A stretch of 64,000 nt of DNA from an uncultured Paracoccaceae bacterium (GTDB lineage Bacteria; Pseudomonadota; Alphaproteobacteria; Rhodobacterales; Rhodobacteraceae), in the NCBI GenBank assembly GCA_937924905.1, contig CALDUK010000019.1, forward strand, positions 62,001-126,000, read 5' to 3'. A program made the translations under genes and the position numbers. The notes beneath the pieces were generated by a model. That model had not been told where the DNA came from and did not search any database. It was given only the letters and a program-made list of their open reading frames with translations. This document shows positions 1 to 64,000 of this stretch, piece by piece; position 1 is the first letter of the stretch; each line of letters opens with the position of its first letter.

Positions 1-840
1 TTGATTTGGATGGACGGGACGCTGGCCGATTGGCGCAGCGCCAATGTGCATGTTCTGTCCCATGCGATGCACTATGCGTCATCGGTGTTCGAAGGCGAAC
101 GGGCGTATAACGGCAAGATCTTCAAATCCCGCCAGCATTCCGAGCGGCTGCATTTCTCGGCCAGTCAGCTGGACTTTGAAATTCCATATACTGTCGACGA
201 AATCGAAGCAGCCAAAGCGCTGGTTTTGGCGAAGAACGGTCTGACCGATGCCTATGTGCGTGCGGTTGCCTGGCGGGGTGCGGGTGAAGACATGGGGGTC
301 GCTTCGGCGCGAAACCCTGTGCATCTGGCCATCGCCGCCTGGGAATGGGGCAGCTATTATGGCGACGCCAAATTCAAAGGCGCCAAGCTGGACATTGCCA
401 AGTGGAAGCGCCCGTCGCCCGAGACCATTCCCGTGCATGCGAAAGCCGCTGGTTTGTACATGATTTGCACCACATCAAAGCACGCGGCCGAGGCCAAAGG
501 GTGTTCGGATGCCTTGTTTATGGATTATCGCGGCTATGTGGCTGAGGCGACAGGCGCGAATATCTTCTTTGTCAAGGATGGCGAAGTGCATACCCCCAAC
601 CCCGATTGCTTTCTGAACGGTTTGACCCGGCAGACAGTGATCGGCATGCTGAAAGACCGCCAGATCAAAGTACATGAGCGCGTGATCATGCCCGAGGAAC
701 TGGAAGGGTTCGAACAGTGCTGGCTGACCGGCACCGCCGCCGAGGTGACGCCCGTCGGACAAATTGGCGACTATACCTTCGAGGTTGGTGCGCTGACGCG
801 CGAGATCGCCGAAGGATACGAAACACTGGTGCGGGCCTGA
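1..840 (+). CDS. ilvE: Branched-chain amino acid aminotransferase (5' end cut by window edge)
   Basis: PLP-dependent fold-type IV aminotransferase that makes Val, Ile and Leu from their 2-oxo acids with glutamate. The visible 279 residues open with the strand WMDGTL, followed by HYASSVFEGERAY, the typical substrate-side segment. K147 in VHAKAAGLYM is the likely PLP lysine. The segments GYVAEATGANIFFV and WLTGTAAEVTPV bind the cofactor phosphate. Family members are about 288 residues, so a few N-terminal codons lie outside the window; the TTG at position 1 is probably not the true start. The gene is convergent with the dehydrogenase that follows, and the product is cytoplasmic. The family call is secure. 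Confidence 0.93.
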   Translation: MIWMDGTLADWRSANVHVLSHAMHYASSVFEGERAYNGKIFKSRQHSERLHFSASQLDFEIPYTVDEIEAAKALVLAKNGLTDAYVRAVAWRGAGEDMGVASARNPVHLAIAAWEWGSYYGDAKFKGAKLDIAKWKRPSPETIPVHAKAAGLYMICTTSKHAAEAKGCSDALFMDYRGYVAEATGANIFFVKDGEVHTPNPDCFLNGLTRQTVIGMLKDRQIKVHERVIMPEELEGFEQCWLTGTAAEVTPVGQIGDYTFEVGALTREIAEGYETLVRA

Positions 841-848
841 CGGGCCCG
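832..848. other. Small hairpin between convergent ilvE and gabD
   Basis: A perfect 6-bp inverted repeat, CGGGCC-TGACG-GGCCCG, covers the ilvE stop codon and ends just before the stop of the convergent gene. There is no U-run on either side, so it is not a classical intrinsic terminator. It may protect the 3' ends or slow polymerase. Low certainty. Confidence 0.3.
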
Positions 849-851
849 GCG

Positions 852-2321
852 CTAGACGCCGCCCAGACAGACGTATTTCATTTCCAGATAGTCGTCGCAG
901 CCATAGCGCGAGCCTTCGCGGCCTGTGCCCGATTGCTTGATACCGCCGAACGGGGCGACCTCGGTTGAAATAAGCCCGGTGTTCACGCCGACCATGCCGT
1001 ATTCCAAAGCTTCGACCACCCGCCAGACGCGGGACAGGTCGTTGGCATAGAAATACGAGGCCAGCCCGAAGATCGTGTCGTTCGCCTGTGCAATCACGTC
1101 GTCCACATCGTCAAACTTGAATAGGGGCGCGACCGGTCCAAAGGTTTCCTGGGTCGCGACCGCCATGTCGCGGGTCACCCCGGTCAAAACGGTGGGTTCA
1201 AAAAACGTCCCGCCCAGCGCATGGCGGTTGCCCCCTGTGGCGATGCTGGCACCTTTGCCCAGCGCGTCGGCGATATGGTCTTCGACCTTGTTGACCGCGT
1301 CTTCGCTGATCAACGGCCCGGTCGTGATACCATCGCCGAATCCGTCGCCGATATTCATCGCCTTCGTCGCCGCGACCAGTTTCGCGGTAAAGGCTTCATA
1401 GACAGCGGATTGCACGTAAAGCCGGTTTGCGCAGACGCAAGTTTGACCGTTGTTGCGGTATTTCGAGATCATCGCGCCTTCGACCGCGGCATCGAGATCG
1501 GCGTCATCAAAGACGATAAAGGGCGCGTTGCCGCCCAGTTCCATCGAGGTTTTCATCACCTGATCGGCGGATTGGCGCATCAGGATGCGCCCCACTTCGG
1601 TCGATCCTGTGAATGTCAGCTTGCGGACCTTGGGGTTGTCGCAGAATTCCTGCCCAATGGATTTGGCGTCTGACGACGTCAGAACCGAGAAAAGCCCGCG
1701 TGGCACGCCCGCGCGGTCGGCCAATTCGGCCATTGCAAGCGCCGACAGCGGTGTTTCGGCAGCGGGTTTGGAGACAAAGGCGCAACCCACGGCCAGGGCC
1801 GGGCCGACCTTGCGGGCAATCATGGCGTTTGGGAAGTTCCACGGCGTGATCGACGCGACGACGCCGATGGGTTGCTTCATCACCATGATGCGTTTGTCCG
1901 GCTGGTGGCCAGGGATCAGGTCGCCATAGATACGTTTGGCTTCTTCGGCGAACCATTCGATGAAGCTGGCGCCATACATGACCTCGCCCGTGGCTTCGGG
2001 CAGGGGCTTGCCCATTTCGGCCGTCAGGATGGCGCCCAGATCATCAGCATGGGTGACCATCAGATCGTACCATTTGCGCAAAACGCCCGCGCGGTCTTTG
2101 CCGGTTTTCGCTGCCCAGTCTTTTTGCGCGATATAAGCGGCATCAATGGCGGTTCGGGTTTCTTCGACCCCTAAATCCGGCAGGGTCAGGATGGTTTCGC
2201 CGGTGGATGGGTTTGTCACATCGAACGTCTTGCCGCTGGCGGATGCGTCGATCCAGTGTTCGCCAACAAGGGCTTTGCCAATCAGAAGAGACGGGTCTTT
2301 GAGGCGGGCGGCAAGGGTCAT
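852..2321 (-). CDS. gabD: NAD(P)-dependent succinate-semialdehyde dehydrogenase
   Basis: Aldehyde dehydrogenase superfamily, 489 residues, expected to oxidise succinate semialdehyde to succinate (GABA shunt and related routes). The family landmarks are present: TPWNFPNAM before the cofactor site, FTGSTEVGR, the general-base Glu in MELGGNAP, and the catalytic Cys in NGQTCVCANR. The C-terminal PFGGIKQSGTGREGS is typical of GabD. The ATG at 2321 is chosen because it follows an AAAGGA ribosome site and gives the normal N-terminus MTLAARLKDP; the open frame extends 38 codons further without support. A second paralog lies at 27950-29401. Exact substrate preference is inferred. Confidence 0.9.
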   Translation of the reverse strand: MTLAARLKDPSLLIGKALVGEHWIDASASGKTFDVTNPSTGETILTLPDLGVEETRTAIDAAYIAQKDWAAKTGKDRAGVLRKWYDLMVTHADDLGAILTAEMGKPLPEATGEVMYGASFIEWFAEEAKRIYGDLIPGHQPDKRIMVMKQPIGVVASITPWNFPNAMIARKVGPALAVGCAFVSKPAAETPLSALAMAELADRAGVPRGLFSVLTSSDAKSIGQEFCDNPKVRKLTFTGSTEVGRILMRQSADQVMKTSMELGGNAPFIVFDDADLDAAVEGAMISKYRNNGQTCVCANRLYVQSAVYEAFTAKLVAATKAMNIGDGFGDGITTGPLISEDAVNKVEDHIADALGKGASIATGGNRHALGGTFFEPTVLTGVTRDMAVATQETFGPVAPLFKFDDVDDVIAQANDTIFGLASYFYANDLSRVWRVVEALEYGMVGVNTGLISTEVAPFGGIKQSGTGREGSRYGCDDYLEMKYVCLGGV

Positions 2322-2423
2322 GTTGTGTCCTTTTGTTGGTGGTGATTTGTGTGCCAAGGCGCGCGGAAATGTCCAGTGCAAACGATGCTGGACGCTGCCC
2401 CAATGCTCGGTCAGACTGCGCGC

Positions 2424-2822
2424 ATGGCGCATCATTTCACCTGTCGTGTTTACTATGAAGACACCGATCTGGCGGGCATTGTGTATTATGCGAATTACCT
2501 AAAATTCATCGAACGCGCGCGCACGGAATGGGTGCGGTCACGCGGCATTGATCAGCGCGCCCTGAAACAGAACGACGGGATTGTCTTTGCGGTCCGGCGC
2601 GTGGAAGCCGACTATCTGCGCCCGGCCGTATTTGACGATCAGCTGACTGTGGCAACCACTTTGGCGCAGGCAACCGGTGCGCGGCTGGTGTTGAACCAGA
2701 CTGTGACGCGAGACGGCGACACATTGTTCGAGGCTGTCGTGACCTTGGTGGCGCTGGCCGAAAACGGCCGGCCTGCACGGGTGCCGGATGCCGTCCGGGC
2801 CGCATTGGATTTGGCCGTTTAG
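2424..2822 (+). CDS. ybgC: Tol-Pal-associated acyl-CoA thioesterase YbgC
   Basis: Hotdog-fold acyl-CoA thioesterase of about 132 residues that heads the tol-pal gene cluster in most Proteobacteria. The signature VYYEDTDLAGIVYYANYLKFIER carries the catalytic Asp, followed by RARTEW and the conserved FAVRRVEADYLRPA strand. The start at 2424 gives the usual N-terminus MAHHFTCRVYYEDTD; an upstream ATG at 2403 is in frame and cannot be ruled out. It faces away from gabD with about 100 bp between them and is followed by tolQ after 129 bp. The role in phospholipid or envelope maintenance is family knowledge. Confidence 0.9.
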   Translation: MAHHFTCRVYYEDTDLAGIVYYANYLKFIERARTEWVRSRGIDQRALKQNDGIVFAVRRVEADYLRPAVFDDQLTVATTLAQATGARLVLNQTVTRDGDTLFEAVVTLVALAENGRPARVPDAVRAALDLAV

Positions 2823-2951
2823 GCGGAAGCACGCTGGCCCAATGGCGATGATTTGCGTGTTCTTCTTGGCAAGGCCCCTGCCCCTGAGATAAACTTGTGT
2901 CAAACGAGGGACCCAAAAGACAAAACCATAAGGGTCGAAGAGAGCAGGAAG

Positions 2952-3650
2952 ATGGAAACCGAAGCCTTGGCCGCGGCAGCGCATGCCGACTTTTCGATGT
3001 GGGCGCTGTTCTGGCGCGCCACCTTCACCGTCAAACTTGTGATGATCGCTTTGATCCTGGCATCTGTGTGGGCCTGGGCCGTGATCATCGACAAGCATCG
3101 CCAATACGGCCGCGCCCGGCGCGAGACCGGGGCGTTTGAAGGCAAGTTCTGGTCGGGCGAGCCGTTGGATTCGCTGTTCGACGAAATCGGGCCAACGCCT
3201 GTGGGCCGGACCCAGCGCATCTTTGCCGCGGGCATGACCGAATGGCGGCGGTCGCACAAACAGGATGGCGAAACGATTGGCGGCGCGCATGGGCGGATTG
3301 ACCGTTCTATGGATGTGGCCATTCAGAAAGAAGCCGAAAGCCTGCAAAAAGGATTGCCTTTGCTGGCGACAATTGGCTCGACCGCGCCGTTTGTAGGTCT
3401 GTTCGGGACGGTCATCGGGATTATGAACGCGTTCATAGAGATCGGTCAGCAGCAATCAACCAACCTTGCAGTCGTAGCCCCGGGGATTGCCGAAGCGTTG
3501 TTGGCGACCGGCCTTGGGCTTTTGGCCGCTATTCCGGCGGTCATCTTCTTTAACAAGCTTTCGTCTGACAGTGACCGGATCATTGCAGGCTATGAAAGCT
3601 TTGCCGACGAATTTGCGACCATCCTTTCGCGCCAGTTGGACCAACGCTGA
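2952..3650 (+). CDS. tolQ: Tol-Pal system proton channel subunit TolQ
   Basis: ExbB/TolQ-type inner-membrane protein of 232 residues. With TolR it forms the proton-driven motor that energises TolA during cell constriction. There are three membrane spans: one near residues 15-45 (TFTVKLVMIALILASVWAW) and two in the C-terminal half (LLATIGSTAPFVGLFGTVIGIM and ALLATGLGLLAAIPAVIFF). The GSTAPFVGLFGTVIGIMNAF block is diagnostic. The start METEALAAAAHADFSM at 2952 is preceded by an AGGAAG ribosome site; the open frame upstream lacks family similarity. The stop overlaps the tolR start (TGATG), so the two are translationally coupled. Confidence 0.95.
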   Translation: METEALAAAAHADFSMWALFWRATFTVKLVMIALILASVWAWAVIIDKHRQYGRARRETGAFEGKFWSGEPLDSLFDEIGPTPVGRTQRIFAAGMTEWRRSHKQDGETIGGAHGRIDRSMDVAIQKEAESLQKGLPLLATIGSTAPFVGLFGTVIGIMNAFIEIGQQQSTNLAVVAPGIAEALLATGLGLLAAIPAVIFFNKLSSDSDRIIAGYESFADEFATILSRQLDQR

Positions 3651-4111
3651 TGGGTGCGGGTGTCCAACAGGCCGAACGCGCGGGCGGACGGCGCAGGCGG
3701 CGGCGGAACCGGCCCATGTCCGAGATCAACGTGACGCCTTTTGTGGATGTCATGCTGGTTTTGTTGATCATCTTCATGGTTGCGGCACCTTTGACAACCG
3801 TGGGCGTGCCCGTGGAACTGCCGAAAACGGCCGCGACAAGCCTGCCGTCAGAACAGGAAGAACCGCTGGCGGTTACGCTGACCGCCGAAGGCGGCATACA
3901 GATCCAGACAACCGATGTGTCGGATGACGAAATTATCCCTCGCCTGCGCGGCATTATGGCCGAGCGGTCGTCAGACCGTGTGTTTCTGCGGGCCGATGGC
4001 GCAATCCCATATGCGCGCGTCGTACAGGTCATGGGCGCTTTGAACGCGGCTGGCATTACGAATATCGGGCTTGTGACCGACACGGGCGGGCCGACGCTGG
4101 ACGGCGGATAG
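3650..4111 (+). CDS. tolR: Tol-Pal system subunit TolR
   Basis: ExbD/TolR family, 153 residues: a short cytoplasmic arginine-rich N-terminus, one membrane helix (DVMLVLLIIFMVAAPL) and a periplasmic domain. The motif MSEINVTPFVDVMLVLLIIFM contains the Asp that lines the TolQ proton path. The ATG overlaps the tolQ stop by one base, and tolA starts three bases after the tolR stop. This tight packing fits a motor complex made in fixed ratio. Confidence 0.95.
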   Translation: MGAGVQQAERAGGRRRRRRNRPMSEINVTPFVDVMLVLLIIFMVAAPLTTVGVPVELPKTAATSLPSEQEEPLAVTLTAEGGIQIQTTDVSDDEIIPRLRGIMAERSSDRVFLRADGAIPYARVVQVMGALNAAGITNIGLVTDTGGPTLDGG

Positions 4112-4114
4112 ACT

Positions 4115-5224
4115 TTGCAGACGGGCTGGACCCTTTCAGGCGTAGGGCATGGTGCCCTGTTCTTTGTGCTTATGTTCGGCGGGCTTTTTGCAAGCAACCG
4201 CGAACCAGAAGACGTGACCGTTTCAGACGTCACCGTGATTTCGGAAGAAGAATTTGCAGCCCTGACCCTGCCTGGTGCCGCGCCCGAGGCGCAAACCCAA
4301 GCGCCCGAAGTTTCGACACCCGAACCCGAGCTCGAGCTCGACGCCCCCGAAGCGCCGGCCGAAGACGCCGCGCCAAGCCTGCCGGAAAGCCCCGAGGTCG
4401 ATGTCCCCGAAGCGCCCGAGGCCCCGGATATCATCGTACCCGACCCGGTGCCGGGGGCCATCCCCGTTGAAACAACGCCACCTGTTCAGGTGGCTCCGTC
4501 CGATCTGGACGGCACATCCCTGGAACGCGATGCGGTGGCCGCCCCGGCCCCACGTGTCGCCGCCGTGCCGCAAGTTGCGCCACCGCCCGAAGCCGAAACC
4601 GCGCCCGAGGTGGTGCAGGACACCGCCCCCGAACCGACGCCCGAACCAGCGCCCGAGCCGGAATCCGAAGAGCCCGCCGCCCCGGAAGAAGCGAGCGACC
4701 GGATTGTGACCGAAGCAGAAGAAGTGGAAACCTTTGCGCCCGCCAGTTCGATGCGCCCCCGCGCGCGCCCAGCACGACCCGTGCGCCAGGCCGAAACACC
4801 CGCCGCCCCGGTTCAGGAAGAGCCAGCGCGCCCCAGCACCGATGACGCCGTTGCCGCGGCTTTGGGGGAAAGCGAACCGGAACAACCCGCACGGTCGGGG
4901 CCACCCCTGACGGGCGGCGAACGCGAAGGTCTGCGCGTGGCAGTCAGCAATTGCTGGAATGTCGGCAGTCTGTCGACCGATGCCCTGGGGACCACCGTTG
5001 TGGTGAGTGTCGAAATGGAACAATCCGGCAAACCGGTGACCGGTTCAATTCGCCTGGTCAGTTCTTCGGGCGGGTCGGGCGCGGCAGCACAACAAGCGTT
5101 TGACGCGGCGCGGCGCGCAATAATCCGCTGTGGCGCAAGAGGCTTTCCATTGCCGGTTGAAAAATTCGACCAATGGCGTGAAATCGAAATGACGTTCAAC
5201 CCGGAAGGGATGCAGTTCAGATGA
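4115..5224 (+). CDS. tolA: TolA-like energy-transducing envelope protein
   Basis: 369-residue protein in the tolA position. It has an N-terminal membrane anchor ([16 protein letters not shown]), then a long Pro/Glu/Ala-rich low-complexity linker spanning roughly residues 45-265 that bridges the periplasm. The compact C-terminal domain from about residue 270 contains NCWNVGSLS and FNPEGMQF. It uses a TTG start three bases after tolR; no ATG fits. The stop overlaps the tolB start. The repetitive linker yields long opposite-strand open frames that are composition artefacts. Family knowledge: the C-terminal domain contacts Pal and TolB. Confidence 0.88.
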
Positions 5225-6633
5225 CATACTTTGATGAGACGGCTATAAATGCGCGGTTTTTCCAGCGGGCGATGCGCAGGTTTCTTGCCCGCAAGAACAC
5301 AGGCCTGACGCGATGGATGGCTGCGTGTTTTCTGGCCGTGTCGATAGCCGCCCCTGCCGTCGCCCAGGACAGATCAGGCCCTTTGCGGATTGAGATCACC
5401 GAAGGTGTGATTGAACCTGTTCCGATCGCTGTCGCGCCGTTCCTTGCGGAAAACGCCGCCGCGTCAGAATTTGCGCGTGAGATCACCGGCGTTGTCGCCT
5501 CGGATCTTGTAGGCACAGGGCTGTTCCGCGATTTGCCGCGCGAAAGCTATATCAGCGAAGTCACAAATTTTGATGGCGAGGTCGCCTATGCCGACTGGAA
5601 GGCCATCAATGCCGAAGCCCTGGTGGTCGGCGCCGTGACCATGACGTCGGACAACCGGTTGTTGGTGAAGTTTCGTCTGTTCGATATTTTCACCGGCGCA
5701 CCGCTGGGCGACGGTTTGCAGTTTGCAGGCAGCACAAACAGTTGGCGGCGCGTGGCCCATAAAGTGGCCGATCAGGTGTACAGCCGGATCACGGGCGAAG
5801 ACGGGTATTTTGACAGCCGTGTTGTCTATGTCGAAGAGACCGGACCGAAGAATGCCCGCCAGAAACGGCTGGCAATCATGGATTATGACGGGGCGAATGT
5901 TCAGTTTCTGACGGACGCGTCGTCTATTGTCTTGGCCCCCCGGTTTTCGCCCACAGGCGACCGGGTGCTGTTCACCAGCTATGAAACCGGGTTTCCGCAG
6001 ATCTATGAGCTGGCCGTGGGTCAGGTGCAAAAGCGCGCGCTGTCCGAGCTGGATGCAGAAACCATGACATTCGCGCCGCGCTATGCGCCAAACGGAAGGA
6101 CTGTGGTGTATTCCGAAGCGCGCGGTGGCAATACTGATATCTTCCGGCTGGATTTGAACACGGGCGACCGCGTGCGGTTGACCAGCGCGCCGTCGATTGA
6201 AACCGCGCCCTCGTTTTCGCCGGACGGCAGTCAGATTGTGTTTGAAAGCGACCGGTCGGGGAACCAGCAGCTGTATGTTATGGGCTTGAATGGTGGCGAA
6301 CCAAAGCGGATCAGCTTTGGCCAGGGGCGCTATGGCACGCCGGTCTGGTCGCCGCGGGGCGATTTCATTGCGTTCACCAAACAGAACAACGGTCGGTTTC
6401 ATATCGGCGTGATGCGCACCGATGGATCGAACGAGCGTTTGTTGACTGCGTCCTTTCTGGACGAAGGCCCCACCTGGGCCCCCAATGGACGGGTGTTGAT
6501 GTTCACCCGTGAAAGCGCCGGGGCCGATGGCCAACCGGCCTTGTTCAGTGTTGATATTTCGGGACGCAATCTGCGCCGGGTGCCGACAGCAACGGCGGCG
6601 TCGGATCCAGCCTGGTCGCCGCTTTTGCCTTAG
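5221..6633 (+). CDS. tolB: Tol-Pal system beta-propeller protein TolB
   Basis: Periplasmic TolB: a signal peptide ending at AAPAVAQ, an N-terminal alpha/beta domain ([20 protein letters not shown]), and a C-terminal propeller with repeated blades of the SPDG/SPTGD type ([69 protein letters not shown]). It binds Pal and TolA. The ATG at 5221 overlaps the tolA stop (ATGA). An internal ATG at 5272 would give a more conventional signal peptide of about 32 residues, so the start is not settled. The usual tolB-pal adjacency is broken here by a leftward gene. Confidence 0.94.
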
Positions 6634-6635
6634 GC

Positions 6636-6704
6636 CCTGAAAAGAAAAACAAGCGGGACCCGCAACGCGCCCGCCACCAGGCGTGAGTTGCAAGGTCCCG
6701 CTTG
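6636..6704 (-). terminator. Long hairpin with U-run, terminator for a leftward transcript
   Basis: Nested inverted repeats: CAAGCGGGACC (6650-6660) pairs perfectly with GGTCCCGCTTG (6694-6704). Inside it GCAAC pairs with GTTGC, and CGCC pairs with GGCG around an ACCA loop. On the minus strand the stem is followed by TTTTTCTTTT (6636-6648). It ends leftward transcription two bases beyond the tolB stop, so it probably serves the gene at 6805-7155 or a small RNA. Confidence 0.7.
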
Positions 6705-6755
6705 GCCGCCTCTGCTTCCCATTGAGCTACGTGAGCGTCCCAGCAGGGCGGCATG
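6636..6755 (-). ncRNA. Candidate structured small RNA or 3' UTR element with tRNA-like 5' segment
   Basis: Minus-strand reading of about 120 nt. It begins with a stretch resembling the 5' part of a tRNA (7 nt, TA, then GCTCAATGGGA as in a D-arm), continues through GCGGGACCTTGCAA, and ends in the long terminator hairpin. No acceptor partner, anticodon arm or T-arm can be completed, so it is not an intact tRNA. It could be a tRNA-derived remnant, an independent small RNA, or the structured 3' end of the upstream mRNA. Tentative. Confidence 0.3.
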
Positions 6756-6804
6756 GATCACCCAAAACGTTGGGCGGATACTGGTAAACAAGTGGGTGGT
6801 CAGG

Positions 6805-7155
6805 TCAGGCAACCCAACGCAAAGGCACGCCGCGTCCGCTGATCATGCCCAGCGCTGTCATGCGTCCCAAAATCTGAAAATACGCAACCGCATCGTCATG
6901 GGTGCGGATGTGCAGCACATCGTCAGGCTGATCAAACGCCGGGTCTTGGTTGTCCTCGCGCAGCACAACAGAGCCGCGAATATCATTCATCGATGGCACG
7001 TCCCAGAACCGGTCGGCGACATGTCGCATAAGGTCCAGATCACCCGTGACGACCAGGCGCGGCCCTGCCTTTTCGCCGGTCATGGAAAAAACCGGACACG
7101 TCAGTTGATCGGCAGAGCGATAAAGATCGGCGGGTATGGTGTCGAAATCAAACAT
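6805..7155 (-). CDS. Conserved hypothetical protein, 116 aa
   Basis: Small soluble protein with no signal peptide or membrane span. It starts MFDFDTIPADLYRSA and contains the strand GPRLVVTGDLDLMRHVADRFWDVPS and a C-terminal HIRTHDDAVAYFQILGRMTAL. The start at 7155 is the only ATG that gives a compact globular protein; the upstream open frame is basic and low-quality, and no strong ribosome site is visible. I do not recognise the family. It points leftward and splits tolB from pal, which are adjacent in most relatives. Confidence 0.6.
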   Translation of the reverse strand: MFDFDTIPADLYRSADQLTCPVFSMTGEKAGPRLVVTGDLDLMRHVADRFWDVPSMNDIRGSVVLREDNQDPAFDQPDDVLHIRTHDDAVAYFQILGRMTALGMISGRGVPLRWVA

Positions 7156-7688
7156 GACACCGAGATAAGACCAAAGCGGTTTGGTTTTACGGGGAAAGCA
7201 ATCGGGGTTTTCCCACCCCGCCCGTTTTATCTGTCTTGTGCAGCCGCCCCCGCGTCTGGGTCTGGCGCTTTCGTTCAAGTTGGAGAACGCCGACAAATTC
7301 CACGCGATTTGCTTATAAATATTGTTTTAGATCAGTATGTTACGCGCGTCCTGGCAAAACTGTCGTGACGCGTTTCGGACTTGCGTATTGCCCTGCCATT
7401 GAGCCAGTCAGCATTGACGATAGGCCTTTTGGCACGCCGCCCATTGCGAAAGATCCAGCCAAACTGACGCTACGTCGCCGCGCCAAAAAAACGCGATGCG
7501 CCCCGGTATCAACGGGTGATCGTGGTTGGTTTCGATCACTGTCGGCCTGTCTTGTTGTTATTGCTTAACACCGGATCGACCGGCATGTCTTTGCCGAGAC
7601 ATCAAAGCTGCGTGCGGCCCGTTTTCTTAGCCGCAAAGCGGTGATACCGTGAGACCAAGAGCAGAAAAACACACCACAGGTGACAAGC
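7156..7688. other. Intergenic stretch before pal
   Basis: About 530 bp between a leftward gene and pal. It includes an A/T-rich patch (GCTTATAAATATTG near 7311-7324) that could hold divergent promoter elements. The open frames crossing it have no recognisable protein features. No repeat or RNA gene was seen. Confidence 0.4.
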
Positions 7689-8195
7689 ATGACATTCACA
7701 AAGACAGCAGTACTTCTGACCGCATTCGCATTGAGCGCGTGCACAAGCGCTGACCGGTTCGGTTCGGGAAGCGGCACAGGTGCCGCCGGGGCAGACGGAA
7801 GTTTGGCCGGGTCGATCAGTGATCCGACTTCGCCGGCCTATTTCAACGCAACGGTCGGAGACCGGGTGTTGTTTTTGGTCGATCAATCCACGCTTTCGCA
7901 AGAGGCGCAGTTTGTGCTGGACGGGCAAGCCGATTGGTTGCTGACTAACAGCGAATATTCCGCATTGATCGAAGGCCACGCCGATGAACAAGGCACGCGT
8001 GACTATAACCTTGCGCTTGGCGCGCGGCGGGCATCGGCGGTTCAGAATTACCTGATTTCAAAAGGCGTGGCACCGGGCCGTCTGAAGACTATTTCCTATG
8101 GGAAGGAACGCCCGATTGAGATCTGTTCGGACGAGGCCTGCTATTCGCAGAACCGTCGGTCCGTCACGGTGATCACCGCGGGCGCGGGCGTTTAA
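7689..8195 (+). CDS. pal: Peptidoglycan-associated lipoprotein Pal
   Basis: Outer-membrane lipoprotein with the lipobox LSAC at residues 17-20 and a C-terminal OmpA-like domain. The peptidoglycan-binding motif runs IEGHADEQGTRDYNLALGARRASAVQNYL, with NRRSV near the end. It anchors the outer membrane to peptidoglycan and works with TolB. The ATG at 7689 follows CAGGTGA; a GTG at 7680 is in frame but would place the signal peptide oddly. cpoB follows after 12 bp, indicating an operon. Confidence 0.95.
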   Translation: MTFTKTAVLLTAFALSACTSADRFGSGSGTGAAGADGSLAGSISDPTSPAYFNATVGDRVLFLVDQSTLSQEAQFVLDGQADWLLTNSEYSALIEGHADEQGTRDYNLALGARRASAVQNYLISKGVAPGRLKTISYGKERPIEICSDEACYSQNRRSVTVITAGAGV

Positions 8196-8207
8196 ACGGA
8201 GGCGCGC

Positions 8208-9065
8208 ATGAGGGGGGCCCTATTGATTGCGGCTGTGTTGCTGGCGGGACCAGCCATGGCTCAGGACGATCAGACACTGGCGGATATCCGGCAGGAACTG
8301 ACAGTGCTGTTCGTCGAAATGCAAAAGCTAAAGCGCGAGTTATCGACCACGGGCGGCGCGAATGTGAACCTGACGGGCACCAACGCGCTGTCGCGATTGG
8401 ATGCGATGGAAGCCGAGGTTCAGCGCCTGACCGCCGCGACCGAACAATTGACGAACCGGGTGGATGCGGTTGTGGCCGATGGCACAAACCAGATCGGCGA
8501 CCTTGAATTTCGTCTCTGCGAACTGGAGCCCGGCTGCGACATCGGATCGCTTGGTGATACCCCGACGCTGGGCGGCGGCGCCTTGCCGACCGCATCGGCC
8601 CCGGCCAGCAACAGCGCGGCCGGAACGCCGGTTGAAACCGACCCCGTGTCAGGTCTGACAGATCTGGGTGGCACCGAGTTGGCATTTGCGGAAAAGGACG
8701 ACTTTGAACGCGCCAAGGCCAGTTACGACGGTGGCAACTTCGAAGCCGCCGCCGAGCAGTTTCAGCGTTTCACCGAGACCTATCAAGGTGGGCCTTTGAC
8801 CGGGCTTGCGCATTTGATGCGCGGCGAGAGCCTGTCGAAACTTGGCCTGACCTCAAGCGCGGCGCGGGCATATCTGGAAAGCTATTCGGGGACACCCGAC
8901 GGGCCGACCGCGCCCACGGCTTTGCTGCGCCTGGGCCAATCTCTGGACGGGCTTGGTCAAACGCAAGAGGCCTGCATCACACTTTCAGAGGTCAGCGCGC
9001 GGTTCCCGAGTTCGGACGCGTCGATCGAAGCGCAGGCCGCGCGGGCCGGAATGGGGTGTTCTTGA
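8208..9065 (+). CDS. cpoB: Cell division coordinator CpoB (YbgF)
   Basis: Periplasmic tol-pal accessory protein of 285 residues: a signal peptide ending at GPAMAQ, an N-terminal coiled-coil trimerisation region (residues 20-90) and C-terminal TPR-like repeats beginning DFERAKASYDGGNFEAAAEQFQRF. It links peptidoglycan synthesis with Tol-driven constriction in characterised species. It has a strong GGAGG ribosome site and sits 12 bp after pal. Confidence 0.93.
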   Translation: MRGALLIAAVLLAGPAMAQDDQTLADIRQELTVLFVEMQKLKRELSTTGGANVNLTGTNALSRLDAMEAEVQRLTAATEQLTNRVDAVVADGTNQIGDLEFRLCELEPGCDIGSLGDTPTLGGGALPTASAPASNSAAGTPVETDPVSGLTDLGGTELAFAEKDDFERAKASYDGGNFEAAAEQFQRFTETYQGGPLTGLAHLMRGESLSKLGLTSSAARAYLESYSGTPDGPTAPTALLRLGQSLDGLGQTQEACITLSEVSARFPSSDASIEAQAARAGMGCS

Positions 9066-9070
9066 TCCGT

Positions 9071-9097
9071 GATTGCGTCGCCTTTGGCGTCGCAATC
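9071..9097 (+). other. Stable hairpin in the cpoB-tilS gap
   Basis: GATTGCG-T-CGCC-TTT-GGCG-T-CGCAATC forms an 11-bp stem with one T-T mismatch, starting six bases after the cpoB stop. No U-run follows, so it is more likely an mRNA stability or processing element than a terminator. It lies 60 bp upstream of the proposed tilS start. Confidence 0.45.
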
Positions 9098-9156
9098 GGC
9101 GGTCGTGCAGGCCTTCCACCGCCAAACCAAAACTGGGCGGTTGGAGACGCGGTCGT

Positions 9157-10386
9157 TTGACGGACCGATTTCAGACATTGCGTGCGGCCGCCGAGGGCCT
9201 GGACATACACAAGGGCGACACGCTTGGCGTGGCTGTGTCCGGCGGCAGCGATTCCCTGGGGTTACTTTATCTGTTGCACGAGGCCGGATGGCCCTTGGCC
9301 GTGGCCACGGTGAACCACGGCCTGCGGGTTGAAGCCGCCGACGAGGCCGCTTTTGTCGCCAGCGTTTGTACCAACTTGGGCGTTCAACACAGAACGCTGT
9401 CTGTGGATTTGTCTGACGCTGGCGGGAATTTGCAGGATCAGGCACGGCGCGCGCGTTATGCGGCATTGTCAAACTGGGCCGAACAAAACGCGCTGCAATC
9501 CGTAGCCTTGGGTCATACTTTGGATGATCAGGCCGAAACGTTTCTGATGCGTTTGGCGCGCGGCGCTGGCATTGACGGGCTTCACCCGCTGGATGCGCGG
9601 TTTGAGAAAAACGGATCCGTTTTTTTGCGCCCCCTGATAACGGTGCGACGCGGCGATATCAGGGGCTATCTGCGCGACAAGGGCATCGGCTGGATTGACG
9701 ACCCATCGAATGACGACCTGCGGTTTGACCGGGTCAAAGCCCGGCGCATTCTGGACGCGTTGACACCTTTGGGTGTGACGGTTGAAAGCCTTGCCATGTC
9801 GATGGACAATATCGGACAGGCCCGATCGGCCTTGCAATCTGTTGCCTATGATCTGGCCGTCAAGGCGTCACGCGAAAGCGATGGTGACCTTTTGTTGGAC
9901 CGCGACGCCATCGCGGCCGCGCCTGAGGAAACGCAACGCAGAATTTTGGTGGGCGCGCTTCGCTTTGTGTCCGGGGCGGATTATCCGCCACGGCGCGACG
10001 CGTTGGCAGAAATTCAGCGGGCTGCAAAAGAGGCCCGACAAATCACGCTTGGCGGATGTTTGATGTCGCATGACACCGAACATATGCGGGTTGCGCGGGA
10101 ATATAATGCGGTCCGGCATGTTACCTGCCCAACTGACCAGCTTTGGGACGGGCGTTGGCGATTGCATGGCCCGCACGATAACAGGTTTCAGGTACGCGCT
10201 TTGGGTGAGGCCGTGAAAGATACCGAGTGGCGCGAGACAGGACGCCCGCGTCAAAGTCTGCTTGCGTCCCCATCTGTGTGGCGCGGTGACACGCTGGTCG
10301 CCGCACCTCTGGCGGGTTTGCCAAACGGTTGGACCGCCGCCGCCACAGGACGCGGCAATTTCGCCGATTTCCTGATCAGACGTTGA
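9157..10386 (+). CDS. tilS: tRNA(Ile)-lysidine synthetase
   Basis: Converts C34 of tRNA-Ile(CAU) to lysidine using ATP and lysine, so that AUA is read as Ile. The PP-loop SGGSDSLGLLYLL and the later GHTLDDQAETFLMRLARGAG are diagnostic. The TTG at 9157 is proposed because it follows GGAG with 10-nt spacing and gives MTDRFQTLRAAAEG. The open frame continues upstream to a TTG at 9073, but that part is Arg-rich and overlaps the hairpin. The protein has about 409 residues, normal for the family. Confidence 0.9.
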   Translation: MTDRFQTLRAAAEGLDIHKGDTLGVAVSGGSDSLGLLYLLHEAGWPLAVATVNHGLRVEAADEAAFVASVCTNLGVQHRTLSVDLSDAGGNLQDQARRARYAALSNWAEQNALQSVALGHTLDDQAETFLMRLARGAGIDGLHPLDARFEKNGSVFLRPLITVRRGDIRGYLRDKGIGWIDDPSNDDLRFDRVKARRILDALTPLGVTVESLAMSMDNIGQARSALQSVAYDLAVKASRESDGDLLLDRDAIAAAPEETQRRILVGALRFVSGADYPPRRDALAEIQRAAKEARQITLGGCLMSHDTEHMRVAREYNAVRHVTCPTDQLWDGRWRLHGPHDNRFQVRALGEAVKDTEWRETGRPRQSLLASPSVWRGDTLVAAPLAGLPNGWTAAATGRGNFADFLIRR

Positions 10387-10467
10387 AGAAACCGTATGCT
10401 TGTCTATTTAATGACTAAGTTATGCCGGAATGTTTGACCCGGCCGATTCTCTCCAAAGGAGCCTCCT

Positions 10468-12390
10468 TTGAACAACGCGCGCAACATTGCCTTCTGGGTA
10501 GTCTTATTTCTGCTGATCCTGGCGCTTTTCAACCTGATTTCCGGGGGTCAGTCGAATATCGCGACCTCGACCGTCAGTTATTCTGATTTTGTCGACCGGG
10601 TCGAAGGCGGAGACGTCTCGAACGCCACGATTGATGGCGAAAAGATTGTATTCCGGGGCGGTGATGGCCGGGATTACGTGACAATCCAGCCGGAAGGCGC
10701 TGAATCGACCAACCTCTTGGTTGAGAACAACGTCGATTTTGCCGCCAAGCCGCAGCAACAATCGGGCTTTGTGACCGTTTTGATGACGTTCCTGCCGTTC
10801 CTTCTGCTGATTGGTGTCTGGATTTACTTTATGAACCGGATGCAGGGCGGAGGCCGTGGCGGTGCCATGGGTTTTGGCAAATCGCGCGCCAAACTGCTGA
10901 CGGAAAAGCACGGCCGTGTGACGTTTGACGACGTCGCCGGCATCGACGAGGCGAAAGAAGAGCTGGAAGAGATTGTCGAGTTTTTGCGTAACCCGCAGAA
11001 ATTCTCGCGTTTGGGCGGCAAGATTCCCAAAGGCGCGTTGCTGGTTGGCCCGCCGGGTACAGGTAAAACGCTTTTGGCGCGGGCGATTGCCGGCGAAGCG
11101 GGCGTGCCGTTCTTCACTATTTCCGGGTCGGACTTTGTTGAAATGTTTGTCGGCGTTGGTGCGTCGCGTGTGCGCGATATGTTCGAACAAGCCAAGAAGA
11201 ACGCGCCCTGCATCGTATTTATTGACGAGATTGACGCCGTCGGCCGAAGCCGTGGTGTCGGCTACGGCGGCGGCAACGACGAACGCGAGCAGACGCTGAA
11301 CCAGTTGCTGGTCGAAATGGACGGTTTCGAGGCCAATGAAGGCATCATCATCGTCGCCGCGACCAACCGCCCCGATGTTCTGGACCCGGCGCTTTTGCGC
11401 CCCGGTCGTTTTGACCGTCAGGTGCAGGTTCCGAACCCCGACATCAAAGGCCGCGAAAAGATTTTGGGCGTACATGCCCGGAAAGTACCGCTGGGCCCGG
11501 ATGTTGATCTGCGGATCATCGCGCGGGGGACGCCCGGATTTTCAGGGGCGGATTTGGCGAACCTTGTGAACGAAGCCGCTTTGATGGCGGCGCGCGTCGG
11601 ACGCCGGTTCGTCACGATGGAGGATTTTGAGAACGCCAAAGACAAGGTCATGATGGGCAGCGAACGCCGATCAATGGTGATGACCGAAGATGAGAAAAAG
11701 CTGACCGCGTATCACGAGGCGGGTCACGCCATCGTCGGTCTGAACGTGCCGCAACATGATCCGATCCATAAGGCGACGATCATTCCGCGGGGCCGCGCTT
11801 TGGGTCTGGTTCTGTCTTTGCCTGAACGTGACCAGTTGTCGGTCAGCCTGACCAAATACAAATCCAAAATCGCCATGGCGATGGGCGGGCGCGTGGCCGA
11901 AGAACTGATCTTTGGGCCGGAAAACGTGACCAGCGGCGCGGCGTCCGACATTCAGCAAGTGACCCGGATTGCACGCGCTATGGTGACCCAGTTCGGTTAT
12001 GCCGAAGAGCTGGGCTATATTGACTATGCCAATGAGCAGCAGTCCCATCTGGGCAGCTATTCCGGCGGCAAGGAACATTCGGGTCATACGCAAAAGCTGA
12101 TCGACGACAAGGTCAGAGAGCTTGTCGACGAAGGGTACGAACGCGCCAAAGCGATCCTGACCGACAAGTCAGAGGATCTGGAGCGTCTGGCTCAGGGTTT
12201 GCTGGAATATGAAACGCTGACCGGCAATGAAATCCAAAAGGTCATCGCAGGTGAACCGCTTAACCGTGGGGATGATGACGAGGATGACAAACCCGACACT
12301 GGCGGCACTGCAAGTGTGACGGCTATCCCGAAGACCAAGCCACGGAAAAAACCCGGCGGCGATGGCAGCCTGGAACCGGAACCAACCTGA
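10468..12390 (+). CDS. ftsH: ATP-dependent zinc metalloprotease FtsH
   Basis: Membrane-bound AAA+ protease that degrades misfolded membrane proteins and regulators. There are two N-terminal membrane spans (about residues 5-25 and 100-118). Walker A is GPPGTGKT, Walker [10 protein letters not shown], the second region of homology follows, and HEAGH coordinates zinc. It is 640 residues, the typical length. The start is TTG with an excellent AAAGGAG site six bases upstream. A strong terminator follows immediately, so this is the last gene of the rightward tol-tilS-ftsH stretch. Confidence 0.97.
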
Positions 12391-12391
12391 T

Positions 12392-12422
12392 AAAAAGCCC
12401 CGCTGAACCGCGGGGCTTTTTC
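12392..12422 (+). terminator. Intrinsic terminator after ftsH
   Basis: GCCCCGC (12397-12403) pairs with GCGGGGC (12410-12416), with a 6-nt loop. It is flanked by A5 on the left and T5 on the right, so it can work in both directions. It begins directly after the ftsH stop and also lies at the end of the convergent dgcN gene. Confidence 0.9.
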
Positions 12423-12438
12423 TTTGCCTGGGCTGTGA

Positions 12439-13443
12439 TCAGCGCGCTTGCTTTTGAAGCGCGTCCACCAACCCGGTAACGCCGAACCGGATCGGGTCTG
12501 TGGCGGGAACGCCAAATTCGGTCTCGATGTCGGACAGATAGCTTTTTGCGGCTGTCGCGTCGATTTTTGAGGTGTTGATCGAAAAGCCAGCCAGCTTGAT
12601 GTCCGGATTCGTCAGCGCGCCATGCAGCAGCGTGGCATCCACCACCTGTTTCAATGTTGGCATCGGATGGTCAACGCCGCGCATCTTTGTGCGCGTCGGC
12701 TCGTGGCAAACGATGAAACAATCTGGCTGACTGCCATGCAAGAGCCCCAGTGTGACGCCTGCAAAGGCTGGATGAAACAGAGACCCCTGACCTTCGACAA
12801 TTTGCCAGGCGTCCCGACCGGTCGACGGACAAAGGCTTTCAACAGCCCCTGACATGAAATCGCCGACGATGGCGTCCACCGCGATCCCTTCGCCCGAGAC
12901 CAGCGTTCCGGTTTGGCCTGTGGCGCAAAATTTTGCCAGCAGATTGCGACGTTCCATTTCACGGGTCAGCGCGACGCTGGTGAACATTTTGCCGACCGAG
13001 CAATCGGTGCCGACCGTCAACACGCGCTTGCCGGTTCGTTTCACACCACTTGCTGTGGAATAACTGCGTTGTGGGCGCCGCAGTTCGTGCAAGGTGCGGC
13101 CATGCTTGTCCGCCAGCGCCCGCAGGTCGCCCAAAGTGGCAAGTTCGACATGCATGCCCGCCGCGATGTCCAGCCCGGCCACCACTGCGTTTTCCAGATC
13201 CGAGACCCAGGTTACGGGCACCGTGCCGCCGGAATTGACCAACCCGACCACCAGGGTTTTCGCCCCGGCTGCAACCGCGTCTTCGGGTGTCATGTGTGGC
13301 AGGTTCAGCGTCGCCGAAGCGTTGGGTCGCGACCATTCGGCAATGCAAGCATCCTTGTCCCATGTCAGCACGCCCCTTGCCAACTTGATGGACAACTCGT
13401 CGTTCGCATCGCCCAGATAAAGCAAATACGGCTTTTGTATCAT
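12439..13443 (-). CDS. dgcN: DUF1611 family protein, DgcN-like (D-glutamate N-acetyltransferase)
   Basis: 334-residue DUF1611 protein with an N-terminal Rossmann-like domain (YLLYLGD...AKTLVVGLVNSGG). A C-terminal P-loop domain from about residue 140 opens with VLTVGTDCSVGKMFTSVAL, a nucleotide-binding motif. Characterised DgcN proteins acetylate D-glutamate in a catabolic route with the racemase DgcA; no dgcA is visible here. The gene is last in a leftward group after an aminotransferase and a membrane protein. It lies next to MurL/MurD2, which supports a D-Glu link. The family call is good; the substrate is inferred. Confidence 0.78.
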   Translation of the reverse strand: MIQKPYLLYLGDANDELSIKLARGVLTWDKDACIAEWSRPNASATLNLPHMTPEDAVAAGAKTLVVGLVNSGGTVPVTWVSDLENAVVAGLDIAAGMHVELATLGDLRALADKHGRTLHELRRPQRSYSTASGVKRTGKRVLTVGTDCSVGKMFTSVALTREMERRNLLAKFCATGQTGTLVSGEGIAVDAIVGDFMSGAVESLCPSTGRDAWQIVEGQGSLFHPAFAGVTLGLLHGSQPDCFIVCHEPTRTKMRGVDHPMPTLKQVVDATLLHGALTNPDIKLAGFSINTSKIDATAAKSYLSDIETEFGVPATDPIRFGVTGLVDALQKQAR

Positions 13444-13464
13444 GTGCCGGGGCCTCGCAGAATT

Positions 13465-14733
13465 TTAAGCGATACTAGGGCGCTTTTCCGCTTTTGTATG
13501 CCCCGTGTCTGTCGATGACAGCAAACTGTTCAAGTTACGGCATACCGTTTGCAGAAGATCGGTGCGCGGCAGAAAAACCAGCCGAACGTGTTCTTCATCA
13601 AAACTGTTGAAGGCCGACCCCGGCACCGTAAGAATGCCAAAGTCCTGAACCAGTTTGATGGCAAAGTCTTCGTCGGTCGCGAAGGCCGTCTTTTTCAGGT
13701 CGATGCGCGGGAAGACGTAAAACGCCCCTTTCGGTTCAACAAAAGACAGATGTTCAATCTGGCGAAGCCCGTCGCATAGTGCTGCGCGCTGCTGTATCAG
13801 CCGCTGCATGGTTGCATCTTCCAACCGTCCTGACGCGCTGGTATTCAAAAAAGCGATGGCCGAATGCATCGCCAAAACATTCGGGCAAAGCCGCAAAGCG
13901 GACAGCATGTTCAGCCCATCCAGAAAGCCCCGGCTTTCAGATAGATCGCCCGTAAGGGTCATCCAGCCGCAACGGTACCCTGCTGCAAAACCGTTTTTGG
14001 ACAATCCATCGAACGACAGACAAATCGCGCGCGGGTCCACTTGGTTAAGCACTTTGGCGAATGGGTAAAATTGCGCGTCGTCAAACAATATCTGGCTGTA
14101 TATTTCGTCGGAAAACGCCAGAAGATTGTTCTCTGAAACGAATTTGGCCAATTCGGTCAGCGCGGTGTCTGAATATACCGCCCCGGTCGGATTGTTCGGA
14201 TTGATCAGAACGATCGCTTTTGTCTTGTCGTTTACCTTGCTGCGAAGATCGGACAAGCTGGGCTGCCAGTCTTCAGCTTCGTCGCAAAGGTAGTAAACGG
14301 GCGTCGCACCGGTCAGTTTGATTGCAGCCGTCCAAAGCGGATAGTCGGGCGCAGGTACCAGCACTTCGTCGCCGCGCGAAAACGCGCATTGGCAGGCCAT
14401 CATAATCAGTTCGGACACACCATTGCCGATATAGATGTGATCGAACGGCACTTCCGGGCTGCCTTGATTTTGCAGCCGTTCCTGAACCTTGTGGACCAGT
14501 GTTTTCAAACCCCGACTGTCTGAATAGCTAAGCGATGCGGTGACCGCTTCTTTTGTGGCTTTCAAAACCTCGGCCGGTGGTTCAAAACCGAACGGGCCCG
14601 GATTGCCGATATGCAAGGGCAGGATATCTGTGCCATTCGCCGCGCATTTTTCAGCCTCAAGAAGCACGCGGCCCCTGATTTCATATTTAACCTCGGCCAG
14701 TTTACTTGGCAGACCAAGTGCTCGTTTCTCCAC
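13465..14733 (-). CDS. PLP-dependent class I/II aminotransferase (AlaA-like)
   Basis: 422-residue fold-type I aminotransferase. It shows LHIGNPGPFGFEPP, SYSDSRGLKTLV and the NPNNPTGAVY cofactor segment. The PLP lysine is in FDGLSKNGFAAGYRCGW, and RLVFLPRT near the C-terminus carries the carboxylate-binding Arg. It resembles alanine/glutamate-using AlaA/AlaC enzymes. The start is GTG at 14733, placed by a GGAGG site six bases upstream. It lies between dgcN and a membrane-anchored unknown, in one leftward operon. A role in interconverting Glu, 2-oxoglutarate or Ala in this island is inference. Confidence 0.85.
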   Translation of the reverse strand: MEKRALGLPSKLAEVKYEIRGRVLLEAEKCAANGTDILPLHIGNPGPFGFEPPAEVLKATKEAVTASLSYSDSRGLKTLVHKVQERLQNQGSPEVPFDHIYIGNGVSELIMMACQCAFSRGDEVLVPAPDYPLWTAAIKLTGATPVYYLCDEAEDWQPSLSDLRSKVNDKTKAIVLINPNNPTGAVYSDTALTELAKFVSENNLLAFSDEIYSQILFDDAQFYPFAKVLNQVDPRAICLSFDGLSKNGFAAGYRCGWMTLTGDLSESRGFLDGLNMLSALRLCPNVLAMHSAIAFLNTSASGRLEDATMQRLIQQRAALCDGLRQIEHLSFVEPKGAFYVFPRIDLKKTAFATDEDFAIKLVQDFGILTVPGSAFNSFDEEHVRLVFLPRTDLLQTVCRNLNSLLSSTDTGHTKAEKRPSIA

Positions 14734-14748
14734 AATGAACCTCCGCGG

Positions 14749-15417
14749 TCAGGTGGCAGCTTCCGTGATGTTCGCCTTTTGCGCCGTTGTTTTGGATTTC
14801 TGATAGGCGATATATCGGTCGATCAAAGCACCCTTACCGTCGTAATACTCGTAAATGTCCGGCCGGTATCCCGAATAGTCAGGCGACCTTAAATAGATCA
14901 GATACGGCGTGAGATGCGCATAGAGCGTACCGTTTTCTTTCTCATAATTCTGGTTTGGATAGTTGTCGACCGTGACCAAGGTGAAGATCCGCTCAACCAC
15001 TTCGGCCTGGTTCAGCTTGTCATTGCTGATGAGCACGCCAAGAAACTCGAAGAAATTCAAAAGCGGTCGGATTTCAGTCTGCCATGTGTCGTCCGCCAAT
15101 AGCGCACTGGGATCGGACCCAAAAGTATCCCGCAGCTGATCCGCCGTGACAGCTGGTTTGGCCAGCAATTTACAGCGATTTTCGTACTGGATGCTCCACC
15201 GGTCCATGACGTCAAAAAAGATGCGCGAGGTTTCCCCGGCCTGCGAAAGTTCAAACTGACGCCGGGCGCGTCTGAGTTGAATGGAGACATAAGCAAGCTG
15301 CGCGACGACCAGTATGATCCCAAAGATCCCGGTCAGCCCGGTCACGACCGTCCAGAACTCTTCCAGGTTAGTCGGGCTAACATACTGATAGTTTTTTATT
15401 TTTTCGAAAATCGTCAT
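14749..15417 (-). CDS. Single-span membrane protein, DUF4760-like, unknown function
   Basis: 222 residues with one membrane helix near residues 23-48 (VVTGLTGIFGIILVVAQLAYV). An RRARRQFELSQ stretch follows, then a long cytoplasmic helical domain containing DRWSIQYENRCKLL, LNFFEFLGVLI and YLRSPDYSGYRPDIYEYYDG. The layout (helix, basic linker, helical domain with a central NFFE motif) resembles DUF4760 proteins; no enzyme motif is visible. It is first in the leftward operon with the aminotransferase and dgcN and shares a 90-bp promoter region with the MurL operon. Function unknown. Confidence 0.6.
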   Translation of the reverse strand: MTIFEKIKNYQYVSPTNLEEFWTVVTGLTGIFGIILVVAQLAYVSIQLRRARRQFELSQAGETSRIFFDVMDRWSIQYENRCKLLAKPAVTADQLRDTFGSDPSALLADDTWQTEIRPLLNFFEFLGVLISNDKLNQAEVVERIFTLVTVDNYPNQNYEKENGTLYAHLTPYLIYLRSPDYSGYRPDIYEYYDGKGALIDRYIAYQKSKTTAQKANITEAAT

Positions 15418-15466
15418 TGGCTTCTGTCATCTGCTTCGCGGGCGTGTTGCATTGCGTTCAGACGGC

Positions 15467-15486
15467 TCGACATTTATATCGACATT
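15467..15486. promoter_or_regulatory. Tandem direct repeat in a divergent promoter
   Basis: The 8-mer TCGACATT occurs twice with a 12-bp period (15467-15474 and 15479-15486), separated by TATA. It lies in the 90-bp gap between the two divergent operons of the D-Glu island, 22 bp before the DUF4392 start. A spacing near one helical turn suits a regulator dimer or tandem binding. Not matched to a known regulator. Confidence 0.35.
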
Positions 15487-15507
15487 AACGCGTGTAGGGA
15501 CGATCGC

Positions 15508-16455
15508 ATGGGACGGCCTCAGGATCTTTTCAATAAACTTCACCAATTGATTGAACAACATGAAAATAGGGGCGTGATCGCCCGTCTGGCTGCCGTTGGC
15601 CATCTTCCACGCCCATTTTCGCAGGTTGCCCGCAGCATCGTGCAAGACCGCGGCGGGCGGATTGGGATTGTCACTGGGTTTTATGTGCCAGGGGCCGTTC
15701 CACCAAAACCTGAAACAGACGGCCCCATCGGGGCGGCGCAGCTTGCGCATTTTCTTCATCTTGGGGGATGGGATGTCGCGTTGATAACCGACGCGTTTTG
15801 CCAGACCGCCTTAAGCCGGTGCCGCGAGATTGTAGGCGGGACCTATCCGATCACCGTGCTTTCCGACGCGGCGGGCGTGGATGCCAAGCTTAAGGCGTGG
15901 CGCAAGGATAACGCCGTTCCCGGCCATTTGATTGCGATTGAACGGGCCGGTCCGAATAGAAGCGGCCAGATCATTAATATAGCCGGCGATGATATCACAT
16001 CATTCACGCCACCTTTGCATCGGCTGTTTCAACATCGGGATGACGGCAAACCGCTGACCATCAGTTTGGCCGATGGATTGAACGAAATCGGGGCCGAAAC
16101 TGTACGCAATGCTATGCTTGCGGTATCGCCCGATTTGGATCAGGCGCGACTTTGTGCGGTTGCAGTCGATCATCTGGTTTTGGGGTGCACAGCGAACATC
16201 GGCGCGGCGGGCCTTGCAGCGGCCCTTGCGATTGAAGACCCCGACCTGATTGAGAACCTGAAAACGTCTTTCCGCACCGAGTTATCCGATCTATTGATGG
16301 ATCGGCTTGCGGACGAGGAAATCGCAGTCGACGGGGTGAAACGCACATTTAGCAACCGGACCGTTGACGGCATTGATGCGCAACTGCTGAACAACGTCGT
16401 GCAGGCGCTGGTTCAGACCGCCACGACCCGGTCCATCTTGCAAAACGCGGAGTAA
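15508..16455 (+). CDS. DUF4392 protein, D-glutamate cyclase-like domain
   Basis: 315-residue protein matching the C-terminal domain of D-glutamate cyclase (human DGLUCY type), which interconverts D-Glu and 5-oxo-D-proline. Recognisable landmarks are GIVTGFYVPGAVPPKPETDGPIGAAQLA near residues 52-80, ALITD, SLADGLNEIGAETVRNAM in the middle and DHLVLGCTANIGAAGLAAAL later. The ATG at 15508 has AGGGA upstream and gives the expected N-terminus; earlier codons overlap the divergent gene. murL starts within a few bases of its stop. The domain call is good; the reaction in this organism is inferred. Confidence 0.75.
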   Translation: MGRPQDLFNKLHQLIEQHENRGVIARLAAVGHLPRPFSQVARSIVQDRGGRIGIVTGFYVPGAVPPKPETDGPIGAAQLAHFLHLGGWDVALITDAFCQTALSRCREIVGGTYPITVLSDAAGVDAKLKAWRKDNAVPGHLIAIERAGPNRSGQIINIAGDDITSFTPPLHRLFQHRDDGKPLTISLADGLNEIGAETVRNAMLAVSPDLDQARLCAVAVDHLVLGCTANIGAAGLAAALAIEDPDLIENLKTSFRTELSDLLMDRLADEEIAVDGVKRTFSNRTVDGIDAQLLNNVVQALVQTATTRSILQNAE

Positions 16456-16460
16456 GAGAC

Positions 16461-17807
16461 ATCGCATTCAAATTCACCGAAACACGCTTTGATGCAGATA
16501 CGCTTGAACTGGCCCTTTGGTACAAAGGACCAGACAGCGAAACCTTTTGCGAACGCGTGTCTTTTGCCCGCCTTCCAAAACTGGACCCAAGCGTCTTTCA
16601 AAGTCGCAATTTTGAGAATGCCGTCCGGGTTTTGCACATTCTGGCAGGCGTCAGTTATTACAAGCTGTATTTCGGCGCCGACATTGACAGCTCAATCTAT
16701 AACCTGAGCAGTGAAGAGGCTGATCTATTCAACGATGTTTATTCGGTCGGCCTGTCTGAATTTATCTTTCGGAATGGGCTGCGATTTCAGAATAGCCCTA
16801 TGTTCGCAGCTTCACCGAAAACGCTGGCCCCGGTTCAGGCACTTCCAAAAACAGGTGCTGCGCTGGTGCCATTGGGCGGCGGCAAGGATTCACTTGTAAC
16901 CCTTGAGGCGATGAAGCGTGTTACAGATACTTCGGCGTTTTTTGTTGGTGAAAATGCGATTGTCACCAATCTGGCGGATATTGCGGGTGTTGATTTGATT
17001 CAGGTGCGGCGCAAGCTGGACCCGCGTTTATTTGAATTGAATAAGGAAGGGCGCTTGAATGGGCATGTGCCTGTAACAGCAATCAACAGCGCCATCGCTG
17101 TGTTGACCGCGTTGTTGCACGGTTTTTCAAAAGTCGTTTTCTCGAACGAGCGTTCCGCTGATTTTGGCAATAACCTGTCAGGAGATGATTACGAGATCAA
17201 TCATCAATGGAGCAAATCAAGCACGTTTGAACGCAAGTTTGCGCATGTTGTGCGGTCTGGAATTGATCCGGAAATTCAGTACTTCTCGGCCCTGCGCGAT
17301 CTGAATGAAATGCAGATATTGCAGATTTTCAAAAACCTGACCGAATATCACCATCATTTCACCAGTTGTAATCGGGCCTTTCGCATACACGAAGCGTCAT
17401 CCGGTGGATGGTGCGGTGAATGTGAAAAATGCGCCTTCGTTTTTCTGGCCGGAAGTGCAACGATTGGCCATGAAACGATGCTGGCAATTTTCAAGAAAAA
17501 CCTGTTTCTGGACGATGCACTTGTGCCCGCGTTTCTAGGACTGTGCGGGCTGGCCGGTGAACGAAAGCCATTTGAATGCGTTGGCGAAACTGATGAATGC
17601 CGCGCCGCCGCACAAGAGCTTTTGCGCGACCCAGCCATTGCGGCCACACCGGTGGGAAAACACCTGACAGAAGAGTTTTCGCGCCTTGGCGAAGACTACC
17701 CCACGCTGGACGCAACGCTTCGTCAAAGCTATACACCTTTGGGCCTGGGGGCTGAAACCATCGGCGACTTACTGTCAAAGCTTGGGCAAACCCATGCCCC
17801 CGCATAG
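16461..17807 (+). CDS. murl: UDP-MurNAc-L-Ala-L-Glu epimerase MurL, probably with a non-AUG (ATC) start
   Basis: MurL family: epimerises L-Glu to D-Glu on UDP-MurNAc-L-Ala-L-Glu, replacing glutamate racemase. The protein has the PP-loop-like LVPLGGGKDSLVTLEAM, NERSADFGN and a Cys pair in SGGWCGECEKCAFVFLA. The first canonical start, GTG at 16557, would cut into a plausible domain: the frame upstream encodes FKFTETRFDADTLELALWY, like the normal MurL N-terminus. No ATG, GTG or TTG exists there. ATC at 16461 lies 8 nt after GGAG and five bases after the DUF4392 stop, so an ATC start coupled to that gene is proposed. The symbol is murL (MurL), not racemase murI. Confidence 0.82.
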   Translation: MAFKFTETRFDADTLELALWYKGPDSETFCERVSFARLPKLDPSVFQSRNFENAVRVLHILAGVSYYKLYFGADIDSSIYNLSSEEADLFNDVYSVGLSEFIFRNGLRFQNSPMFAASPKTLAPVQALPKTGAALVPLGGGKDSLVTLEAMKRVTDTSAFFVGENAIVTNLADIAGVDLIQVRRKLDPRLFELNKEGRLNGHVPVTAINSAIAVLTALLHGFSKVVFSNERSADFGNNLSGDDYEINHQWSKSSTFERKFAHVVRSGIDPEIQYFSALRDLNEMQILQIFKNLTEYHHHFTSCNRAFRIHEASSGGWCGECEKCAFVFLAGSATIGHETMLAIFKKNLFLDDALVPAFLGLCGLAGERKPFECVGETDECRAAAQELLRDPAIAATPVGKHLTEEFSRLGEDYPTLDATLRQSYTPLGLGAETIGDLLSKLGQTHAPA

Positions 17808-19146
17808 GTTCCTGTTGTGGGGTATTGGTCGGGAAAACCAAGCCTATCTTCAGTATCTTGAGCAGACCGCGTGGGATGGCGAGGTGCTGCTATTTGATGA
17901 AGGTGAGAGAACACCTGAGCAGGTTGAATTTCTGTCGCGCCTACGTTTTGCAGTCAGCGCGGTCAGCGATGTTGATGACGCATTGAAGACTGTTGATTTG
18001 CTGATGCGGTCACCGGGCGTTTCACCTTACAAGGCGTCCATACAACGTTTTTTAAAAGCCGGGGGCCAGACGACAACACCCACAGCTGTGGCGCTACGGC
18101 TTTTGAAATCGCGTGGAATTCGCGTTGTTGGTGTCACAGGAACGAATGGAAAAAGTTCGACCTGCACCATGCTTGGATGTGTTTTCGCAGCGGCCGCGCA
18201 AACGTGTATTGTTGCCGGAAACATCGGAAAACCGCTTATCTCGCTTTTGGATGATGGGACCGATCTGAGCGACTTGTTGATCGTTTTGGAACTGTCCAGC
18301 TATCAGATTTTTGATTTGGACATCGCACCGGATTATTTGATATTTTTGAATCTGTTTGTTGACCATGTCGAATGGCACAAGACCGACGTTAACTATAAGG
18401 CCGACAAGCTTTCGATTCTAACCAAACCCGGCATTCTTCAGTCTTTTGTGCATCCGGATGTCTTCAACCTTTGCAGCAAGGAAGCTGGAAATATTTCCAC
18501 CTTTGCCATTCCGTCTGACACGGAAAAGAACGAACAACGTTTGAACCACGGCACCTCGCAAATTGACTTGAACGGGTCAATTGCGGGCGCAAATCATCAC
18601 ATGCTGCAAAATGCTTCTGCTGTCGCGGCAATGGCTGGAACACTGGGGATTTCTGGCGATGTTATTGAAAAGGGGTTGCGGGTTTTCGCGGGGCTTGATC
18701 ACCGGTTGCAGGTGATTGGTCAAATTGAAGGCACCACATTTGTGGATGACAGTATATCGACAACACCAGAATCCGTTTTGGCCGCATTGGACAGTTTTCC
18801 GGGCAAGCGCGTCCATCTTTTTCTTGGTGGCTATGATCGCGGCTTGGATTACGCGTCACTTTTGACTGCTATGTCCAATTACAAGATTGCTACCTTGATC
18901 CTAATGGGGGATGTCGGGAAGCGGTTGCGGGCCGAGATTGAAAATCTCCACCCTGCCCCAACTGCCCTTAATATAAAGACTGTAAAAGACCTTTGTCAGT
19001 CTTTGGATGGCGTGCATTTTGCACAAGACGACGTTGTTTTGCTGTCACCGGGCGCATCCAGTTTTGACAGCTATCGCGACTATATCCACCGCGGTCAGGC
19101 TTTTGCCGAAGAAGTTGCGCGCGCGACGTCCAAACGCGGGGCATAG
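17794..19146 (+). CDS. murD2: UDP-N-acetylmuramoyl-L-alanine--L-glutamate ligase MurD2
   Basis: Mur ligase of about 450 residues: an N-terminal Rossmann domain (FLLWGIGRENQAYLQYL), the central ATP site VTGTNGKSSTCTML, and LELSSYQIFDLD. The C-terminal domain has FAGLDHRLQVIG and FVDDSISTTPESVLAAL, as in MurD. MurD2 enzymes add L-Glu instead of D-Glu to UDP-MurNAc-L-Ala and pair with MurL. The ATG at 17794 overlaps the end of murL by 14 bp; the frame extends upstream inside murL without similarity. Distinguishing MurD2 from MurD rests on the murL partnership rather than on a single residue. Confidence 0.85.
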   Translation: MPPHRFLLWGIGRENQAYLQYLEQTAWDGEVLLFDEGERTPEQVEFLSRLRFAVSAVSDVDDALKTVDLLMRSPGVSPYKASIQRFLKAGGQTTTPTAVALRLLKSRGIRVVGVTGTNGKSSTCTMLGCVFAAAAQTCIVAGNIGKPLISLLDDGTDLSDLLIVLELSSYQIFDLDIAPDYLIFLNLFVDHVEWHKTDVNYKADKLSILTKPGILQSFVHPDVFNLCSKEAGNISTFAIPSDTEKNEQRLNHGTSQIDLNGSIAGANHHMLQNASAVAAMAGTLGISGDVIEKGLRVFAGLDHRLQVIGQIEGTTFVDDSISTTPESVLAALDSFPGKRVHLFLGGYDRGLDYASLLTAMSNYKIATLILMGDVGKRLRAEIENLHPAPTALNIKTVKDLCQSLDGVHFAQDDVVLLSPGASSFDSYRDYIHRGQAFAEEVARATSKRGA

Positions 19147-19182
19147 CGCGCCCTGGATTTGGAAGTGTTGCACGATCTTGAC

Positions 19183-19498
19183 TAACCGTTACATCCCTTC
19201 CGGCTCGGCCAAATTTGTGCCCAATAGAAATAGCTCGAACTGGCCTTTGAAAGCATCGTCAATGCCGCGTCGCCGCTGTACACGGCGCTGTTGATTATCC
19301 CTGACGCATTGAGAGCGCGCGCAAGTTTATTGGCTGAATGCAACTTGTCATCGACCACAAGGACGCGTGCTGGTTCTCGCAACTGGTCGTCCAATAAGTA
19401 CAGTCCTTTAACCAGTGCTTTGTTTGGCCCAGTCGCCGGACGAAATCACCAATAGTATCCGCGACATGCGCTTGGGGCGTATCAACCAAGATCGACAA
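19183..19498 (-). pseudogene. Frameshifted response-regulator receiver remnant
   Basis: Three successive minus-strand frames together read like one protein. A TTG start at 19498 gives MSILVDTPQAHVADTIGDFV. A second frame carries a receiver beta-1 (ARVLVVDDKLHSANKLARAL), including the acidic pair, and continues to VYSGDAAL. A third frame gives IDDAFKGQFELFLLGTNLAEPEGM and a stop, resembling beta-3 with the phosphoacceptor region altered. At least two frameshifts and loss of the downstream half indicate decay. It lies between murD2 and the type I secretion genes. Sequencing error cannot be excluded. Confidence 0.5.
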
Positions 19499-19508
19499 AA
19501 GCCATCGG

Positions 19509-19523
19509 TTAACCCGAACTTAA
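19509..19523 (+). promoter_or_regulatory. CtrA-type box TTAA-N7-TTAA
   Basis: TTAA at 19509-19512 and TTAA at 19520-19523 are separated by exactly seven bases (CCCGAAC), with a C after the second half. This matches the CtrA consensus perfectly. The site is 28 bp before the GTG start of the ABC transporter, a position fitting direct control of the secretion operon. CtrA in Rhodobacterales governs motility, gene-transfer agents and related traits. Confidence 0.55.
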
Positions 19524-19551
19524 CCAAGGCGGGCTTTAACTGTTCGTCGCC

Positions 19552-21267
19552 GTGCCTCATTCCCGATCAGATATTTTGGCGGACGCCACTATGCCTTCGC
19601 GGCATTACGTGTTCTTTGCGTTTTTCTTCAGTGTCTTTGTTAACATTCTGATGCTGACCGGACCACTTTTCATGTTGCAGGTCTATGACCGCGTACTTGG
19701 GTCCCGATCCGAAGAAACGCTGGTGGCACTTTTGCTGCTGGTCGTTGGACTTTACGCCTTGATGTGGCTGTTAGATTTCGCGCGAACCCGGCTTTTGGCG
19801 CGTTACGGCGCGCGTTTTCAGACCGCTTTGGATGACCGCGTGTTCAAGGCGCAAATCACACAGACAATCCATCAGACGGATGCGCATTCGCCGAACCGCG
19901 ACTTGGAAGCCATTCAGGTTTTCTATGGGTCCCCCGCCGTGCCAGCGATCATGGACGCCCCTTTCACGCCGTTGTTCATCAGCGTTATTTTCATTTTCGA
20001 CCCTTGGCTTGGGTGGTTTGCCTGCGCCGGCACGTTGATCTTGATTGCAGTTACAGCGTTGAACCAGTTCCTGACCGCGGGTCGCATTGCGCAGGCGCAA
20101 CGAACGGCCGAGACTGCGCATCGTTTTGCAGACAACGCAACCCGCGCGTCCGAGCTGATCAAGTCGCAAGGCATGCTTGCCCCGATCACTGCCCGGTTCA
20201 TGGACCATCGGGTCGCAGCGTTGCGGGACAATATGGCGGCCGTCGATTGGACAAGTGCGTTTTCAACCTTCACCAAGGCATTCCGTCTGTCTTTGCAATC
20301 GCTCGTTTTGGCTTTGGGCGCATGGCTGGTGCTGAAAGGCAAGATTACGGCAGGCGCGATGATCGCAGCTTCTATCCTGCTGGGCCGTGCGCTTGCCCCC
20401 ATCGAACAGATTATCGGTCGCTGGCCCCAGATTGCCCGGGCCTGGCAAGCCCGCGCGTTACTTGCAAAAGCCCTGACCCAGGCATCCGAACCGCCCCATC
20501 GCACGCAGCTGCCGCGCCCCGACGGGCGCCTGGACCTCAAAGGTGTCACCGTGACAACTGCCCCAGGCGCGCCACCTGTCTTGTATAATGTCGCCTTCTC
20601 TCTGGTTCCCGGTGAGACGCTTGGTGTGATAGGCCGCTCAGGTTCTGGGAAAACAACGATAGCCAAAACCATTCTAGGGCTGATCCCCCCTAACATCGGT
20701 GAGGTCCGCTTGGGCGGCGCGTTGATTGATCACTACAGCCCCCCTGATCTTGCGGCGCATGTTGGCTATCTGCCGCAGGACCCGATGTTGATCACGGGTA
20801 CGATTGCCGAGAATATTGCGCGCATGGCGCTGCGACCGGACAGCGCAAAGGTCGTGGCCGCCGCGCAAAAAGCGAATGCTCATGACCTGATCCTGTCCCT
20901 GACCGATGGCTATGAAACGCGGGTTGAGGACAATCAGATCGGCTTGTCTGGCGGTCAAAGGCAACGGATTGCCTTGGCCCGCGCGCTTTACGGCAACCCC
21001 GTCATTCTTGTTCTGGACGAACCGAATTCGGCCTTGGATCAGGACGGCACCGACGCCTTGAATGCCGCCATTCGTACAATGAAAACCGAAGGGCGATCGG
21101 TGGTGATCATGACGCACCGACCCGTCGCAATCTCGGAATGCGACCGCCTTTTGGTTTTGGAAAACGGGCAGGTCAAAGCACTTGGTCCGCGCGATGACAT
21201 CATCAAATCAATGATGCGAAACGCGTCGGACATTCAGCGCAGTTTTTCGGGTGCCGTGACAGTTTGA
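19552..21267 (+). CDS. Type I secretion system ABC transporter (PrtD/HlyB type)
   Basis: 571-residue fused permease-ATPase. The N-terminal half has membrane spans starting FFAFFFSVFVNILMLTGPLFMLQVYDRVLGSRSEETL, the signature opening of PrtD-like exporters. The ATPase has Walker A GRSGSGKTT, Q-loop YLPQD, the signature LSGGQRQRIALARAL, Walker B VILVLDEP and the switch His in MTHRP. No peptidase domain is present. GTG start. It is coupled to the adaptor gene that follows (TTGA overlap). No secreted substrate or TolC-like protein is nearby, so the cargo is unknown. Confidence 0.9.
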   Translation: MPHSRSDILADATMPSRHYVFFAFFFSVFVNILMLTGPLFMLQVYDRVLGSRSEETLVALLLLVVGLYALMWLLDFARTRLLARYGARFQTALDDRVFKAQITQTIHQTDAHSPNRDLEAIQVFYGSPAVPAIMDAPFTPLFISVIFIFDPWLGWFACAGTLILIAVTALNQFLTAGRIAQAQRTAETAHRFADNATRASELIKSQGMLAPITARFMDHRVAALRDNMAAVDWTSAFSTFTKAFRLSLQSLVLALGAWLVLKGKITAGAMIAASILLGRALAPIEQIIGRWPQIARAWQARALLAKALTQASEPPHRTQLPRPDGRLDLKGVTVTTAPGAPPVLYNVAFSLVPGETLGVIGRSGSGKTTIAKTILGLIPPNIGEVRLGGALIDHYSPPDLAAHVGYLPQDPMLITGTIAENIARMALRPDSAKVVAAAQKANAHDLILSLTDGYETRVEDNQIGLSGGQRQRIALARALYGNPVILVLDEPNSALDQDGTDALNAAIRTMKTEGRSVVIMTHRPVAISECDRLLVLENGQVKALGPRDDIIKSMMRNASDIQRSFSGAVTV

Positions 21268-22559
21268 AACCGACCCCGACATACAGCGCCAAGCTTCCGT
21301 TGACGATTGGATTCACGGCGTTGATTTTGCTGGTCGCTGGCCCAGGAGTGTGGAGTGTACGCACGCAGATAGCTGGTGCGATCATCGCCACCGGGTCCAT
21401 TGTGGTCGAAAACAACCGACAGGTGGTTCAGCATCCCGAAGGCGGTATCGTCGGAAAAATCGCCGCCCGCGATGGCGACACGGTCGCTGCGGGCGAGCTA
21501 TTGATCGAACTGGATGACGGTTTGTTGCAATCCGAACTTGCGGTCGCGCAATTGCAATTGTTGGAACTGCGCGCCCGGCGCGCCCGCCTTGAAGCTGAAC
21601 GGGACGATGCCGACACCGTCACTTTCCTGGCCGAGCTTTTGGCGTTGGACGGGCAAGCGGCACACGACCAAATCCAGGGACAACGGGTGTTGTTCACAGC
21701 ACGCAAGGACACGTTCGAAAAAGTGCGACGCCAAATCGGCGAACGCATCCTGCAAACTGAAAATCAGATCAAAGGGGCCGAAGCCCAGCTTGATGCGTTG
21801 AACGCTCAGGACGCATTGACGAGGCAAGAACTGGCAATACAGGAAGATGCCCTGGCCCGCGGCCTGACGCAATCGGGCCGGGTTTCCCAATTGCGCCGGG
21901 ACGCAGCGCGGTTGGCGGGCGAAATCGGGCAACTGACATCTGACATTGCACGCTTCAGGGGCGAGATTGCAGGGTTCAAAATCGAACGCACCCGTTTGCA
22001 GAATGAACGCCGCGAACGAACGATCCGCGAGCTGCGCGATACCCAGTTTCGCGAGCTTGAACTGACCGAAAAGCAATCCAGCTTGCTGAAACGGCTGGAT
22101 CGTCTCGCCATCCGAGCTCCGGTTGCTGGTGCCGTCTATGGCACGGCTGTATTCGCGCAAAATGCTGTGGTTCAGCCAGCCGAGCCATTAATGTACCTGA
22201 TCCCGCAAGACCAACCGCTGATCGTAAGCACGCGGGTTGAAGCCATCCATATCGACCAGGTGCACATCGGCCAGTCCGCTATGCTTCGTTTCAGCGCGTT
22301 GAACCAGCGCCTGACCCCAGACGTCAACGGAACCGTTATTTTTGTATCCGCGGATGTGTTTCAGGACGACTTTACAGGAACCGCATACTATCGTGTCGAC
22401 CTCGTTCCAGATGACGAAGACCTTTCTGGTCTTGGCACCCAAAAACTGTTGCCCGGCATGCCGGTCGAGGCGTTCCTGAAGACCGACGCACGAACGCCGC
22501 TGTCGTACTTGGTCAAACCGCTGACCGACTATTTTGGACGCGCCTTCCGCGAGAGCTGA
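21264..22559 (+). CDS. HlyD-family type I secretion periplasmic adaptor
   Basis: Membrane-fusion protein of 431 residues: one N-terminal membrane helix (LTIGFTALILLVAGPGVWSV), a lipoyl/biotinyl half-motif (QHPEGGIVGKIAARDGDTVAAGELLIELDD), a long coiled coil (about residues 75-270), the second half-motif (IRAPVAGAVYGTAVF), and a C-terminal beta domain. The TTG start overlaps the stop of the ABC gene. It bridges the ABC transporter to an outer-membrane TolC channel, which must be encoded elsewhere. Confidence 0.92.
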   Translation: MKPTPTYSAKLPLTIGFTALILLVAGPGVWSVRTQIAGAIIATGSIVVENNRQVVQHPEGGIVGKIAARDGDTVAAGELLIELDDGLLQSELAVAQLQLLELRARRARLEAERDDADTVTFLAELLALDGQAAHDQIQGQRVLFTARKDTFEKVRRQIGERILQTENQIKGAEAQLDALNAQDALTRQELAIQEDALARGLTQSGRVSQLRRDAARLAGEIGQLTSDIARFRGEIAGFKIERTRLQNERRERTIRELRDTQFRELELTEKQSSLLKRLDRLAIRAPVAGAVYGTAVFAQNAVVQPAEPLMYLIPQDQPLIVSTRVEAIHIDQVHIGQSAMLRFSALNQRLTPDVNGTVIFVSADVFQDDFTGTAYYRVDLVPDDEDLSGLGTQKLLPGMPVEAFLKTDARTPLSYLVKPLTDYFGRAFRES

Positions 22560-22714
22560 AGGCGGTGGCCTGCTTTTTTGAACCGGACACGATGATGTTC
22601 AAGGACGCGCAAGCCGAGCGCGTCGAGACTTGAGATCCGACGGTTTGGGTAAAACCTGACCACATGCGGTGGCGCCGAAACCCGAAGTGCGAACGACATC
22701 GAAGCTTTGGGTTT

Positions 22715-23221
22715 TCACCAAATATAGACCTCGATCTTGTCTGCGTTCAGCACATAGCCGGTTTCGGCAACTTCAGTCGTTTGGATATCATGTTGCATCT
22801 CACCGGTGACCCAGACGGCTTCCCACAAGTCGTCACTGGGCCACGGCGTTTCCGTGGTGACAAAAACAAGCTGGTTGGGCGGTGGCGGCGGTGTGTGAAC
22901 GCAAGCCCCGACATAGGGCACAAGAACGAAACTGGTTACACCATCAATCGACAGATCAATCGGGATGATGAAGCCTGGCATCTTGATGTAGGCACCATCC
23001 AATATCGGATTTAGCTTGGTCGCATTCGCGTCGAAGACCGGCCGCCAGATGTCGTTGCGCTCATCCTTTTCGCCGTCTGCGATGATATTTGAATACGGCA
23101 CGCCAGGTGGGATCAGGTCCTCCCACGCGATCTCTGCAGGCGTTCGCGCAAGCGCCGATTGCGGCAAAGCCACGCCGGCCAAAGCCGTGGCAATCAATTG
23201 GCGACGTGATAGATGCCTCAT
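22715..23221 (-). CDS. DUF3299 exported protein of a zinc-uptake (Zrg-like) locus
   Basis: 168 residues. The N-terminus MRHLSRRQLIATALAGVALPQSALA looks like a Tat-type signal with the twin Arg in SRRQLI. The mature part has DARIGFIIPIDLS-like strands (MPGFIIPIDLSIDGVTSFVLVPYVGACVHTPPPPPNQ), the DUF3299 hallmark. The start at 23221 follows GGGGTGGGG. It is last in a leftward group with an ABC permease, an ATPase and a DUF2796 protein. In Vibrio the corresponding families occur together in a zinc-regulated uptake operon; the exact role of this subunit is not known. Confidence 0.75.
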   Translation of the reverse strand: MRHLSRRQLIATALAGVALPQSALARTPAEIAWEDLIPPGVPYSNIIADGEKDERNDIWRPVFDANATKLNPILDGAYIKMPGFIIPIDLSIDGVTSFVLVPYVGACVHTPPPPPNQLVFVTTETPWPSDDLWEAVWVTGEMQHDIQTTEVAETGYVLNADKIEVYIW

Positions 23222-23236
23222 CCCCACCCCTTCGTC

Positions 23237-24487
23237 CTAATTTCGTATCATCATACCATCCGCAAGTGACATGCGGTAGGCGCGCCAAGCGGGCACGATG
23301 CTCACAATCGCGCCAGCGGCCACGACGCCCAAAAGAACCCAAACTTCGCGGATCGTCGGAGCTTCAATAGGGAGCCAAAGACCAAAAGCGCTGTCAATCA
23401 GCGGTTGGCCAATGAACAGCCCGATATACAGAAGTAAAAGGCCAAGGCTTGCGCCCAGTGCTGCCATCACAACAGCCTCAAGCACCAAAAGACCAAGGAT
23501 TACCCGTGGTCGCGCGCCCATAGCCCGAAAAATCGCCATCTCTCGGCGACGTTCGTTCAGGCTTGAAAAGATAGTGGCCATCATGCCAATCAATGCCGTG
23601 ACGACCACCATTGACGATACTCCGATCAGCGCAGTTTCTGCGATACCGACAATTTGCCAAAGCTCTTGCAGTGCCACGCCTGGCAGGATCGCAAGCAATG
23701 GTTCTTCCGGGTACTCATTGATCGCACGCTGTAGACCAAACACCTGAAGACGGCTTTTGACCCCAATGAGGGCAGCCGTTATCGCTGTAGGTTCCAGCGT
23801 CATTTCCCGCAAAACATCGGCTGGTGTGAACTGGCCGGGTATCTGCGCCCCGCTTTGCCAATCAACGTGGATTGCTTCAATCGCTTCCAGGCTGACAATA
23901 ACGGTACGGTCTACGGGCGTGCCTGTCTTTACTAGAATACCAGACACGCGGAATGGCTGATCCTTGTGCTTCGTGAAAGACGCAAGACCGTGGGCCACCA
24001 CAATTGGGTCGCCAATATCGTAGCCAAGCGTTGCCGCGACATCGGCCCCAATGACGGTATCGAACAGGTCATCCATGATCACACCAGCACCTAACGACAA
24101 TGATTGACCTGATCGGTATTTGTAACGCTCAAAGAATGCCGGCGTTGTACCCATCACGCGGAACTGTCTGTGGCTGTCCCCCAGTGAGATCGGGACACTC
24201 CAATCGACTTCCGGGCGGTCCGAGATATCGCGATAGCTTTCCCATGTCAGATTGTTGGTCGCGTTGCCGATCCGAAAGACCGAATAAAGCAGCAGTTGAA
24301 CCGACCCGGACCGTGCGCCGACAATAAGGTCTGTCCCCGATATGGTGTCGGAAAAACTGGCCTTGGCCCCGGTGCGCACTTTTTCGACCCCTAGAAACAG
24401 CGCAACCGACAAGGCTATTGCCAGAACGGTCATGCCAACCGTCAAGGCCCGCGCGCCCAGCGATGCAAATGCCAGACGAAAAATCAT
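23237..24487 (-). CDS. ABC transporter permease (MacB/FtsX type)
   Basis: 416-residue permease. Its N-terminal span (LGARALTVGMTVLAIALSVALFLGVE) is followed by a periplasmic domain (about residues 40-270) and three C-terminal spans in the FtsX region (VVVTALIGMMATIFSSLNERRREMAIFRAMGA, VLEAVVMAALGASLGLLLLYIG, VLLGVVAAGAIVSIVPAWRAYRM). The ATG overlaps the ATPase stop by four bases. With the ATPase it forms a type VII-like ABC module; the neighbours suggest a role in zinc handling. Confidence 0.88.
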   Translation of the reverse strand: MIFRLAFASLGARALTVGMTVLAIALSVALFLGVEKVRTGAKASFSDTISGTDLIVGARSGSVQLLLYSVFRIGNATNNLTWESYRDISDRPEVDWSVPISLGDSHRQFRVMGTTPAFFERYKYRSGQSLSLGAGVIMDDLFDTVIGADVAATLGYDIGDPIVVAHGLASFTKHKDQPFRVSGILVKTGTPVDRTVIVSLEAIEAIHVDWQSGAQIPGQFTPADVLREMTLEPTAITAALIGVKSRLQVFGLQRAINEYPEEPLLAILPGVALQELWQIVGIAETALIGVSSMVVVTALIGMMATIFSSLNERRREMAIFRAMGARPRVILGLLVLEAVVMAALGASLGLLLLYIGLFIGQPLIDSAFGLWLPIEAPTIREVWVLLGVVAAGAIVSIVPAWRAYRMSLADGMMIRN

Positions 24488-25185
24488 GCGGCATCTCGCC
24501 AGGATTGTGCGACATCACCCATGTGGATGACCCGGTCGAACTGGGCGGCCAGACGCCCGTCGTGGCTGACCATCAACAGCGTCGTGCCATATGCGCGCGC
24601 TTGCGCGAACAACAACTCGAGAAACGTCGTCTGCGTGTCAGCGTCCAACGCCGATGTTGGCTCGTCCGCAATGATGATGGGGGGTGCGCCAATCAATGCG
24701 CGCGCGGCGGCGACGCGCTGTTGTTGTCCGACGCTCAATGTGCCCGCCTTCGCCGCCATCACGTCGTCTGGCAGGCCAAGTTCCCGACAAAGCCGCGTCG
24801 CTTCCGCTGTCAGATCGTTCGCGCGTTTCCGCCGTTTGGGCGCAAAACGCAGGGGCAACAGGATGTTGTCTTGCACATTGGCAAACGGAAGCAAGTTGAA
24901 CTGCTGAAAAATCAACCCGATTTGTTCGGCGCGAAAGCCGTCCCGCATTCCAGCGGAAAGTGTTGCGACATCCGTTCCCGCGACGCAAACGCGACCCGTG
25001 TCCGCGATGATAGTGCCACAGATCAAGGACAACAGCGTTGATTTGCCCGACCCGCTTTCACCAAGCAACAAGACCGATTGGGATCGTTTCAATGACAGCT
25101 CAGGCACATATAGACCGAACGATCCCCGACCCGGCCAGCGATACCGAACATCTTTAAGCCGCAGAATGTAAGCAGTGTCGGACAA
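24484..25185 (-). CDS. ABC transporter ATP-binding protein (LolD/MacB type)
   Basis: 233-residue ATPase: Walker A LLGESGSGKSTLL, Q-loop LIFQQFNLLPF, signature LSVGQQQRVAAARALIG, Walker B IIIADEPTSALD and switch His MVSHDGRLA. A TTG at 25185 is chosen: it follows the stop of the DUF2796 gene by four bases (TAAGGCGTTG) and yields MSDTAYILRLKDV, the usual opening. The open frame extends upstream into that gene without similarity. It is coupled to the permease downstream. Confidence 0.88.
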   Translation of the reverse strand: MSDTAYILRLKDVRYRWPGRGSFGLYVPELSLKRSQSVLLLGESGSGKSTLLSLICGTIIADTGRVCVAGTDVATLSAGMRDGFRAEQIGLIFQQFNLLPFANVQDNILLPLRFAPKRRKRANDLTAEATRLCRELGLPDDVMAAKAGTLSVGQQQRVAAARALIGAPPIIIADEPTSALDADTQTTFLELLFAQARAYGTTLLMVSHDGRLAAQFDRVIHMGDVAQSWRDAA

Positions 25186-25189
25186 CGCC

Positions 25190-25831
25190 TTAGAACATGC
25201 TGCGCAGATCAAGAATGGCGGCATTTCGTTCAACTTCAAACGACTTCGCACCGGCATCCGAGATGAATTGCACCTCTACCTCCAGCGCGTTCGGAAAGGC
25301 GTCAAAGTATGCAAAGCCAATTTCAGTGATCCTGGTAGGATCGGCACAGGTCAACAGATATTCAGCATGAAACTCTGTGTGGCCCGCTTCGTCTGCGTGA
25401 TCTTCATGCCCCTCTTCTGAGTTGTCGTCAGGCGCATGGTCATCGTGTGCGTGTGCGTCGCCGTAGTCGTCATGGTCCTCTTCGCTTTCCAGCTCTGCGG
25501 CGGCCTGAACAACACTGCACCCCGCAGCATCAGGAAGCGCAAACAAACTCAAGGGTCGCGCCAACGTCGCGATAGCTGCATCGACAGCAGCGCGATCTTG
25601 CGCGCTTTCAGCCACGTATTCGAAGCCAACAATATCAGCACCAGGCGCATGCAGCTCCATCGCGACTTGTTGTCCGTCAAGCGCAATGTTCAGTAGTCCA
25701 ACACCGTGTTCATGGACATCCAGTTGTCGGGTTTCTTGGGCGAGAAGTGGCGTAGCTGTCAGGGCTGCAGCCAGGAGAATTGGAGAAAGTTTCGTCAGAC
25801 ACCGGAATTGAGCAACATAGTCGTTCGTCAT
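25190..25831 (-). CDS. zrgA: DUF2796 (ZrgA-like) periplasmic zinc-binding protein
   Basis: 213-residue exported protein: signal peptide to TATPLLAQ, then ETRQLDVHEHGVGLLNIALDGQQVAMELHAPGADIVGFEY, the DUF2796 opening. A His/Asp/Glu-rich metal loop lies at about residues 115-145 (EEDHDDYGDAHAHDDH, then EEGHEDHADEAGHTEFHAEY). These features match ZrgA, the periplasmic component of a zinc-uptake operon in Vibrio. It is first of four leftward genes. I saw no clear Zur box upstream. Function is by family analogy. Confidence 0.8.
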   Translation of the reverse strand: MTNDYVAQFRCLTKLSPILLAAALTATPLLAQETRQLDVHEHGVGLLNIALDGQQVAMELHAPGADIVGFEYVAESAQDRAAVDAAIATLARPLSLFALPDAAGCSVVQAAAELESEEDHDDYGDAHAHDDHAPDDNSEEGHEDHADEAGHTEFHAEYLLTCADPTRITEIGFAYFDAFPNALEVEVQFISDAGAKSFEVERNAAILDLRSMF

Positions 25832-25955
25832 GGTATTTCGCCTTGTTTATGCGGATGCCCGTCGAAACCAGTTTCGTTGTAAAGGGAACCGATCGGGGAA
25901 GGCAGAGGCGCCTCTTGGAAAAAACGCGCCTCTACCAAAATTGCAGCTTGCAAAG

Positions 25956-26912
25956 TTAGTACACTGCAAGCGGCGCGCCGGGCGAACCGGTGGCCCCTTT
26001 GACCGCAAGCGGCGTGAAAATATAGGCAAATTCAGACACGCCGGCCTCTACCAGAACTTCAGTTGCCAGATTTTCGTGGATGAAAATGCCGTTGTGGGTG
26101 AGAAGTATCTGATGCGCCTGGAACACGGCATTTGGGTCCGGGTTGGGCACAACTTCAACCGGCCATGTGTCCGAACCAACAACCGCGATGTTGCGTTCCG
26201 CCAACCATCTGGCCGCGTCCAAGCCAATCCCCGGGGCACCAGAATTGAAGGTGGCGTTGTCGGTGATCCAATGCCGACCCCAGCCGGTATGGATCAGCAC
26301 AACGTCGCCTTCACCGGGACCTTCGATCCCTTGGCGTTCGATGGCAGCTTCCAGATCAGCGACCGTCACTTCATCGCCCGCGTCCATTGGCGCGCCGCGC
26401 AGTGCGGTGATGTCCAGAACAATGCCACGCGTGAAGATCGGCTTCACGTGCTCAACGCCCAGCTTTTTCAAGCCGTTTGGACCGAAGACTTCACCGGCAT
26501 CCAGATTGTTGTAGAACGTTGCGCCAAACGCGTCTTTGCCGACGCCAATGTGACCCAGTCCGTCGAACTGAGTACCAACTTGGCCAATTTCCGTCGCCAG
26601 AAAATCGTCCATCCAGACGACCTTGTTGTCACCAAAGGCGCCGCCTGCCAAGCCCGACGTGGCACGCAAGGCAAAGGCCCGCGTCCCAAACAGCGGCATT
26701 TCCGGTTCGTAGACACGCCCGATGGATACGACCGTTCCCGACTGCATCAACGCAATCGCTTCCATGGCCTTTTCTGGGGTCATGTAATTTGAAGCGCCGG
26801 CCTGATCGTCTGGACCCCATTTCGAGGTTGCTACGGCATGACTCTCTGCCAAGACGGCAGAAGCTGTCATACTTGTTACGATGGCAAGTGCGGAAAGCAA
26901 ATTCAGTTTCAT
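25956..26912 (-). CDS. Secreted cyclase-family metal-dependent hydrolase
   Basis: 318 residues: signal peptide MKLNLLSALAIVTSMTASAVLA, then a cyclase/kynurenine-formamidase-type fold. Landmarks are KWGPDDQAGASNYMTPEKAMEAI, IFTRGIVLDI, VLIHTGWGRHW and PGIGLDAARWLAERNI. The metal motif usually read HxGTHxD appears here as VGTQFDGLGH, with Gln in place of the central His, so binding may use a shifted ligand set. It has a GGAGG ribosome site. It follows the oxidoreductase gene by 102 bp and may belong to its operon or be separate. Substrate unknown. Confidence 0.82.
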   Translation of the reverse strand: MKLNLLSALAIVTSMTASAVLAESHAVATSKWGPDDQAGASNYMTPEKAMEAIALMQSGTVVSIGRVYEPEMPLFGTRAFALRATSGLAGGAFGDNKVVWMDDFLATEIGQVGTQFDGLGHIGVGKDAFGATFYNNLDAGEVFGPNGLKKLGVEHVKPIFTRGIVLDITALRGAPMDAGDEVTVADLEAAIERQGIEGPGEGDVVLIHTGWGRHWITDNATFNSGAPGIGLDAARWLAERNIAVVGSDTWPVEVVPNPDPNAVFQAHQILLTHNGIFIHENLATEVLVEAGVSEFAYIFTPLAVKGATGSPGAPLAVY

Positions 26913-27014
26913 TGGTTCCTCCCAAGTTGGCTTGAATTAGTTGTAGATTACCGACCAATTTTCGCAGTTTGAACTGCAATTCTCTGAGGTCAAAAGACGC
27001 CAGTGCGCCCCGTC

Positions 27015-27917
27015 TTATTTGGATAGGCTGCCTCCCCTTTCGTTCAAAATGGTGATCAGTTCCGGGATGCTTGTTTGCTCAAAACCAGCCTCTACGGCAG
27101 AATCCAGCGTGCCAAAAATTCCATCCGCCACTGTGTGGCTTGCATCCACAGCCTCAACCATTGCCAGATAATAACCAATATCCTTGTGGGCATTGGACAT
27201 GCTGAAGTTGAAGCCAGAACTGTCGCGCTCGAGGATGTAGGGCTGCAGTCGCTGAAGAATGGCGCCGGCACCACCACCGTTGGCAAGCACCTCGACCAGC
27301 ACATTTGCCTCAACGCCGCTGCGGTCGGCGCAGGCTGCCGCCTCGGCCAAGACCGCAGAAAACCCCAAAGACACGAAGTTGTGCAAGAGTTTAAGCTTGT
27401 GCCCCGAGCCTGCGGGGCCCGCATAGGTGATGTTCTCTGAAAAGCTTTCCAACAAAGGCAATTGCTCTTCGAACAAGGAACGATCACCCCCAACAATAAG
27501 ATTAAGTCGGCCTTCCGCAGCTTCTTTGGGCGTGCGGGTCATCGGCGCGTCCAGAAAGCGCCCGCCTTTGGCTGCGACAGTTTCGGCAATAGCAATGGTC
27601 GAGCTTGGAATAGCTGTCGAGCAGTCGATAATCACCGACCCCGCACGCAGGTCATTCAACACTCCTTGATCGCTGAGCAGGACATCCTCGACCTGAGGCG
27701 AGCCTGTTACGCACAAGATGATCACGTCACATTCGTCAGCCAGTTCCTTACAGGTACCGTATGATTTTGCGCCATCTTCAATCAGGGTATCGACAGGCTG
27801 GTTGCCAGGATGATCCAAGAAACCCAATGCACGACCGCTTTTTTGAATGTTGTTGGCAATTCCATGGCCCATAAGCCCAATGCCGATCACACCAATTCGC
27901 TGACCTTCGTGTTCCAT
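27015..27917 (-). CDS. NAD(P)-dependent beta-hydroxyacid dehydrogenase (3-hydroxyisobutyrate dehydrogenase family)
   Basis: About 300 residues. The N-terminal Rossmann motif is IGVIGIGLMGHGIANNIQKSG. The substrate segment is DAPMTRTPKEAAEGRLNLIVGGD, and the catalytic Lys region reads GSGHKLKLLHNFVSLGFSAVLAEA, as in the GARD/HIBADH family. A second helical domain ends FNFSMSNAHKDIGYYLAMVEA. The start MEHEGQRIGVIG at about 27917 is chosen over a GTG inside the upstream gene. It sits downstream of an aldehyde dehydrogenase and a tartrate-type dehydrogenase, so it probably acts in the same route. Substrate not predictable. Confidence 0.85.
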   Translation of the reverse strand: MEHEGQRIGVIGIGLMGHGIANNIQKSGRALGFLDHPGNQPVDTLIEDGAKSYGTCKELADECDVIILCVTGSPQVEDVLLSDQGVLNDLRAGSVIIDCSTAIPSSTIAIAETVAAKGGRFLDAPMTRTPKEAAEGRLNLIVGGDRSLFEEQLPLLESFSENITYAGPAGSGHKLKLLHNFVSLGFSAVLAEAAACADRSGVEANVLVEVLANGGGAGAILQRLQPYILERDSSGFNFSMSNAHKDIGYYLAMVEAVDASHTVADGIFGTLDSAVEAGFEQTSIPELITILNERGGSLSK

Positions 27918-27949
27918 AATTTCCCCCGTTGGATTTAACCGTTCGCTGG

Positions 27950-29401
27950 TCAAAGCCCCCCCATGCACATGTATTTCACTTCGAGATAGTCATCGATTCC
28001 GTATTTAGAGCCTTCGCGACCAATACCGGATTCCTTGATCCCGCCGAATGGTGCCACCTCGGTGGAAATGATGCCTTCGTTGATGCCTACGATCCCATAT
28101 TCTAAGGCCTCAGCGACACGCCAGACGCGGCCAATATCCCGGCTGTAGAAATAGCATGCCAAGCCAAACTCGGTGTCATTCGCCTTGGCTATGACTTCGG
28201 CCTCACTGCTGAAACGAATAAGCGGCGCGACAGGTCCAAACGTCTCTTCCTTCATCAACATGGTATCGGTTGATACACCGGTCATGATCGTTGGCTCAAA
28301 AAACGTCCCGCCCTTCTCATGGCGTTTTCCACCAAGATAAACCGAGGCACCTTTGGACGTCGCATCTTCGATGTGCTCCTCAACTTTCTCGACGGCGGCA
28401 TCATCAATCAGCGGTCCAGTCGTCACACCAGCCTCTACGCCGCTCCCTATTTTCAGCGCTTTGACGGCAACAGCCAGGCGTTCCGCGAACGCGTCATACA
28501 CATCGTCATGCACAAAGATACGGTTTGCGCAAACGCAGGTCTGGCCTGCGTTGCGGAATTTGGATGCCATCACCCCTTTGACCGCCTCGTCAAGGTCAGC
28601 ATCATCGAAGATAATGAATGGCGCGTTGCCCCCCAACTCCATCGAGACCTTTTTGACTGTCGCCGCGCATTGGGCCAGCAGCGTTTTGCCCACTTCGGTT
28701 GAACCGGTGAAGGACAGCTTGCGAACAACTGGATTCGCCGTCAATTCGCCACCAACCACCCGCGCCGACCCCGTTACGATGTTAAGTACTCCTGCGGGGA
28801 TCCCCGCCCGTTCGCCCAGTTCGGCAAGCGCCAAGGCTGAATAGGGTGTGCTAGAAGCAGGCTTGACCACAACAGTGCACCCTGCGGCCATGGCGGCCGC
28901 CGCCTTGCGCGTGATCATGGCGTTGGGAAAATTCCACGGCGTAATAGCGGCGACAACGCCGACCGGCTCTTTGGCAACCACAATCCGCTGGGCCGATGAC
29001 GACGCAGGAATGACGTCGCCGTAAACTCTTTTGCCCTCTTCTGCGAACCATTCGATGAAGGATGAACCGTATGCGATTTCACCTTTGGCTTCTGTCAGTG
29101 GCTTGCCTTGCTCCAATGTCAGGATCAATGCCAGGTCATCTTGGTTTTGTAGGCAAAGATCGAACCAGCGCCGCAAAATGCCGGCCCGTTCCTTGGCAGT
29201 CTTAGAACGCCAAGCAGGCAGGGCCGCATCCGCCGCTTCAATCGCGGCCCGCACTTCGGTTTCTGCCAAACGTGGAACGGTGCCAATGGTTTCCTGCGTC
29301 GCCGGATTGTTGACGCTGATTTTATCGCCGCTTCTGGCGCTCACCCAAGCTCCATCAACGTAGCATTGCTGACGAAATAGCTGGCCATCGCTTAATCTCA
29401 T
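27950..29401 (-). CDS. NAD-dependent (semi)aldehyde dehydrogenase, GabD-like
   Basis: 483-residue aldehyde dehydrogenase closely resembling succinate-semialdehyde dehydrogenase: TPWNFPNAMITRKAAAAMAAGC, FTGSTEVGKTLL, MELGGNAPFII, catalytic Cys in AGQTCVCANRIF, and PFGGIKESGIGREGSKYG. The ATG at 29401 has GAGGGTG upstream; the open frame runs 58 codons further into ttuC. It is a paralog of the gene at 852-2321, now in a LysR-linked catabolic group. The true aldehyde may be another dicarboxylic semialdehyde. Confidence 0.88.
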   Translation of the reverse strand: MRLSDGQLFRQQCYVDGAWVSARSGDKISVNNPATQETIGTVPRLAETEVRAAIEAADAALPAWRSKTAKERAGILRRWFDLCLQNQDDLALILTLEQGKPLTEAKGEIAYGSSFIEWFAEEGKRVYGDVIPASSSAQRIVVAKEPVGVVAAITPWNFPNAMITRKAAAAMAAGCTVVVKPASSTPYSALALAELGERAGIPAGVLNIVTGSARVVGGELTANPVVRKLSFTGSTEVGKTLLAQCAATVKKVSMELGGNAPFIIFDDADLDEAVKGVMASKFRNAGQTCVCANRIFVHDDVYDAFAERLAVAVKALKIGSGVEAGVTTGPLIDDAAVEKVEEHIEDATSKGASVYLGGKRHEKGGTFFEPTIMTGVSTDTMLMKEETFGPVAPLIRFSSEAEVIAKANDTEFGLACYFYSRDIGRVWRVAEALEYGIVGINEGIISTEVAPFGGIKESGIGREGSKYGIDDYLEVKYMCMGGL

Positions 29402-29411
29402 TGCCGCACCC

Positions 29412-30527
29412 TCAAAATTGACGCTTTGATTGTGGAACCGAACCTTGATCAAGCGCCTCTGCAATTGCGGTGCCAAGAGCGACGGTTGTACCGCCACCCC
29501 CAATGTCTGCTGTAAGCGGCGCCTCTTCAGGCCCACGTGAAAGCACGCCCTCAATCGCGGAAACGACGGCATCACCGGCTTGCGGATGCCCCAGGTGTTC
29601 CAACATCATTGCACCACACCAGATCTGGCCGATTGGGTTGGCAATGCCCTTGCCGGCGATATCCGGAGCCGAGCCGTGTACCGGTTCGAACACGCTGGGA
29701 TATTTGCGATCAGGGTTGATACTTGCTGACGGCGCAATACCGATGGTGCCGGTGCAGGCGGGTCCCAGATCCGAAAGAATGTCACCGAAAAGATTACTTG
29801 CCACCACGACATCAAACCAATCGGGGTGCAGCACAAAATGGGCCGCAAGAATATCAATGTGATATTTGTCCACCGTCACATCCGGATAGTGTTGCTCCAT
29901 GCTTGCGACACGCTCGTCCCAGTAAGGCATGGTGATCGCAATGCCGTTGGATTTTGTGGCAGAGGTCAGGTGCTTTTTCGGCCGCTTTTGCGCCAGCTCA
30001 AAAGCGAACTTCAGTATGCGATCCACGCCGACACGGGACATGACCGTTTCTTGAAGCACGACTTCGCGTTCGGTATCCGGGAATATCTTGCCTCCAACGC
30101 TGGAGTATTCACCCTCGGTGTTTTCGCGCACCACATAGAAATCAATGTCACCGGGTTTGCGTCCGGCCAAAGGCGCCTGAACACCCGGCATCAATCGCAC
30201 GGGGCGCAGATTGACGTACTGGTCGAACGCACGCCGGAACAAAATCAGCGATTCCCACAGTGAAACGTGATCGGGGACAACGTCAGGCCAGCCCACGGCA
30301 CCGAAATAAATCGCATCATAGGGTTTCAGGATCTCAAACCAGTCGTCGGGCATCATTTTGCCATGCTCGACGTAGTAATCGGCACATGAAAAATCGAACC
30401 AGGTCCATTCCAGTTCAAAACCGAATTTTCGCGCGGCGACGTCAAGAACGCGTACACCTTCGGGAACGACCTCTTTTCCTATGCCGTCACCCGGTATGAC
30501 TGCGATCTTGTATCGACGAAGTGCCAC
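29412..30527 (-). CDS. ttuC: Tartrate dehydrogenase/decarboxylase (D-malate dehydrogenase family)
   Basis: 371-residue isopropylmalate/isocitrate dehydrogenase-fold enzyme: IAVIPGDGIGKEVVPEGVRVL, the TtuC-type WTWFDFSCADYYVEHGKMMPDDW, NLRPVRLMPGVQ, the Tyr in FYVVRENTEGEYSS, and SNLFGDILSDLGPACTGTIG. The family oxidises or decarboxylates tartrate, D-malate and related 2-hydroxy acids with NAD. GTG at 30527 is preferred, since GGGAG lies six bases upstream and gives MALRRYKIAVIPGDG; the ATG at 30542 lacks a site. It is first in the catabolic group and divergent from a LysR gene. Confidence 0.85.
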   Translation of the reverse strand: MALRRYKIAVIPGDGIGKEVVPEGVRVLDVAARKFGFELEWTWFDFSCADYYVEHGKMMPDDWFEILKPYDAIYFGAVGWPDVVPDHVSLWESLILFRRAFDQYVNLRPVRLMPGVQAPLAGRKPGDIDFYVVRENTEGEYSSVGGKIFPDTEREVVLQETVMSRVGVDRILKFAFELAQKRPKKHLTSATKSNGIAITMPYWDERVASMEQHYPDVTVDKYHIDILAAHFVLHPDWFDVVVASNLFGDILSDLGPACTGTIGIAPSASINPDRKYPSVFEPVHGSAPDIAGKGIANPIGQIWCGAMMLEHLGHPQAGDAVVSAIEGVLSRGPEEAPLTADIGGGGTTVALGTAIAEALDQGSVPQSKRQF

Positions 30528-30574
30528 CAACGACTCCCGCATTTTTAGGTATGGTGCAGGTAGCCTATAAGATA

Positions 30575-30588
30575 TGTTTCACTAAACA
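30575..30588. promoter_or_regulatory. Palindrome TGTTT-N4-AAACA in the LysR/ttuC promoter gap
   Basis: A perfect 5-bp inverted repeat separated by CACT lies in the roughly 100-bp gap between the divergent LysR gene and ttuC. This is where LysR regulators usually bind to control themselves and the neighbouring operon. The spacing is not the exact T-N11-A layout, so assignment is tentative. Confidence 0.4.
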
Positions 30589-30631
30589 ATCGCGCCTTCG
30601 GCTAAGCCACTATTAGAAAAAAGTAAAGAAT

Positions 30632-31534
30632 ATGAACCCAACTGACGATTTGGCATTTTTCAGCCGTGTCGCAGCGAACGGCAGTTTGACGGCAACAGCC
30701 CGTGAACTGGGCCTATCGCTACCTTCTGTAAGCAGGCGGTTGGCGCTGCTTGAACAGCGGCTTGGGGTGCAGTTGATCACCCGAACAACCAGACGTTTGG
30801 ATCTGACACCCGAGGGGTTGCTCTATCTTGAAGGTGCGCGTCCCATCCTGCGCCAACTTGACGAGTTGGAAAGTGCAGTGAGCAGTCGCCAACAAGACCT
30901 CCGCGGACAGCTCCACATCAACGCGTCATTTGGGTTTGGGCGCCGTCATGTCACACCGGTGCTTTCGGCCTTTGCCAAAGAGTATCCAGAAATCGAACTA
31001 TCCCTGGACCTGACCAGCGAACCCGTAAATCTGCTGACCTCAAGGATCGACATAGACATTCGCGTCGGAGAAATCCCGGACTCGCGGCTCGTCGCCTTGC
31101 ATCTTCTCGACAATCCCAGAATCCTGTGCGCGTCACCCGATTATCTCGCACGGGTTGGTACGCCCCGCACAGTGAGCGATCTGCTGAACCACAACTGCAT
31201 CATCCTGCGTCAATTCGAAAGTGACTATGCCATTTGGCGGTTCGTCCATGCCGGAAAAGAACAGGCCCTGAAAGTCACAGGCTCGCTCAGCAGCAATGAC
31301 GGCGAAGCCGTGGTCAGTCTGGCGCTTGATGGGCATGGGCTGATTTTGCGCTCGCTCTGGGATGTATACGAGTATTTGCGCAAGGGCGATCTTGTCGCCG
31401 TGCTTCCCGATTACGAAGCGCCCCGCGCTGATATTCACGCGGTTTATCAGCAGCGGCAACATGTACCCGCCCGAATATCAAAGTGCGTTCAATACCTCGC
31501 ACATAACCTTCCGAAACGTTTCCCGGATGCCTGA
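30632..31534 (+). CDS. LysR-family transcriptional regulator
   Basis: 300 residues. The N-terminal winged helix reads MNPTDDLAFFSRVAANGSLTATARELGLSLPSVSRRLALLEQRLGVQLITRTTRRLDLTPEG, and a periplasmic-binding-like effector domain follows (HINASFGFGRRHVTPVLSAFAKEYPEIELSLDLT). It is divergent from the ttuC/ALDH/dehydrogenase genes and is therefore their likely activator, with a substrate or intermediate as inducer. Confidence 0.92.
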   Translation: MNPTDDLAFFSRVAANGSLTATARELGLSLPSVSRRLALLEQRLGVQLITRTTRRLDLTPEGLLYLEGARPILRQLDELESAVSSRQQDLRGQLHINASFGFGRRHVTPVLSAFAKEYPEIELSLDLTSEPVNLLTSRIDIDIRVGEIPDSRLVALHLLDNPRILCASPDYLARVGTPRTVSDLLNHNCIILRQFESDYAIWRFVHAGKEQALKVTGSLSSNDGEAVVSLALDGHGLILRSLWDVYEYLRKGDLVAVLPDYEAPRADIHAVYQQRQHVPARISKCVQYLAHNLPKRFPDA

Positions 31535-31711
31535 GACCCGCGCCAGAGGACCTGCAAACGCCACGCCGACCCTGTGCGCCACAAAGAAACCGTCTGGCGC
31601 AAGGCGCATTCGTTCAGCTGACGCTACACGAACACGCGATGGGTCCACGGAAGACAAATTGACTGGGATGATGCAAGTTAGTGGACACTAAAGGGGGCGG
31701 GTCAATTTTAT

Positions 31712-31788
31712 TGGTCGGAGTGGCGAGATTCGAACTCCCGACCCCTGCCTCTCGAAGGCAGTGCCCTACCAGGCTGAGCTACACTGAC
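31712..31788 (-). pseudogene. Degenerate tRNA-Pro-like gene with CGA anticodon
   Basis: 77-nt minus-strand tRNA shape with an encoded CCA. The D-arm (GCTC/GGGC), the anticodon arm (CTGCC-TTCGAGA-GGCAG) and the GTTCGAAT T-loop are present, and the body resembles tRNA-Pro(CGG). The first three acceptor pairs (1-72, 2-71, 3-70) are mismatched, a T-stem pair reads G-G, and the anticodon reads CGA. CGA would decode the Ser codon UCG, yet there is no Ser-type long variable arm. These defects suggest a pseudo-tRNA. It begins 12 nt after the stop of the transporter gene. Confidence 0.65.
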
Positions 31789-31799
31789 GGACGCAGGCG

Positions 31800-32774
31800 T
31801 CACGACTCTTCTAATGTTTTAGCAGGCGCTTCATCGGATGAGGTGCCCTGCGATGCCTGGTCACGCAGCATGGCGCCGACATTTGGGGATGTCGCTGCAC
31901 CGGGACGGGTCCTAGTGCGCAAGACAGGTGTATTGTCCGACTGTCCGCCCAAACTTTCGCGAAGCACAACGTAAAGACCCGCGCCGATGATAACGAACGC
32001 GCCGATCCCCGTGAAACGGTCTGGGATTTCGACGAAGAAGAAAAAACCGAACCCGGCCCCCCAGATGATCTGACTGTATTGCATTGGCGCGACGATGGCG
32101 GCATCGGCGAAACGGTAAGCCGCAATGATGCAAAGACCGCCCGCAAAACCAAGAAACGACATAACGGCCAGCAGGCCCAAATGTTCGACCGGCAATGGCA
32201 TGTAAAGAAAGGGCAGGAAAGCCGCCATCAGAATGACATTGGCCATCATCGGATAAAGCATAAGCACCGCCGCGCGTTCCCGACGCCCGATCTTGCGCGT
32301 TATAACCGAGACCACAGCGCTGCCTGCCGCCGCAGTCAGGCCGGAAATATGTCCCAGGGTTAAGGGTTCTGCCCCTGGTCGCAAAACGATCATTACGCCT
32401 GCCAAGCCCATGATAACGGCGGCCCAACGATGCACGCCGACTTTTTCGCCCAGGACAGGTATCGACAGCACTGTAATCAGCATCGGCGCCGCAAAGATAA
32501 ACGCATAGACCTGGGCCAACGGTAGAACAGAAAACGCGTAAAACGCTGAAATGCCAGTGATCACGCCGGCTACCGTCCGGGCCGCGACCCAGCCGGGGTT
32601 TGCCGGTCTCAGCGTGCCGACGGCTTTGTCCTGCATCAGCATCAGCGTTGCAAAAGGAAAGCTGAGAAGCACGCTAAAAAAGAGGATCTGAAACGGCGCA
32701 TAGTCGCTGCCCAACGACTTGATCACGACGTCATGCGTGGAAAAAAGCGCATACCCCAAGAGCGCGAATAACAC
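31800..32774 (-). CDS. EamA/DMT-superfamily transporter
   Basis: About 324 residues with ten predicted membrane spans in two EamA repeats (opening LFALLGYALFSTHDVVIKSLG; second repeat from LGHISGLTAAAGSAVVSVITRKIGRRERAAVLMLYPMM). A Ser/Thr/Pro-rich cytoplasmic tail follows. These are exporters of metabolites or amino acids; substrate unknown. A GTG at 32774 is used; a CTG about 33 bases earlier, overlapping the leuB stop, would add a short N-terminus. It lies 29 bp after leuB and probably shares its transcript. Confidence 0.85.
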   Translation of the reverse strand: MLFALLGYALFSTHDVVIKSLGSDYAPFQILFFSVLLSFPFATLMLMQDKAVGTLRPANPGWVAARTVAGVITGISAFYAFSVLPLAQVYAFIFAAPMLITVLSIPVLGEKVGVHRWAAVIMGLAGVMIVLRPGAEPLTLGHISGLTAAAGSAVVSVITRKIGRRERAAVLMLYPMMANVILMAAFLPFLYMPLPVEHLGLLAVMSFLGFAGGLCIIAAYRFADAAIVAPMQYSQIIWGAGFGFFFFVEIPDRFTGIGAFVIIGAGLYVVLRESLGGQSDNTPVLRTRTRPGAATSPNVGAMLRDQASQGTSSDEAPAKTLEES

Positions 32775-32803
32775 GCCCTTGAGATTGGCTTTCCCCGCTT
32801 CAG

Positions 32804-33910
32804 TCAGAGACTTGCGTCCAGTTTGGCGGCGATGGCATCTCCCATGGCAGCCGTTGCGACCGGTGTGCCATCGTTCGGACCCATCAGGTCTGCGGTACGC
32901 AATCCGTCGGCAAGAACAGCGTTGACGGCTGTTTCCAATCTGTCGGCTTCCGCCCCTTGATCAAAGCTATAACGCAAGGCCATCGCAAAGCTGAGGATAC
33001 ATGCAATCGGGTTCGCCTTGCCTTGCCCGGCGATATCCGGCGCCGATCCGTGCACCGGTTCGTACAGCGCTTTCGGGCGTCCGTTTGCCATTGGCGCACC
33101 CAGGCTGGCCGATGGCAACATGCCAAGCGAACCGGTCAGCATGGCCGCGAGATCGGACAGAAGATCGCCAAACAGATTGTCGGTTACAATAACGTCAAAC
33201 TGCTTTGGCCAACGCGTCAATTGCATGGCGCCCGCATCGGCATACATGTGGCTCAGCTCGACATCCGAATATTCGGCCGCGTGCACTTCGGTCACGACGT
33301 CGCGCCAAAGAACTCCGGATTCCATGACATTGGCCTTTTCCATCGAACAGACCCGATTGTCGCGCTTGCGGGCTAGCTCGAACGCCGAACGGGCGACGCG
33401 TGCAATTTCGCTTTCTGTATATCGCTGCGTGTTGATGCCGACACGTTCATTGCCTTCCTTATGGATCCCGCGCGGTTCGCCGAAATAAACGCCGCTTGTC
33501 AATTCGCGGACGATCATAATGTCCAGCCCGCCGACCACTTCGGTTTTCAGCGATGAAAATTCTGCCAGGGCATCGAAACACTGCGCAGGGCGCAAGTTGG
33601 CATAAAGGTCCATTTCTTTGCGAAGTCGCAAAAGCCCGCGCTCAGGCTTCAGGTTGAAATCCAAAACGTCGTATTTCGGCCCCCCGACAGCGCCCAGCAA
33701 AATAGCGTCAGACTCTTGCGCGCGCTGCATGGTCTCATCTGTCAAAGGCGTGCCATGGGCGTCATAGGCCGCGCCACCCACCAGATCTTCGCTGACATCG
33801 AAGGCCAGACCCCGGTTCTTGCTAAACCAGTCGATGATCTTGCGCACTTCGGCCATGACTTCCGGCCCGATACCATCGCCCGCCAGAATGAGAAGAGAGG
33901 GATTGCTCAT
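32804..33910 (-). CDS. leuB: 3-isopropylmalate dehydrogenase
   Basis: Third step of leucine synthesis: NAD-dependent oxidative decarboxylation of 3-isopropylmalate. 368 residues with [84 protein letters not shown] and [19 protein letters not shown]. The start at 33910 follows GGAGAC; an ATG six bases earlier lacks spacing. leuD and leuC lie 2.2 kb upstream on the same strand, separated by two unrelated genes. Confidence 0.96.
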
Positions 33911-34022
33911 GTACACGTCTCCAGAATTATGGACGTCGCGTACCGCGCTGGCTGAAAGGGGTCAAGCTTGTGCAACCCGTCCCCTTGCGACCAAGCCCGC
34001 CAAAACACTCGCAATCGCCCGA

Positions 34023-35198
34023 TCAGTTTTCGGTCGTGGCCAGTTTGGGCAAGTAAATATCAACCCAGACTAGCCGATGGCGCGACGCCAGCCTCACGTC
34101 ATCGCTCAGCGGCATTCCATCCAAAGGCCAGACCACCCCGGCATTTTCAACAGTCAGGTTTGACGATGGCAAGACGTAATCCACGCGCAGGTTGCCTGGA
34201 CGATCCGTGCCGCTTGGCCAATCGACCGTGTCCAGTTCGGGCGGGCCGCGATGATCCGGATCACCCGCTGCCCGCGCCCCTTCACTGCTTGGTTTCGGGT
34301 CGTGAACCTTTGGGTGCTGCAAAAGACGGCGCAACGCTTGCGGGCGGCTTTCACCGTCGAACGGGTCTGCATTGGTGACACCAAGCAGAACAAACCCGGG
34401 TGGTGGATCAGCAGCCAGAGCGCCATCAAAAAAGGATAGCCAAAACGCGGTTTCATCGTGGTTGCGACGGCCGTTGCGGTCTTCGGGCCCATCAAAAACG
34501 GGAGCCGTGGCATGCCAGATCAACAAATGCAGTCGTCTGTCATCTGCAAGGCGCAACGGCAAATCCCAATGGACCGTCCGGGACAAGCGCGTTGGATCCC
34601 GGCCATCCTGCAAAGCGATATTGCCCGGAAGCGCGGCCCAAGGTGTGTCAGAAAAATCCCGGAAGTGATCCAAATCAAACCGGCGCTTTGAAAGCACCCC
34701 CATACCACCTTGCCCAAAGAACTCGGCATAGCTTTCTACGTCTTTTGGGCCACCCAACCGATCGTCGCCGTTCAAATCGCGTTGACTGTCCAACCCGCGG
34801 TTCGGACGTTTGGAAAAAAGATATGGATAACCACCGATATGATCGGCAAGGGCCTGAAGGCCCGCATTTTGCAGATCATAGTCGATATCGGCCAGGACCA
34901 ACACATCTGGATCAATGTGTCGGACGACACTTGCAATTGCCTCGACTTGATCATGCCCTTGTCGAATGTCCCGCAACATCAGGCCCGGGCCGGGTCGCGA
35001 CAATTCAGTGTGGAAGAACGCCACGCGCAATGGGTCTGCTGCAGCGGAAGGTGAAACCCCAGAAAGGAATGTCAGGCAGGCAAAAGCCCAGAATTGCCTT
35101 CGTCCTTGCTCGCCATTTTGCGTTTTTCGGTAATCAGCATGGCAATCCTGCTCATCGCGATGCCGCGCATGAATAGAGAAGCTGGCAAAAACGCCCAT
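34023..35198 (-). CDS. Endonuclease/exonuclease/phosphatase-fold exported protein
   Basis: EEP-superfamily protein. A hydrophobic signal-like segment (FWAFACLTFLSGVSPSAAA) precedes the domain LRVAFFHTELSRPGPG...VIRHIDPDVLVLADIDYD. Later NADPFDG and the C-terminal RVDYVLPSSNL...LASRHRLVWVDI carry the typical catalytic Asp/His positions. No ATG/GTG/TTG lies just before the signal segment. The first available start (35198) forces a 127-bp overlap with the upstream membrane-protein gene, so the true start may be a non-standard codon such as CTG near 35084. Substrate unknown. Confidence 0.75.
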   Translation of the reverse strand: MGVFASFSIHARHRDEQDCHADYRKTQNGEQGRRQFWAFACLTFLSGVSPSAAADPLRVAFFHTELSRPGPGLMLRDIRQGHDQVEAIASVVRHIDPDVLVLADIDYDLQNAGLQALADHIGGYPYLFSKRPNRGLDSQRDLNGDDRLGGPKDVESYAEFFGQGGMGVLSKRRFDLDHFRDFSDTPWAALPGNIALQDGRDPTRLSRTVHWDLPLRLADDRRLHLLIWHATAPVFDGPEDRNGRRNHDETAFWLSFFDGALAADPPPGFVLLGVTNADPFDGESRPQALRRLLQHPKVHDPKPSSEGARAAGDPDHRGPPELDTVDWPSGTDRPGNLRVDYVLPSSNLTVENAGVVWPLDGMPLSDDVRLASRHRLVWVDIYLPKLATTEN

Positions 35199-35911
35199 GC
35201 CGAAACCGTCCAGATCAATGTCTGCGGATTGTCCAACGATACCGTCCCGAAAAGGGACGTTGCCGACTTGATCACCGCCGGGGTCAGAAATGGCAGGAGA
35301 AAGCCTAAAGCAATGTTAAAGCGCGCATCCCGTTCAAGCCGTTCAACCACATCACCGCCCGCGGTCGGATCGAATGTTGGCAAATTGACCCAGACGTTAA
35401 AACCACCCGTGCGCGTCGGCCAGCGGCGCACACGCTGCAAAATGACAAAGAATGCCAGTGTGAAAAGCGAGATAAAATAGGCGATGCCGGCAGAATCACG
35501 GACCAGCTGTACATGATACGGCGCCGCATCCGGCGGCAACATCAGCACCACCAAACGAACGGGTGAGTAAGGGAAATCAATCGTCTGGCCAACAGCCGCA
35601 CCAATTTTGGCAACAAACAGTGACGTGTTCGACGGAACGACAACACCGGCGTTCAGAATGGATAGAAGGATAACAATCAGGAACAAAGACCCGAACCGCA
35701 CACGGTTGAACGGCGGGGCGTCGCGAAACTCAATCAGTCCTGGATAGGTCGACGCATATTCGAAAAATGTCAGGAAGGCTGCGAACAGCGCGACCAAAGT
35801 AACGACCTGCATGACGTCCATCGTCGTGCCAGGCAAAAGCATGGACGGTGTTGCCAGCATCAACATCACCAACAACGCACGAACCAACGCGCCAAGGAGC
35901 TTTGAAATCAC
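35072..35911 (-). CDS. Conserved multi-span membrane protein, unknown function
   Basis: 279 residues with about six membrane helices: LVRALLVMLMLATPSMLL, VVTLVALFAAFLTFF, LFLIVILLSILNAGVVV, AYFISLFTLAFFVIL, IALGFLLPFLTPAVI and WTVSAWAFLPASLFM. A cytoplasmic loop contains WPTRTGGFNVWVNLPTFDPTAGGDVVERL. I do not recognise a named family. It lies between leuD and an EEP protein, upstream of the latter and overlapping it, so the pair is probably co-expressed. Confidence 0.75.
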   Translation of the reverse strand: MISKLLGALVRALLVMLMLATPSMLLPGTTMDVMQVVTLVALFAAFLTFFEYASTYPGLIEFRDAPPFNRVRFGSLFLIVILLSILNAGVVVPSNTSLFVAKIGAAVGQTIDFPYSPVRLVVLMLPPDAAPYHVQLVRDSAGIAYFISLFTLAFFVILQRVRRWPTRTGGFNVWVNLPTFDPTAGGDVVERLERDARFNIALGFLLPFLTPAVIKSATSLFGTVSLDNPQTLIWTVSAWAFLPASLFMRGIAMSRIAMLITEKRKMASKDEGNSGLLPA

Positions 35912-36112
35912 GTTCTCTGCCTCATGTCACAACGATCCCCGTTTGCCGGGGCCGCTGCATTTTTGGTTTTCGAACAGTCGGATTTTATGACTGCCATAAT
36001 TTTGCCCTATTTCTGCCTTGGCTTTGTCATCACAGCAATAACTCCTGAAAACTGAATGAATTTCTGGGCAATTTCGTGGTCGGAATGGTGCGACATTGCA
36101 TCAATTCTTACA

Positions 36113-36142
36113 CAAAAAAGGGCCACCCAAACGGATGGCCCT
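36113..36142 (-). terminator. Intrinsic terminator after leuD
   Basis: AGGGCCA (36119-36125) pairs with TGGCCCT (36136-36142). On the minus strand the stem is followed by TTTTTTG. It sits 24 bp after the leuD stop, within the 254-bp gap (35912-36165) before the membrane-protein gene, in which nothing else was recognised. Confidence 0.88.
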
Positions 36143-36165
36143 ACATCTTGTGTGTTCTTGTCTCA

Positions 36166-36774
36166 CTACACCCAAGGGCGTTCGACACTCGCTTTCGCTT
36201 CAAATGTGTCAATTGACGACGCCGCATTCGTCATGGTCAGCCCGATGTCGTCCAGCCCGTTTAGCAAACAGTGCTTTTTGAACGCATCCACTTCAAAACT
36301 GACTTCGCCACCGTCCGGCCCGGTGATCGTCTGACTTTCCAGATCGACCGTCAGCACAGCGTTCGAGCCGCGTTCGGCATCGTCCATCAGCTTGGCATGT
36401 TCTTCCGGCGTGACAACGATAGGAAGAATGCCGTTCTTAAAGCAGTTGTTGTAAAAGATATCAGCAAAACTGGTCGAGATCACACAGCGCACACCGAAAT
36501 CCAAAAGCGCCCAAGGCGCATGTTCGCGCGACGACCCGCAGCCAAAATTGTCACCGGCGACAATGATCTCGGCATTGCGATAGGCCGGTTTGTTCAAAAC
36601 GAACGTCTCAATTTCGTTGCCCTTTCGATCATAGCGCATCTCGTCAAAAAGGTTCACCCCCAGCCCTGTGCGTTTAATCGTCTTCAGAAACTGCTTGGGG
36701 ATGATCATATCGGTATCGATATTGACCAACGGCATGGGGGCCGCAACGCCTGTAAGTTTGTCGAACTTTTCCAT
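36166..36774 (-). CDS. leuD: 3-isopropylmalate dehydratase small subunit
   Basis: Aconitase swivel-domain subunit, 202 residues: [66 protein letters not shown] and [12 protein letters not shown]. It isomerises 2- to 3-isopropylmalate together with LeuC. The ATG at 36774 overlaps the leuC stop (TGATG), giving translational coupling; a GTG one codon earlier is possible. Confidence 0.96.
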
Positions 36775-38180
36775 CACATCATCTCCCGCACATCGGTGAG
36801 TTTGCCGGCAATAGCCGCCGCCGCCGCCATGGCTGGCGACATAAGATGCGTTCGGCCACGGTAACCCTGACGGCCTTCAAAATTCCGGTTCGACGTTGAT
36901 GCGCAACGTTCCTCTTCGGCCAGTTGGTCGGGATTCATTGCAAGACACATTGAACACCCAGCCATGCGCCACTCGAACCCGGCTTCTTTGAAAATATCAG
37001 CCAAGCCTTCTTCTTCTGCCTGCGCGCGGACAAGCCCGGACCCTGGCACGACCATTGCGCGCTTTACGCCGATCTTTTTGCCTTTGACGACCGCTGCGGC
37101 CGCCCGCAGATCTTCGATGCGGCCGTTGGTGCACGATCCAATGAAGACCGTGTCGATTTCGATATCGGTCAGCTTCTGGCCCGGCGTCAGCCCCATGTAA
37201 TCGATCGAGCGTTCTGCCGCACCAACCTTGCCGCCTTCAAAACTGTCGGGCGCTGGCACAACATCGGTGATGGGCAGCACGTCTTCAGGCGATGTGCCCC
37301 AGGTCACCACAGGTGCGATGTCTTCGCCACGGATCGTGACGACCTTGTCCCAATGCGCATCCTCATCCGAAAACAGCGTCTTCCAATAAGTCAAAGCCGC
37401 TTCCCACTGTGCGTCCTTTGGCGCATGCGGCCGGCCTTTCACATAGTCGAACGTTTTTTCATCTGGCGCGATTAAACCCGCGCGTGCGCCGCCTTCGATG
37501 GCCATGTTGCAAACGGTCATGCGGCCTTCCATCGACAAATCGCGGATCGCTTCGCCGCAATATTCAATGACATAACCTGTACCACCAGCCGTGCCCGTGC
37601 GACCGATGACCGAAAGCGTGATGTCCTTGGCCGTCACACCCGGGCGCAGTTTTCCGGTGATTTCGACCTTCATGTTTTTGGACTTTTTCTGGATCAATGT
37701 CTGGGTCGCCAAGACATGCTCGACCTCAGACGTGCCGATCCCATGGGCCAGCGCACCGAACGCGCCATGGGTAGCGGTATGGCTGTCGCCGCAAACAACG
37801 GTCATCCCCGGCAGGGTCCATCCCTGTTCGGGGCCAACAATATGGACGATGCCCTGCCGGACATCGGACACAGGGTAGTAGTGGATACCAAATTCCTTGG
37901 CATTCTTGTCCAATGCTTCAACTTGAATGCGGCTGTCTTCCGGCATTTGGTCCGGGTTCTCACGCCCCAGAGTTGTCGGCACATTGTGATCCGGAACGGC
38001 AATTGTTTTGTGCGGCGCACGGACCGTTCGGCCGGTCATGCGCAGACCTTCAAAAGCTTGTGGGCTGGTCACTTCGTGAACAAGGTGGCGATCGATATAC
38101 AAATGGCATGTGCCATCTTCAGCTTCATGAGCGACGTGATCGTCCCAGATCTTGTCATAGAGCGTACGGGATGCGGACAT
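36774..38180 (-). CDS. leuC: 3-isopropylmalate dehydratase large subunit
   Basis: Aconitase-family [4Fe-4S] subunit, 468 residues: [52 protein letters not shown], and cluster-ligand Cys in [16 protein letters not shown] and [12 protein letters not shown]. The second in-frame ATG (38180) has the better AAGGAA spacing. It heads the leuCD transcript. Confidence 0.96.
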
Positions 38181-38351
38181 ATTCATTTCCTTTTAGGATT
38201 TGGCCAAGGGCCAGACAGGGATGGTTCAGCGCTGTCGCTTACGACCCGCTGTGCAAGGTGCAGGAAAGCCCATGAAAGCGCCAAGGCAGCCGCACCCGAT
38301 CATCCATGTCAAAAACACGTTTCATCCCCGAGCAAATACAGTCTCTTTCCC

Positions 38352-38386
38352 ACAAAATACAACCCCGCCATGTTGCCATGGCGGGG
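38352..38386 (-). terminator. Terminator after apt
   Basis: CCCCGCCATG (38363-38372) pairs perfectly with CATGGCGGGG (38377-38386) around TTGC. On the minus strand it is followed by TTGTATTTTG. It lies in the 305-bp gap between apt and leuC, about 100 bp after the apt stop. No other element was recognised in that gap. Confidence 0.75.
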
Positions 38387-38485
38387 GTCGAACTCGTCCA
38401 GCACAAGATTTCGAAATCCCTTACCGGACTAAGAATTAATGCCTAACGATTGGTTAAGCTAAGTGTTTGGAGAATAACATTGCGC

Positions 38486-39028
38486 TCAATCGCCCTCAAA
38501 TTCGCAAAGCGTATGGACATTCATGCCCAGCGCTTCGATTTTCTTGCGCCCGCCCAGGTCAGGCAGATCGACGATAAAGGCGCAGCCTACGATCTTGCCC
38601 CCCATCCGTTCGATCAGCTTGATTCCCGCTTCGCATGTGCCGCCGGTCGCCAATAGATCGTCAATCACCAGAACTTTTTCACCTGGTTCGATAGCGTCGT
38701 CATGAACCTCCATCACGGCTTCGCCGTATTCCAGCTGATAATCTTCTGAAATTGTTGCGCCCGGCAGTTTTCCCTTCTTTCTAATCGGCACAAAACCGAC
38801 CGAAAGCTGGTGCGCAATAGCACCGCCGATAATAAAACCGCGCGCTTCTAGCCCGACAACCTTGTCAATTTCTTCACCTGCATACGGATGAAGCAATTGA
38901 TCCACGCAAATTCGAAACCCACGCGGATCGGCAAACAGCGTCGTCACATCGCGGAACATGATCCCTTCGTGCGGGAAATCGACGATGGTTCTGATGTAGT
39001 CCCTGACGGTTTTCTGGCGGTTGTCCAT
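38486..39028 (-). CDS. apt: Adenine phosphoribosyltransferase
   Basis: 180 residues: [53 protein letters not shown] and the PRPP-binding loop [20 protein letters not shown]. Salvages adenine to AMP. mtnP, which releases adenine from methylthioadenosine, lies 45 bp upstream on the same strand, so the pair forms a purine-salvage unit. Confidence 0.96.
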
Positions 39029-39073
39029 GACAGGCCCCCTTGGTGTTTCTGTTTGATAGAGCGCCGAAGGTCC

Positions 39074-39949
39074 CTATCCAAGAACGCGCCCGGCCACTGC
39101 GTCGAGTTTTGCGACCAAGGCCGGATCACGATTGTCTGGCTGTGTGATGATCGCATATTCCAGCGCCCGATCGCATCCGTGCGGGCAAGGCGCGCGGTGT
39201 TTTCCCAGTAAATCAGGCAGCTTTGCCACCAAATTCCGCGCTTGGTCTGCATTTCCCATCAACGTCTTGATGATATCGGTCACATCCACTTCGCCATGAT
39301 CCGGATGCCAACTGTCATAGTCGGTGATCATCGCGACACTGGCATAGCAAATCTCGGCCTCACGGGCCAACTTCGCTTCCGGCATGTTTGTCATGCCGAT
39401 CACATCGCAGCCCCAGACTTCGCGATAAAGTTTCGATTCAGCCAATGACGAAAACTGCGGCCCTTCCATCGCCAGATAGGTTCCCCCGCGATGCACCTGA
39501 ATGCCCGACGCCCGAGCAGCTTTGAAACAGGCGTCACTCAGCCGTGGACATACAGGATGCGCGACGCTGACATGCGCGACGCAACCGGTCCCGAAGAAAG
39601 ATTTTTCCCGCGCAAATGTGCGGTCAATAAATTGATCAACAACCACAAAGTCACCGGGGGCCATGTCTTCGCGGAATGATCCGCAGGCCGAAACGCTGAT
39701 CACGTCGGTCACACCCAGACGTTTAAGCCCATCAATGTTCGCCCGATAGGGCACCGTTGTTGGGGAATGAACATGCCCGCGCCCGTGTCTTGGCAGGAAA
39801 ACCATGCGAACACCGTCCAATTGTCCGGTCAGCATTTGATCCGACGGGTCCCCCCAAGGCGTCGCAACGGTGGTCCATTCGGCCCCGTCCAGTCCATCGA
39901 TTTCATAGATTCCGCTGCCACCAATGATGCCGATTACTGTTTCGGTCAT
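39074..39949 (-). CDS. mtnP: S-methyl-5'-thioadenosine phosphorylase
   Basis: PNP-family phosphorylase of 291 residues: IGIIGGSGIYEIDGL, FLPRHGRGHVHSPTTVPYRANI, GVTDVISVSACGSFREDM and TYLAMEGPQFSSLAESKLYR...GMTNMPEAKLAREAEICYA. It splits methylthioadenosine to adenine and methylthioribose-1-phosphate. The start at 39949 gives the usual N-terminus; the open frame continues upstream without family similarity. Confidence 0.95.
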   Translation of the reverse strand: MTETVIGIIGGSGIYEIDGLDGAEWTTVATPWGDPSDQMLTGQLDGVRMVFLPRHGRGHVHSPTTVPYRANIDGLKRLGVTDVISVSACGSFREDMAPGDFVVVDQFIDRTFAREKSFFGTGCVAHVSVAHPVCPRLSDACFKAARASGIQVHRGGTYLAMEGPQFSSLAESKLYREVWGCDVIGMTNMPEAKLAREAEICYASVAMITDYDSWHPDHGEVDVTDIIKTLMGNADQARNLVAKLPDLLGKHRAPCPHGCDRALEYAIITQPDNRDPALVAKLDAVAGRVLG

Positions 39950-40021
39950 GCCTGCCCCCTGTTTGCCGGTCACAACCGACAGTAGTGCCATGCCGCCACG
40001 GATTTGCAACTGATGTTCAGG

Positions 40022-40206
40022 GGAAAAAACGAAACCCCCGCCAATGGCGAGGGTTTCCCGTTTCGAAAGAAGTCCCCGGCACCGCGGGCTGGGTGGGGGC
40101 TGTTGAAACCACGGCACCGGGGATAGCGTCTTTCGCTACCCTTTCTGAATGCCTTCGAACTGGGGCGACAAGACGGGCCGTCTGAGCCGCTAGAGGGGTT
40201 TTTTTG
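40022..40206. ncRNA. Highly structured intergenic RNA candidate (several nested hairpins)
   Basis: Between mtnP and the DUF2794 gene lie three stems: GAAACCC/GGGTTTC (40031-40057, with an inner CGCC/GGCG), TCCCCGG/CCGGGGA (about 40073-40122), and TAGCG-TCTTT-CGCTA (40123-40137). The minus strand ends the first stem with TTTTTT (40024-40029). The plus strand has seven T at 40199-40205 after a weaker hairpin. This could be a minus-strand small RNA of about 110 nt or an untranslated leader. No known RNA family could be assigned by eye. Confidence 0.4.
40024..40057 (-). terminator. Terminator-like hairpin with U6 upstream of mtnP
   Basis: On the minus strand GAAACCC pairs with GGGTTTC, enclosing CGCC/GGCG, and is followed by CGTTTTTTCC. 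It lies 75-110 bp upstream of mtnP. The nearest leftward gene to its right is beyond the rightward DUF2794 gene, so it probably ends a local small transcript. Confidence 0.6.
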
Positions 40207-40263
40207 TGGCAAAGTTGCGGCGAGACTTGATTCTCACAACTCTGGCAGGCAGGGTTTAAAGCT

Positions 40264-40611
40264 ATGGCGGTCCATGATCCTACTCCGTTTCCATCCCCAA
40301 AGGCAGTGCCGGAAAAAATTGCGTTTGATCGCAAAGAATTAGGCGTTATTTTGGGGCTGTATGGCCGAATGATCGCGGCCGGAGAATGGCGCGACTATGG
40401 AATGTCTTTCCTTAAAGATGTCGCTATTTTCTCTGTGTTCAGACGCGCGGCAGAACAACCGCTCTATCGGATCGAAAAAAGACCGCGTTTGCGCGACAAA
40501 CAAGGCATGTATGCGGTGATCGGTATGGACGGGCGCATCCTTAAGCGCGGCCATGATCTTAAATCCGTACTACGCGTGCTTGAACGCAAACTTATCCGCG
40601 CGGTCGATTGA
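40264..40611 (+). CDS. DUF2794 family protein
   Basis: 115-residue conserved alphaproteobacterial protein: KIAFDRKELGVILGLYGRMIAAGEWRDYGMSFLKDVAIFSVFRRAAEQPLYRIEK ending DLKSVLRVLERKLIR. Soluble and basic, with no catalytic motif. Function unknown in the family. It is convergent with the NlpC/P60 gene four bases away. Confidence 0.88.
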   Translation: MAVHDPTPFPSPKAVPEKIAFDRKELGVILGLYGRMIAAGEWRDYGMSFLKDVAIFSVFRRAAEQPLYRIEKRPRLRDKQGMYAVIGMDGRILKRGHDLKSVLRVLERKLIRAVD

Positions 40612-40615
40612 GAAC

Positions 40616-41371
40616 TTATTCAGCCAAAGGCCGCCGCAAGGGGCGTAAACGCGCGGTGACCTGCCCGGACGATGTGGATGCGATGCGCGCGATCACAGCG
40701 TGGCGCGGTTCTTCGGTGACCTGCATGTGATGCGCATTCGCGTGGATCAAGGTGCCCTCACCCGTTTCCAGGGCAACGTGATCTTTCCAAAAAATCAGGT
40801 CACCGGGCTGGTGTTCATCCGGTCTGGTCCCGGGCATGTCTTTCTGATCCTGACTGTCGGCGGCACACGACCAGCCAATGGCGTGATAGACCGCTTGTAT
40901 CAGCCCCGAACAATCCAGCCCAAAGCCCGTATTTCCGGCCCACACATAAGGCGCACCCAGATATTGTCTTGCCACATCGACCGGATTGCGGTGCCAATCC
41001 AACCAGTCACGGCAATGATGTTTCGGCACAAAACACCTGCCGTCCCGATGCTGAACCTCCAGCCACCTGTCGCTTTCAGCGACGGTATGAAGACGCGTCG
41101 TCATATGCAGATCACTCACCAGCGCGCTTTTGATATCTGGCGCTTTGTACCCCCAAGTGGATCGAACACTGACCCAATGCGTCGGCACAATCACAGCACC
41201 CAAGGTCTGTTCGGGCAGACAGCCAGCATAGCCATCTTTAAGAGCATGACCAAAGGCATGCCCATCCCGAACATGATCAACTTGAAACGGATCGCCGACC
41301 AGAACTTGCCGGTCAGGGCGCGCATCCGGCGATGGCCGCAGCCAAGTGTTTTCTGATGCGCTAGCCTGCAT
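40616..41371 (-). CDS. NlpC/P60 family cysteine peptidase with SH3-like domain
   Basis: 251 residues. N-terminal SH3-like regions bind peptidoglycan. The C-terminal NlpC/P60 domain has YLGAPYVWAGNTGFGLDCSGLIQAVYHAIG (catalytic Cys) and PGDLIFWKDHVALETG (catalytic His). It is expected to cut peptidoglycan stem or muropeptides; no signal peptide is visible, so it may act on imported muropeptides in the cytoplasm. The start overlaps the aminopeptidase stop by 11 bp, so both are one transcript and may together degrade muropeptides. Confidence 0.9.
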   Translation of the reverse strand: MQASASENTWLRPSPDARPDRQVLVGDPFQVDHVRDGHAFGHALKDGYAGCLPEQTLGAVIVPTHWVSVRSTWGYKAPDIKSALVSDLHMTTRLHTVAESDRWLEVQHRDGRCFVPKHHCRDWLDWHRNPVDVARQYLGAPYVWAGNTGFGLDCSGLIQAVYHAIGWSCAADSQDQKDMPGTRPDEHQPGDLIFWKDHVALETGEGTLIHANAHHMQVTEEPRHAVIARIASTSSGQVTARLRPLRRPLAE

Positions 41372-42743
41372 TCAACATCTCAGGCATGGCATCAACCAGG
41401 GCGCGAATGCCCTGTCCCACCCCGCCCTTTGGGCGACCGGGGGCGGCACTTGGGGTCCAGCCATAGACATCAAAATGCATGTAACGCGGCGTTTCTGTCA
41501 CGAAGCGTTTCAGGAACAGTGCGGCGGTGATCGACCCGGCAAAACCGCCTTTTGGCGCATTGTCCAAATCGGCGATGCCCGGTTCAATCATCGGTTCATA
41601 GGGCGTCCAAAACGGCATACGCCAGACTGGATCCTGTACGCGGTTCGCCGCCATTTCCAATGCGGCAGCGTCCGGATCGTGGTCAGTATAGAACGGGGCA
41701 AGATCGGGCCCAACCGCGACGCGCGCGGCGCCTGTTAATGTGGCCATCGAAATCATCAGGTCAGGCGGGGTTTCATCGGCCAACGTCAATGCATCCGCCA
41801 AAACCAGACGGCCTTCGGCATCTGTGTTGTTGATCTCAACCGTCAATCCTTTGCGCGACGTCAGGATGTCGCCCGGACGGAAGGCAATACCGGAAACCGA
41901 GTTTTCAACCGCCGGAACCAGCACGCGCAACTGCACCGGCATGCCCAGAGCCATGATCATATGCGCCAGCCCCAGAACATTTGCCGCACCACCCATGTCT
42001 TTTTTCATCAACCCCATAGAAGCGCCCGGCTTCAGGTTCAGGCCACCTGTGTCAAAACACACGCCTTTGCCCACCAGGGTCAGATTGGGGCCACTTGCAC
42101 CCCAGCGCATATCGATCAACCGAGGGGCGCGGGGTGACGCCATTCCGACGGCATGGATCATGGGAAAATCCGTCGCCAAAGCATCGCCCGAAACAACATT
42201 TATGGACGCCCCGAACCTGTCTGCCAATGCGCGTGAAGCAATCTCTAATTCGTCCGGTCCCATATCCAGCGCCGGGGTATTGATTAAATCACGCGTCAGG
42301 GCTTCGCCCTCCGCAATTGCTTCGACCCGGTCCGCGTCAATGCCATCTGGCGCGATTAGTTGGGCACCATGCGAAGGCGCCGCTCGGTATGTGCCGAACC
42401 GATATTGCGACAGCAACCAGGCCAGGGCTGCTTCTTCCGCGGTATCATCATCCAGATCAGACGGAAGCTTCCAAACGCCTTTCGGCAATTTGGCTGCAAT
42501 GCTGGCTATCAAAAACCGCCCACGTGCATGATCAGTCGTGCTTCCAAGCCCGCCAACCGCCTCGCGAAGTGACCCATCGGGGTTCGGGAACAACAACACG
42601 TCACCGAGGCGTGCGATGAAACCGGATTGATCGGCCCAGGTCCTGTCTGTTGCGGACAGTGACGCTTTCCAATCCTCAATCGCTTCCTTCCGGACCAAGG
42701 TCAGCAGTTTCGCCTCGCCAGCGTCGGTTGCAAATTTCATCAT
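41361..42743 (-). CDS. Leucyl aminopeptidase family (M17) protein
   Basis: 460 residues of the M17 family: metal ligands in LTLVGKGVCFDTGGLNLKP and KKDMGGAANVLG, the signature NNTDAEGRLVLADAL, and a C-terminal HFDVYGWTP. Removes N-terminal residues from peptides. The PepB/PepA subtype is not decided. It is upstream of, and overlapping, the NlpC/P60 gene, suggesting joint turnover of muropeptides. Start at 42743 or the next codon. Confidence 0.93.
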   Translation of the reverse strand: MMKFATDAGEAKLLTLVRKEAIEDWKASLSATDRTWADQSGFIARLGDVLLFPNPDGSLREAVGGLGSTTDHARGRFLIASIAAKLPKGVWKLPSDLDDDTAEEAALAWLLSQYRFGTYRAAPSHGAQLIAPDGIDADRVEAIAEGEALTRDLINTPALDMGPDELEIASRALADRFGASINVVSGDALATDFPMIHAVGMASPRAPRLIDMRWGASGPNLTLVGKGVCFDTGGLNLKPGASMGLMKKDMGGAANVLGLAHMIMALGMPVQLRVLVPAVENSVSGIAFRPGDILTSRKGLTVEINNTDAEGRLVLADALTLADETPPDLMISMATLTGAARVAVGPDLAPFYTDHDPDAAALEMAANRVQDPVWRMPFWTPYEPMIEPGIADLDNAPKGGFAGSITAALFLKRFVTETPRYMHFDVYGWTPSAAPGRPKGGVGQGIRALVDAMPEMLNAG

Positions 42744-42815
42744 AGCGTCGGCCCTGCCAATTTCGTTTCGCTTGTCGCAATCGCCAAGCTGGCAGGGAAA
42801 ACGCGGGTTGCAAGT

Positions 42816-43190
42816 TCAAATTTGCCGATAGCTGATTTCAAGCAGTGCTGCGAGTGATGTTTCCCCGACACGCACAAGACGTGCAATTACCGCCGCCAAT
42901 GCAACCGCGTCACAGGTTTCAATAAGTTCTGAGGCTTGATCAACGACAAAAACAACATCCGGCAAGCCGGAGGTTATGGCCAACCGACGCAGCGCGGCAA
43001 GTGATGTTGACAAGCGGCCAAATTCACTTGCCGTCCACGACGCCTCGACAGCAGCAAGGCACACGACCATGTCTTCAATGGCGTCTTCGGCCAGATGAAC
43101 ATCGAAACCGCGCCCATCTGCCGGATTTTCCGCCCGTTCAAGTGATATCGTTTCCCTTAAACACAAGGCGATGACTTTATCCGTATTCAT
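42816..43190 (-). CDS. Conserved hypothetical protein, 124 aa
   Basis: Small acidic helical protein: MNTDKVIALCLRETISLERAE, then AEDAIEDMVVCLAAVEASW, and a C-terminal LVRVGETSLAALLEISYR. No membrane span or signal. It resembles small roseobacter hypotheticals of unknown role. It lies upstream of the M17 gene by 72 bp in the same direction and is divergent from the carbonic anhydrase gene. Confidence 0.65.
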   Translation of the reverse strand: MNTDKVIALCLRETISLERAENPADGRGFDVHLAEDAIEDMVVCLAAVEASWTASEFGRLSTSLAALRRLAITSGLPDVVFVVDQASELIETCDAVALAAVIARLVRVGETSLAALLEISYRQI

Positions 43191-43299
43191 TGGTTACCCT
43201 TTCCCTCGACCCGAGACAGGTGTAACCGGGGCCCGAAAACAAAGCGTTGATGCCCAGGGAATTTTGCCCGGTATTTGACTTAACATGGAAAAGGCAACG

Positions 43300-43950
43300 A
43301 TGGATCAGATCCGCCCACTTCCCAGTTTTCTTGTCCAGCGCTACCACGGCTGGAAAGCAACGAAATTCGCCGAAAACCAGGCATGGTACAAAAAACTGGC
43401 GGACGAAGGTCAACGCCCGCGCGGCATGATTATCTCGTGCTGCGACAGCCGTGTGAATGCTCTGGCTCTTTTCGAAGCCGATGCGGGCGAGTTCTTTGTG
43501 CACCGCAATGTGGCAAATCTGGTGCCTCCGTATCAGCCCGATGGCGATCCGCGCGGAACCGGCGCAACCATCGAATACGCCGTGACGGCGTTGCACATTC
43601 CCCATCTGATTGTGATCGGCCATTCGCAATGCGGCGGGGTGGCAGGATGCCACGCCATGTGTTCGGAAGAGGCGCCACATCTGGACAGCAAGACCAGCCT
43701 TGTTGGTCGGTGGATCGACATTCTGCGGCCGGGTTTCGAGCGGATTGACCAAAGCGCGCCAAAAGACGAACAGTTGCGCGCTTTGGAAAAAGAAGCCGTC
43801 GTTCTGTCTTTGGAAAACTTGCTGACCTATCCGTTCATCGTCGAGGCTCGTAAGAAACAAGAGCTAAGCCTACACGGTTTGTGGACGGACATCGGCGAAG
43901 GCGCGCTCTATCAATACGAAGCGGACGCGCGCAGCTTTACTTTGGTTTGA
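43300..43950 (+). CDS. Beta-carbonic anhydrase
   Basis: 216 residues: first zinc Cys and Asp in MIISCCDSRVNALALFEADAGEFFVHRNVANLVPPY, and zinc His/Cys in VIGHSQCGGVAGCHAMC. Interconverts CO2 and bicarbonate. The ATG at 43300 follows AAAGG with good spacing; an ATG at 43285 has no site. It is followed after 43 bp by sbtA and sbtB, so it belongs to a bicarbonate-uptake cassette. Confidence 0.93.
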   Translation: MDQIRPLPSFLVQRYHGWKATKFAENQAWYKKLADEGQRPRGMIISCCDSRVNALALFEADAGEFFVHRNVANLVPPYQPDGDPRGTGATIEYAVTALHIPHLIVIGHSQCGGVAGCHAMCSEEAPHLDSKTSLVGRWIDILRPGFERIDQSAPKDEQLRALEKEAVVLSLENLLTYPFIVEARKKQELSLHGLWTDIGEGALYQYEADARSFTLV

Positions 43951-43993
43951 CAGCCACACGTCAAGTGTTACATCGACTGAAAAGTAGGTAACC

Positions 43994-44983
43994 ATGGCTG
44001 ACATACTTTCACTTGCGACCACGAACCTTATCTCGCCGATAATCCTGTCTTTCGTCTTGGGTTTGGTGGCGGCTCTTGCGCGTTCGGACCTGACCATTCC
44101 CGAAGCGGTCGCAAAGGGTATGTCGATCTATCTTCTTTTTGCCATCGGCTTCAAAGGCGGCGCGGGTGTAGCGACGCACGGTGTTGACGCCACTTTGATT
44201 GCAACGCTTGTCGCGGCTTTGATTTTGTCCTTTGCCCTGCCGTTCATCGCATTCGCCCTTTTGGGCGCCATGACGCGCCTTGGCACACTGGATCGTGCAG
44301 CAGTCGCTGCCCACTATGGGTCAATATCAATTGTAACCTTTGTCGCCGCGACGTCTGTTCTGGAAAGCCAGGGTATATTCTCGGAAGGCTATATGGTGGC
44401 CGCTGCCGCTGTTATGGAAGCGCCTGCCATCTTGTCCGCGTTGTGGATAGTCGCCCGCTCGGGCGCGAAAGGCACCGGCACGATGGATGCCGGTCTTTAC
44501 CGCGAGATCCTGCTCAATGGCTCTATCGTCCTTCTGGTCGGGTCATTCATAATTGGCATGGTCACCGGCGAAGAAGGGCTGGCCACCATTGCGCCGTTCA
44601 TCATCGCGCCGTTCCAAGGGGTGCTGTGTCTGTTCCTGTTGGACATGGGGCTTGTCGCGGGTCGCGGCCTGCGGGAAACGCGCGGCGAAGTCGGGCCGGG
44701 TGCTGTCGTATTCGGCATATTGATGCCCTTGATCGGCAGCATCTTTGGGTTAGCCGCCGCGTTCTTGGTTGGGTTGTCACCGGGCGGTGCAGCACTGTTG
44801 ATGACGCTGTCGGCATCCGCGTCCTATATCGCGGTTCCGGCAGCGATGCGCGTTGCGTTGCCCGAAGCGAAACCGTCAATTTATCTGACCTTGTCACTTG
44901 GGGTCACGTTCCCCTTCAATCTGGCAATCGGCATTCCATTATATACAGCACTGGCCACAGCACTTGTCGGAGGTGCACCATGA
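43994..44983 (+). CDS. sbtA: Sodium-dependent bicarbonate transporter SbtA
   Basis: 329 residues with about ten membrane helices in two inverted halves: SPIILSFVLGLVAALARSDLTIPEAVAKGMSIYLLFAIGFKGGAGVA...AAHYGSISIVTFVAATSVLE...VMEAPAIL...SASASYIAVPAAMRVALPEAKPSIYLTLSLGVTFPFNLAIGIPLY. This is the SbtA (DUF897) pattern, a high-affinity Na+/HCO3- symporter first known from cyanobacteria. The stop overlaps the sbtB start (ATGA). Confidence 0.93.
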   Translation: MADILSLATTNLISPIILSFVLGLVAALARSDLTIPEAVAKGMSIYLLFAIGFKGGAGVATHGVDATLIATLVAALILSFALPFIAFALLGAMTRLGTLDRAAVAAHYGSISIVTFVAATSVLESQGIFSEGYMVAAAAVMEAPAILSALWIVARSGAKGTGTMDAGLYREILLNGSIVLLVGSFIIGMVTGEEGLATIAPFIIAPFQGVLCLFLLDMGLVAGRGLRETRGEVGPGAVVFGILMPLIGSIFGLAAAFLVGLSPGGAALLMTLSASASYIAVPAAMRVALPEAKPSIYLTLSLGVTFPFNLAIGIPLYTALATALVGGAP

Positions 44984-45291
44984 AGACCCATCAAGCAAAA
45001 CGTGTCGAGATTATAATAGAAGAACCATTGGCAGGGCGATTGACCGACGCGTTGATCGAGGCGGGCGTGACCGGATATACAATTTTGCCAGTCAAAGGCG
45101 GCTCGGGCCGGTCTGGGCGCTGGTCGCGCGCTGGTCAAGTGTCGCGCGGAAGCGGCATGGTCGCGGTCGTATGCCTGATAAAACCTGAACGGTTGGATAC
45201 GCTTTTGGATGCCGCATTCTCGGTTGTCGAAAAACACATTGGGGTTGTTTCGATCACAGACGCTCACGTGCTGAGAGCAGAACGTTTCTAG
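44980..45291 (+). CDS. sbtB: PII-like regulator of bicarbonate transport SbtB
   Basis: 103-residue PII-fold protein: VEIIIEEPLAGRLTDALIEAGVTGYTILPVKGGSGRSGRW, the T-loop region SRAGQVSRGSGMVAVVCL, and VVEKHIGVVSITDAHVLRAERF. This matches cyanobacterial SbtB closely, but the C-terminal Cys-containing R-loop is absent. SbtB binds adenine nucleotides and controls SbtA. It is coupled to sbtA by a 4-bp overlap with GGAGGTG upstream. Confidence 0.93.
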   Translation: MKTHQAKRVEIIIEEPLAGRLTDALIEAGVTGYTILPVKGGSGRSGRWSRAGQVSRGSGMVAVVCLIKPERLDTLLDAAFSVVEKHIGVVSITDAHVLRAERF

Positions 45292-45513
45292 TCAGTTACT
45301 GCTGCCCGCAATATAGCAGTAGAGATCGCTGACCGTCCGTTTGGCGCGACGACCCGCCGACGATAATGAAATTGTCCGGCTTGTTCCCAACGCAGTGTGA
45401 ATGGTGTCCGGCATTGCCGCGCGGCGCGGCCTTGGCAGCGCTCGTTTGCGCTTTTCGCGCTTTTCCAATCCCTCAAGGATCGAGAAAACAACGTCATCCG
45501 AAATTGGCTTCAT
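45292..45513 (-). CDS. Possible small hypothetical protein, 73 aa
   Basis: Open frame MKPISDDVVFSILEGLEKREKRKRALPRPRRA, basic in the middle, ending SDLYCYIAGSSN. A GGGGAG site lies nine bases before the ATG at 45513. It abuts the sbtB stop in the opposite direction. There is no recognised family, and coding status is uncertain. Confidence 0.35.
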   Translation of the reverse strand: MKPISDDVVFSILEGLEKREKRKRALPRPRRAAMPDTIHTALGTSRTISLSSAGRRAKRTVSDLYCYIAGSSN

Positions 45514-45733
45514 GGCCCACAACTCCCCGGTGTCCACCTTTGCAAATCTCAGGTGAATACGGCGAAAGTCAGGCAAAATGTGTCAAGAAACCGGCAAGGC
45601 AGACTGTTGCCGACAAGGTGTGAACGGGATCACGCCAAGGTTCTAACTGGCTTTTCTTGGCAACCTCGTGAAGACACCAGCGAATACTCGTATACGGCTT
45701 TTTGCAGAAAATTCGAATGATCCGGCCCAAAAT
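45514..45733. other. Gap between the small open frame and asd terminator
   Basis: About 220 bp upstream of the small leftward open frame. No repeat, RNA gene or convincing coding signal was seen. Confidence 0.4.
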
Positions 45734-45760
45734 ACAAAAATCCGGGCCAAACGGCCCGGA
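45734..45760 (-). terminator. Intrinsic terminator after asd
   Basis: TCCGGGCC (45741-45748) pairs with GGCCCGGA (45753-45760) around AAAC. On the minus strand it is followed by TTTTTGTATTTT. It lies 21 bp after the asd stop. Confidence 0.92.
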
Positions 45761-45781
45761 CTTTGTTTAATGCCGATTGGC

Positions 45782-46804
45782 TTATCCCTTTTTGAGAATA
45801 CGGTTCCCCAAAAGTTCGGCAATCTGCACGGCGTTCAGCGCGGCCCCTTTCCGAAGGTTGTCGGAAACGCACCAGAAATTTAAACCGTTTTCAATCGTGC
45901 CGTCCTGCCGGATGCGGCTGATATAGGTCGCAAAGTCACCGACGCATTCTACCGGTGTCGTATACCCGCCATCAACGCGCTTATCGACGACCATGATGCC
46001 CGGGCTTTCGCGCAGAATGTCACGGGCTTCATCTTCGTCCAGAAATTCCTCTGTTTCGATGTTCACGGCTTCCGCATGGCCGACGAAAACAGGCACACGC
46101 ACACAGGTGGCAGTGACCTTGATCGCGGTATCGACGATCTTTTTCGTCTCGACGACCATTTTCCATTCTTCCTTCGTCGATCCGTCTTCCATAAAGACGT
46201 CAATCTGGGGAATGACGTTGAACGCAATCTGGCGTTGGAATTTCGTCGGTGGGACCTCGACCGTAGGGTTATAGACGGCCTTTGTCTGTTCCCACAATTC
46301 GTCCATTCCGTCCTTACCGGCACCGGAAACCGATTGATACGTGCTAACCACCACCCGCTTGATCTTGGCACGATCATGCAACGGCTTGAGCGCGACAACC
46401 ATCTGAGCGGTCGAACAGTTCGGGTTTGCGATAATGTTGCGGGCCTTCACGCCTTCAATGGCGTCAGGGTTCACCTCTGGCACGATCAGCGGAATGTCCG
46501 GCTCGTATCGATACAGCGACGAATTGTCGATTACGACACATCCGGCTTTTGCAGCCTTTGGCGCATAGTCTTTTGTAGGCCCCGACCCAATGGCGAAAAG
46601 GGCAATATCGAACCCGGAAAAATCGAATGTGTCCAGGTCCTTTGTCTTCAGTGTTTTGTCGCCATAGCTGACCTCGGAACCAAGAGATTTCCGGCTCGCC
46701 AGAGCCACAACCTCGTCTGCGGGGAACTGGCGTTCAGCCAGGATGTTCAGCATTTCGCGGCCCACGTTTCCAGTGGCGCCGACGACAGCGACGCGATAGC
46801 CCAC
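45782..46804 (-). CDS. asd: Aspartate-semialdehyde dehydrogenase
   Basis: 340 residues: Rossmann GYRVAVVGATGNVGREMLNIL, SLYRYEPDIPLIVPEVNPD, catalytic Cys in NPNCSTAQMVVALKPLHD, and STYQSVSGAGKDGMDEL. Makes aspartate semialdehyde for Lys/DAP, Thr and Met, supplying DapB, which is encoded at 57449-58261. The start at 46804 gives the standard N-terminus. Confidence 0.96.
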   Translation of the reverse strand: MGYRVAVVGATGNVGREMLNILAERQFPADEVVALASRKSLGSEVSYGDKTLKTKDLDTFDFSGFDIALFAIGSGPTKDYAPKAAKAGCVVIDNSSLYRYEPDIPLIVPEVNPDAIEGVKARNIIANPNCSTAQMVVALKPLHDRAKIKRVVVSTYQSVSGAGKDGMDELWEQTKAVYNPTVEVPPTKFQRQIAFNVIPQIDVFMEDGSTKEEWKMVVETKKIVDTAIKVTATCVRVPVFVGHAEAVNIETEEFLDEDEARDILRESPGIMVVDKRVDGGYTTPVECVGDFATYISRIRQDGTIENGLNFWCVSDNLRKGAALNAVQIAELLGNRILKKG

Positions 46805-46944
46805 TTTGACCTCCTATGGTGTTGGGATGGCGGGGCTATAGCGTGGTTGGCAAGTGGGGGGAAGTGGAACCTTGCGATCCAAAGACTGGGTCAGTCCTAT
46901 TCCGTCAAACGGTACAGTCAACGCCATCCTCATAACGCGCACCA

Positions 46945-46973
46945 ACAAAAATGGGGCGCCCAATGGCGCCCCA
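46945..46973 (-). terminator. Intrinsic terminator after glnA
   Basis: TGGGGCGCC (46952-46960) pairs perfectly with GGCGCCCCA (46965-46973) around CAAT. On the minus strand TTTTTGTTGG follows. It lies 27 bp after the glnA stop. Confidence 0.93.
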
Positions 46974-46999
46974 GTCGATCAGTCCGCTAACAGGGAGTA

Positions 47000-48406
47000 T
47001 TAGCAGCTGTAGTAAAGCTTGAATTCCATCGGGTGCGGCGTGTGCTCGTAGGCATAGATTTCTTCCCACTTAAGCGCCATGTACCCTTCGATCTGGCTCT
47101 TCGTGAACACGTCACCGGCCAACAAGAAGTCCGAGTCGGCTTCCAGCTCGGCCATGGCCTCGCGCAGCGACGCACAGACGGTTGGAATGCCTTCCAGCTC
47201 TTCCGGTGGCAGATCGTACAGATCCTTGTCCATCGGTTCGCCAGGATCGATCTTGTTCTTGATGCCGTCGAGACCAGCCATAAGCAGCGCGGCAAAGCAC
47301 AGATACGGGTTTGCCGACGGGTCGGGGAAACGGGCTTCCACACGCTTGGCCTTGGGGCTTTCCGTCCATGGAATACGGACGCAACCCGACCGGTTCCGGG
47401 CCGAATAGGCGCGCAAAACAGGCGCTTCAAAACCCGGGATCAAACGCTTGTAGCTGTTCGTCGATGGGTTGGTGAACGCATTCAGCGCCTTGGAGTGTTT
47501 CAGGATACCGCCGATGTACCACAGAGCTTCCTGAGACAGGTCCGCATATTTGTCGCCAGCAAAAAGCGGCTTGCCGTCTTTCCAGATCGACATATTGCAG
47601 TGCATGCCCGTGCCGTTGTCGCCTGCGATCGGCTTTGGCATGAACGTGGCCGATTTGCCGTAGGCATGTGCGACCTGGTGAATGACGTACTTGTACTTCT
47701 GCAGGTGATCCGCCTGCTCGGTCAGCGATCCGAAGATCAGGCCAAGCTCGTGCTGACAAGACGCAACCTCGTGGTGATGCTTGTCCACCTTCATTCCCAT
47801 GCGCTTCATGGTCGACAGCATTTCCGAACGGATGTCCTGGCCGTCATCAATTGGTGGAACCGGGAAATAGCCACCTTTGACACCGGGACGGTGGCCCATA
47901 TTGCCCATCTCGTAATCGGTGTCAGTGTTCCATGACGCGTCGATGGCATCGACTTCGTAAGAAACTTTGTTGATCTCGGTCGAGAACTTAACGTCGTCAA
48001 ACAGGAAGAACTCGGCTTCCGGCCCCCAGTAAGACACGTCGCCGATACCGGACGACTTCAGATAGGCTTCGGCCTTTTCTGCAGTCGAACGCGGGTCGCG
48101 GTCATAGGCTTCCCCAGTGTCCGGCTCAACAACCGAACAATGTACGGCCATGGTCTTTTCCGCGAAGAACGGATCCAGATAGGCTGAATCCGTGTCTGGC
48201 ATCAGTTTCATGTCCGACTGGTCAATCGACTTCCAGCCCGCGATGGACGAGCCATCAAACATAAAGCCTTCTTCCAGAAAATCCTCGTCGACCTGATCCG
48301 ACATAACCGTCACGTGCTGCAGCTTGCCGCGTGGGTCTGTGAAGCGGATGTCTACGTATTCGACGTCCTCGTCCTTGATTTGCTTAAGCATGTCGCTCTT
48401 GCTCAT
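47000..48406 (-). CDS. glnA: Glutamine synthetase type I
   Basis: 468-residue GSI: beta-grasp domain with [12 protein letters not shown] and [10 protein letters not shown], catalytic domain [15 protein letters not shown]-binding [18 protein letters not shown] and [10 protein letters not shown]. The adenylylation Tyr lies in [12 protein letters not shown]. Assimilates ammonium into Gln. The ATG at 48406 follows GAGGGTGAC; a GTG three codons earlier is less likely. glnB is 42 bp upstream on the same strand, the usual PII-GS operon of alphaproteobacteria. Confidence 0.97.
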
Positions 48407-48448
48407 GGGTGTCACCCTCTCCCGTAAATTAGCGTTGTTCGATTGGAA

Positions 48449-49197
<749 letters not shown>

Positions 49198-50409
49198 ATG
49201 AGCCCGATCACGTCTTTGGACGGCCAAAACGATTTGCCGCGTTACTTTGCAGCAACCTTTTCGTTAGCCAAGAAAATGCAGAACGGGCGCGTAGATTTCG
49301 TGCTGCCCGACGAACGTCGCTTTCGCGTTGATGCGCCGACCCCGGGGCCGGTGGCTGAAATTGTCATACACAACCCCGACACCTTCGCGCGCCTGATCCG
49401 CGAAGGCGACCTGGGCATGGCAGACGCATATCTCGAAGGCTGGTGGTCTACCCCGGACCTTCAGGCTTTTATGGATGTGGTCCACGCAGACAATAATGAC
49501 GCTTATGACAGCTTTGCTGGAATGCGGATTGTGAAGCTGTGGGAACGTCTTCGCTATTGGATGAAGCGAAACACCAAAGATCAGGCCAAAAAGAACATTT
49601 CTTATCACTATGATCTTGGCAACGAATTTTACGGACTTTGGCTTGACGAAACGATGACATATTCATCGGCCATCTTTGAAACCGGTCAGGAAAGCCTCGA
49701 AAAAGCCCAAACTGCAAAATACGCCAGCATGGTCGATCAGATGGGCGCACAGCCCGGGGACCACGTTTTGGAAATCGGCTGTGGCTGGGGTGGATTCGCG
49801 GAATATGCCGCAAAAGAACGTGGCCTAAATGTGACGGCGTTAACAATCAGCCGCGAACAGTATGATTATGCACAAGACCGCATCAATCGGGCAGGCCTGT
49901 CCGACAAGGTAGAGTTCAAGTTGCAAGACTATCGTGACGAACAGGGCACCTATGATGGCGTCGCATCAATCGAGATGTTCGAAGCCGTGGGCGAACAGTA
50001 CTGGCCAGTCTATTTCGAAACTGTCCGCGACCGCCTGAAGCCCGGTAAGAACGCCACACTACAGATCATCACCGTCGCAGATGCGCGCTTTGAAGTTTAC
50101 CGTAAGTCTGTGGATTTTATACAAAAATACATTTTTCCAGGCGGCATGCTTCCATCCCCGTCAGTCTTGCGCAAAGAAGTTGAACGCGCTGGCCTGAACG
50201 TCAAAAAATCCATCGAATTTGGCGAAAGCTACAGCCAGACATTGCGCCGCTGGCACGACACATTCAATGAACGCTGGGACGATGTAGCGTTGCTTGGATT
50301 CGACGGTCGCTTCAGAAGAATGTGGAACTTTTACCTAACTTCTTGCGCGGCAGGCTTCCATTCCGGTTGTATTGACGTAACGCAAATTACGGTCACCAAA
50401 CCGGGATAG
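49198..50409 (+). CDS. cfa: Cyclopropane-fatty-acyl-phospholipid synthase family methyltransferase
   Basis: 403 residues: an N-terminal membrane-associating domain, then ISYHYDLGNEFYGLWLDETMTYSSAIF. The SAM site is VLEIGCGWGGFAEYAA, and EMFEAVGEQYWPVYF and FIQKYIFPGGMLPSPS are typical of the family. Adds a methylene or methyl group to unsaturated phospholipid chains. It is followed by trgA after six bases, in one operon. Confidence 0.92.
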   Translation: MSPITSLDGQNDLPRYFAATFSLAKKMQNGRVDFVLPDERRFRVDAPTPGPVAEIVIHNPDTFARLIREGDLGMADAYLEGWWSTPDLQAFMDVVHADNNDAYDSFAGMRIVKLWERLRYWMKRNTKDQAKKNISYHYDLGNEFYGLWLDETMTYSSAIFETGQESLEKAQTAKYASMVDQMGAQPGDHVLEIGCGWGGFAEYAAKERGLNVTALTISREQYDYAQDRINRAGLSDKVEFKLQDYRDEQGTYDGVASIEMFEAVGEQYWPVYFETVRDRLKPGKNATLQIITVADARFEVYRKSVDFIQKYIFPGGMLPSPSVLRKEVERAGLNVKKSIEFGESYSQTLRRWHDTFNERWDDVALLGFDGRFRRMWNFYLTSCAAGFHSGCIDVTQITVTKPG

Positions 50410-50415
50410 GAAACC

Positions 50416-50856
50416 ATGCCCACCGGCGCAAAACTAATTGGCGCGCTGACTTTCGCAGCTCTCGCCTATTTTCTTTCTGACCTGATCAAGCCGCTGTTGC
50501 CCGAAGGCACACCGGTCGGTCGCTTGTCTGACATCAACGCCGTCGTCGGTTTTCTGATGGGGTGGAAGGTCATGGGAAAGGGCGCGGGTCGTACGTATCG
50601 CCAGTCGTTGGGTTATGGGTTCACGACCATGGCCGCGATCGTGTTCTGGTGCCTGCTGGTGTGGTCCGGGTATGAAATGCTGAAGCGGTCGCTCAAGCTT
50701 TACTATGACGGACCGATGGAAGCCTTGCAGGAAATGGGCCAGCTATACGTTGACTATGCAAAGACCGTTGCGGCTCAGGAAGTTATTCTTCCCGCAGTGA
50801 TCGGCGTTCTATTTGTATCGTGGCTGACCGAATATTTCGCCCGGCGCTGGACCTGA
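50416..50856 (+). CDS. trgA: TrgA family membrane protein (tellurite-resistance associated)
   Basis: 146 residues with about three or four membrane helices: LIGALTFAALAYFLSDLIKPLLPEGTPVGRLSDINAVVGFLMGWKVMG, then TTMAAIVFWCLLVWSGYEML and a final VILPAVIGVLFVSWLTEYFARRW. This is the TrgA pattern known from Rhodobacter. The molecular function is not established. Co-transcription with cfa hints at a membrane-lipid link. Confidence 0.85.
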   Translation: MPTGAKLIGALTFAALAYFLSDLIKPLLPEGTPVGRLSDINAVVGFLMGWKVMGKGAGRTYRQSLGYGFTTMAAIVFWCLLVWSGYEMLKRSLKLYYDGPMEALQEMGQLYVDYAKTVAAQEVILPAVIGVLFVSWLTEYFARRWT

Positions 50857-50873
50857 ACGCACCTAAGGCGCAG

Positions 50874-51890
50874 TCAAGCCGTTAGATCAACCCAGGCTCC
50901 AATTTCAGCAGATCGATAAACCGCGGCTTCGGCCGCGGCAACAGCCTTATAATTCTCGGCCGTGTTTTCGAACGATCCGCGCCCGTCCAGGGCGTCGACC
51001 ACATGCTTTTGCAGATGATACACACAGTCACCGCCGAAACCGGCATGGCTGGTTGGGGCCAGCAGTTCTACCGGCTGGGTCGTACCAAACTTGCGCAAAC
51101 GCACCGACCCATCGCCCAACACGGAAAGCGTGCCAAGCGTGCCTTCGACCAAGGCTTCGCCCATCGTGCAACGCGTGTTGGACGCCGCGTGGTCCAGCAA
51201 ACGGTTCCCGTCAAAAAGGCCGCGCTTGCCGTCCCCGAAGTCGAACAGAATATACCCTGCATCTTCGCCCGAGATCGCGGGGTTCATGCGTCGCAGATCC
51301 GCAAAGACCCGGCGTGGTTGGCCCAATAGAAAGCGGAACGTATCAATCCAATGCACCGCCGTTTCATGTACAAGAAACCGGGGCATTGCCTGAAAGTACG
51401 GCTGTCGATCCAAATAGGCATCTGCCCCCTGCCCGTCGCCTGGGCGCAAACGAAACGTCAGCTGCAAAACATCGCCGATCTCGCCGTGGTCCAGAGCCGA
51501 CTTGATCTTGCGATACCACGGCTGAAAACGAAAATTTTCGTGCACTACGACAGGAATGCCGGTTTCCTTTGACCGCGCGATGATCTGTGCCGTTTGATCA
51601 GGTGTTTCGCAAAACGGTTTCTGGCATATTATGACTTGCGGCTTGTGATCAAACGCCGCCTGAAGAACCTCGAAATGCGTCGCTGGGGGCGTGATGACAT
51701 CAACGATATCCGGCGCATGGTCGGCCAACATTTTCGATGCATCCGAAAAGGCGGCGTGACCCGTCGCCTGTGCCTTGCCAAGATCCGCGTCAACCGACGC
51801 CACAACCGTCGCATTGGAAATACGATGCCAGGCTTCATAGTGAAATTGGCTGAAATATCCGGCACCAATGCAACCGACACGAAAGGGCAT
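50874..51890 (-). CDS. Gfo/Idh/MocA family NAD(P)-dependent oxidoreductase
   Basis: 338 residues: Rossmann FRVGCIGAGYFSQFHYEAWHRI, IVDVITPPATHFEVLQAAF, and the EKP-like IICQKPFCETPDQ, with the Lys retained. A C-terminal beta-sheet domain carries HETAVHWIDTFRFLLGQPRRVFA. It likely oxidises a sugar, inositol or similar polyol; substrate unknown. The ATG at 51890 follows GGGAGACAAC. Confidence 0.88.
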   Translation of the reverse strand: MPFRVGCIGAGYFSQFHYEAWHRISNATVVASVDADLGKAQATGHAAFSDASKMLADHAPDIVDVITPPATHFEVLQAAFDHKPQVIICQKPFCETPDQTAQIIARSKETGIPVVVHENFRFQPWYRKIKSALDHGEIGDVLQLTFRLRPGDGQGADAYLDRQPYFQAMPRFLVHETAVHWIDTFRFLLGQPRRVFADLRRMNPAISGEDAGYILFDFGDGKRGLFDGNRLLDHAASNTRCTMGEALVEGTLGTLSVLGDGSVRLRKFGTTQPVELLAPTSHAGFGGDCVYHLQKHVVDALDGRGSFENTAENYKAVAAAEAAVYRSAEIGAWVDLTA

Positions 51891-51941
51891 GTTGTCTCCC
51901 ACCCGGGTGGATCAGTGGCTGTCTCGACCCGGAAAGCAAGG

Positions 51942-52031
51942 TGGCGGAGAGACAGGGATTCGAACCCTGGAGACGGTTTCCCGCCTACACACTTTCCAGG
52001 CGTGCGCCTTCGACCACTCGGCCACCTCTCC
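51942..52031 (-). tRNA. tRNA-Ser(GGA)
   Basis: 90-nt minus-strand tRNA with an encoded CCA. Acceptor GGAGAGG pairs with TCTCTCC. The D-arm is GCCGAGTGGTCGAAGGC, the anticodon loop CTGGAAA (anticodon GGA, reads UCC/UCU) sits on stem CACGC/GTGTG, and a long variable arm typical of Ser follows. The T-arm is CAGGGTTCGAATCCCTG. All stems are intact. Confidence 0.96.
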
Positions 52032-52113
52032 GTTCGGGCCATCTAGCCGAGACGACCCATCGGTTGCAAGCCTCGGCGCAGAAAGAAACGTCGCGCCGTC
52101 ATGCCCTGTGGCT

Positions 52114-54420
52114 TTATGCGCCTTCCGGCCCCGGCTCCCCACTGGTCAGGGTTTCAGGATTTCGGATCCAGATATCGCGCTGGGCAAACGGGATCTCGAT
52201 CCCTTCTTCGGTGAACCGGCGCGCAATTTCGTGGTTTATCGCCGACTTCACAGACAAACCAAAGCTAATGTCGGTCAGTATCGCCCGGATCTCAAAGTCC
52301 ATGCTGTCTGCCCCGAAGCCCTGAAAGATAACATTTGGCGGCGGATTGACCGCGACCAGCGGGTTGTCGTCGGCAATCTCTTTCAGGATGGCCGCCACCT
52401 TTTGGGTATCGTTCCCATAAGCCACGCCAACAGGCACAATCACCCGACCGATAGAATTACCGCGCGTCCAGTTGGTGACTGTGCCTGATATCAAATCGCC
52501 ATTGGGTACAATCACGTCGGTTCGGTCAAAGGTCTCGATCCGGGTGGACCGAACACTGATTGCTTTGACGATCCCCATCTGACCGTTCACCTCAACCCAA
52601 TCACCTTCGCCGATGGGACGTTCGATCAACAAGATAATCCCGCTGACGAAGTTGTTCACGATGTTCTGAAGACCAAAACCGATGCCAACGCCCAAGGCCC
52701 CGATAACGATGGCAAAAGACGACAGGTTCAACCCGGCCGCCGTGATCGACACCAAGGCGGCAATGGTCATGCCGACATAACCAACACCCGACACTATGGC
52801 GTTTTGCCCGCCCTTATCCATCTTGGTGCGCGGCAGAACCGAAGACCGAAGCGTCCCTTGGACAAGGCGGGTCAGGCCAAACCCAATTGCAAAAACAACC
52901 GCCAGCGTCAGAACATTGCCGGGCGATATCGTTGCATCGCCCAAACGGATCCCGGTTTTAAACTGTGACCAAACCTCGCCCAAGTCTGAATTTCGCGCGC
53001 CCCAGATCAATGCAAAGGCCGGCAAGGCGCATAGCGTTGCACCAAGGCTCAGCAAAACCGGTGTCAGCGCCTCTTTCGCTTCGTCATCGCCCAGACCACG
53101 CAGCAATGCGAAACCGGCGCGCAGCACGTAATGCAGCGCCATCAGAAACGCGATCAACCCCAGCGTCAGCGTCAGCGGATACAGAATACCACGCGCCAGG
53201 TTGAAAAAGCCGATGGCCGCAAGAACCGGTGCAGCGATTGCCAGAAACTGAACAACGCCCCCCAGCAAACGAATAACGCGACTTCCGAAATTCGCCTGCT
53301 CACCATCTTCGCGCGATCCGCCCAACCGGACCAGTCTGCCAAGGCGGAACAAAACAATCCCAAGCAGGACAAAAACCGGAAACATCAACACGCTTAATGT
53401 ATCGACGTTGAAATCAACGGTCTGGTGCACAATGGCCTGCAACGAAAACAGACCAGACAAAAGCCCAAGGCTCGAGGCAAGGCGCCGCCCGTTCGTTCTT
53501 TCGCGGTCGTCCAGGCGCAAAGCCGTTGGAATGGACTGACGTTCAGGGAACATCCGTCCGCCCAGCCACCGCCCAACGGCATAAGAGACAATCGCCGCAT
53601 TCACCCCAATTGCCACAGCGCGCCCTGTGCTGCCCAAGATACCGGTCGAGATAAGGGCGGCATTGATCAGAGAAACACCAAGAACAGCGACGACGACCCC
53701 CGCGAAAGACACAAGGAAACCATAGACCGTTGGGCCGTGCACACCTGTCCCGGCTTCAATGCGGGACAACAGGTTTTCAATCCAGCGCGGCCCGCGAAAG
53801 ATCAGGAAAAGCGCCAATCCAAACAAGAGGGCCGCAATGGCCAGCCGTTGCAGAACCCGTGTCCGGTTCCCTTCGCTGGAAACGGACGACACCACCTCAG
53901 TTTGGGTTTCCTGGACAACTGCCGCCAATGAACCAAGAGCCGGGGGCCACAATGTCGGGTCCAAAGGCGTGCGCCGCATTTCCAGCAAAGCATCGGTTTG
54001 ACGGGCGCGAATGATCGCATCAATCTGCCGGATCAAAGCATCAGCGCGCGCAAACCCTTCCACCGCCGACAATTGCGGACTTCGCGCCGCCTGAAGAGCT
54101 TCGCGCAATTCGGCCCGACGGGCGGCCAGGCCTGGCTCTTCCGTCTCACCTTCCGCGGGAACCGGACCAAGCGCGTCAAGCTGTGCCTCCAGCGCTTCGA
54201 TCTGCACCGCATTGGCGTCTTGTCCGTCCAGCATGGTTTCACGCCATTCGACAAGCGAAGCCCGCAAGGCCTCAAAACCGCTGTCGGGCAAACGTTCGTT
54301 CGCCAGACTGGTTTCAACCGAACCGGCGAAACGGTCAAACTCGGCAAAGTCGATGGCCTGCGCAACCGCCGCAAACGCGGACAGCCACAGAAAAACAAGC
54401 GCTGACAAAACACGCATCAT
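52114..54420 (-). CDS. Large mechanosensitive ion channel (MscS family, DUF3772)
   Basis: 768-residue inner-membrane channel: signal peptide ending AFAAVAQA, a periplasmic helical DUF3772 region (about residues 20-190), about ten membrane helices, then the pore and MscS domain (VIGALGVGIGFGLQNIVNNFVSGIILLIERPIGEGDWVEVNGQMGIVKAISVRSTRIETFD). This matches large MscK/DUF3772 channels that release solutes under hypo-osmotic stress. The start MMRVLSALVFLW at 54420 lies five bases after cysK; the frame extends into cysK without support. Confidence 0.9.
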   Translation of the reverse strand: MMRVLSALVFLWLSAFAAVAQAIDFAEFDRFAGSVETSLANERLPDSGFEALRASLVEWRETMLDGQDANAVQIEALEAQLDALGPVPAEGETEEPGLAARRAELREALQAARSPQLSAVEGFARADALIRQIDAIIRARQTDALLEMRRTPLDPTLWPPALGSLAAVVQETQTEVVSSVSSEGNRTRVLQRLAIAALLFGLALFLIFRGPRWIENLLSRIEAGTGVHGPTVYGFLVSFAGVVVAVLGVSLINAALISTGILGSTGRAVAIGVNAAIVSYAVGRWLGGRMFPERQSIPTALRLDDRERTNGRRLASSLGLLSGLFSLQAIVHQTVDFNVDTLSVLMFPVFVLLGIVLFRLGRLVRLGGSREDGEQANFGSRVIRLLGGVVQFLAIAAPVLAAIGFFNLARGILYPLTLTLGLIAFLMALHYVLRAGFALLRGLGDDEAKEALTPVLLSLGATLCALPAFALIWGARNSDLGEVWSQFKTGIRLGDATISPGNVLTLAVVFAIGFGLTRLVQGTLRSSVLPRTKMDKGGQNAIVSGVGYVGMTIAALVSITAAGLNLSSFAIVIGALGVGIGFGLQNIVNNFVSGIILLIERPIGEGDWVEVNGQMGIVKAISVRSTRIETFDRTDVIVPNGDLISGTVTNWTRGNSIGRVIVPVGVAYGNDTQKVAAILKEIADDNPLVAVNPPPNVIFQGFGADSMDFEIRAILTDISFGLSVKSAINHEIARRFTEEGIEIPFAQRDIWIRNPETLTSGEPGPEGA

Positions 54421-54424
54421 ACGC

Positions 54425-55453
54425 TCAACCTTCAAACACGGCCGGCAAAATGCGCTCGTCCCCCTCCATCCAGGGCGGCAAGGGCAGCCCTTTTTCACGC
54501 AGGAAATCCGGGTTGAACATCTTGGACTGATAGCGATTGCCATAGTCACAAAGAATGGTCACGATCGTATGTCCCGGCCCCATATCACGGGCCAGACGCA
54601 TCGCGCCGGCAACGTTGATGCCCGACGATCCACCAAGGCAAAGTCCCTCATCGGCCAGCAGGTCAAAAACAATCGGCAAGGCCTCAGCATCTGGGATCTT
54701 AAAGGTGAAATCGGGCGTAAACCCTTCAAGGTTGGCCGTGATCCGACCTTGCCCAATGCCTTCGGTGATCGAATTGCCATCGGGCGGCGTTTGATCTGTG
54801 TAAAGCTGGTACAAACCCGATCCATCGGGATCAGACAGCCCAACCTTTACACCTTTCGGCTGCAAGACCTGGGCAACGCCCGCAAGCGTGCCCCCCGACC
54901 CAACAGCGCATGTGAACCCGTCAACCGCGCCATCCGTCTGATCCCAGATCTCTGGCCCCGTCGTTTCAACATGTGCCTGCCGGTTGGCGGTGTTGTCGAA
55001 CTGATTGGCCCAGACCGCCCCGTTCGGTTCAGTTTCGTTCAACCGTTCTGCAAGCCGGGCCGAATATTTCACATAGTTGTTCGGGTTTTTGTAGGGAACC
55101 GCAGGCACCTGCACCAATTCGGCCCCGCACAGTCGGATCATGTCCTTTTTTTCCTGGCTCTGCGTTTCCGGAATAACGATGACTGTTCGGTATCCCATCG
55201 ACGCCCCCACCAACGCCAAGCCGATCCCGGTGTTTCCGGCTGTGCCTTCAACAATCGTACCGCCCGGTTTCAATGCACCTGACGCAACAGCATGTCGAAT
55301 GATGAACAACGCAGCCCGGTCTTTGACCGATTGCCCGGGGTTAAGAAATTCAGCCTTGCCCAGAATTTCGCAGCCGGTCTGATCAGACGGACCATTCAGG
55401 CGGATAAGCGGCGTGTTGCCGACAGCGTCGGCCAGATCTTTGCGAATGTTCAT
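54425..55453 (-). CDS. cysK: Cysteine synthase A family PLP enzyme
   Basis: 342 residues: NTPLIRLNGPSDQTGCEILGKAEFLNPGQSVKDRAALFII, with the PLP Lys in SVKDR; EGTAGNTGIGLALVGASMGY; the phosphate loop GSGGTLAGVAQVL; and EGIGQGRITANLEGF. Replaces the acetyl group of O-acetylserine with sulfide. The segment AGNTGIGLA replaces the common SGNTGIALA, placing it in the longer CysK-like subgroup, so another O-acylated substrate is possible. Confidence 0.88.
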   Translation of the reverse strand: MNIRKDLADAVGNTPLIRLNGPSDQTGCEILGKAEFLNPGQSVKDRAALFIIRHAVASGALKPGGTIVEGTAGNTGIGLALVGASMGYRTVIVIPETQSQEKKDMIRLCGAELVQVPAVPYKNPNNYVKYSARLAERLNETEPNGAVWANQFDNTANRQAHVETTGPEIWDQTDGAVDGFTCAVGSGGTLAGVAQVLQPKGVKVGLSDPDGSGLYQLYTDQTPPDGNSITEGIGQGRITANLEGFTPDFTFKIPDAEALPIVFDLLADEGLCLGGSSGINVAGAMRLARDMGPGHTIVTILCDYGNRYQSKMFNPDFLREKGLPLPPWMEGDERILPAVFEG

Positions 55454-55484
55454 ATGCGCGTCCTAGGAGCCGGAAATAGGGGTT

Positions 55485-56972
55485 TCAATGTAGCGCCGGA
55501 TAAAGCGACCGATATCGCGCCAGACCGGCGTTATGATAGTCTTTCATGTCTGTGTTCGGCTCGATCGTCTTGGCAACCGGTGCCGGGCTAAGCACATCCA
55601 TTGGGTCGGCCTTTTCCGAGGCCACAAAGCCCAACCTTGCAGCGCCAAAGGCTGCACCAAAATCGCCTTCGGACGGAAGATGCAACGAAAGCCCGGTCGC
55701 ATCGGCAACCAGTTGCACCCAGGCTTCGGATTGTGCGCCGCCGCCAATTGCATAGACGTGATCAACCTGACTGCCAGCGCTTTTGAGGGCCTCCAGGCTG
55801 TCGGCAAAGGCATAGGCAACCCCTTCCATGGCCGCGCGGGCCAAATCGGTCACCTCGGTCGCCTGGCTCATCCCGACCAAAGCGCCCCGCGCATGGGCGT
55901 TGTTGTGCGGCGTCCGTTCGCCGGACAGATACGGCAAACACACCAGGGCTTCTTTCGGCGCCGTCGCCGGATCAATGCCCGCTGTCAGCTTGGCTGGCGT
56001 CTGACTGGTCATGCGCGCAAGCCAGTTCAACGTATCGGTTGCCGACAAAATGACACCCATCTGGTGCCAGACATCCGGTACAGCATGGCAAAAGGCGTGC
56101 ACAGCCTGCTTGGTGTTCGGTCGAAACCCATCGGTCGACACGAAAAGCACCCCAGACGTCCCAAGCGATGCAAAACCGGTGCCCGGGCGCACAGCCCCGA
56201 CACCAGCGGCAGACGCGGCATTGTCGCCCCCGCCCCCCGCAATCACTGGCCGGTCTGTCATACCCCAACGCGTGGCCAGTTCGGCGCGCAGCCGTCCACC
56301 ACCGGCAGACCCTTCGACCAGATCGGGCATTTGCGCTTCCGTCAGGCCAGTCGCCGCCAACAGATCACCGGACCAGGCGCGTTTGCCAACATCCAGCCAA
56401 AGCGTCCCGGCGCTGTCTGACATTTCAGAGATATGATCACCCGTCAGACAAAGACGCAGATAATCCTTCGGCAAAAGAACCTTGTCGACGCGCGCAAACA
56501 CGTCTGGCTCGTTCTTGCGCACCCATTCCAGTTTCGGCGCTGTGAATCCGGGCATGACAAGGTTGCCCCCAATGCCGCGAAAGTCAGCGCGCTGGTCCAG
56601 TTCGTCACATTCGGCCGATGACCGGCCGTCGTTCCATAGAATGCAAGGGCGCAGCACGGCGTCATCGGCGTCAATCAGTGTGGCCCCGTGCATGTGGCCC
56701 GACAGGCCGATGCCGCGCACACCAGACATAACGTCTGGATGCTCTTTTGACAGGTTGTCCAGCGTCGCCTGCGCAGCAGTCCACCAATCCGCCGGGTCTT
56801 GTTCTGACCAGCCGGGCTTGGGTCTTGAAACGGTCAATTCTGCATGCGCCGACGCGATCACCTGCTGCTTGGCGTCCATCACAGCAGTTTTGACACTGGA
56901 CGTGCCCAGATCGATTCCCAACCAGTATCCTGAAGACACGATGCCTGCCCCGCTACAAATGCTTGGGTCCAT
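55485..56972 (-). CDS. xylB: Xylulokinase
   Basis: FGGY carbohydrate kinase of about 490 residues: WLGIDLGTSSVKTAVMD, GLSGHMHGATLID, CILWNDGRSSAECDEL, GGGGDNAASAAGVGAV and the C-terminal FGGY signature region HVYAIGGGAQSEAWVQLVADATGLSL. Phosphorylates D-xylulose at O5. No xylA or transporter lies nearby. A GTG at 56939 (giving MSSGYWLGIDLG) is an alternative start and fits the family length slightly better. Confidence 0.9.
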   Translation of the reverse strand: MDPSICSGAGIVSSGYWLGIDLGTSSVKTAVMDAKQQVIASAHAELTVSRPKPGWSEQDPADWWTAAQATLDNLSKEHPDVMSGVRGIGLSGHMHGATLIDADDAVLRPCILWNDGRSSAECDELDQRADFRGIGGNLVMPGFTAPKLEWVRKNEPDVFARVDKVLLPKDYLRLCLTGDHISEMSDSAGTLWLDVGKRAWSGDLLAATGLTEAQMPDLVEGSAGGGRLRAELATRWGMTDRPVIAGGGGDNAASAAGVGAVRPGTGFASLGTSGVLFVSTDGFRPNTKQAVHAFCHAVPDVWHQMGVILSATDTLNWLARMTSQTPAKLTAGIDPATAPKEALVCLPYLSGERTPHNNAHARGALVGMSQATEVTDLARAAMEGVAYAFADSLEALKSAGSQVDHVYAIGGGAQSEAWVQLVADATGLSLHLPSEGDFGAAFGAARLGFVASEKADPMDVLSPAPVAKTIEPNTDMKDYHNAGLARYRSLYPALH

Positions 56973-57040
56973 AAACCACCATCATCGTTGCGACCGCAAG
57001 GCGGTGCCGATGAGATTTGAATGCGGATTTTGTCGGTCAG

Positions 57041-57394
57041 TTACTTTATACGCAGGTCCGCATGATCGCCTGCGCCTTTGTCAGACGTAAAACGCAGAGT
57101 GTTCCCGCGCACTTCGACCTTCTGACAGTTTTGCGGATCAAGCATGTCGTCGTTGACGTACAGGTCCCGGCAAAAATAGCCACCATCCCACGCCCAGTCG
57201 CCCGTCACGCGCTGACCAAAGGCGCGGCCAAGAATGCGCCCGTCGCCCGACACTTTCAGCCGAATGCCCAGACGCGTCAGGTCTCGGTCCTCGACAAGGC
57301 TGACAAAGCGATCACGCTCAGTGACACGCTGAAATTCCGCAAGCGCCGGGCTTGCAGCAAGAAGCATCAGAAAACTGGCAAAGATAACGCGCAT
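57041..57394 (-). CDS. Small exported protein, unknown function
   Basis: 117 residues: signal peptide [19 protein letters not shown], then a compact mature domain with [46 protein letters not shown] and a single Cys pair (YFCRD, QNCQK) that could form a disulfide. It lies 54 bp downstream of dapB. It is not an enzyme of lysine synthesis by sequence, although neighbours may lead to such labels. Confidence 0.75.
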
Positions 57395-57448
57395 GCTCGG
57401 GCTCCGCTACGGTTTTGCTTGTTTCTACGCGGCCTGAACGGTTTTGGA

Positions 57449-58261
57449 TCACCTCAGGCCCAGGACATCCTTCATATTATAATGGCCAGGAGCCTTCCCT
57501 TGCCCCCAAATTGCCGCCCGCACCGCACCTCTGGCAAAAAGCCGCCGATCTGTTGCGATGTGGCGCAAAACAATGCGTTCTCCTTCGGATGCGAACATAA
57601 CGTCATGCTCGCCCACAACATCGCCGCCCCGAATGGCGGAAAACCCGATATCACCGGTTTTGCGCGCACCGGTTATGCCATCCCGGCCGCTGTCAGACAC
57701 TTCAGACAGCAAAACCCCCCGTCCGGCAGCCGCGGCTTCACCCAACATCAATGCAGTCCCGGACGGCGCATCGACTTTGTGACGGTGATGCGCCTCGACA
57801 ATTTCAATGTCATAGTCGGCATCAAGGGCGGCCGCGACTTGCCGCGTCAGCTCAACCAGCAAGTTGACGCCCAGGCTCATATTGCCCGCGCGAACAACGG
57901 TTGCGTGCCGTGCAGCCGCGTCCAGTTTTGCCAGATGTTGATCAGAAAAGCCGGTAGTTCCAATCACATGTACCGCACGCGCCTGTGCGGTCAGCTCGGC
58001 ATGGGCGACGGTGGCGTCGGGCGTTGTAAAGTCAATCACCACTTGCGCAGGCGCGATTGCCGCGACCGCGTCATCTGTCACGACAAGACCGCGCTCCGCC
58101 CGGCTCATCGCCTCGCCAAGATCACGGCCAACCCAATCGTGGCCGGCCCGTTCAACTGCGCCAATCAACTCAAGCTGATCCGACGCATCGACCTCGGAAA
58201 TAAGCATCTGACCCATCCGGCCCGACGCGCCCGTAATCACCACCCCCGGTTTATCTGCCAT
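57449..58261 (-). CDS. dapB: 4-hydroxy-tetrahydrodipicolinate reductase
   Basis: 270 residues: Rossmann [42 protein letters not shown], the substrate motif [23 protein letters not shown], and a C-terminal [21 protein letters not shown]. Fourth step of DAP/lysine synthesis, downstream of Asd. The ATG at 58261 follows GGAGG; the longer frame lacks a site. It is divergent from rbfA. Confidence 0.96.
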
Positions 58262-58363
58262 ACCATCCTCCTGCCTTTGCGTCTCGATACACCAAGCCAA
58301 TCCCAAGGTTTAGGTGAAAACGCATGCTTGCCGTTGGACGTCGCAAAGCTTAAGTCGCGTCTC

Positions 58364-58759
58364 ATGTCCAAACGATTTCACGATGGGCCCGGGCCGTCAC
58401 AAAGACAGCTGCGGGTCGCCGAACTGATCCGGCGGCGGTTGTCGGACGTCCTGAACCAGGGCGACATCCACGACCCCGACTTGAACCGGCTGTCGATCAC
58501 AGTGGGTGAAGTGACCTGTTCACCCGATCTAAAAATCGCAACAGCCTATGTTCTGCCCCTGGGCGGTGGCAACCGCGAAGAAGCAATTGATGCCCTCAAA
58601 CGCAACAGGTCCGATATCAGGCGCATCGTGAACAAGGGCCTGCAACTCAAATTCTCGCCCGACTTTCGCTTTCGCATAGACGAAACCTTCGACCGTCTGG
58701 ACGACACCAGAACCATGTTTGCCGATGAAAATGTTCGTCGCGATATTGATCGCTCTTAG
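58364..58759 (+). CDS. rbfA: 30S ribosome-binding factor RbfA
   Basis: 131 residues beginning [38 protein letters not shown], with the KH-like core [24 protein letters not shown] and the C-terminal [23 protein letters not shown]. Assists late 16S rRNA maturation. The start at 58364 is set by family length; the open frame runs far upstream antisense to dapB and is not coding there. The glycosidase gene and truB follow in the same direction. Confidence 0.95.
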
Positions 58760-59450
58760 ACTGGTTACAGGCGCAGGCCAGGCCGCGGCGTGTCAGGACA
58801 TCACATTCGACGGCAGTTCCTTTACTGTTTGCTCTGCGGATCCCGCGAAAAACAATCTGCGCCTTTTCCTGAATGGGGACGATGGCGCGCTTTTGGGAAC
58901 CTTTGGCAACCTGGAAAACCATCTTGGTCCCTCAAAGGTGGTCTGGGCCATGAACGCAGGCATGTACCATCCAGACCGGTCGCCCGTGGGGCTTTATATT
59001 GAACAAGGCCGTCAGATCGCGCCCATCGTCACGCGCGCTGGCCCGGGCAACTTTGGGCTTTTGCCAAACGGTGTGCTGTGCCTTGGGGCAAACCGCGCGG
59101 CAATATATGAGACCCGCCGATTTGCCGACGGGCAGGTCCTGTGCGACTTCGCCACCCAAAGCGGTCCGATGCTGGTCATCGACAACGAATTGCACCCACG
59201 CTTTTTGCCCCAGTCAGATTCGCTGAACATCCGAAACGGTGTCGGTGTCGCACGCGACGGCACGCTTTTTGCGGCTATTTCCAACAACAGGGTCAATTTT
59301 CACCATTTCGCACGGCTTTTCCGGGATGTCCTTGAAACGCCCAACGCGCTTTTTCTGGACGGTAGCATCTCGCGCTTATACGCACCACATCTGAACCGTG
59401 CGGACCCCGGTCTGCCCATGGGCCCCATGCTGGGCGTCGTCGCGGATTGA
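58725..59450 (+). CDS. Phosphodiester glycosidase (NAGPA-like, DUF2233) family protein
   Basis: 241 residues: a signal-like N-terminus [22 protein letters not shown], then [62 protein letters not shown] and [29 protein letters not shown], followed by [14 protein letters not shown]. This is the exopolysaccharide phosphodiester glycosidase fold. Periplasmic; substrate unknown. The ATG at 58725 overlaps the last 35 bp of rbfA. Confidence 0.85.
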
Positions 59451-59499
59451 CAACCCCGCCATCCCCAGTGATAGCACCCCCCGATTGAAGGAGGCCCCG

Positions 59500-60405
59500 A
59501 TGGCACGCCGCAAAAATGGCCGCGATATTCACGGCTGGCTTATTGTCGACAAACCGCGTGGTCTGACCTCGACGGCTGTGGTGAACAAAGTGCGTTGGGC
59601 GCTGGCTGCCAAGAAGGCGGGTCACGCCGGCACGCTGGACCCCGAAGCCACTGGAATTCTGGCCGTTGCCCTGGGAGAGGCCACAAAAACAGTACCTTAC
59701 GTGACCGACGCACTGAAAGCCTATGAGTTTGAAGTCCGGCTGGGCCAATCCACCAACACAGATGATGCCGAAGGCGAGGTGATCGTCACCTCGGACACGC
59801 GCCCGTCGGACGACGCCATCCGCGCGGCTCTGCCCGGCTTTGAAGGCGATATTCAGCAAGTGCCCCCTGCCTTTTCAGCCGTAAAGATCGACGGTGAACG
59901 GGCCTATGCCAAGGCACGCGCCGGGGAAGATGTGACACTGTCTGCCCGCCCGCTCTACGTCGAAAGCCTGCGCTTTCTGGACCGCCCGGATAACGATCAC
60001 CTGCGGCTGGAACTGGTCTGCGGCAAAGGCGGGTATGTGCGCGCCATTGCACGCGATCTGGGCGAGCTTTTGGGGTGCAAAGGCCATGTCACCGCTCTGC
60101 GTCGCATTTGGTCCGGGCCGTTCGAGCTGGAAGACGCAGTGACGATGGACCAGATCGAAACGCTGGCCAAACAACCCGAGCTGGACGAAAAACTGCTGGA
60201 TTTGACCGCTGGCCTGACCGACCTGCCCGAGCTTCCGACAACCCCCGAAGGTGCCACGCGTCTGCGAAACGGAAACCCGGGCTTTGTGGTGGCGGCCAAT
60301 GCGGAATTTGGCGATCTTGCCTGGGCGTCTTATCAGGGCGAACCTATCGCGGTTGGTACGTATAAGGCGGGCGAACTGCACCCCAGCCGCGTGTTCCGCC
60401 TGTGA
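59500..60405 (+). CDS. truB: tRNA pseudouridine(55) synthase TruB
   Basis: 301 residues: [22 protein letters not shown], catalytic Asp in [63 protein letters not shown] and [16 protein letters not shown]. Makes pseudouridine 55 in the T-loop of tRNAs. The start at 59500 follows GAGG; upstream codons are not similar. DUF1643 overlaps the stop. Confidence 0.97.
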
Positions 60406-60908
60406 CCCTGACGCGCCAGCACGACACACAGCATGGATGGCGCGAGGCAACGTATTCTGATTGCGAAAAATACCGCTACAGCTTGCGCATCGCGTGGGCC
60501 AAGACCGGCTCGTCTTTGCTGTGTGTCATGTTGAACCCATCGAAAGCCACCGAACTGGCCAATGACCCGACGATTGAACGGTGCGAAAGGCGGGCGCGGC
60601 ACCTTGGGTTTTCCCGGCTTGAAATCACCAATCTGTTCGCTCTTCGCGAAACCTCGCCCGAACGCCTGAAAGCGTCCAAGCACCCGGAAGGACAGGACAA
60701 TCTGGCGATGGTTGAAATGGCTGTAAAGCGCGCCGACCAGATACTGCTGGCCTGGGGCGTCCACGGAACGCACCGTTCGCAGAACGAAAAACTGCTGCCC
60801 ATCTTTCTGGCATCCGGCAAGGCGGTTGTTCATCTTGGGCGCACAAAACACGGGCACCCCAGACATCCGCTTTATGTGCCCTATGCGACCAAACCAATGG
60901 CATGGTAG
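60402..60908 (+). CDS. DUF1643 domain-containing protein
   Basis: 168 residues: [66 protein letters not shown], ending LHRSQNEK-like and [17 protein letters not shown]. The NPSTAD-type motif ([13 protein letters not shown]) is diagnostic. Biochemical function unknown; the family is often found in accessory regions. The GTG start overlaps the truB stop (GTGA), so it is co-translated with truB. Confidence 0.88.
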
Positions 60909-60940
60909 GCTGACCGCACAACTGCGCAACGAGGAAACCC

Positions 60941-61249
60941 ATGGCAAACCAAGACGATGAAAAAGTCGAAGGTCGCATCCACGGCGAACAGTTCGAACCA
61001 GCGAAAAAAGACAACATGCTGGAACGCCTGATCTATATGATCCTGATTGCCTTTATGATTTCGCTTGCCCAGACTGTTTTGGGGGTCGTCACGATCATCC
61101 AATTCGTCATCATGTTGGTAAACAACAAGGAAAAGAACGAACGTTTGGCGGAATTTGGCACCGATCTTGGTATCTGGGTCGCCAAAGCCGCACGTTACCA
61201 AACTGCAGCCAGCGACGTAAAACCCTGGCCGTGGAGCGAACTGGACTGA
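60941..61249 (+). CDS. DUF4389 membrane protein
   Basis: 102 residues: a charged N-terminus, one long hydrophobic region (LERLIYMILIAFMISLAQTVLGVVTIIQFVIMLV) probably forming two close helices, and a C-terminal amphipathic helix (RLAEFGTDLGIWVAKAARYQTAASD). This is a DUF4389 pattern; function unknown. Confidence 0.82.
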   Translation: MANQDDEKVEGRIHGEQFEPAKKDNMLERLIYMILIAFMISLAQTVLGVVTIIQFVIMLVNNKEKNERLAEFGTDLGIWVAKAARYQTAASDVKPWPWSELD

Positions 61250-61262
61250 CCCAAGCGGGTCA
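61247..61262. other. Hairpin joining two convergent stop codons
   Basis: TGACCC-AAGC-GGGTCA is a perfect 6-bp stem in which each arm contains the TGA stop of one gene (DUF4389 on plus, YcaQ on minus). No U-run follows; it may act as a weak bidirectional barrier. Confidence 0.35.
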
Positions 61263-62429
61263 CCCGGCCATCCAATTCACCCTTGAGACACCGGCAAGCC
61301 GGGCAAGACGCTGAACTTCGGCTTTCAACCTTTTCAGCCGGTTCTCGGTCACCTGCACACCCGGCTCCCACCAGATGCGGGTGACGTTTAGCACGTCTTT
61401 CTCGCGCATCGCTTTCGCCTCCAGCCGCCCGACGAACCGGTCGGCGTCCAGCAGGGGATAGATGTAGTAGCCCCATTTGCGCTTGGCTTCGGGGACGAAC
61501 ATCTCGACGGTATATTCAAACCCAAACAAGCGCTTAAGCCGAAGGCGGTCACGGATCGCCGGATCAAACGGGTTCAGAATACGTAGCCGGGATGAGGGCG
61601 ACCCAACCTGGGCCAGCCGCGTTTCAATCTCAGCGCACGCATAGGCTGGGGTCCAATTGCCTGTCGCATCTTCGATCTTGACGGGCACCAAACCATCGGC
61701 CCGTCGCCTTGCCCAATCCGACACTTCGGCAACCGCGGTTGCATCCCAGAACTTGCGGATTTCGCCCAATGTTCCAAAGCCAAGCCGCAACAAAGCTGCG
61801 TCGCAAAGCCAATCAATCTGATCTTTGTCCGCCATGGTTTGGGCGCGGAATTGATCGGGAAAGACCCGTTCGGCCAGATCGTAGTACTTGATAAACCCAT
61901 CCCGGTGACAGGTCGCAAGCTGCCCGGAATACCAAAGGTAATCCAGCCCCACTTTATGCGACGGACGTTCCCACATATCGCGTTTGCCGGTTGGTTTGGT
62001 CTCGAAATCCTTGGTCGACAGCGGGCCTTCGTCGGTGATGCGTCGCAGGATCGCGTCCAGATCAATACGGGGAAGTGCGTTGCCAAACCACGAAGAACGT
62101 TCAACTTTTTCTTTCATACGGCGAAACTGACGCTGCCACATCGGCAGGTAAGCCATTGGCAGGACCGATGCGTCATGGGTGAAATGCTCGAACACCGCCC
62201 GGTCTTTTGACAGCAGCTTGTTTAGCACCGGTTCGCGATAGGTTTGATCGCGGCTCCACAGGATGTGGTGGTGGGCGCGCGCGATGACCTGAATGGTGTC
62301 CAGCTGCACAAACCCCAGCGCTTCGATGGTGCCCAACGCATCTGATTTACCTGTCGGTGCCTGACGCAAACCGTGCGAGGCAAGCCAGAGGCGACGGGCG
62401 TCTTTGTTCGGGATCTTCAAGCTGGACAT
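61260..62429 (-). CDS. YcaQ/AlkX-type DNA glycosylase (winged-helix, HTH_42 family)
   Basis: 389 residues starting MSSLKIPNKDARRLWLASHGL. The QxD-type catalytic motif lies in FVQLDTIQVIARAHHHILWSRDQTY, followed by FEHFTHDASVLPM and tandem winged helices. RLRILNPFDPAIRDRLRLKRLFGFEYTVEMFVPEAKRKWGYYIYPLL is the family signature. Related enzymes remove alkylated bases and unhook interstrand crosslinks; the exact lesion here is not known. Confidence 0.88.
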   Translation of the reverse strand: MSSLKIPNKDARRLWLASHGLRQAPTGKSDALGTIEALGFVQLDTIQVIARAHHHILWSRDQTYREPVLNKLLSKDRAVFEHFTHDASVLPMAYLPMWQRQFRRMKEKVERSSWFGNALPRIDLDAILRRITDEGPLSTKDFETKPTGKRDMWERPSHKVGLDYLWYSGQLATCHRDGFIKYYDLAERVFPDQFRAQTMADKDQIDWLCDAALLRLGFGTLGEIRKFWDATAVAEVSDWARRRADGLVPVKIEDATGNWTPAYACAEIETRLAQVGSPSSRLRILNPFDPAIRDRLRLKRLFGFEYTVEMFVPEAKRKWGYYIYPLLDADRFVGRLEAKAMREKDVLNVTRIWWEPGVQVTENRLKRLKAEVQRLARLAGVSRVNWMAG

Positions 62430-62487
62430 AGCGCTTCTGGCAAATGGGCTGACACCACACGATGGGTCAGGCCCTTGATAACATCAA

Positions 62488-62518
62488 CAAAAAACGCCCC
62501 CGGCAAAACCAGGGGCGT
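62488..62518 (-). terminator. Intrinsic terminator after pnp
   Basis: ACGCCCC (62494-62500) pairs with GGGGCGT (62512-62518). On the minus strand TTTTTTGTTG follows. It lies 29 bp after the pnp stop and separates pnp from the YcaQ gene. Confidence 0.92.
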
Positions 62519-62546
62519 TTGTTCTTTGAAAAAGAACTGGGTATTT

Positions 62547-64000
62547 CTATTCGTCTTCGTTCTTTTCGGGCGCTTGTTCTTCGCCTGTTTCCTGGTTCAC
62601 CATCTTCATGGCCAACCGCACTTTGCCACGGTCGTCAAAGCCCAGAAGCTTGACGTACACTTCCTGGCCTTCCTTCAGAACATCGGACGGATGGTTCAGG
62701 CGGCGGTTTTCGATCTGGCTGACATGGACCAAACCGTCGCGCTTGCCGAAGAAGTTCACGAAGGCCCCGAAGTCAACGATTTTGACGACTTTTCCTTTAT
62801 AAACCATACCTTCTTCGGGCTCGGCCACGATCGAGTGGATCATGTCATAGGCCTTCTGGATAGCGTCGCCATTGGGCGAAGCAATCTTGATGACGCCGTC
62901 GTCATTGATGTCGACCTTGGCGCCCGAAACCTCGACGATTTCGCGGATAACCTTGCCGCCCGAGCCGATGACTTCGCGGATTTTATCCGTTGGAACGGTC
63001 ATGGTTTCAATGCGCGGTGCGTGGACGCTGAACTCGCCCGCGCCCGAAAGCGCTTTGTTCATTTCGCCCAGAATGTGCATCCGGCCTTCTTTGGCCTGCG
63101 CCAAAGCTTTTTCCATGATTTCCGGGGTGATACCGGCCACCTTGATGTCCATCTGCAGGGACGTAATGCCGTTTTCGGTACCCGCCACTTTGAAGTCCAT
63201 GTCGCCCAGGTGATCTTCGTCACCAAGGATGTCGGTCAGGACGGCGTAGGACCCGTCGTCTTCCATCACAAGGCCCATAGCAACACCCGCAACCGCAGCT
63301 TTCAAAGGCACGCCTGCATCCATCATCGACAGCGAGCCACCGCAGACCGTGGCCATCGAGGATGAGCCGTTGGATTCAGTAATTTCGCTAACCAAACGAA
63401 TGGTATAGGGGAAATCTGTTGCACTTGGCAGAACCGCCTGAAGCGCACGCCAGGCCAGTTTCCCGTGCCCGATTTCGCGCCGACCCGGAGGGCCAAAACG
63501 ACCCACTTCGCCAACCGAATAGGGTGGGAAATTATAGTGCAAAAGAAAGTTCGAGCGGAAGTTCCCGTGCAGCGCATCGATGATCTGTTCGTCATCGCCT
63601 GTGCCAAGCGTGGTGACGATCAGGCCCTGCGTTTCGCCCCTTGTAAACAAGGCCGAACCGTGGGTCCGGGGCAGCATGCCGGTTTCGCAGACGATGTCGC
63701 GAACCTTGTCCAGCGCCCGCCCGTCGATCCGTTTGCTGTCTTTCACGACCGCGCCACGCAGGATCGAACTTTCCAGCTTTTTCAACGCTGTACCAAGATT
63801 CGGATCGGCCAGCTGATCATCGGACAAGGCGTCCTTGATCGCAGCTTTGGTGGCTGAAACCGCTGCAACGCGTTCCTGCTTGTCCAGGATCGCATATGCG
63901 GCCCGCATCTGATCTTCGCCAGCGGCCTTAACCGCCTGAAAAATATCAGCATAATCTGGTGGTTGGAAGCCAAACGGTTCTTTCGCGGCTTCTTCGGCCA
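62547..64000 (-). CDS. pnp: Polyribonucleotide nucleotidyltransferase (5' end beyond window)
   Basis: C-terminal two thirds of PNPase. The frame is open to the right edge and reads [36 protein letters not shown] before the second RNase PH domain. Landmarks are [64 protein letters not shown], a KH domain ([30 protein letters not shown]) and an S1 domain ([30 protein letters not shown]). Degrades mRNA phosphorolytically in the degradosome. Confidence 0.96.

Follow-up and report, generated by a model that had tools for sequence, protein, structure and literature searches.

The MurD2-MurL pathway to wall D-glutamate is already known and has been described in Xanthomonas oryzae (XOO_1320/XOO_1319; PMC8788868). 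Among other proteins linked to D-glutamate, a mouse homologue of DUF4392 is a D-glutamate cyclase (PMC5339696), whereas the DUF4392 protein of an archaeon acted as a phosphatase (PMC5132392), and dgcN is part of a D-glutamate racemization pathway found mostly in Alphaproteobacteria (PMC12363236). Some enzymes of wall synthesis are also reported to do more than catalyze. MurD, MurE and MurF of Thermotoga bind MurG and MreB (PMC6420597, PMC4929429), and the glutamate racemase MurI reportedly also inhibits DNA gyrase (PMC10886550). Because the Mur ligases are essential, non-catalytic roles such as scaffolding are hard to test.

Here we analyzed a 64,000-nucleotide stretch of DNA (the window) from an uncultured, marine-type Paracoccaceae bacterium of the family Rhodobacteraceae, which carries an island with MurL and MurD2. 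One review of the pathway does not list the host group, so that the MurL target is seen here in an additional group, and we found no report of MurL in Rhodobacteraceae in the open-access literature.

Organization and conservation of the MurL-MurD2 island

Every gene named in the initial annotation was confirmed by HMM scans, and the 90-bp gap it described between two divergent gene sets was borne out by the sequence (Table 1). No promoter consensus was found in this gap by the promoter scan, and the promoter and terminator scans gave nothing above shuffled sequence. The stop codon of the DUF4392 gene and 5 nt precede murL, whose reading frame overlaps that of murD2 by 14 nt.

Table 1. Features of the island (positions in the window)
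Feature	Position	Strand	Evidence
DgcN-like DUF1611 protein, 334 aa	12439..13443	-	NF041892 455 bits; PF07755
Class I/II PLP aminotransferase, 422 aa	13465..14733	-	PF00155 174 bits
Small membrane protein, 222 aa	14749..15417	-	no family; DUF4760 weak, E 0.01
Divergent intergenic region, 90 bp, presumed promoters	15418..15507	.	sequence
DUF4392 (D-glutamate-cyclase-like), 315 aa	15508..16455	+	PF14336 141 bits
Putative murL ribosome-binding site and start: GGAG, 8 nt, ATC	16449..16463	+	DNA alignment
MurL	16461..17807	+	NF041275 371 bits; invariant columns kept; AlphaFold2 model
MurD2	17794..19146	+	TIGR01087 267 bits, above cut-off

The initial annotation had taken both gene sets as one divergent island. 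Comparison of neighborhoods upholds this for DUF4392-MurL-MurD2 together with the membrane protein, but it leaves the DgcN-like gene outside the conserved module. The arrangement of a leftward membrane protein gene facing rightward DUF4392-MurL-MurD2 genes recurs in two other Rhodobacteraceae, NBU2976 and 63075, so the grouping is more than chance. The membrane protein gene is divergent from that of DUF4392 in all three Rhodobacteraceae loci, with homologues (64% and 49%) in the corresponding position of L080 and L081, and an aminotransferase homologue (47%) adjoins the module in one of these two relatives' loci (L081). DgcN was rejected as a core member: it is absent from both homologous loci and its G+C of 0.593 is host-like, and it is therefore probably a neighbor. 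The G+C of the module is low, and MurL occurs in 2 of 395 family genomes.

It is possible, if doubtful, that the island serves the disposal or recycling of D-glutamate, in which the DUF4392 protein would cyclize it, the DgcN-like protein would acetylate it and the aminotransferase would feed it into central metabolism, because MurD2 could not reuse D-glutamate from wall turnover. The intact metal site of the DUF4392 protein argues for this, as all six metal-binding acids (E69, D71, E145, D189, E193 and D287) are kept at conserved columns in the alignment to TON_0340 (4dwz), and so do the cyclase activity of the mouse homologue, the racemization pathway that includes dgcN, and the co-directional placement of DUF4392 with MurL-MurD2 in 3/3 Rhodobacteraceae and one other proteobacterial MAG. 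However, most MurL-MurD2 loci lack DUF4392, the archaeal member acted as a phosphatase, and the DgcN-like gene is missing from the homologous loci, has host-like G+C and has no DgcA partner in the island. In the HMM scan the aminotransferase belongs to PF00155 and not to the PF01063 type of D-amino-acid transaminases.

The MurL and MurD2 proteins

MurL matches NF041275 with an E value of 5.5e-111 (371 bits) and misses the curated equivalog cut-off of 700 bits, in a model that was built on Xanthomonadales and below whose cut-off all other alphaproteobacterial MurL proteins found also score. All invariant columns are kept, including GGGKDS and the Cys-rich motif, and the Rhodobacteraceae MurL proteins form a separate, well-supported clade. 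The AlphaFold2 model has a pLDDT of 90.6, with a confident N terminus. A fold search with this model returned weak matches only, none below E 0.001; some of these were nucleotide-binding alpha/beta proteins (PP-loop/HUP-like), such as pantothenate synthetase, argininosuccinate synthase and PH1257.

The GTG at 16557, given as the MurL start in the list of open reading frames, was rejected because homology and the structure model both begin at 16461; upstream of 16557, the murL frame has no ATG, GTG or TTG. We infer that murL starts at a non-standard AUC behind the GGAG, and murL of NBU2976 has the same GGAG-start geometry with ATT (AUU) as its start codon. A programmed frameshift between DUF4392 and MurL was likewise rejected, since no slippery site was seen by eye and ATC/ATT behind GGAG makes a better start.

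The active site of MurD2 is intact, with the P-loop GTNGKSS, the catalytic His in VDH and the carbamyl-lysine in DK (K198). It carries the MurD2-type Ile at Ec K319 and an Arg at Ec K348 (Xoo R358), the latter shared with 71 of 72 other MurL-linked MurD2s. We infer the enzyme activities of MurL and MurD2 in this organism. The position of Ec D182 (Xoo E197) is Asp in the window, NBU2976 and 63075, and Glu in 69/72 others. The Glu at Xoo E197 is the residue that sets L-Glu preference, and the Asp of the Rhodobacteraceae MurD2 counts against the takeover by MurL-MurD2 proposed below.

A truncated MurD persists behind mraY

The canonical murD still stands behind mraY in the dcw cluster, on another contig and in genus-typical gene order, as an open frame of ~330 codons (G000:C43:19964-20962). 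Synteny and the tree identify its product as the orthologue of canonical MurD, 61-66% identical to genus relatives, and it scores 58 bits against a cut-off of 212. The whole C-terminal domain is absent together with its catalytic residues, and in what remains of the active site the P-loop GSNGKSTT has become GSRRRSKA, the carbamyl-lysine is replaced by Met and NHQN by DQIC. Judged from these residues, the truncated MurD cannot be a ligase.

The non-catalytic conserved residues, however, stay. Changes were found in 34/81 columns that are invariant across orders versus 7/68 columns conserved in the family only (Fisher p = 1.6e-5), while a neutral simulation changed 28 of these 68 columns, expected 4.8 stops and matched the observed copy in none of 500 runs. 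An omega of 1 was rejected as well, for branches that each include time as a functional enzyme and on which dS is saturated. Purifying selection on the non-catalytic residues is evident at the sequence level. For 63075 the column test was weak (p = 0.08; simulation 0.04).

Four further MurL-MurD2 bacteria (NBU2976, 63075, Nocardioides phosphati and Galbitalea) carry a MurD that is truncated at this domain boundary as well, and we found no report of a truncated or inactive MurD in the open-access literature. A single origin of the three Rhodobacteraceae truncations was rejected by the trees (AU p 0.0002); a clade of the window organism's own copy with that of 63075 was not (p 0.09). Lysobacterales, Marinicella, several other alphaproteobacterial lineages and Micromonosporaceae have lost murD completely, with mraY adjoining ftsW, and such clean loss is the rule in Lysobacterales and most other MurL bacteria. 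Since these lineages do without murD, not every bacterium needs MurD as a scaffold. Taken together, the genomes form a graded series of the replacement of an essential wall enzyme.

It seems unlikely that the truncated MurD is a functionless pseudogene caught in passing, whose open frame reflects luck or recency. The dead active site and missing domain would fit such decay, complete murD loss in many MurL bacteria resembles its end point, and the NBU2976 truncation may simply be recent because its active-site residues are mostly intact. However, open frames of about 325-339 codons end at one shared domain boundary in five genomes, the probability of finding no stop was about 0.01 each for the window organism's own copy and that of 63075 in simulation, and both the few changes in family-conserved columns and the rejection of omega = 1 speak against neutral decay.

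The probable route to wall D-glutamate

No murI was found in the genome (no TIGR00067 match in an assembly that is 94% complete, so that a gap is possible), while 56 of the 61 genomes from the family, and each of the four genus sisters, carry the gene. MurD2 is the only intact full-length MurD. Because murI is lacking and MurD2 is the sole intact MurD, MurL-MurD2 is very probably the organism's route to wall D-glutamate. The initial annotation had proposed that D-glutamate is made only at the nucleotide level; a search of the genome for an intact murI with a canonical murD found no murI and a dead murD, and the proposal is most likely right.

It is quite improbable that an unseen MurI or D-amino-acid transaminase still makes D-glutamate and leaves MurL-MurD2 an accessory. 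Besides the incomplete assembly, the MurI of NBU2976, which retains both catalytic cysteines, points that way, but with the sole canonical MurD dead, free D-glutamate could be ligated only via MurD2; murI is lacking in 15/15 genomes with full-strength MurL in other families of the class; and the MurI of 63075 is dead. The latter keeps a full-length frame, 59% identical to functional MurI, and has lost the catalytic Cys, Asn and Thr. A binning or assembly error that brought in a foreign MurL contig or broken murD is hardly credible even for a genome in 73 contigs, given contamination of 0.42%, the genus-typical order around murD, and the pairing of MurL-MurD2 with a truncated MurD in two further, independent Rhodobacteraceae records that have no MAG label in their titles.

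A proposed role for the truncated MurD

The best explanation of the whole, to which we give a probability of about two in three, is that an acquired module took over, murI disappeared and a dead MurD was kept as a pseudo-enzyme partner. The DUF4392-MurL-MurD2 module would have been acquired horizontally and taken over D-glutamate incorporation, which would have freed MurI and the catalytic function of MurD from selection. Subsequently, murI would have gone from what is now assembled, and murD, still behind mraY, would have lost its C-terminal domain and active site and kept its open frame and non-catalytic residues. The selected pseudo-enzyme may serve the cytoplasmic machinery of wall synthesis (MraY, MurG, MreB and other Mur ligases) as a structural partner, and would probably be a scaffold in a MraY/FtsW/MurG complex.

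The recurrence of a cut-down MurD with the same swap hints at a second, non-enzymatic job of MurD. It appears to us evenly balanced whether, once MurD2-MurL takes over catalysis, MurD has time and again been pared down in certain lineages to its N-terminal and central domains and retained as a structural component of the mraY-ftsW machinery, and so forms a new class of wall pseudo-enzyme. If the proposed reading is true, evolution has split two functions here, with catalysis passing to MurD2-MurL and the dead MurD staying; it would expose a function beyond enzyme activity for MurD, and for MurI through the dead full-length copy of 63075, that is inseparable from catalysis in ordinary bacteria.

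Comparison with known systems

The DgcN-like protein is a full-length match to the D-glutamate N-acetyltransferase family NF041892, just under the equivalog cut-off (455 versus 480 bits), and, unlike in DgcN systems, the DgcA gene does not stand beside it. The DUF4392 protein resembles mouse D-glutamate cyclase and TON_0340 in its whole domain and complete set of metal-binding acids, and differs in being a separate protein encoded alongside MurL-MurD2 in one operon. In comparison with ordinary glutamate racemase, 63075 keeps a catalytically dead copy and the window organism has none that we found; in comparison with canonical MurD, the truncated orthologue is without C-terminal domain, P-loop and carbamyl-lysine. 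In the X. oryzae system, as here, MurL adjoins MurD2, murI is lacking, and the invariant MurL motifs and the Arg and Ile of MurD2 are shared, whereas the island described here has its own MurL clade, a linked DUF4392 and an Asp in place of Glu at Xoo E197. Lysobacterales have lost murD; the bacterium analyzed here keeps it as a dead, truncated protein.

The dcw MurD is truncated, inactive and under selection

In the window's own genome the dcw genes run murF-mraY-DUF6524-murD-talB-priA, in which DUF6524 and talB are our own reading of the sequences; the order murF, mraY, small gene, murD, priA is common to sister genomes. The MurD encoded there lacks the entire C-terminal domain, of which no trace was found downstream of the gene. 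Its P-loop has changed from GSNGKSTT to GSRRRSKA, the carbamyl-lysine to Met, and NIGRG, DHLDRHG and NHQN to ADHSG, DTEQHG and DQIC, while it otherwise stays near sister MurDs (61-66% identity). Among cross-order invariant columns 34 of 81 were altered versus 7 of 68 family-only invariant columns (p = 1.6e-5); functional control MurDs had 0-3 altered of 81-84. Neutral simulation to equal loss altered 28 of the 68 family-only columns, with 4.8 stops expected. Codon models also rejected omega = 1, with dS saturated, so the column test carries the argument that selection acts on the remaining part of the protein. The sequences show an enzyme swap, with a dead, truncated MurD left in the genome and MurD2 as its sole full-length MurD.

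Coordinates of the features discussed
Feature	Location	Strand or context
Truncated, catalytically dead murD (332 aa), own genome	L030:7965-8963 = G000:C43:19964-20962	dcw cluster
Truncated dead MurD-like, actinobacterium with MurL-MurD2	L199:4944-5927	(-), mraY-ftsW interval
Truncated dead MurD-like, actinobacterium with MurL-MurD2	L200:~4627-5601	(+), mraY-ftsW interval
MurL-MurD2 pair, alphaproteobacterial MAG_CA1	L214:7161-10855	murD slot between mraY and ftsW
Full-length MurI frame, catalytic residues lost, Rhodobacteraceae 63075	L178:1471-2280	(-)
GGAG and murL start, own genome	window 16449-16463	ATC
GGAG and murL start, NBU2976	L080:9989-10003	ATT
Partial MurL-like match (103 bits)	L046 = G189:C3:135838-136326	

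Truncated MurD recurs with MurL-MurD2

Rhodobacteraceae bacteria NBU2976 and 63075 each carry a MurD that is cut at the domain boundary seen in the own genome, with the ATP site intact in NBU2976 and destroyed in 63075. A single clade of the three truncated MurDs was rejected (AU p 0.0002); the own and 63075 proteins alone as one clade gave AU p 0.09. Two actinobacteria with MurL-MurD2, Nocardioides phosphati and Galbitalea sp. SE-J8, hold in the murD slot a MurD-like protein of ~325 aa; its P-loop is ruined, and it too stops at this domain boundary. Truncated dead MurD recurs together with MurL-MurD2. In the open-access papers searched, no MurD was described as conserved yet truncated and inactive.

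The remainder would serve as a structural partner, and a scaffold role is plausible because MurD, MurE and MurF are reported to bind MurG and MreB (PMC6420597, PMC4929429). However, many MurL bacteria manage without MurD: murD is gone and mraY adjoins ftsW in ten gammaproteobacterial genomes of the Lysobacterales type, Marinicella among them, in two Micromonosporaceae and in all but one of the other alphaproteobacterial genomes checked; in MAG_CA1 the MurL-MurD2 pair itself fills the slot.

MurI of 63075 has lost Cys70, Asn71, Thr195 and Tyr39 (alignment numbering), and its alterations cluster in catalytic motifs (p = 0.005); that of NBU2976 retains both cysteines, with PYG changed to PIG. The MurI of several bacteria is an inhibitor of DNA gyrase (PMC10886550), a possible reason for retaining the dead 63075 copy.

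A conserved module, probably excluding DgcN

Profile matches bore out the positions and families that the initial annotation had given the six island genes (12439-19146); DgcN, which it placed in the same unit, is probably a mere neighbor. murL starts at ATC 16461, not GTG 16557: its homologues begin at the matching residue, and AlphaFold2 models the protein with confidence from its first residue onward. GGAG, 8 bases including the DUF4392 stop codon, and a non-standard AUC or AUU start are conserved between the window and NBU2976. AUU also starts E. coli infC, so murL may possibly be under translational control.

The divergent arrangement of the membrane protein gene and DUF4392-MurL-MurD2 is found again in NBU2976 (L080) and 63075 (L081, with the aminotransferase), and the three MurLs form a single clade (support 100/99). 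This shared layout, the low G+C of the MurL, MurD2 and membrane protein genes (0.50-0.51 versus 0.57 for the window), and the rarity of MurL (2 of 395 family genomes, none in the four genus sister genomes searched) fit acquisition of the module by horizontal transfer. The DUF4392 protein, which retains its metal site and accompanies the pair throughout the Rhodobacteraceae clade, would most likely be a D-Glu cyclase. DUF4392 also lies directly upstream of MurL in L126, a proteobacterial MAG outside that clade.

Comparison with the known MurD2-MurL pathway

Profile searches of the own genome gave no PF01177 or TIGR00067 match for murI, which is present in 56 of 61 family and all four sister genomes. 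The 15 genomes with full-strength MurL that searches of other families of the class turned up also lack murI, and their strongest MurD adjoins MurL in nearly all, lying on a separate contig in two or three fragmented assemblies. Four other Rhodobacteraceae genomes (G001, G015, G022, G028; two 99% complete) gave no TIGR00067 murI, and G001 and G015 no MurL either. The complete alphaproteobacterial genome with the partial match L046, perhaps a MurL relative in another role, has canonical murD and no murI match.

In Xanthomonas, MurD2 adds L-Glu, which MurL then epimerizes (PMC8788868). The absence of murI, MurD2 as the only full-length MurD and the pattern of the 15 genomes make this route the best reading for wall D-Glu here: MurD2 would add L-Glu and MurL would epimerize it. 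MurL has been proposed to adenylate its substrate, which fits the likeness of its GGGKDS motif to the TtuA PP-loop and the weak fold-search matches of its model, some to PP-loop/HUP-like ATP-binding proteins. The pathway itself is already known; Rhodobacteraceae are absent from the host groups named in one review. E197D alters the stereospecificity of X. oryzae MurD2 (PMC8788868), and the MurD2s of the three Rhodobacteraceae have Asp there, which calls for caution on L-Glu, whereas at the positions of E. coli K348 and K319 they resemble the MurD2 type.
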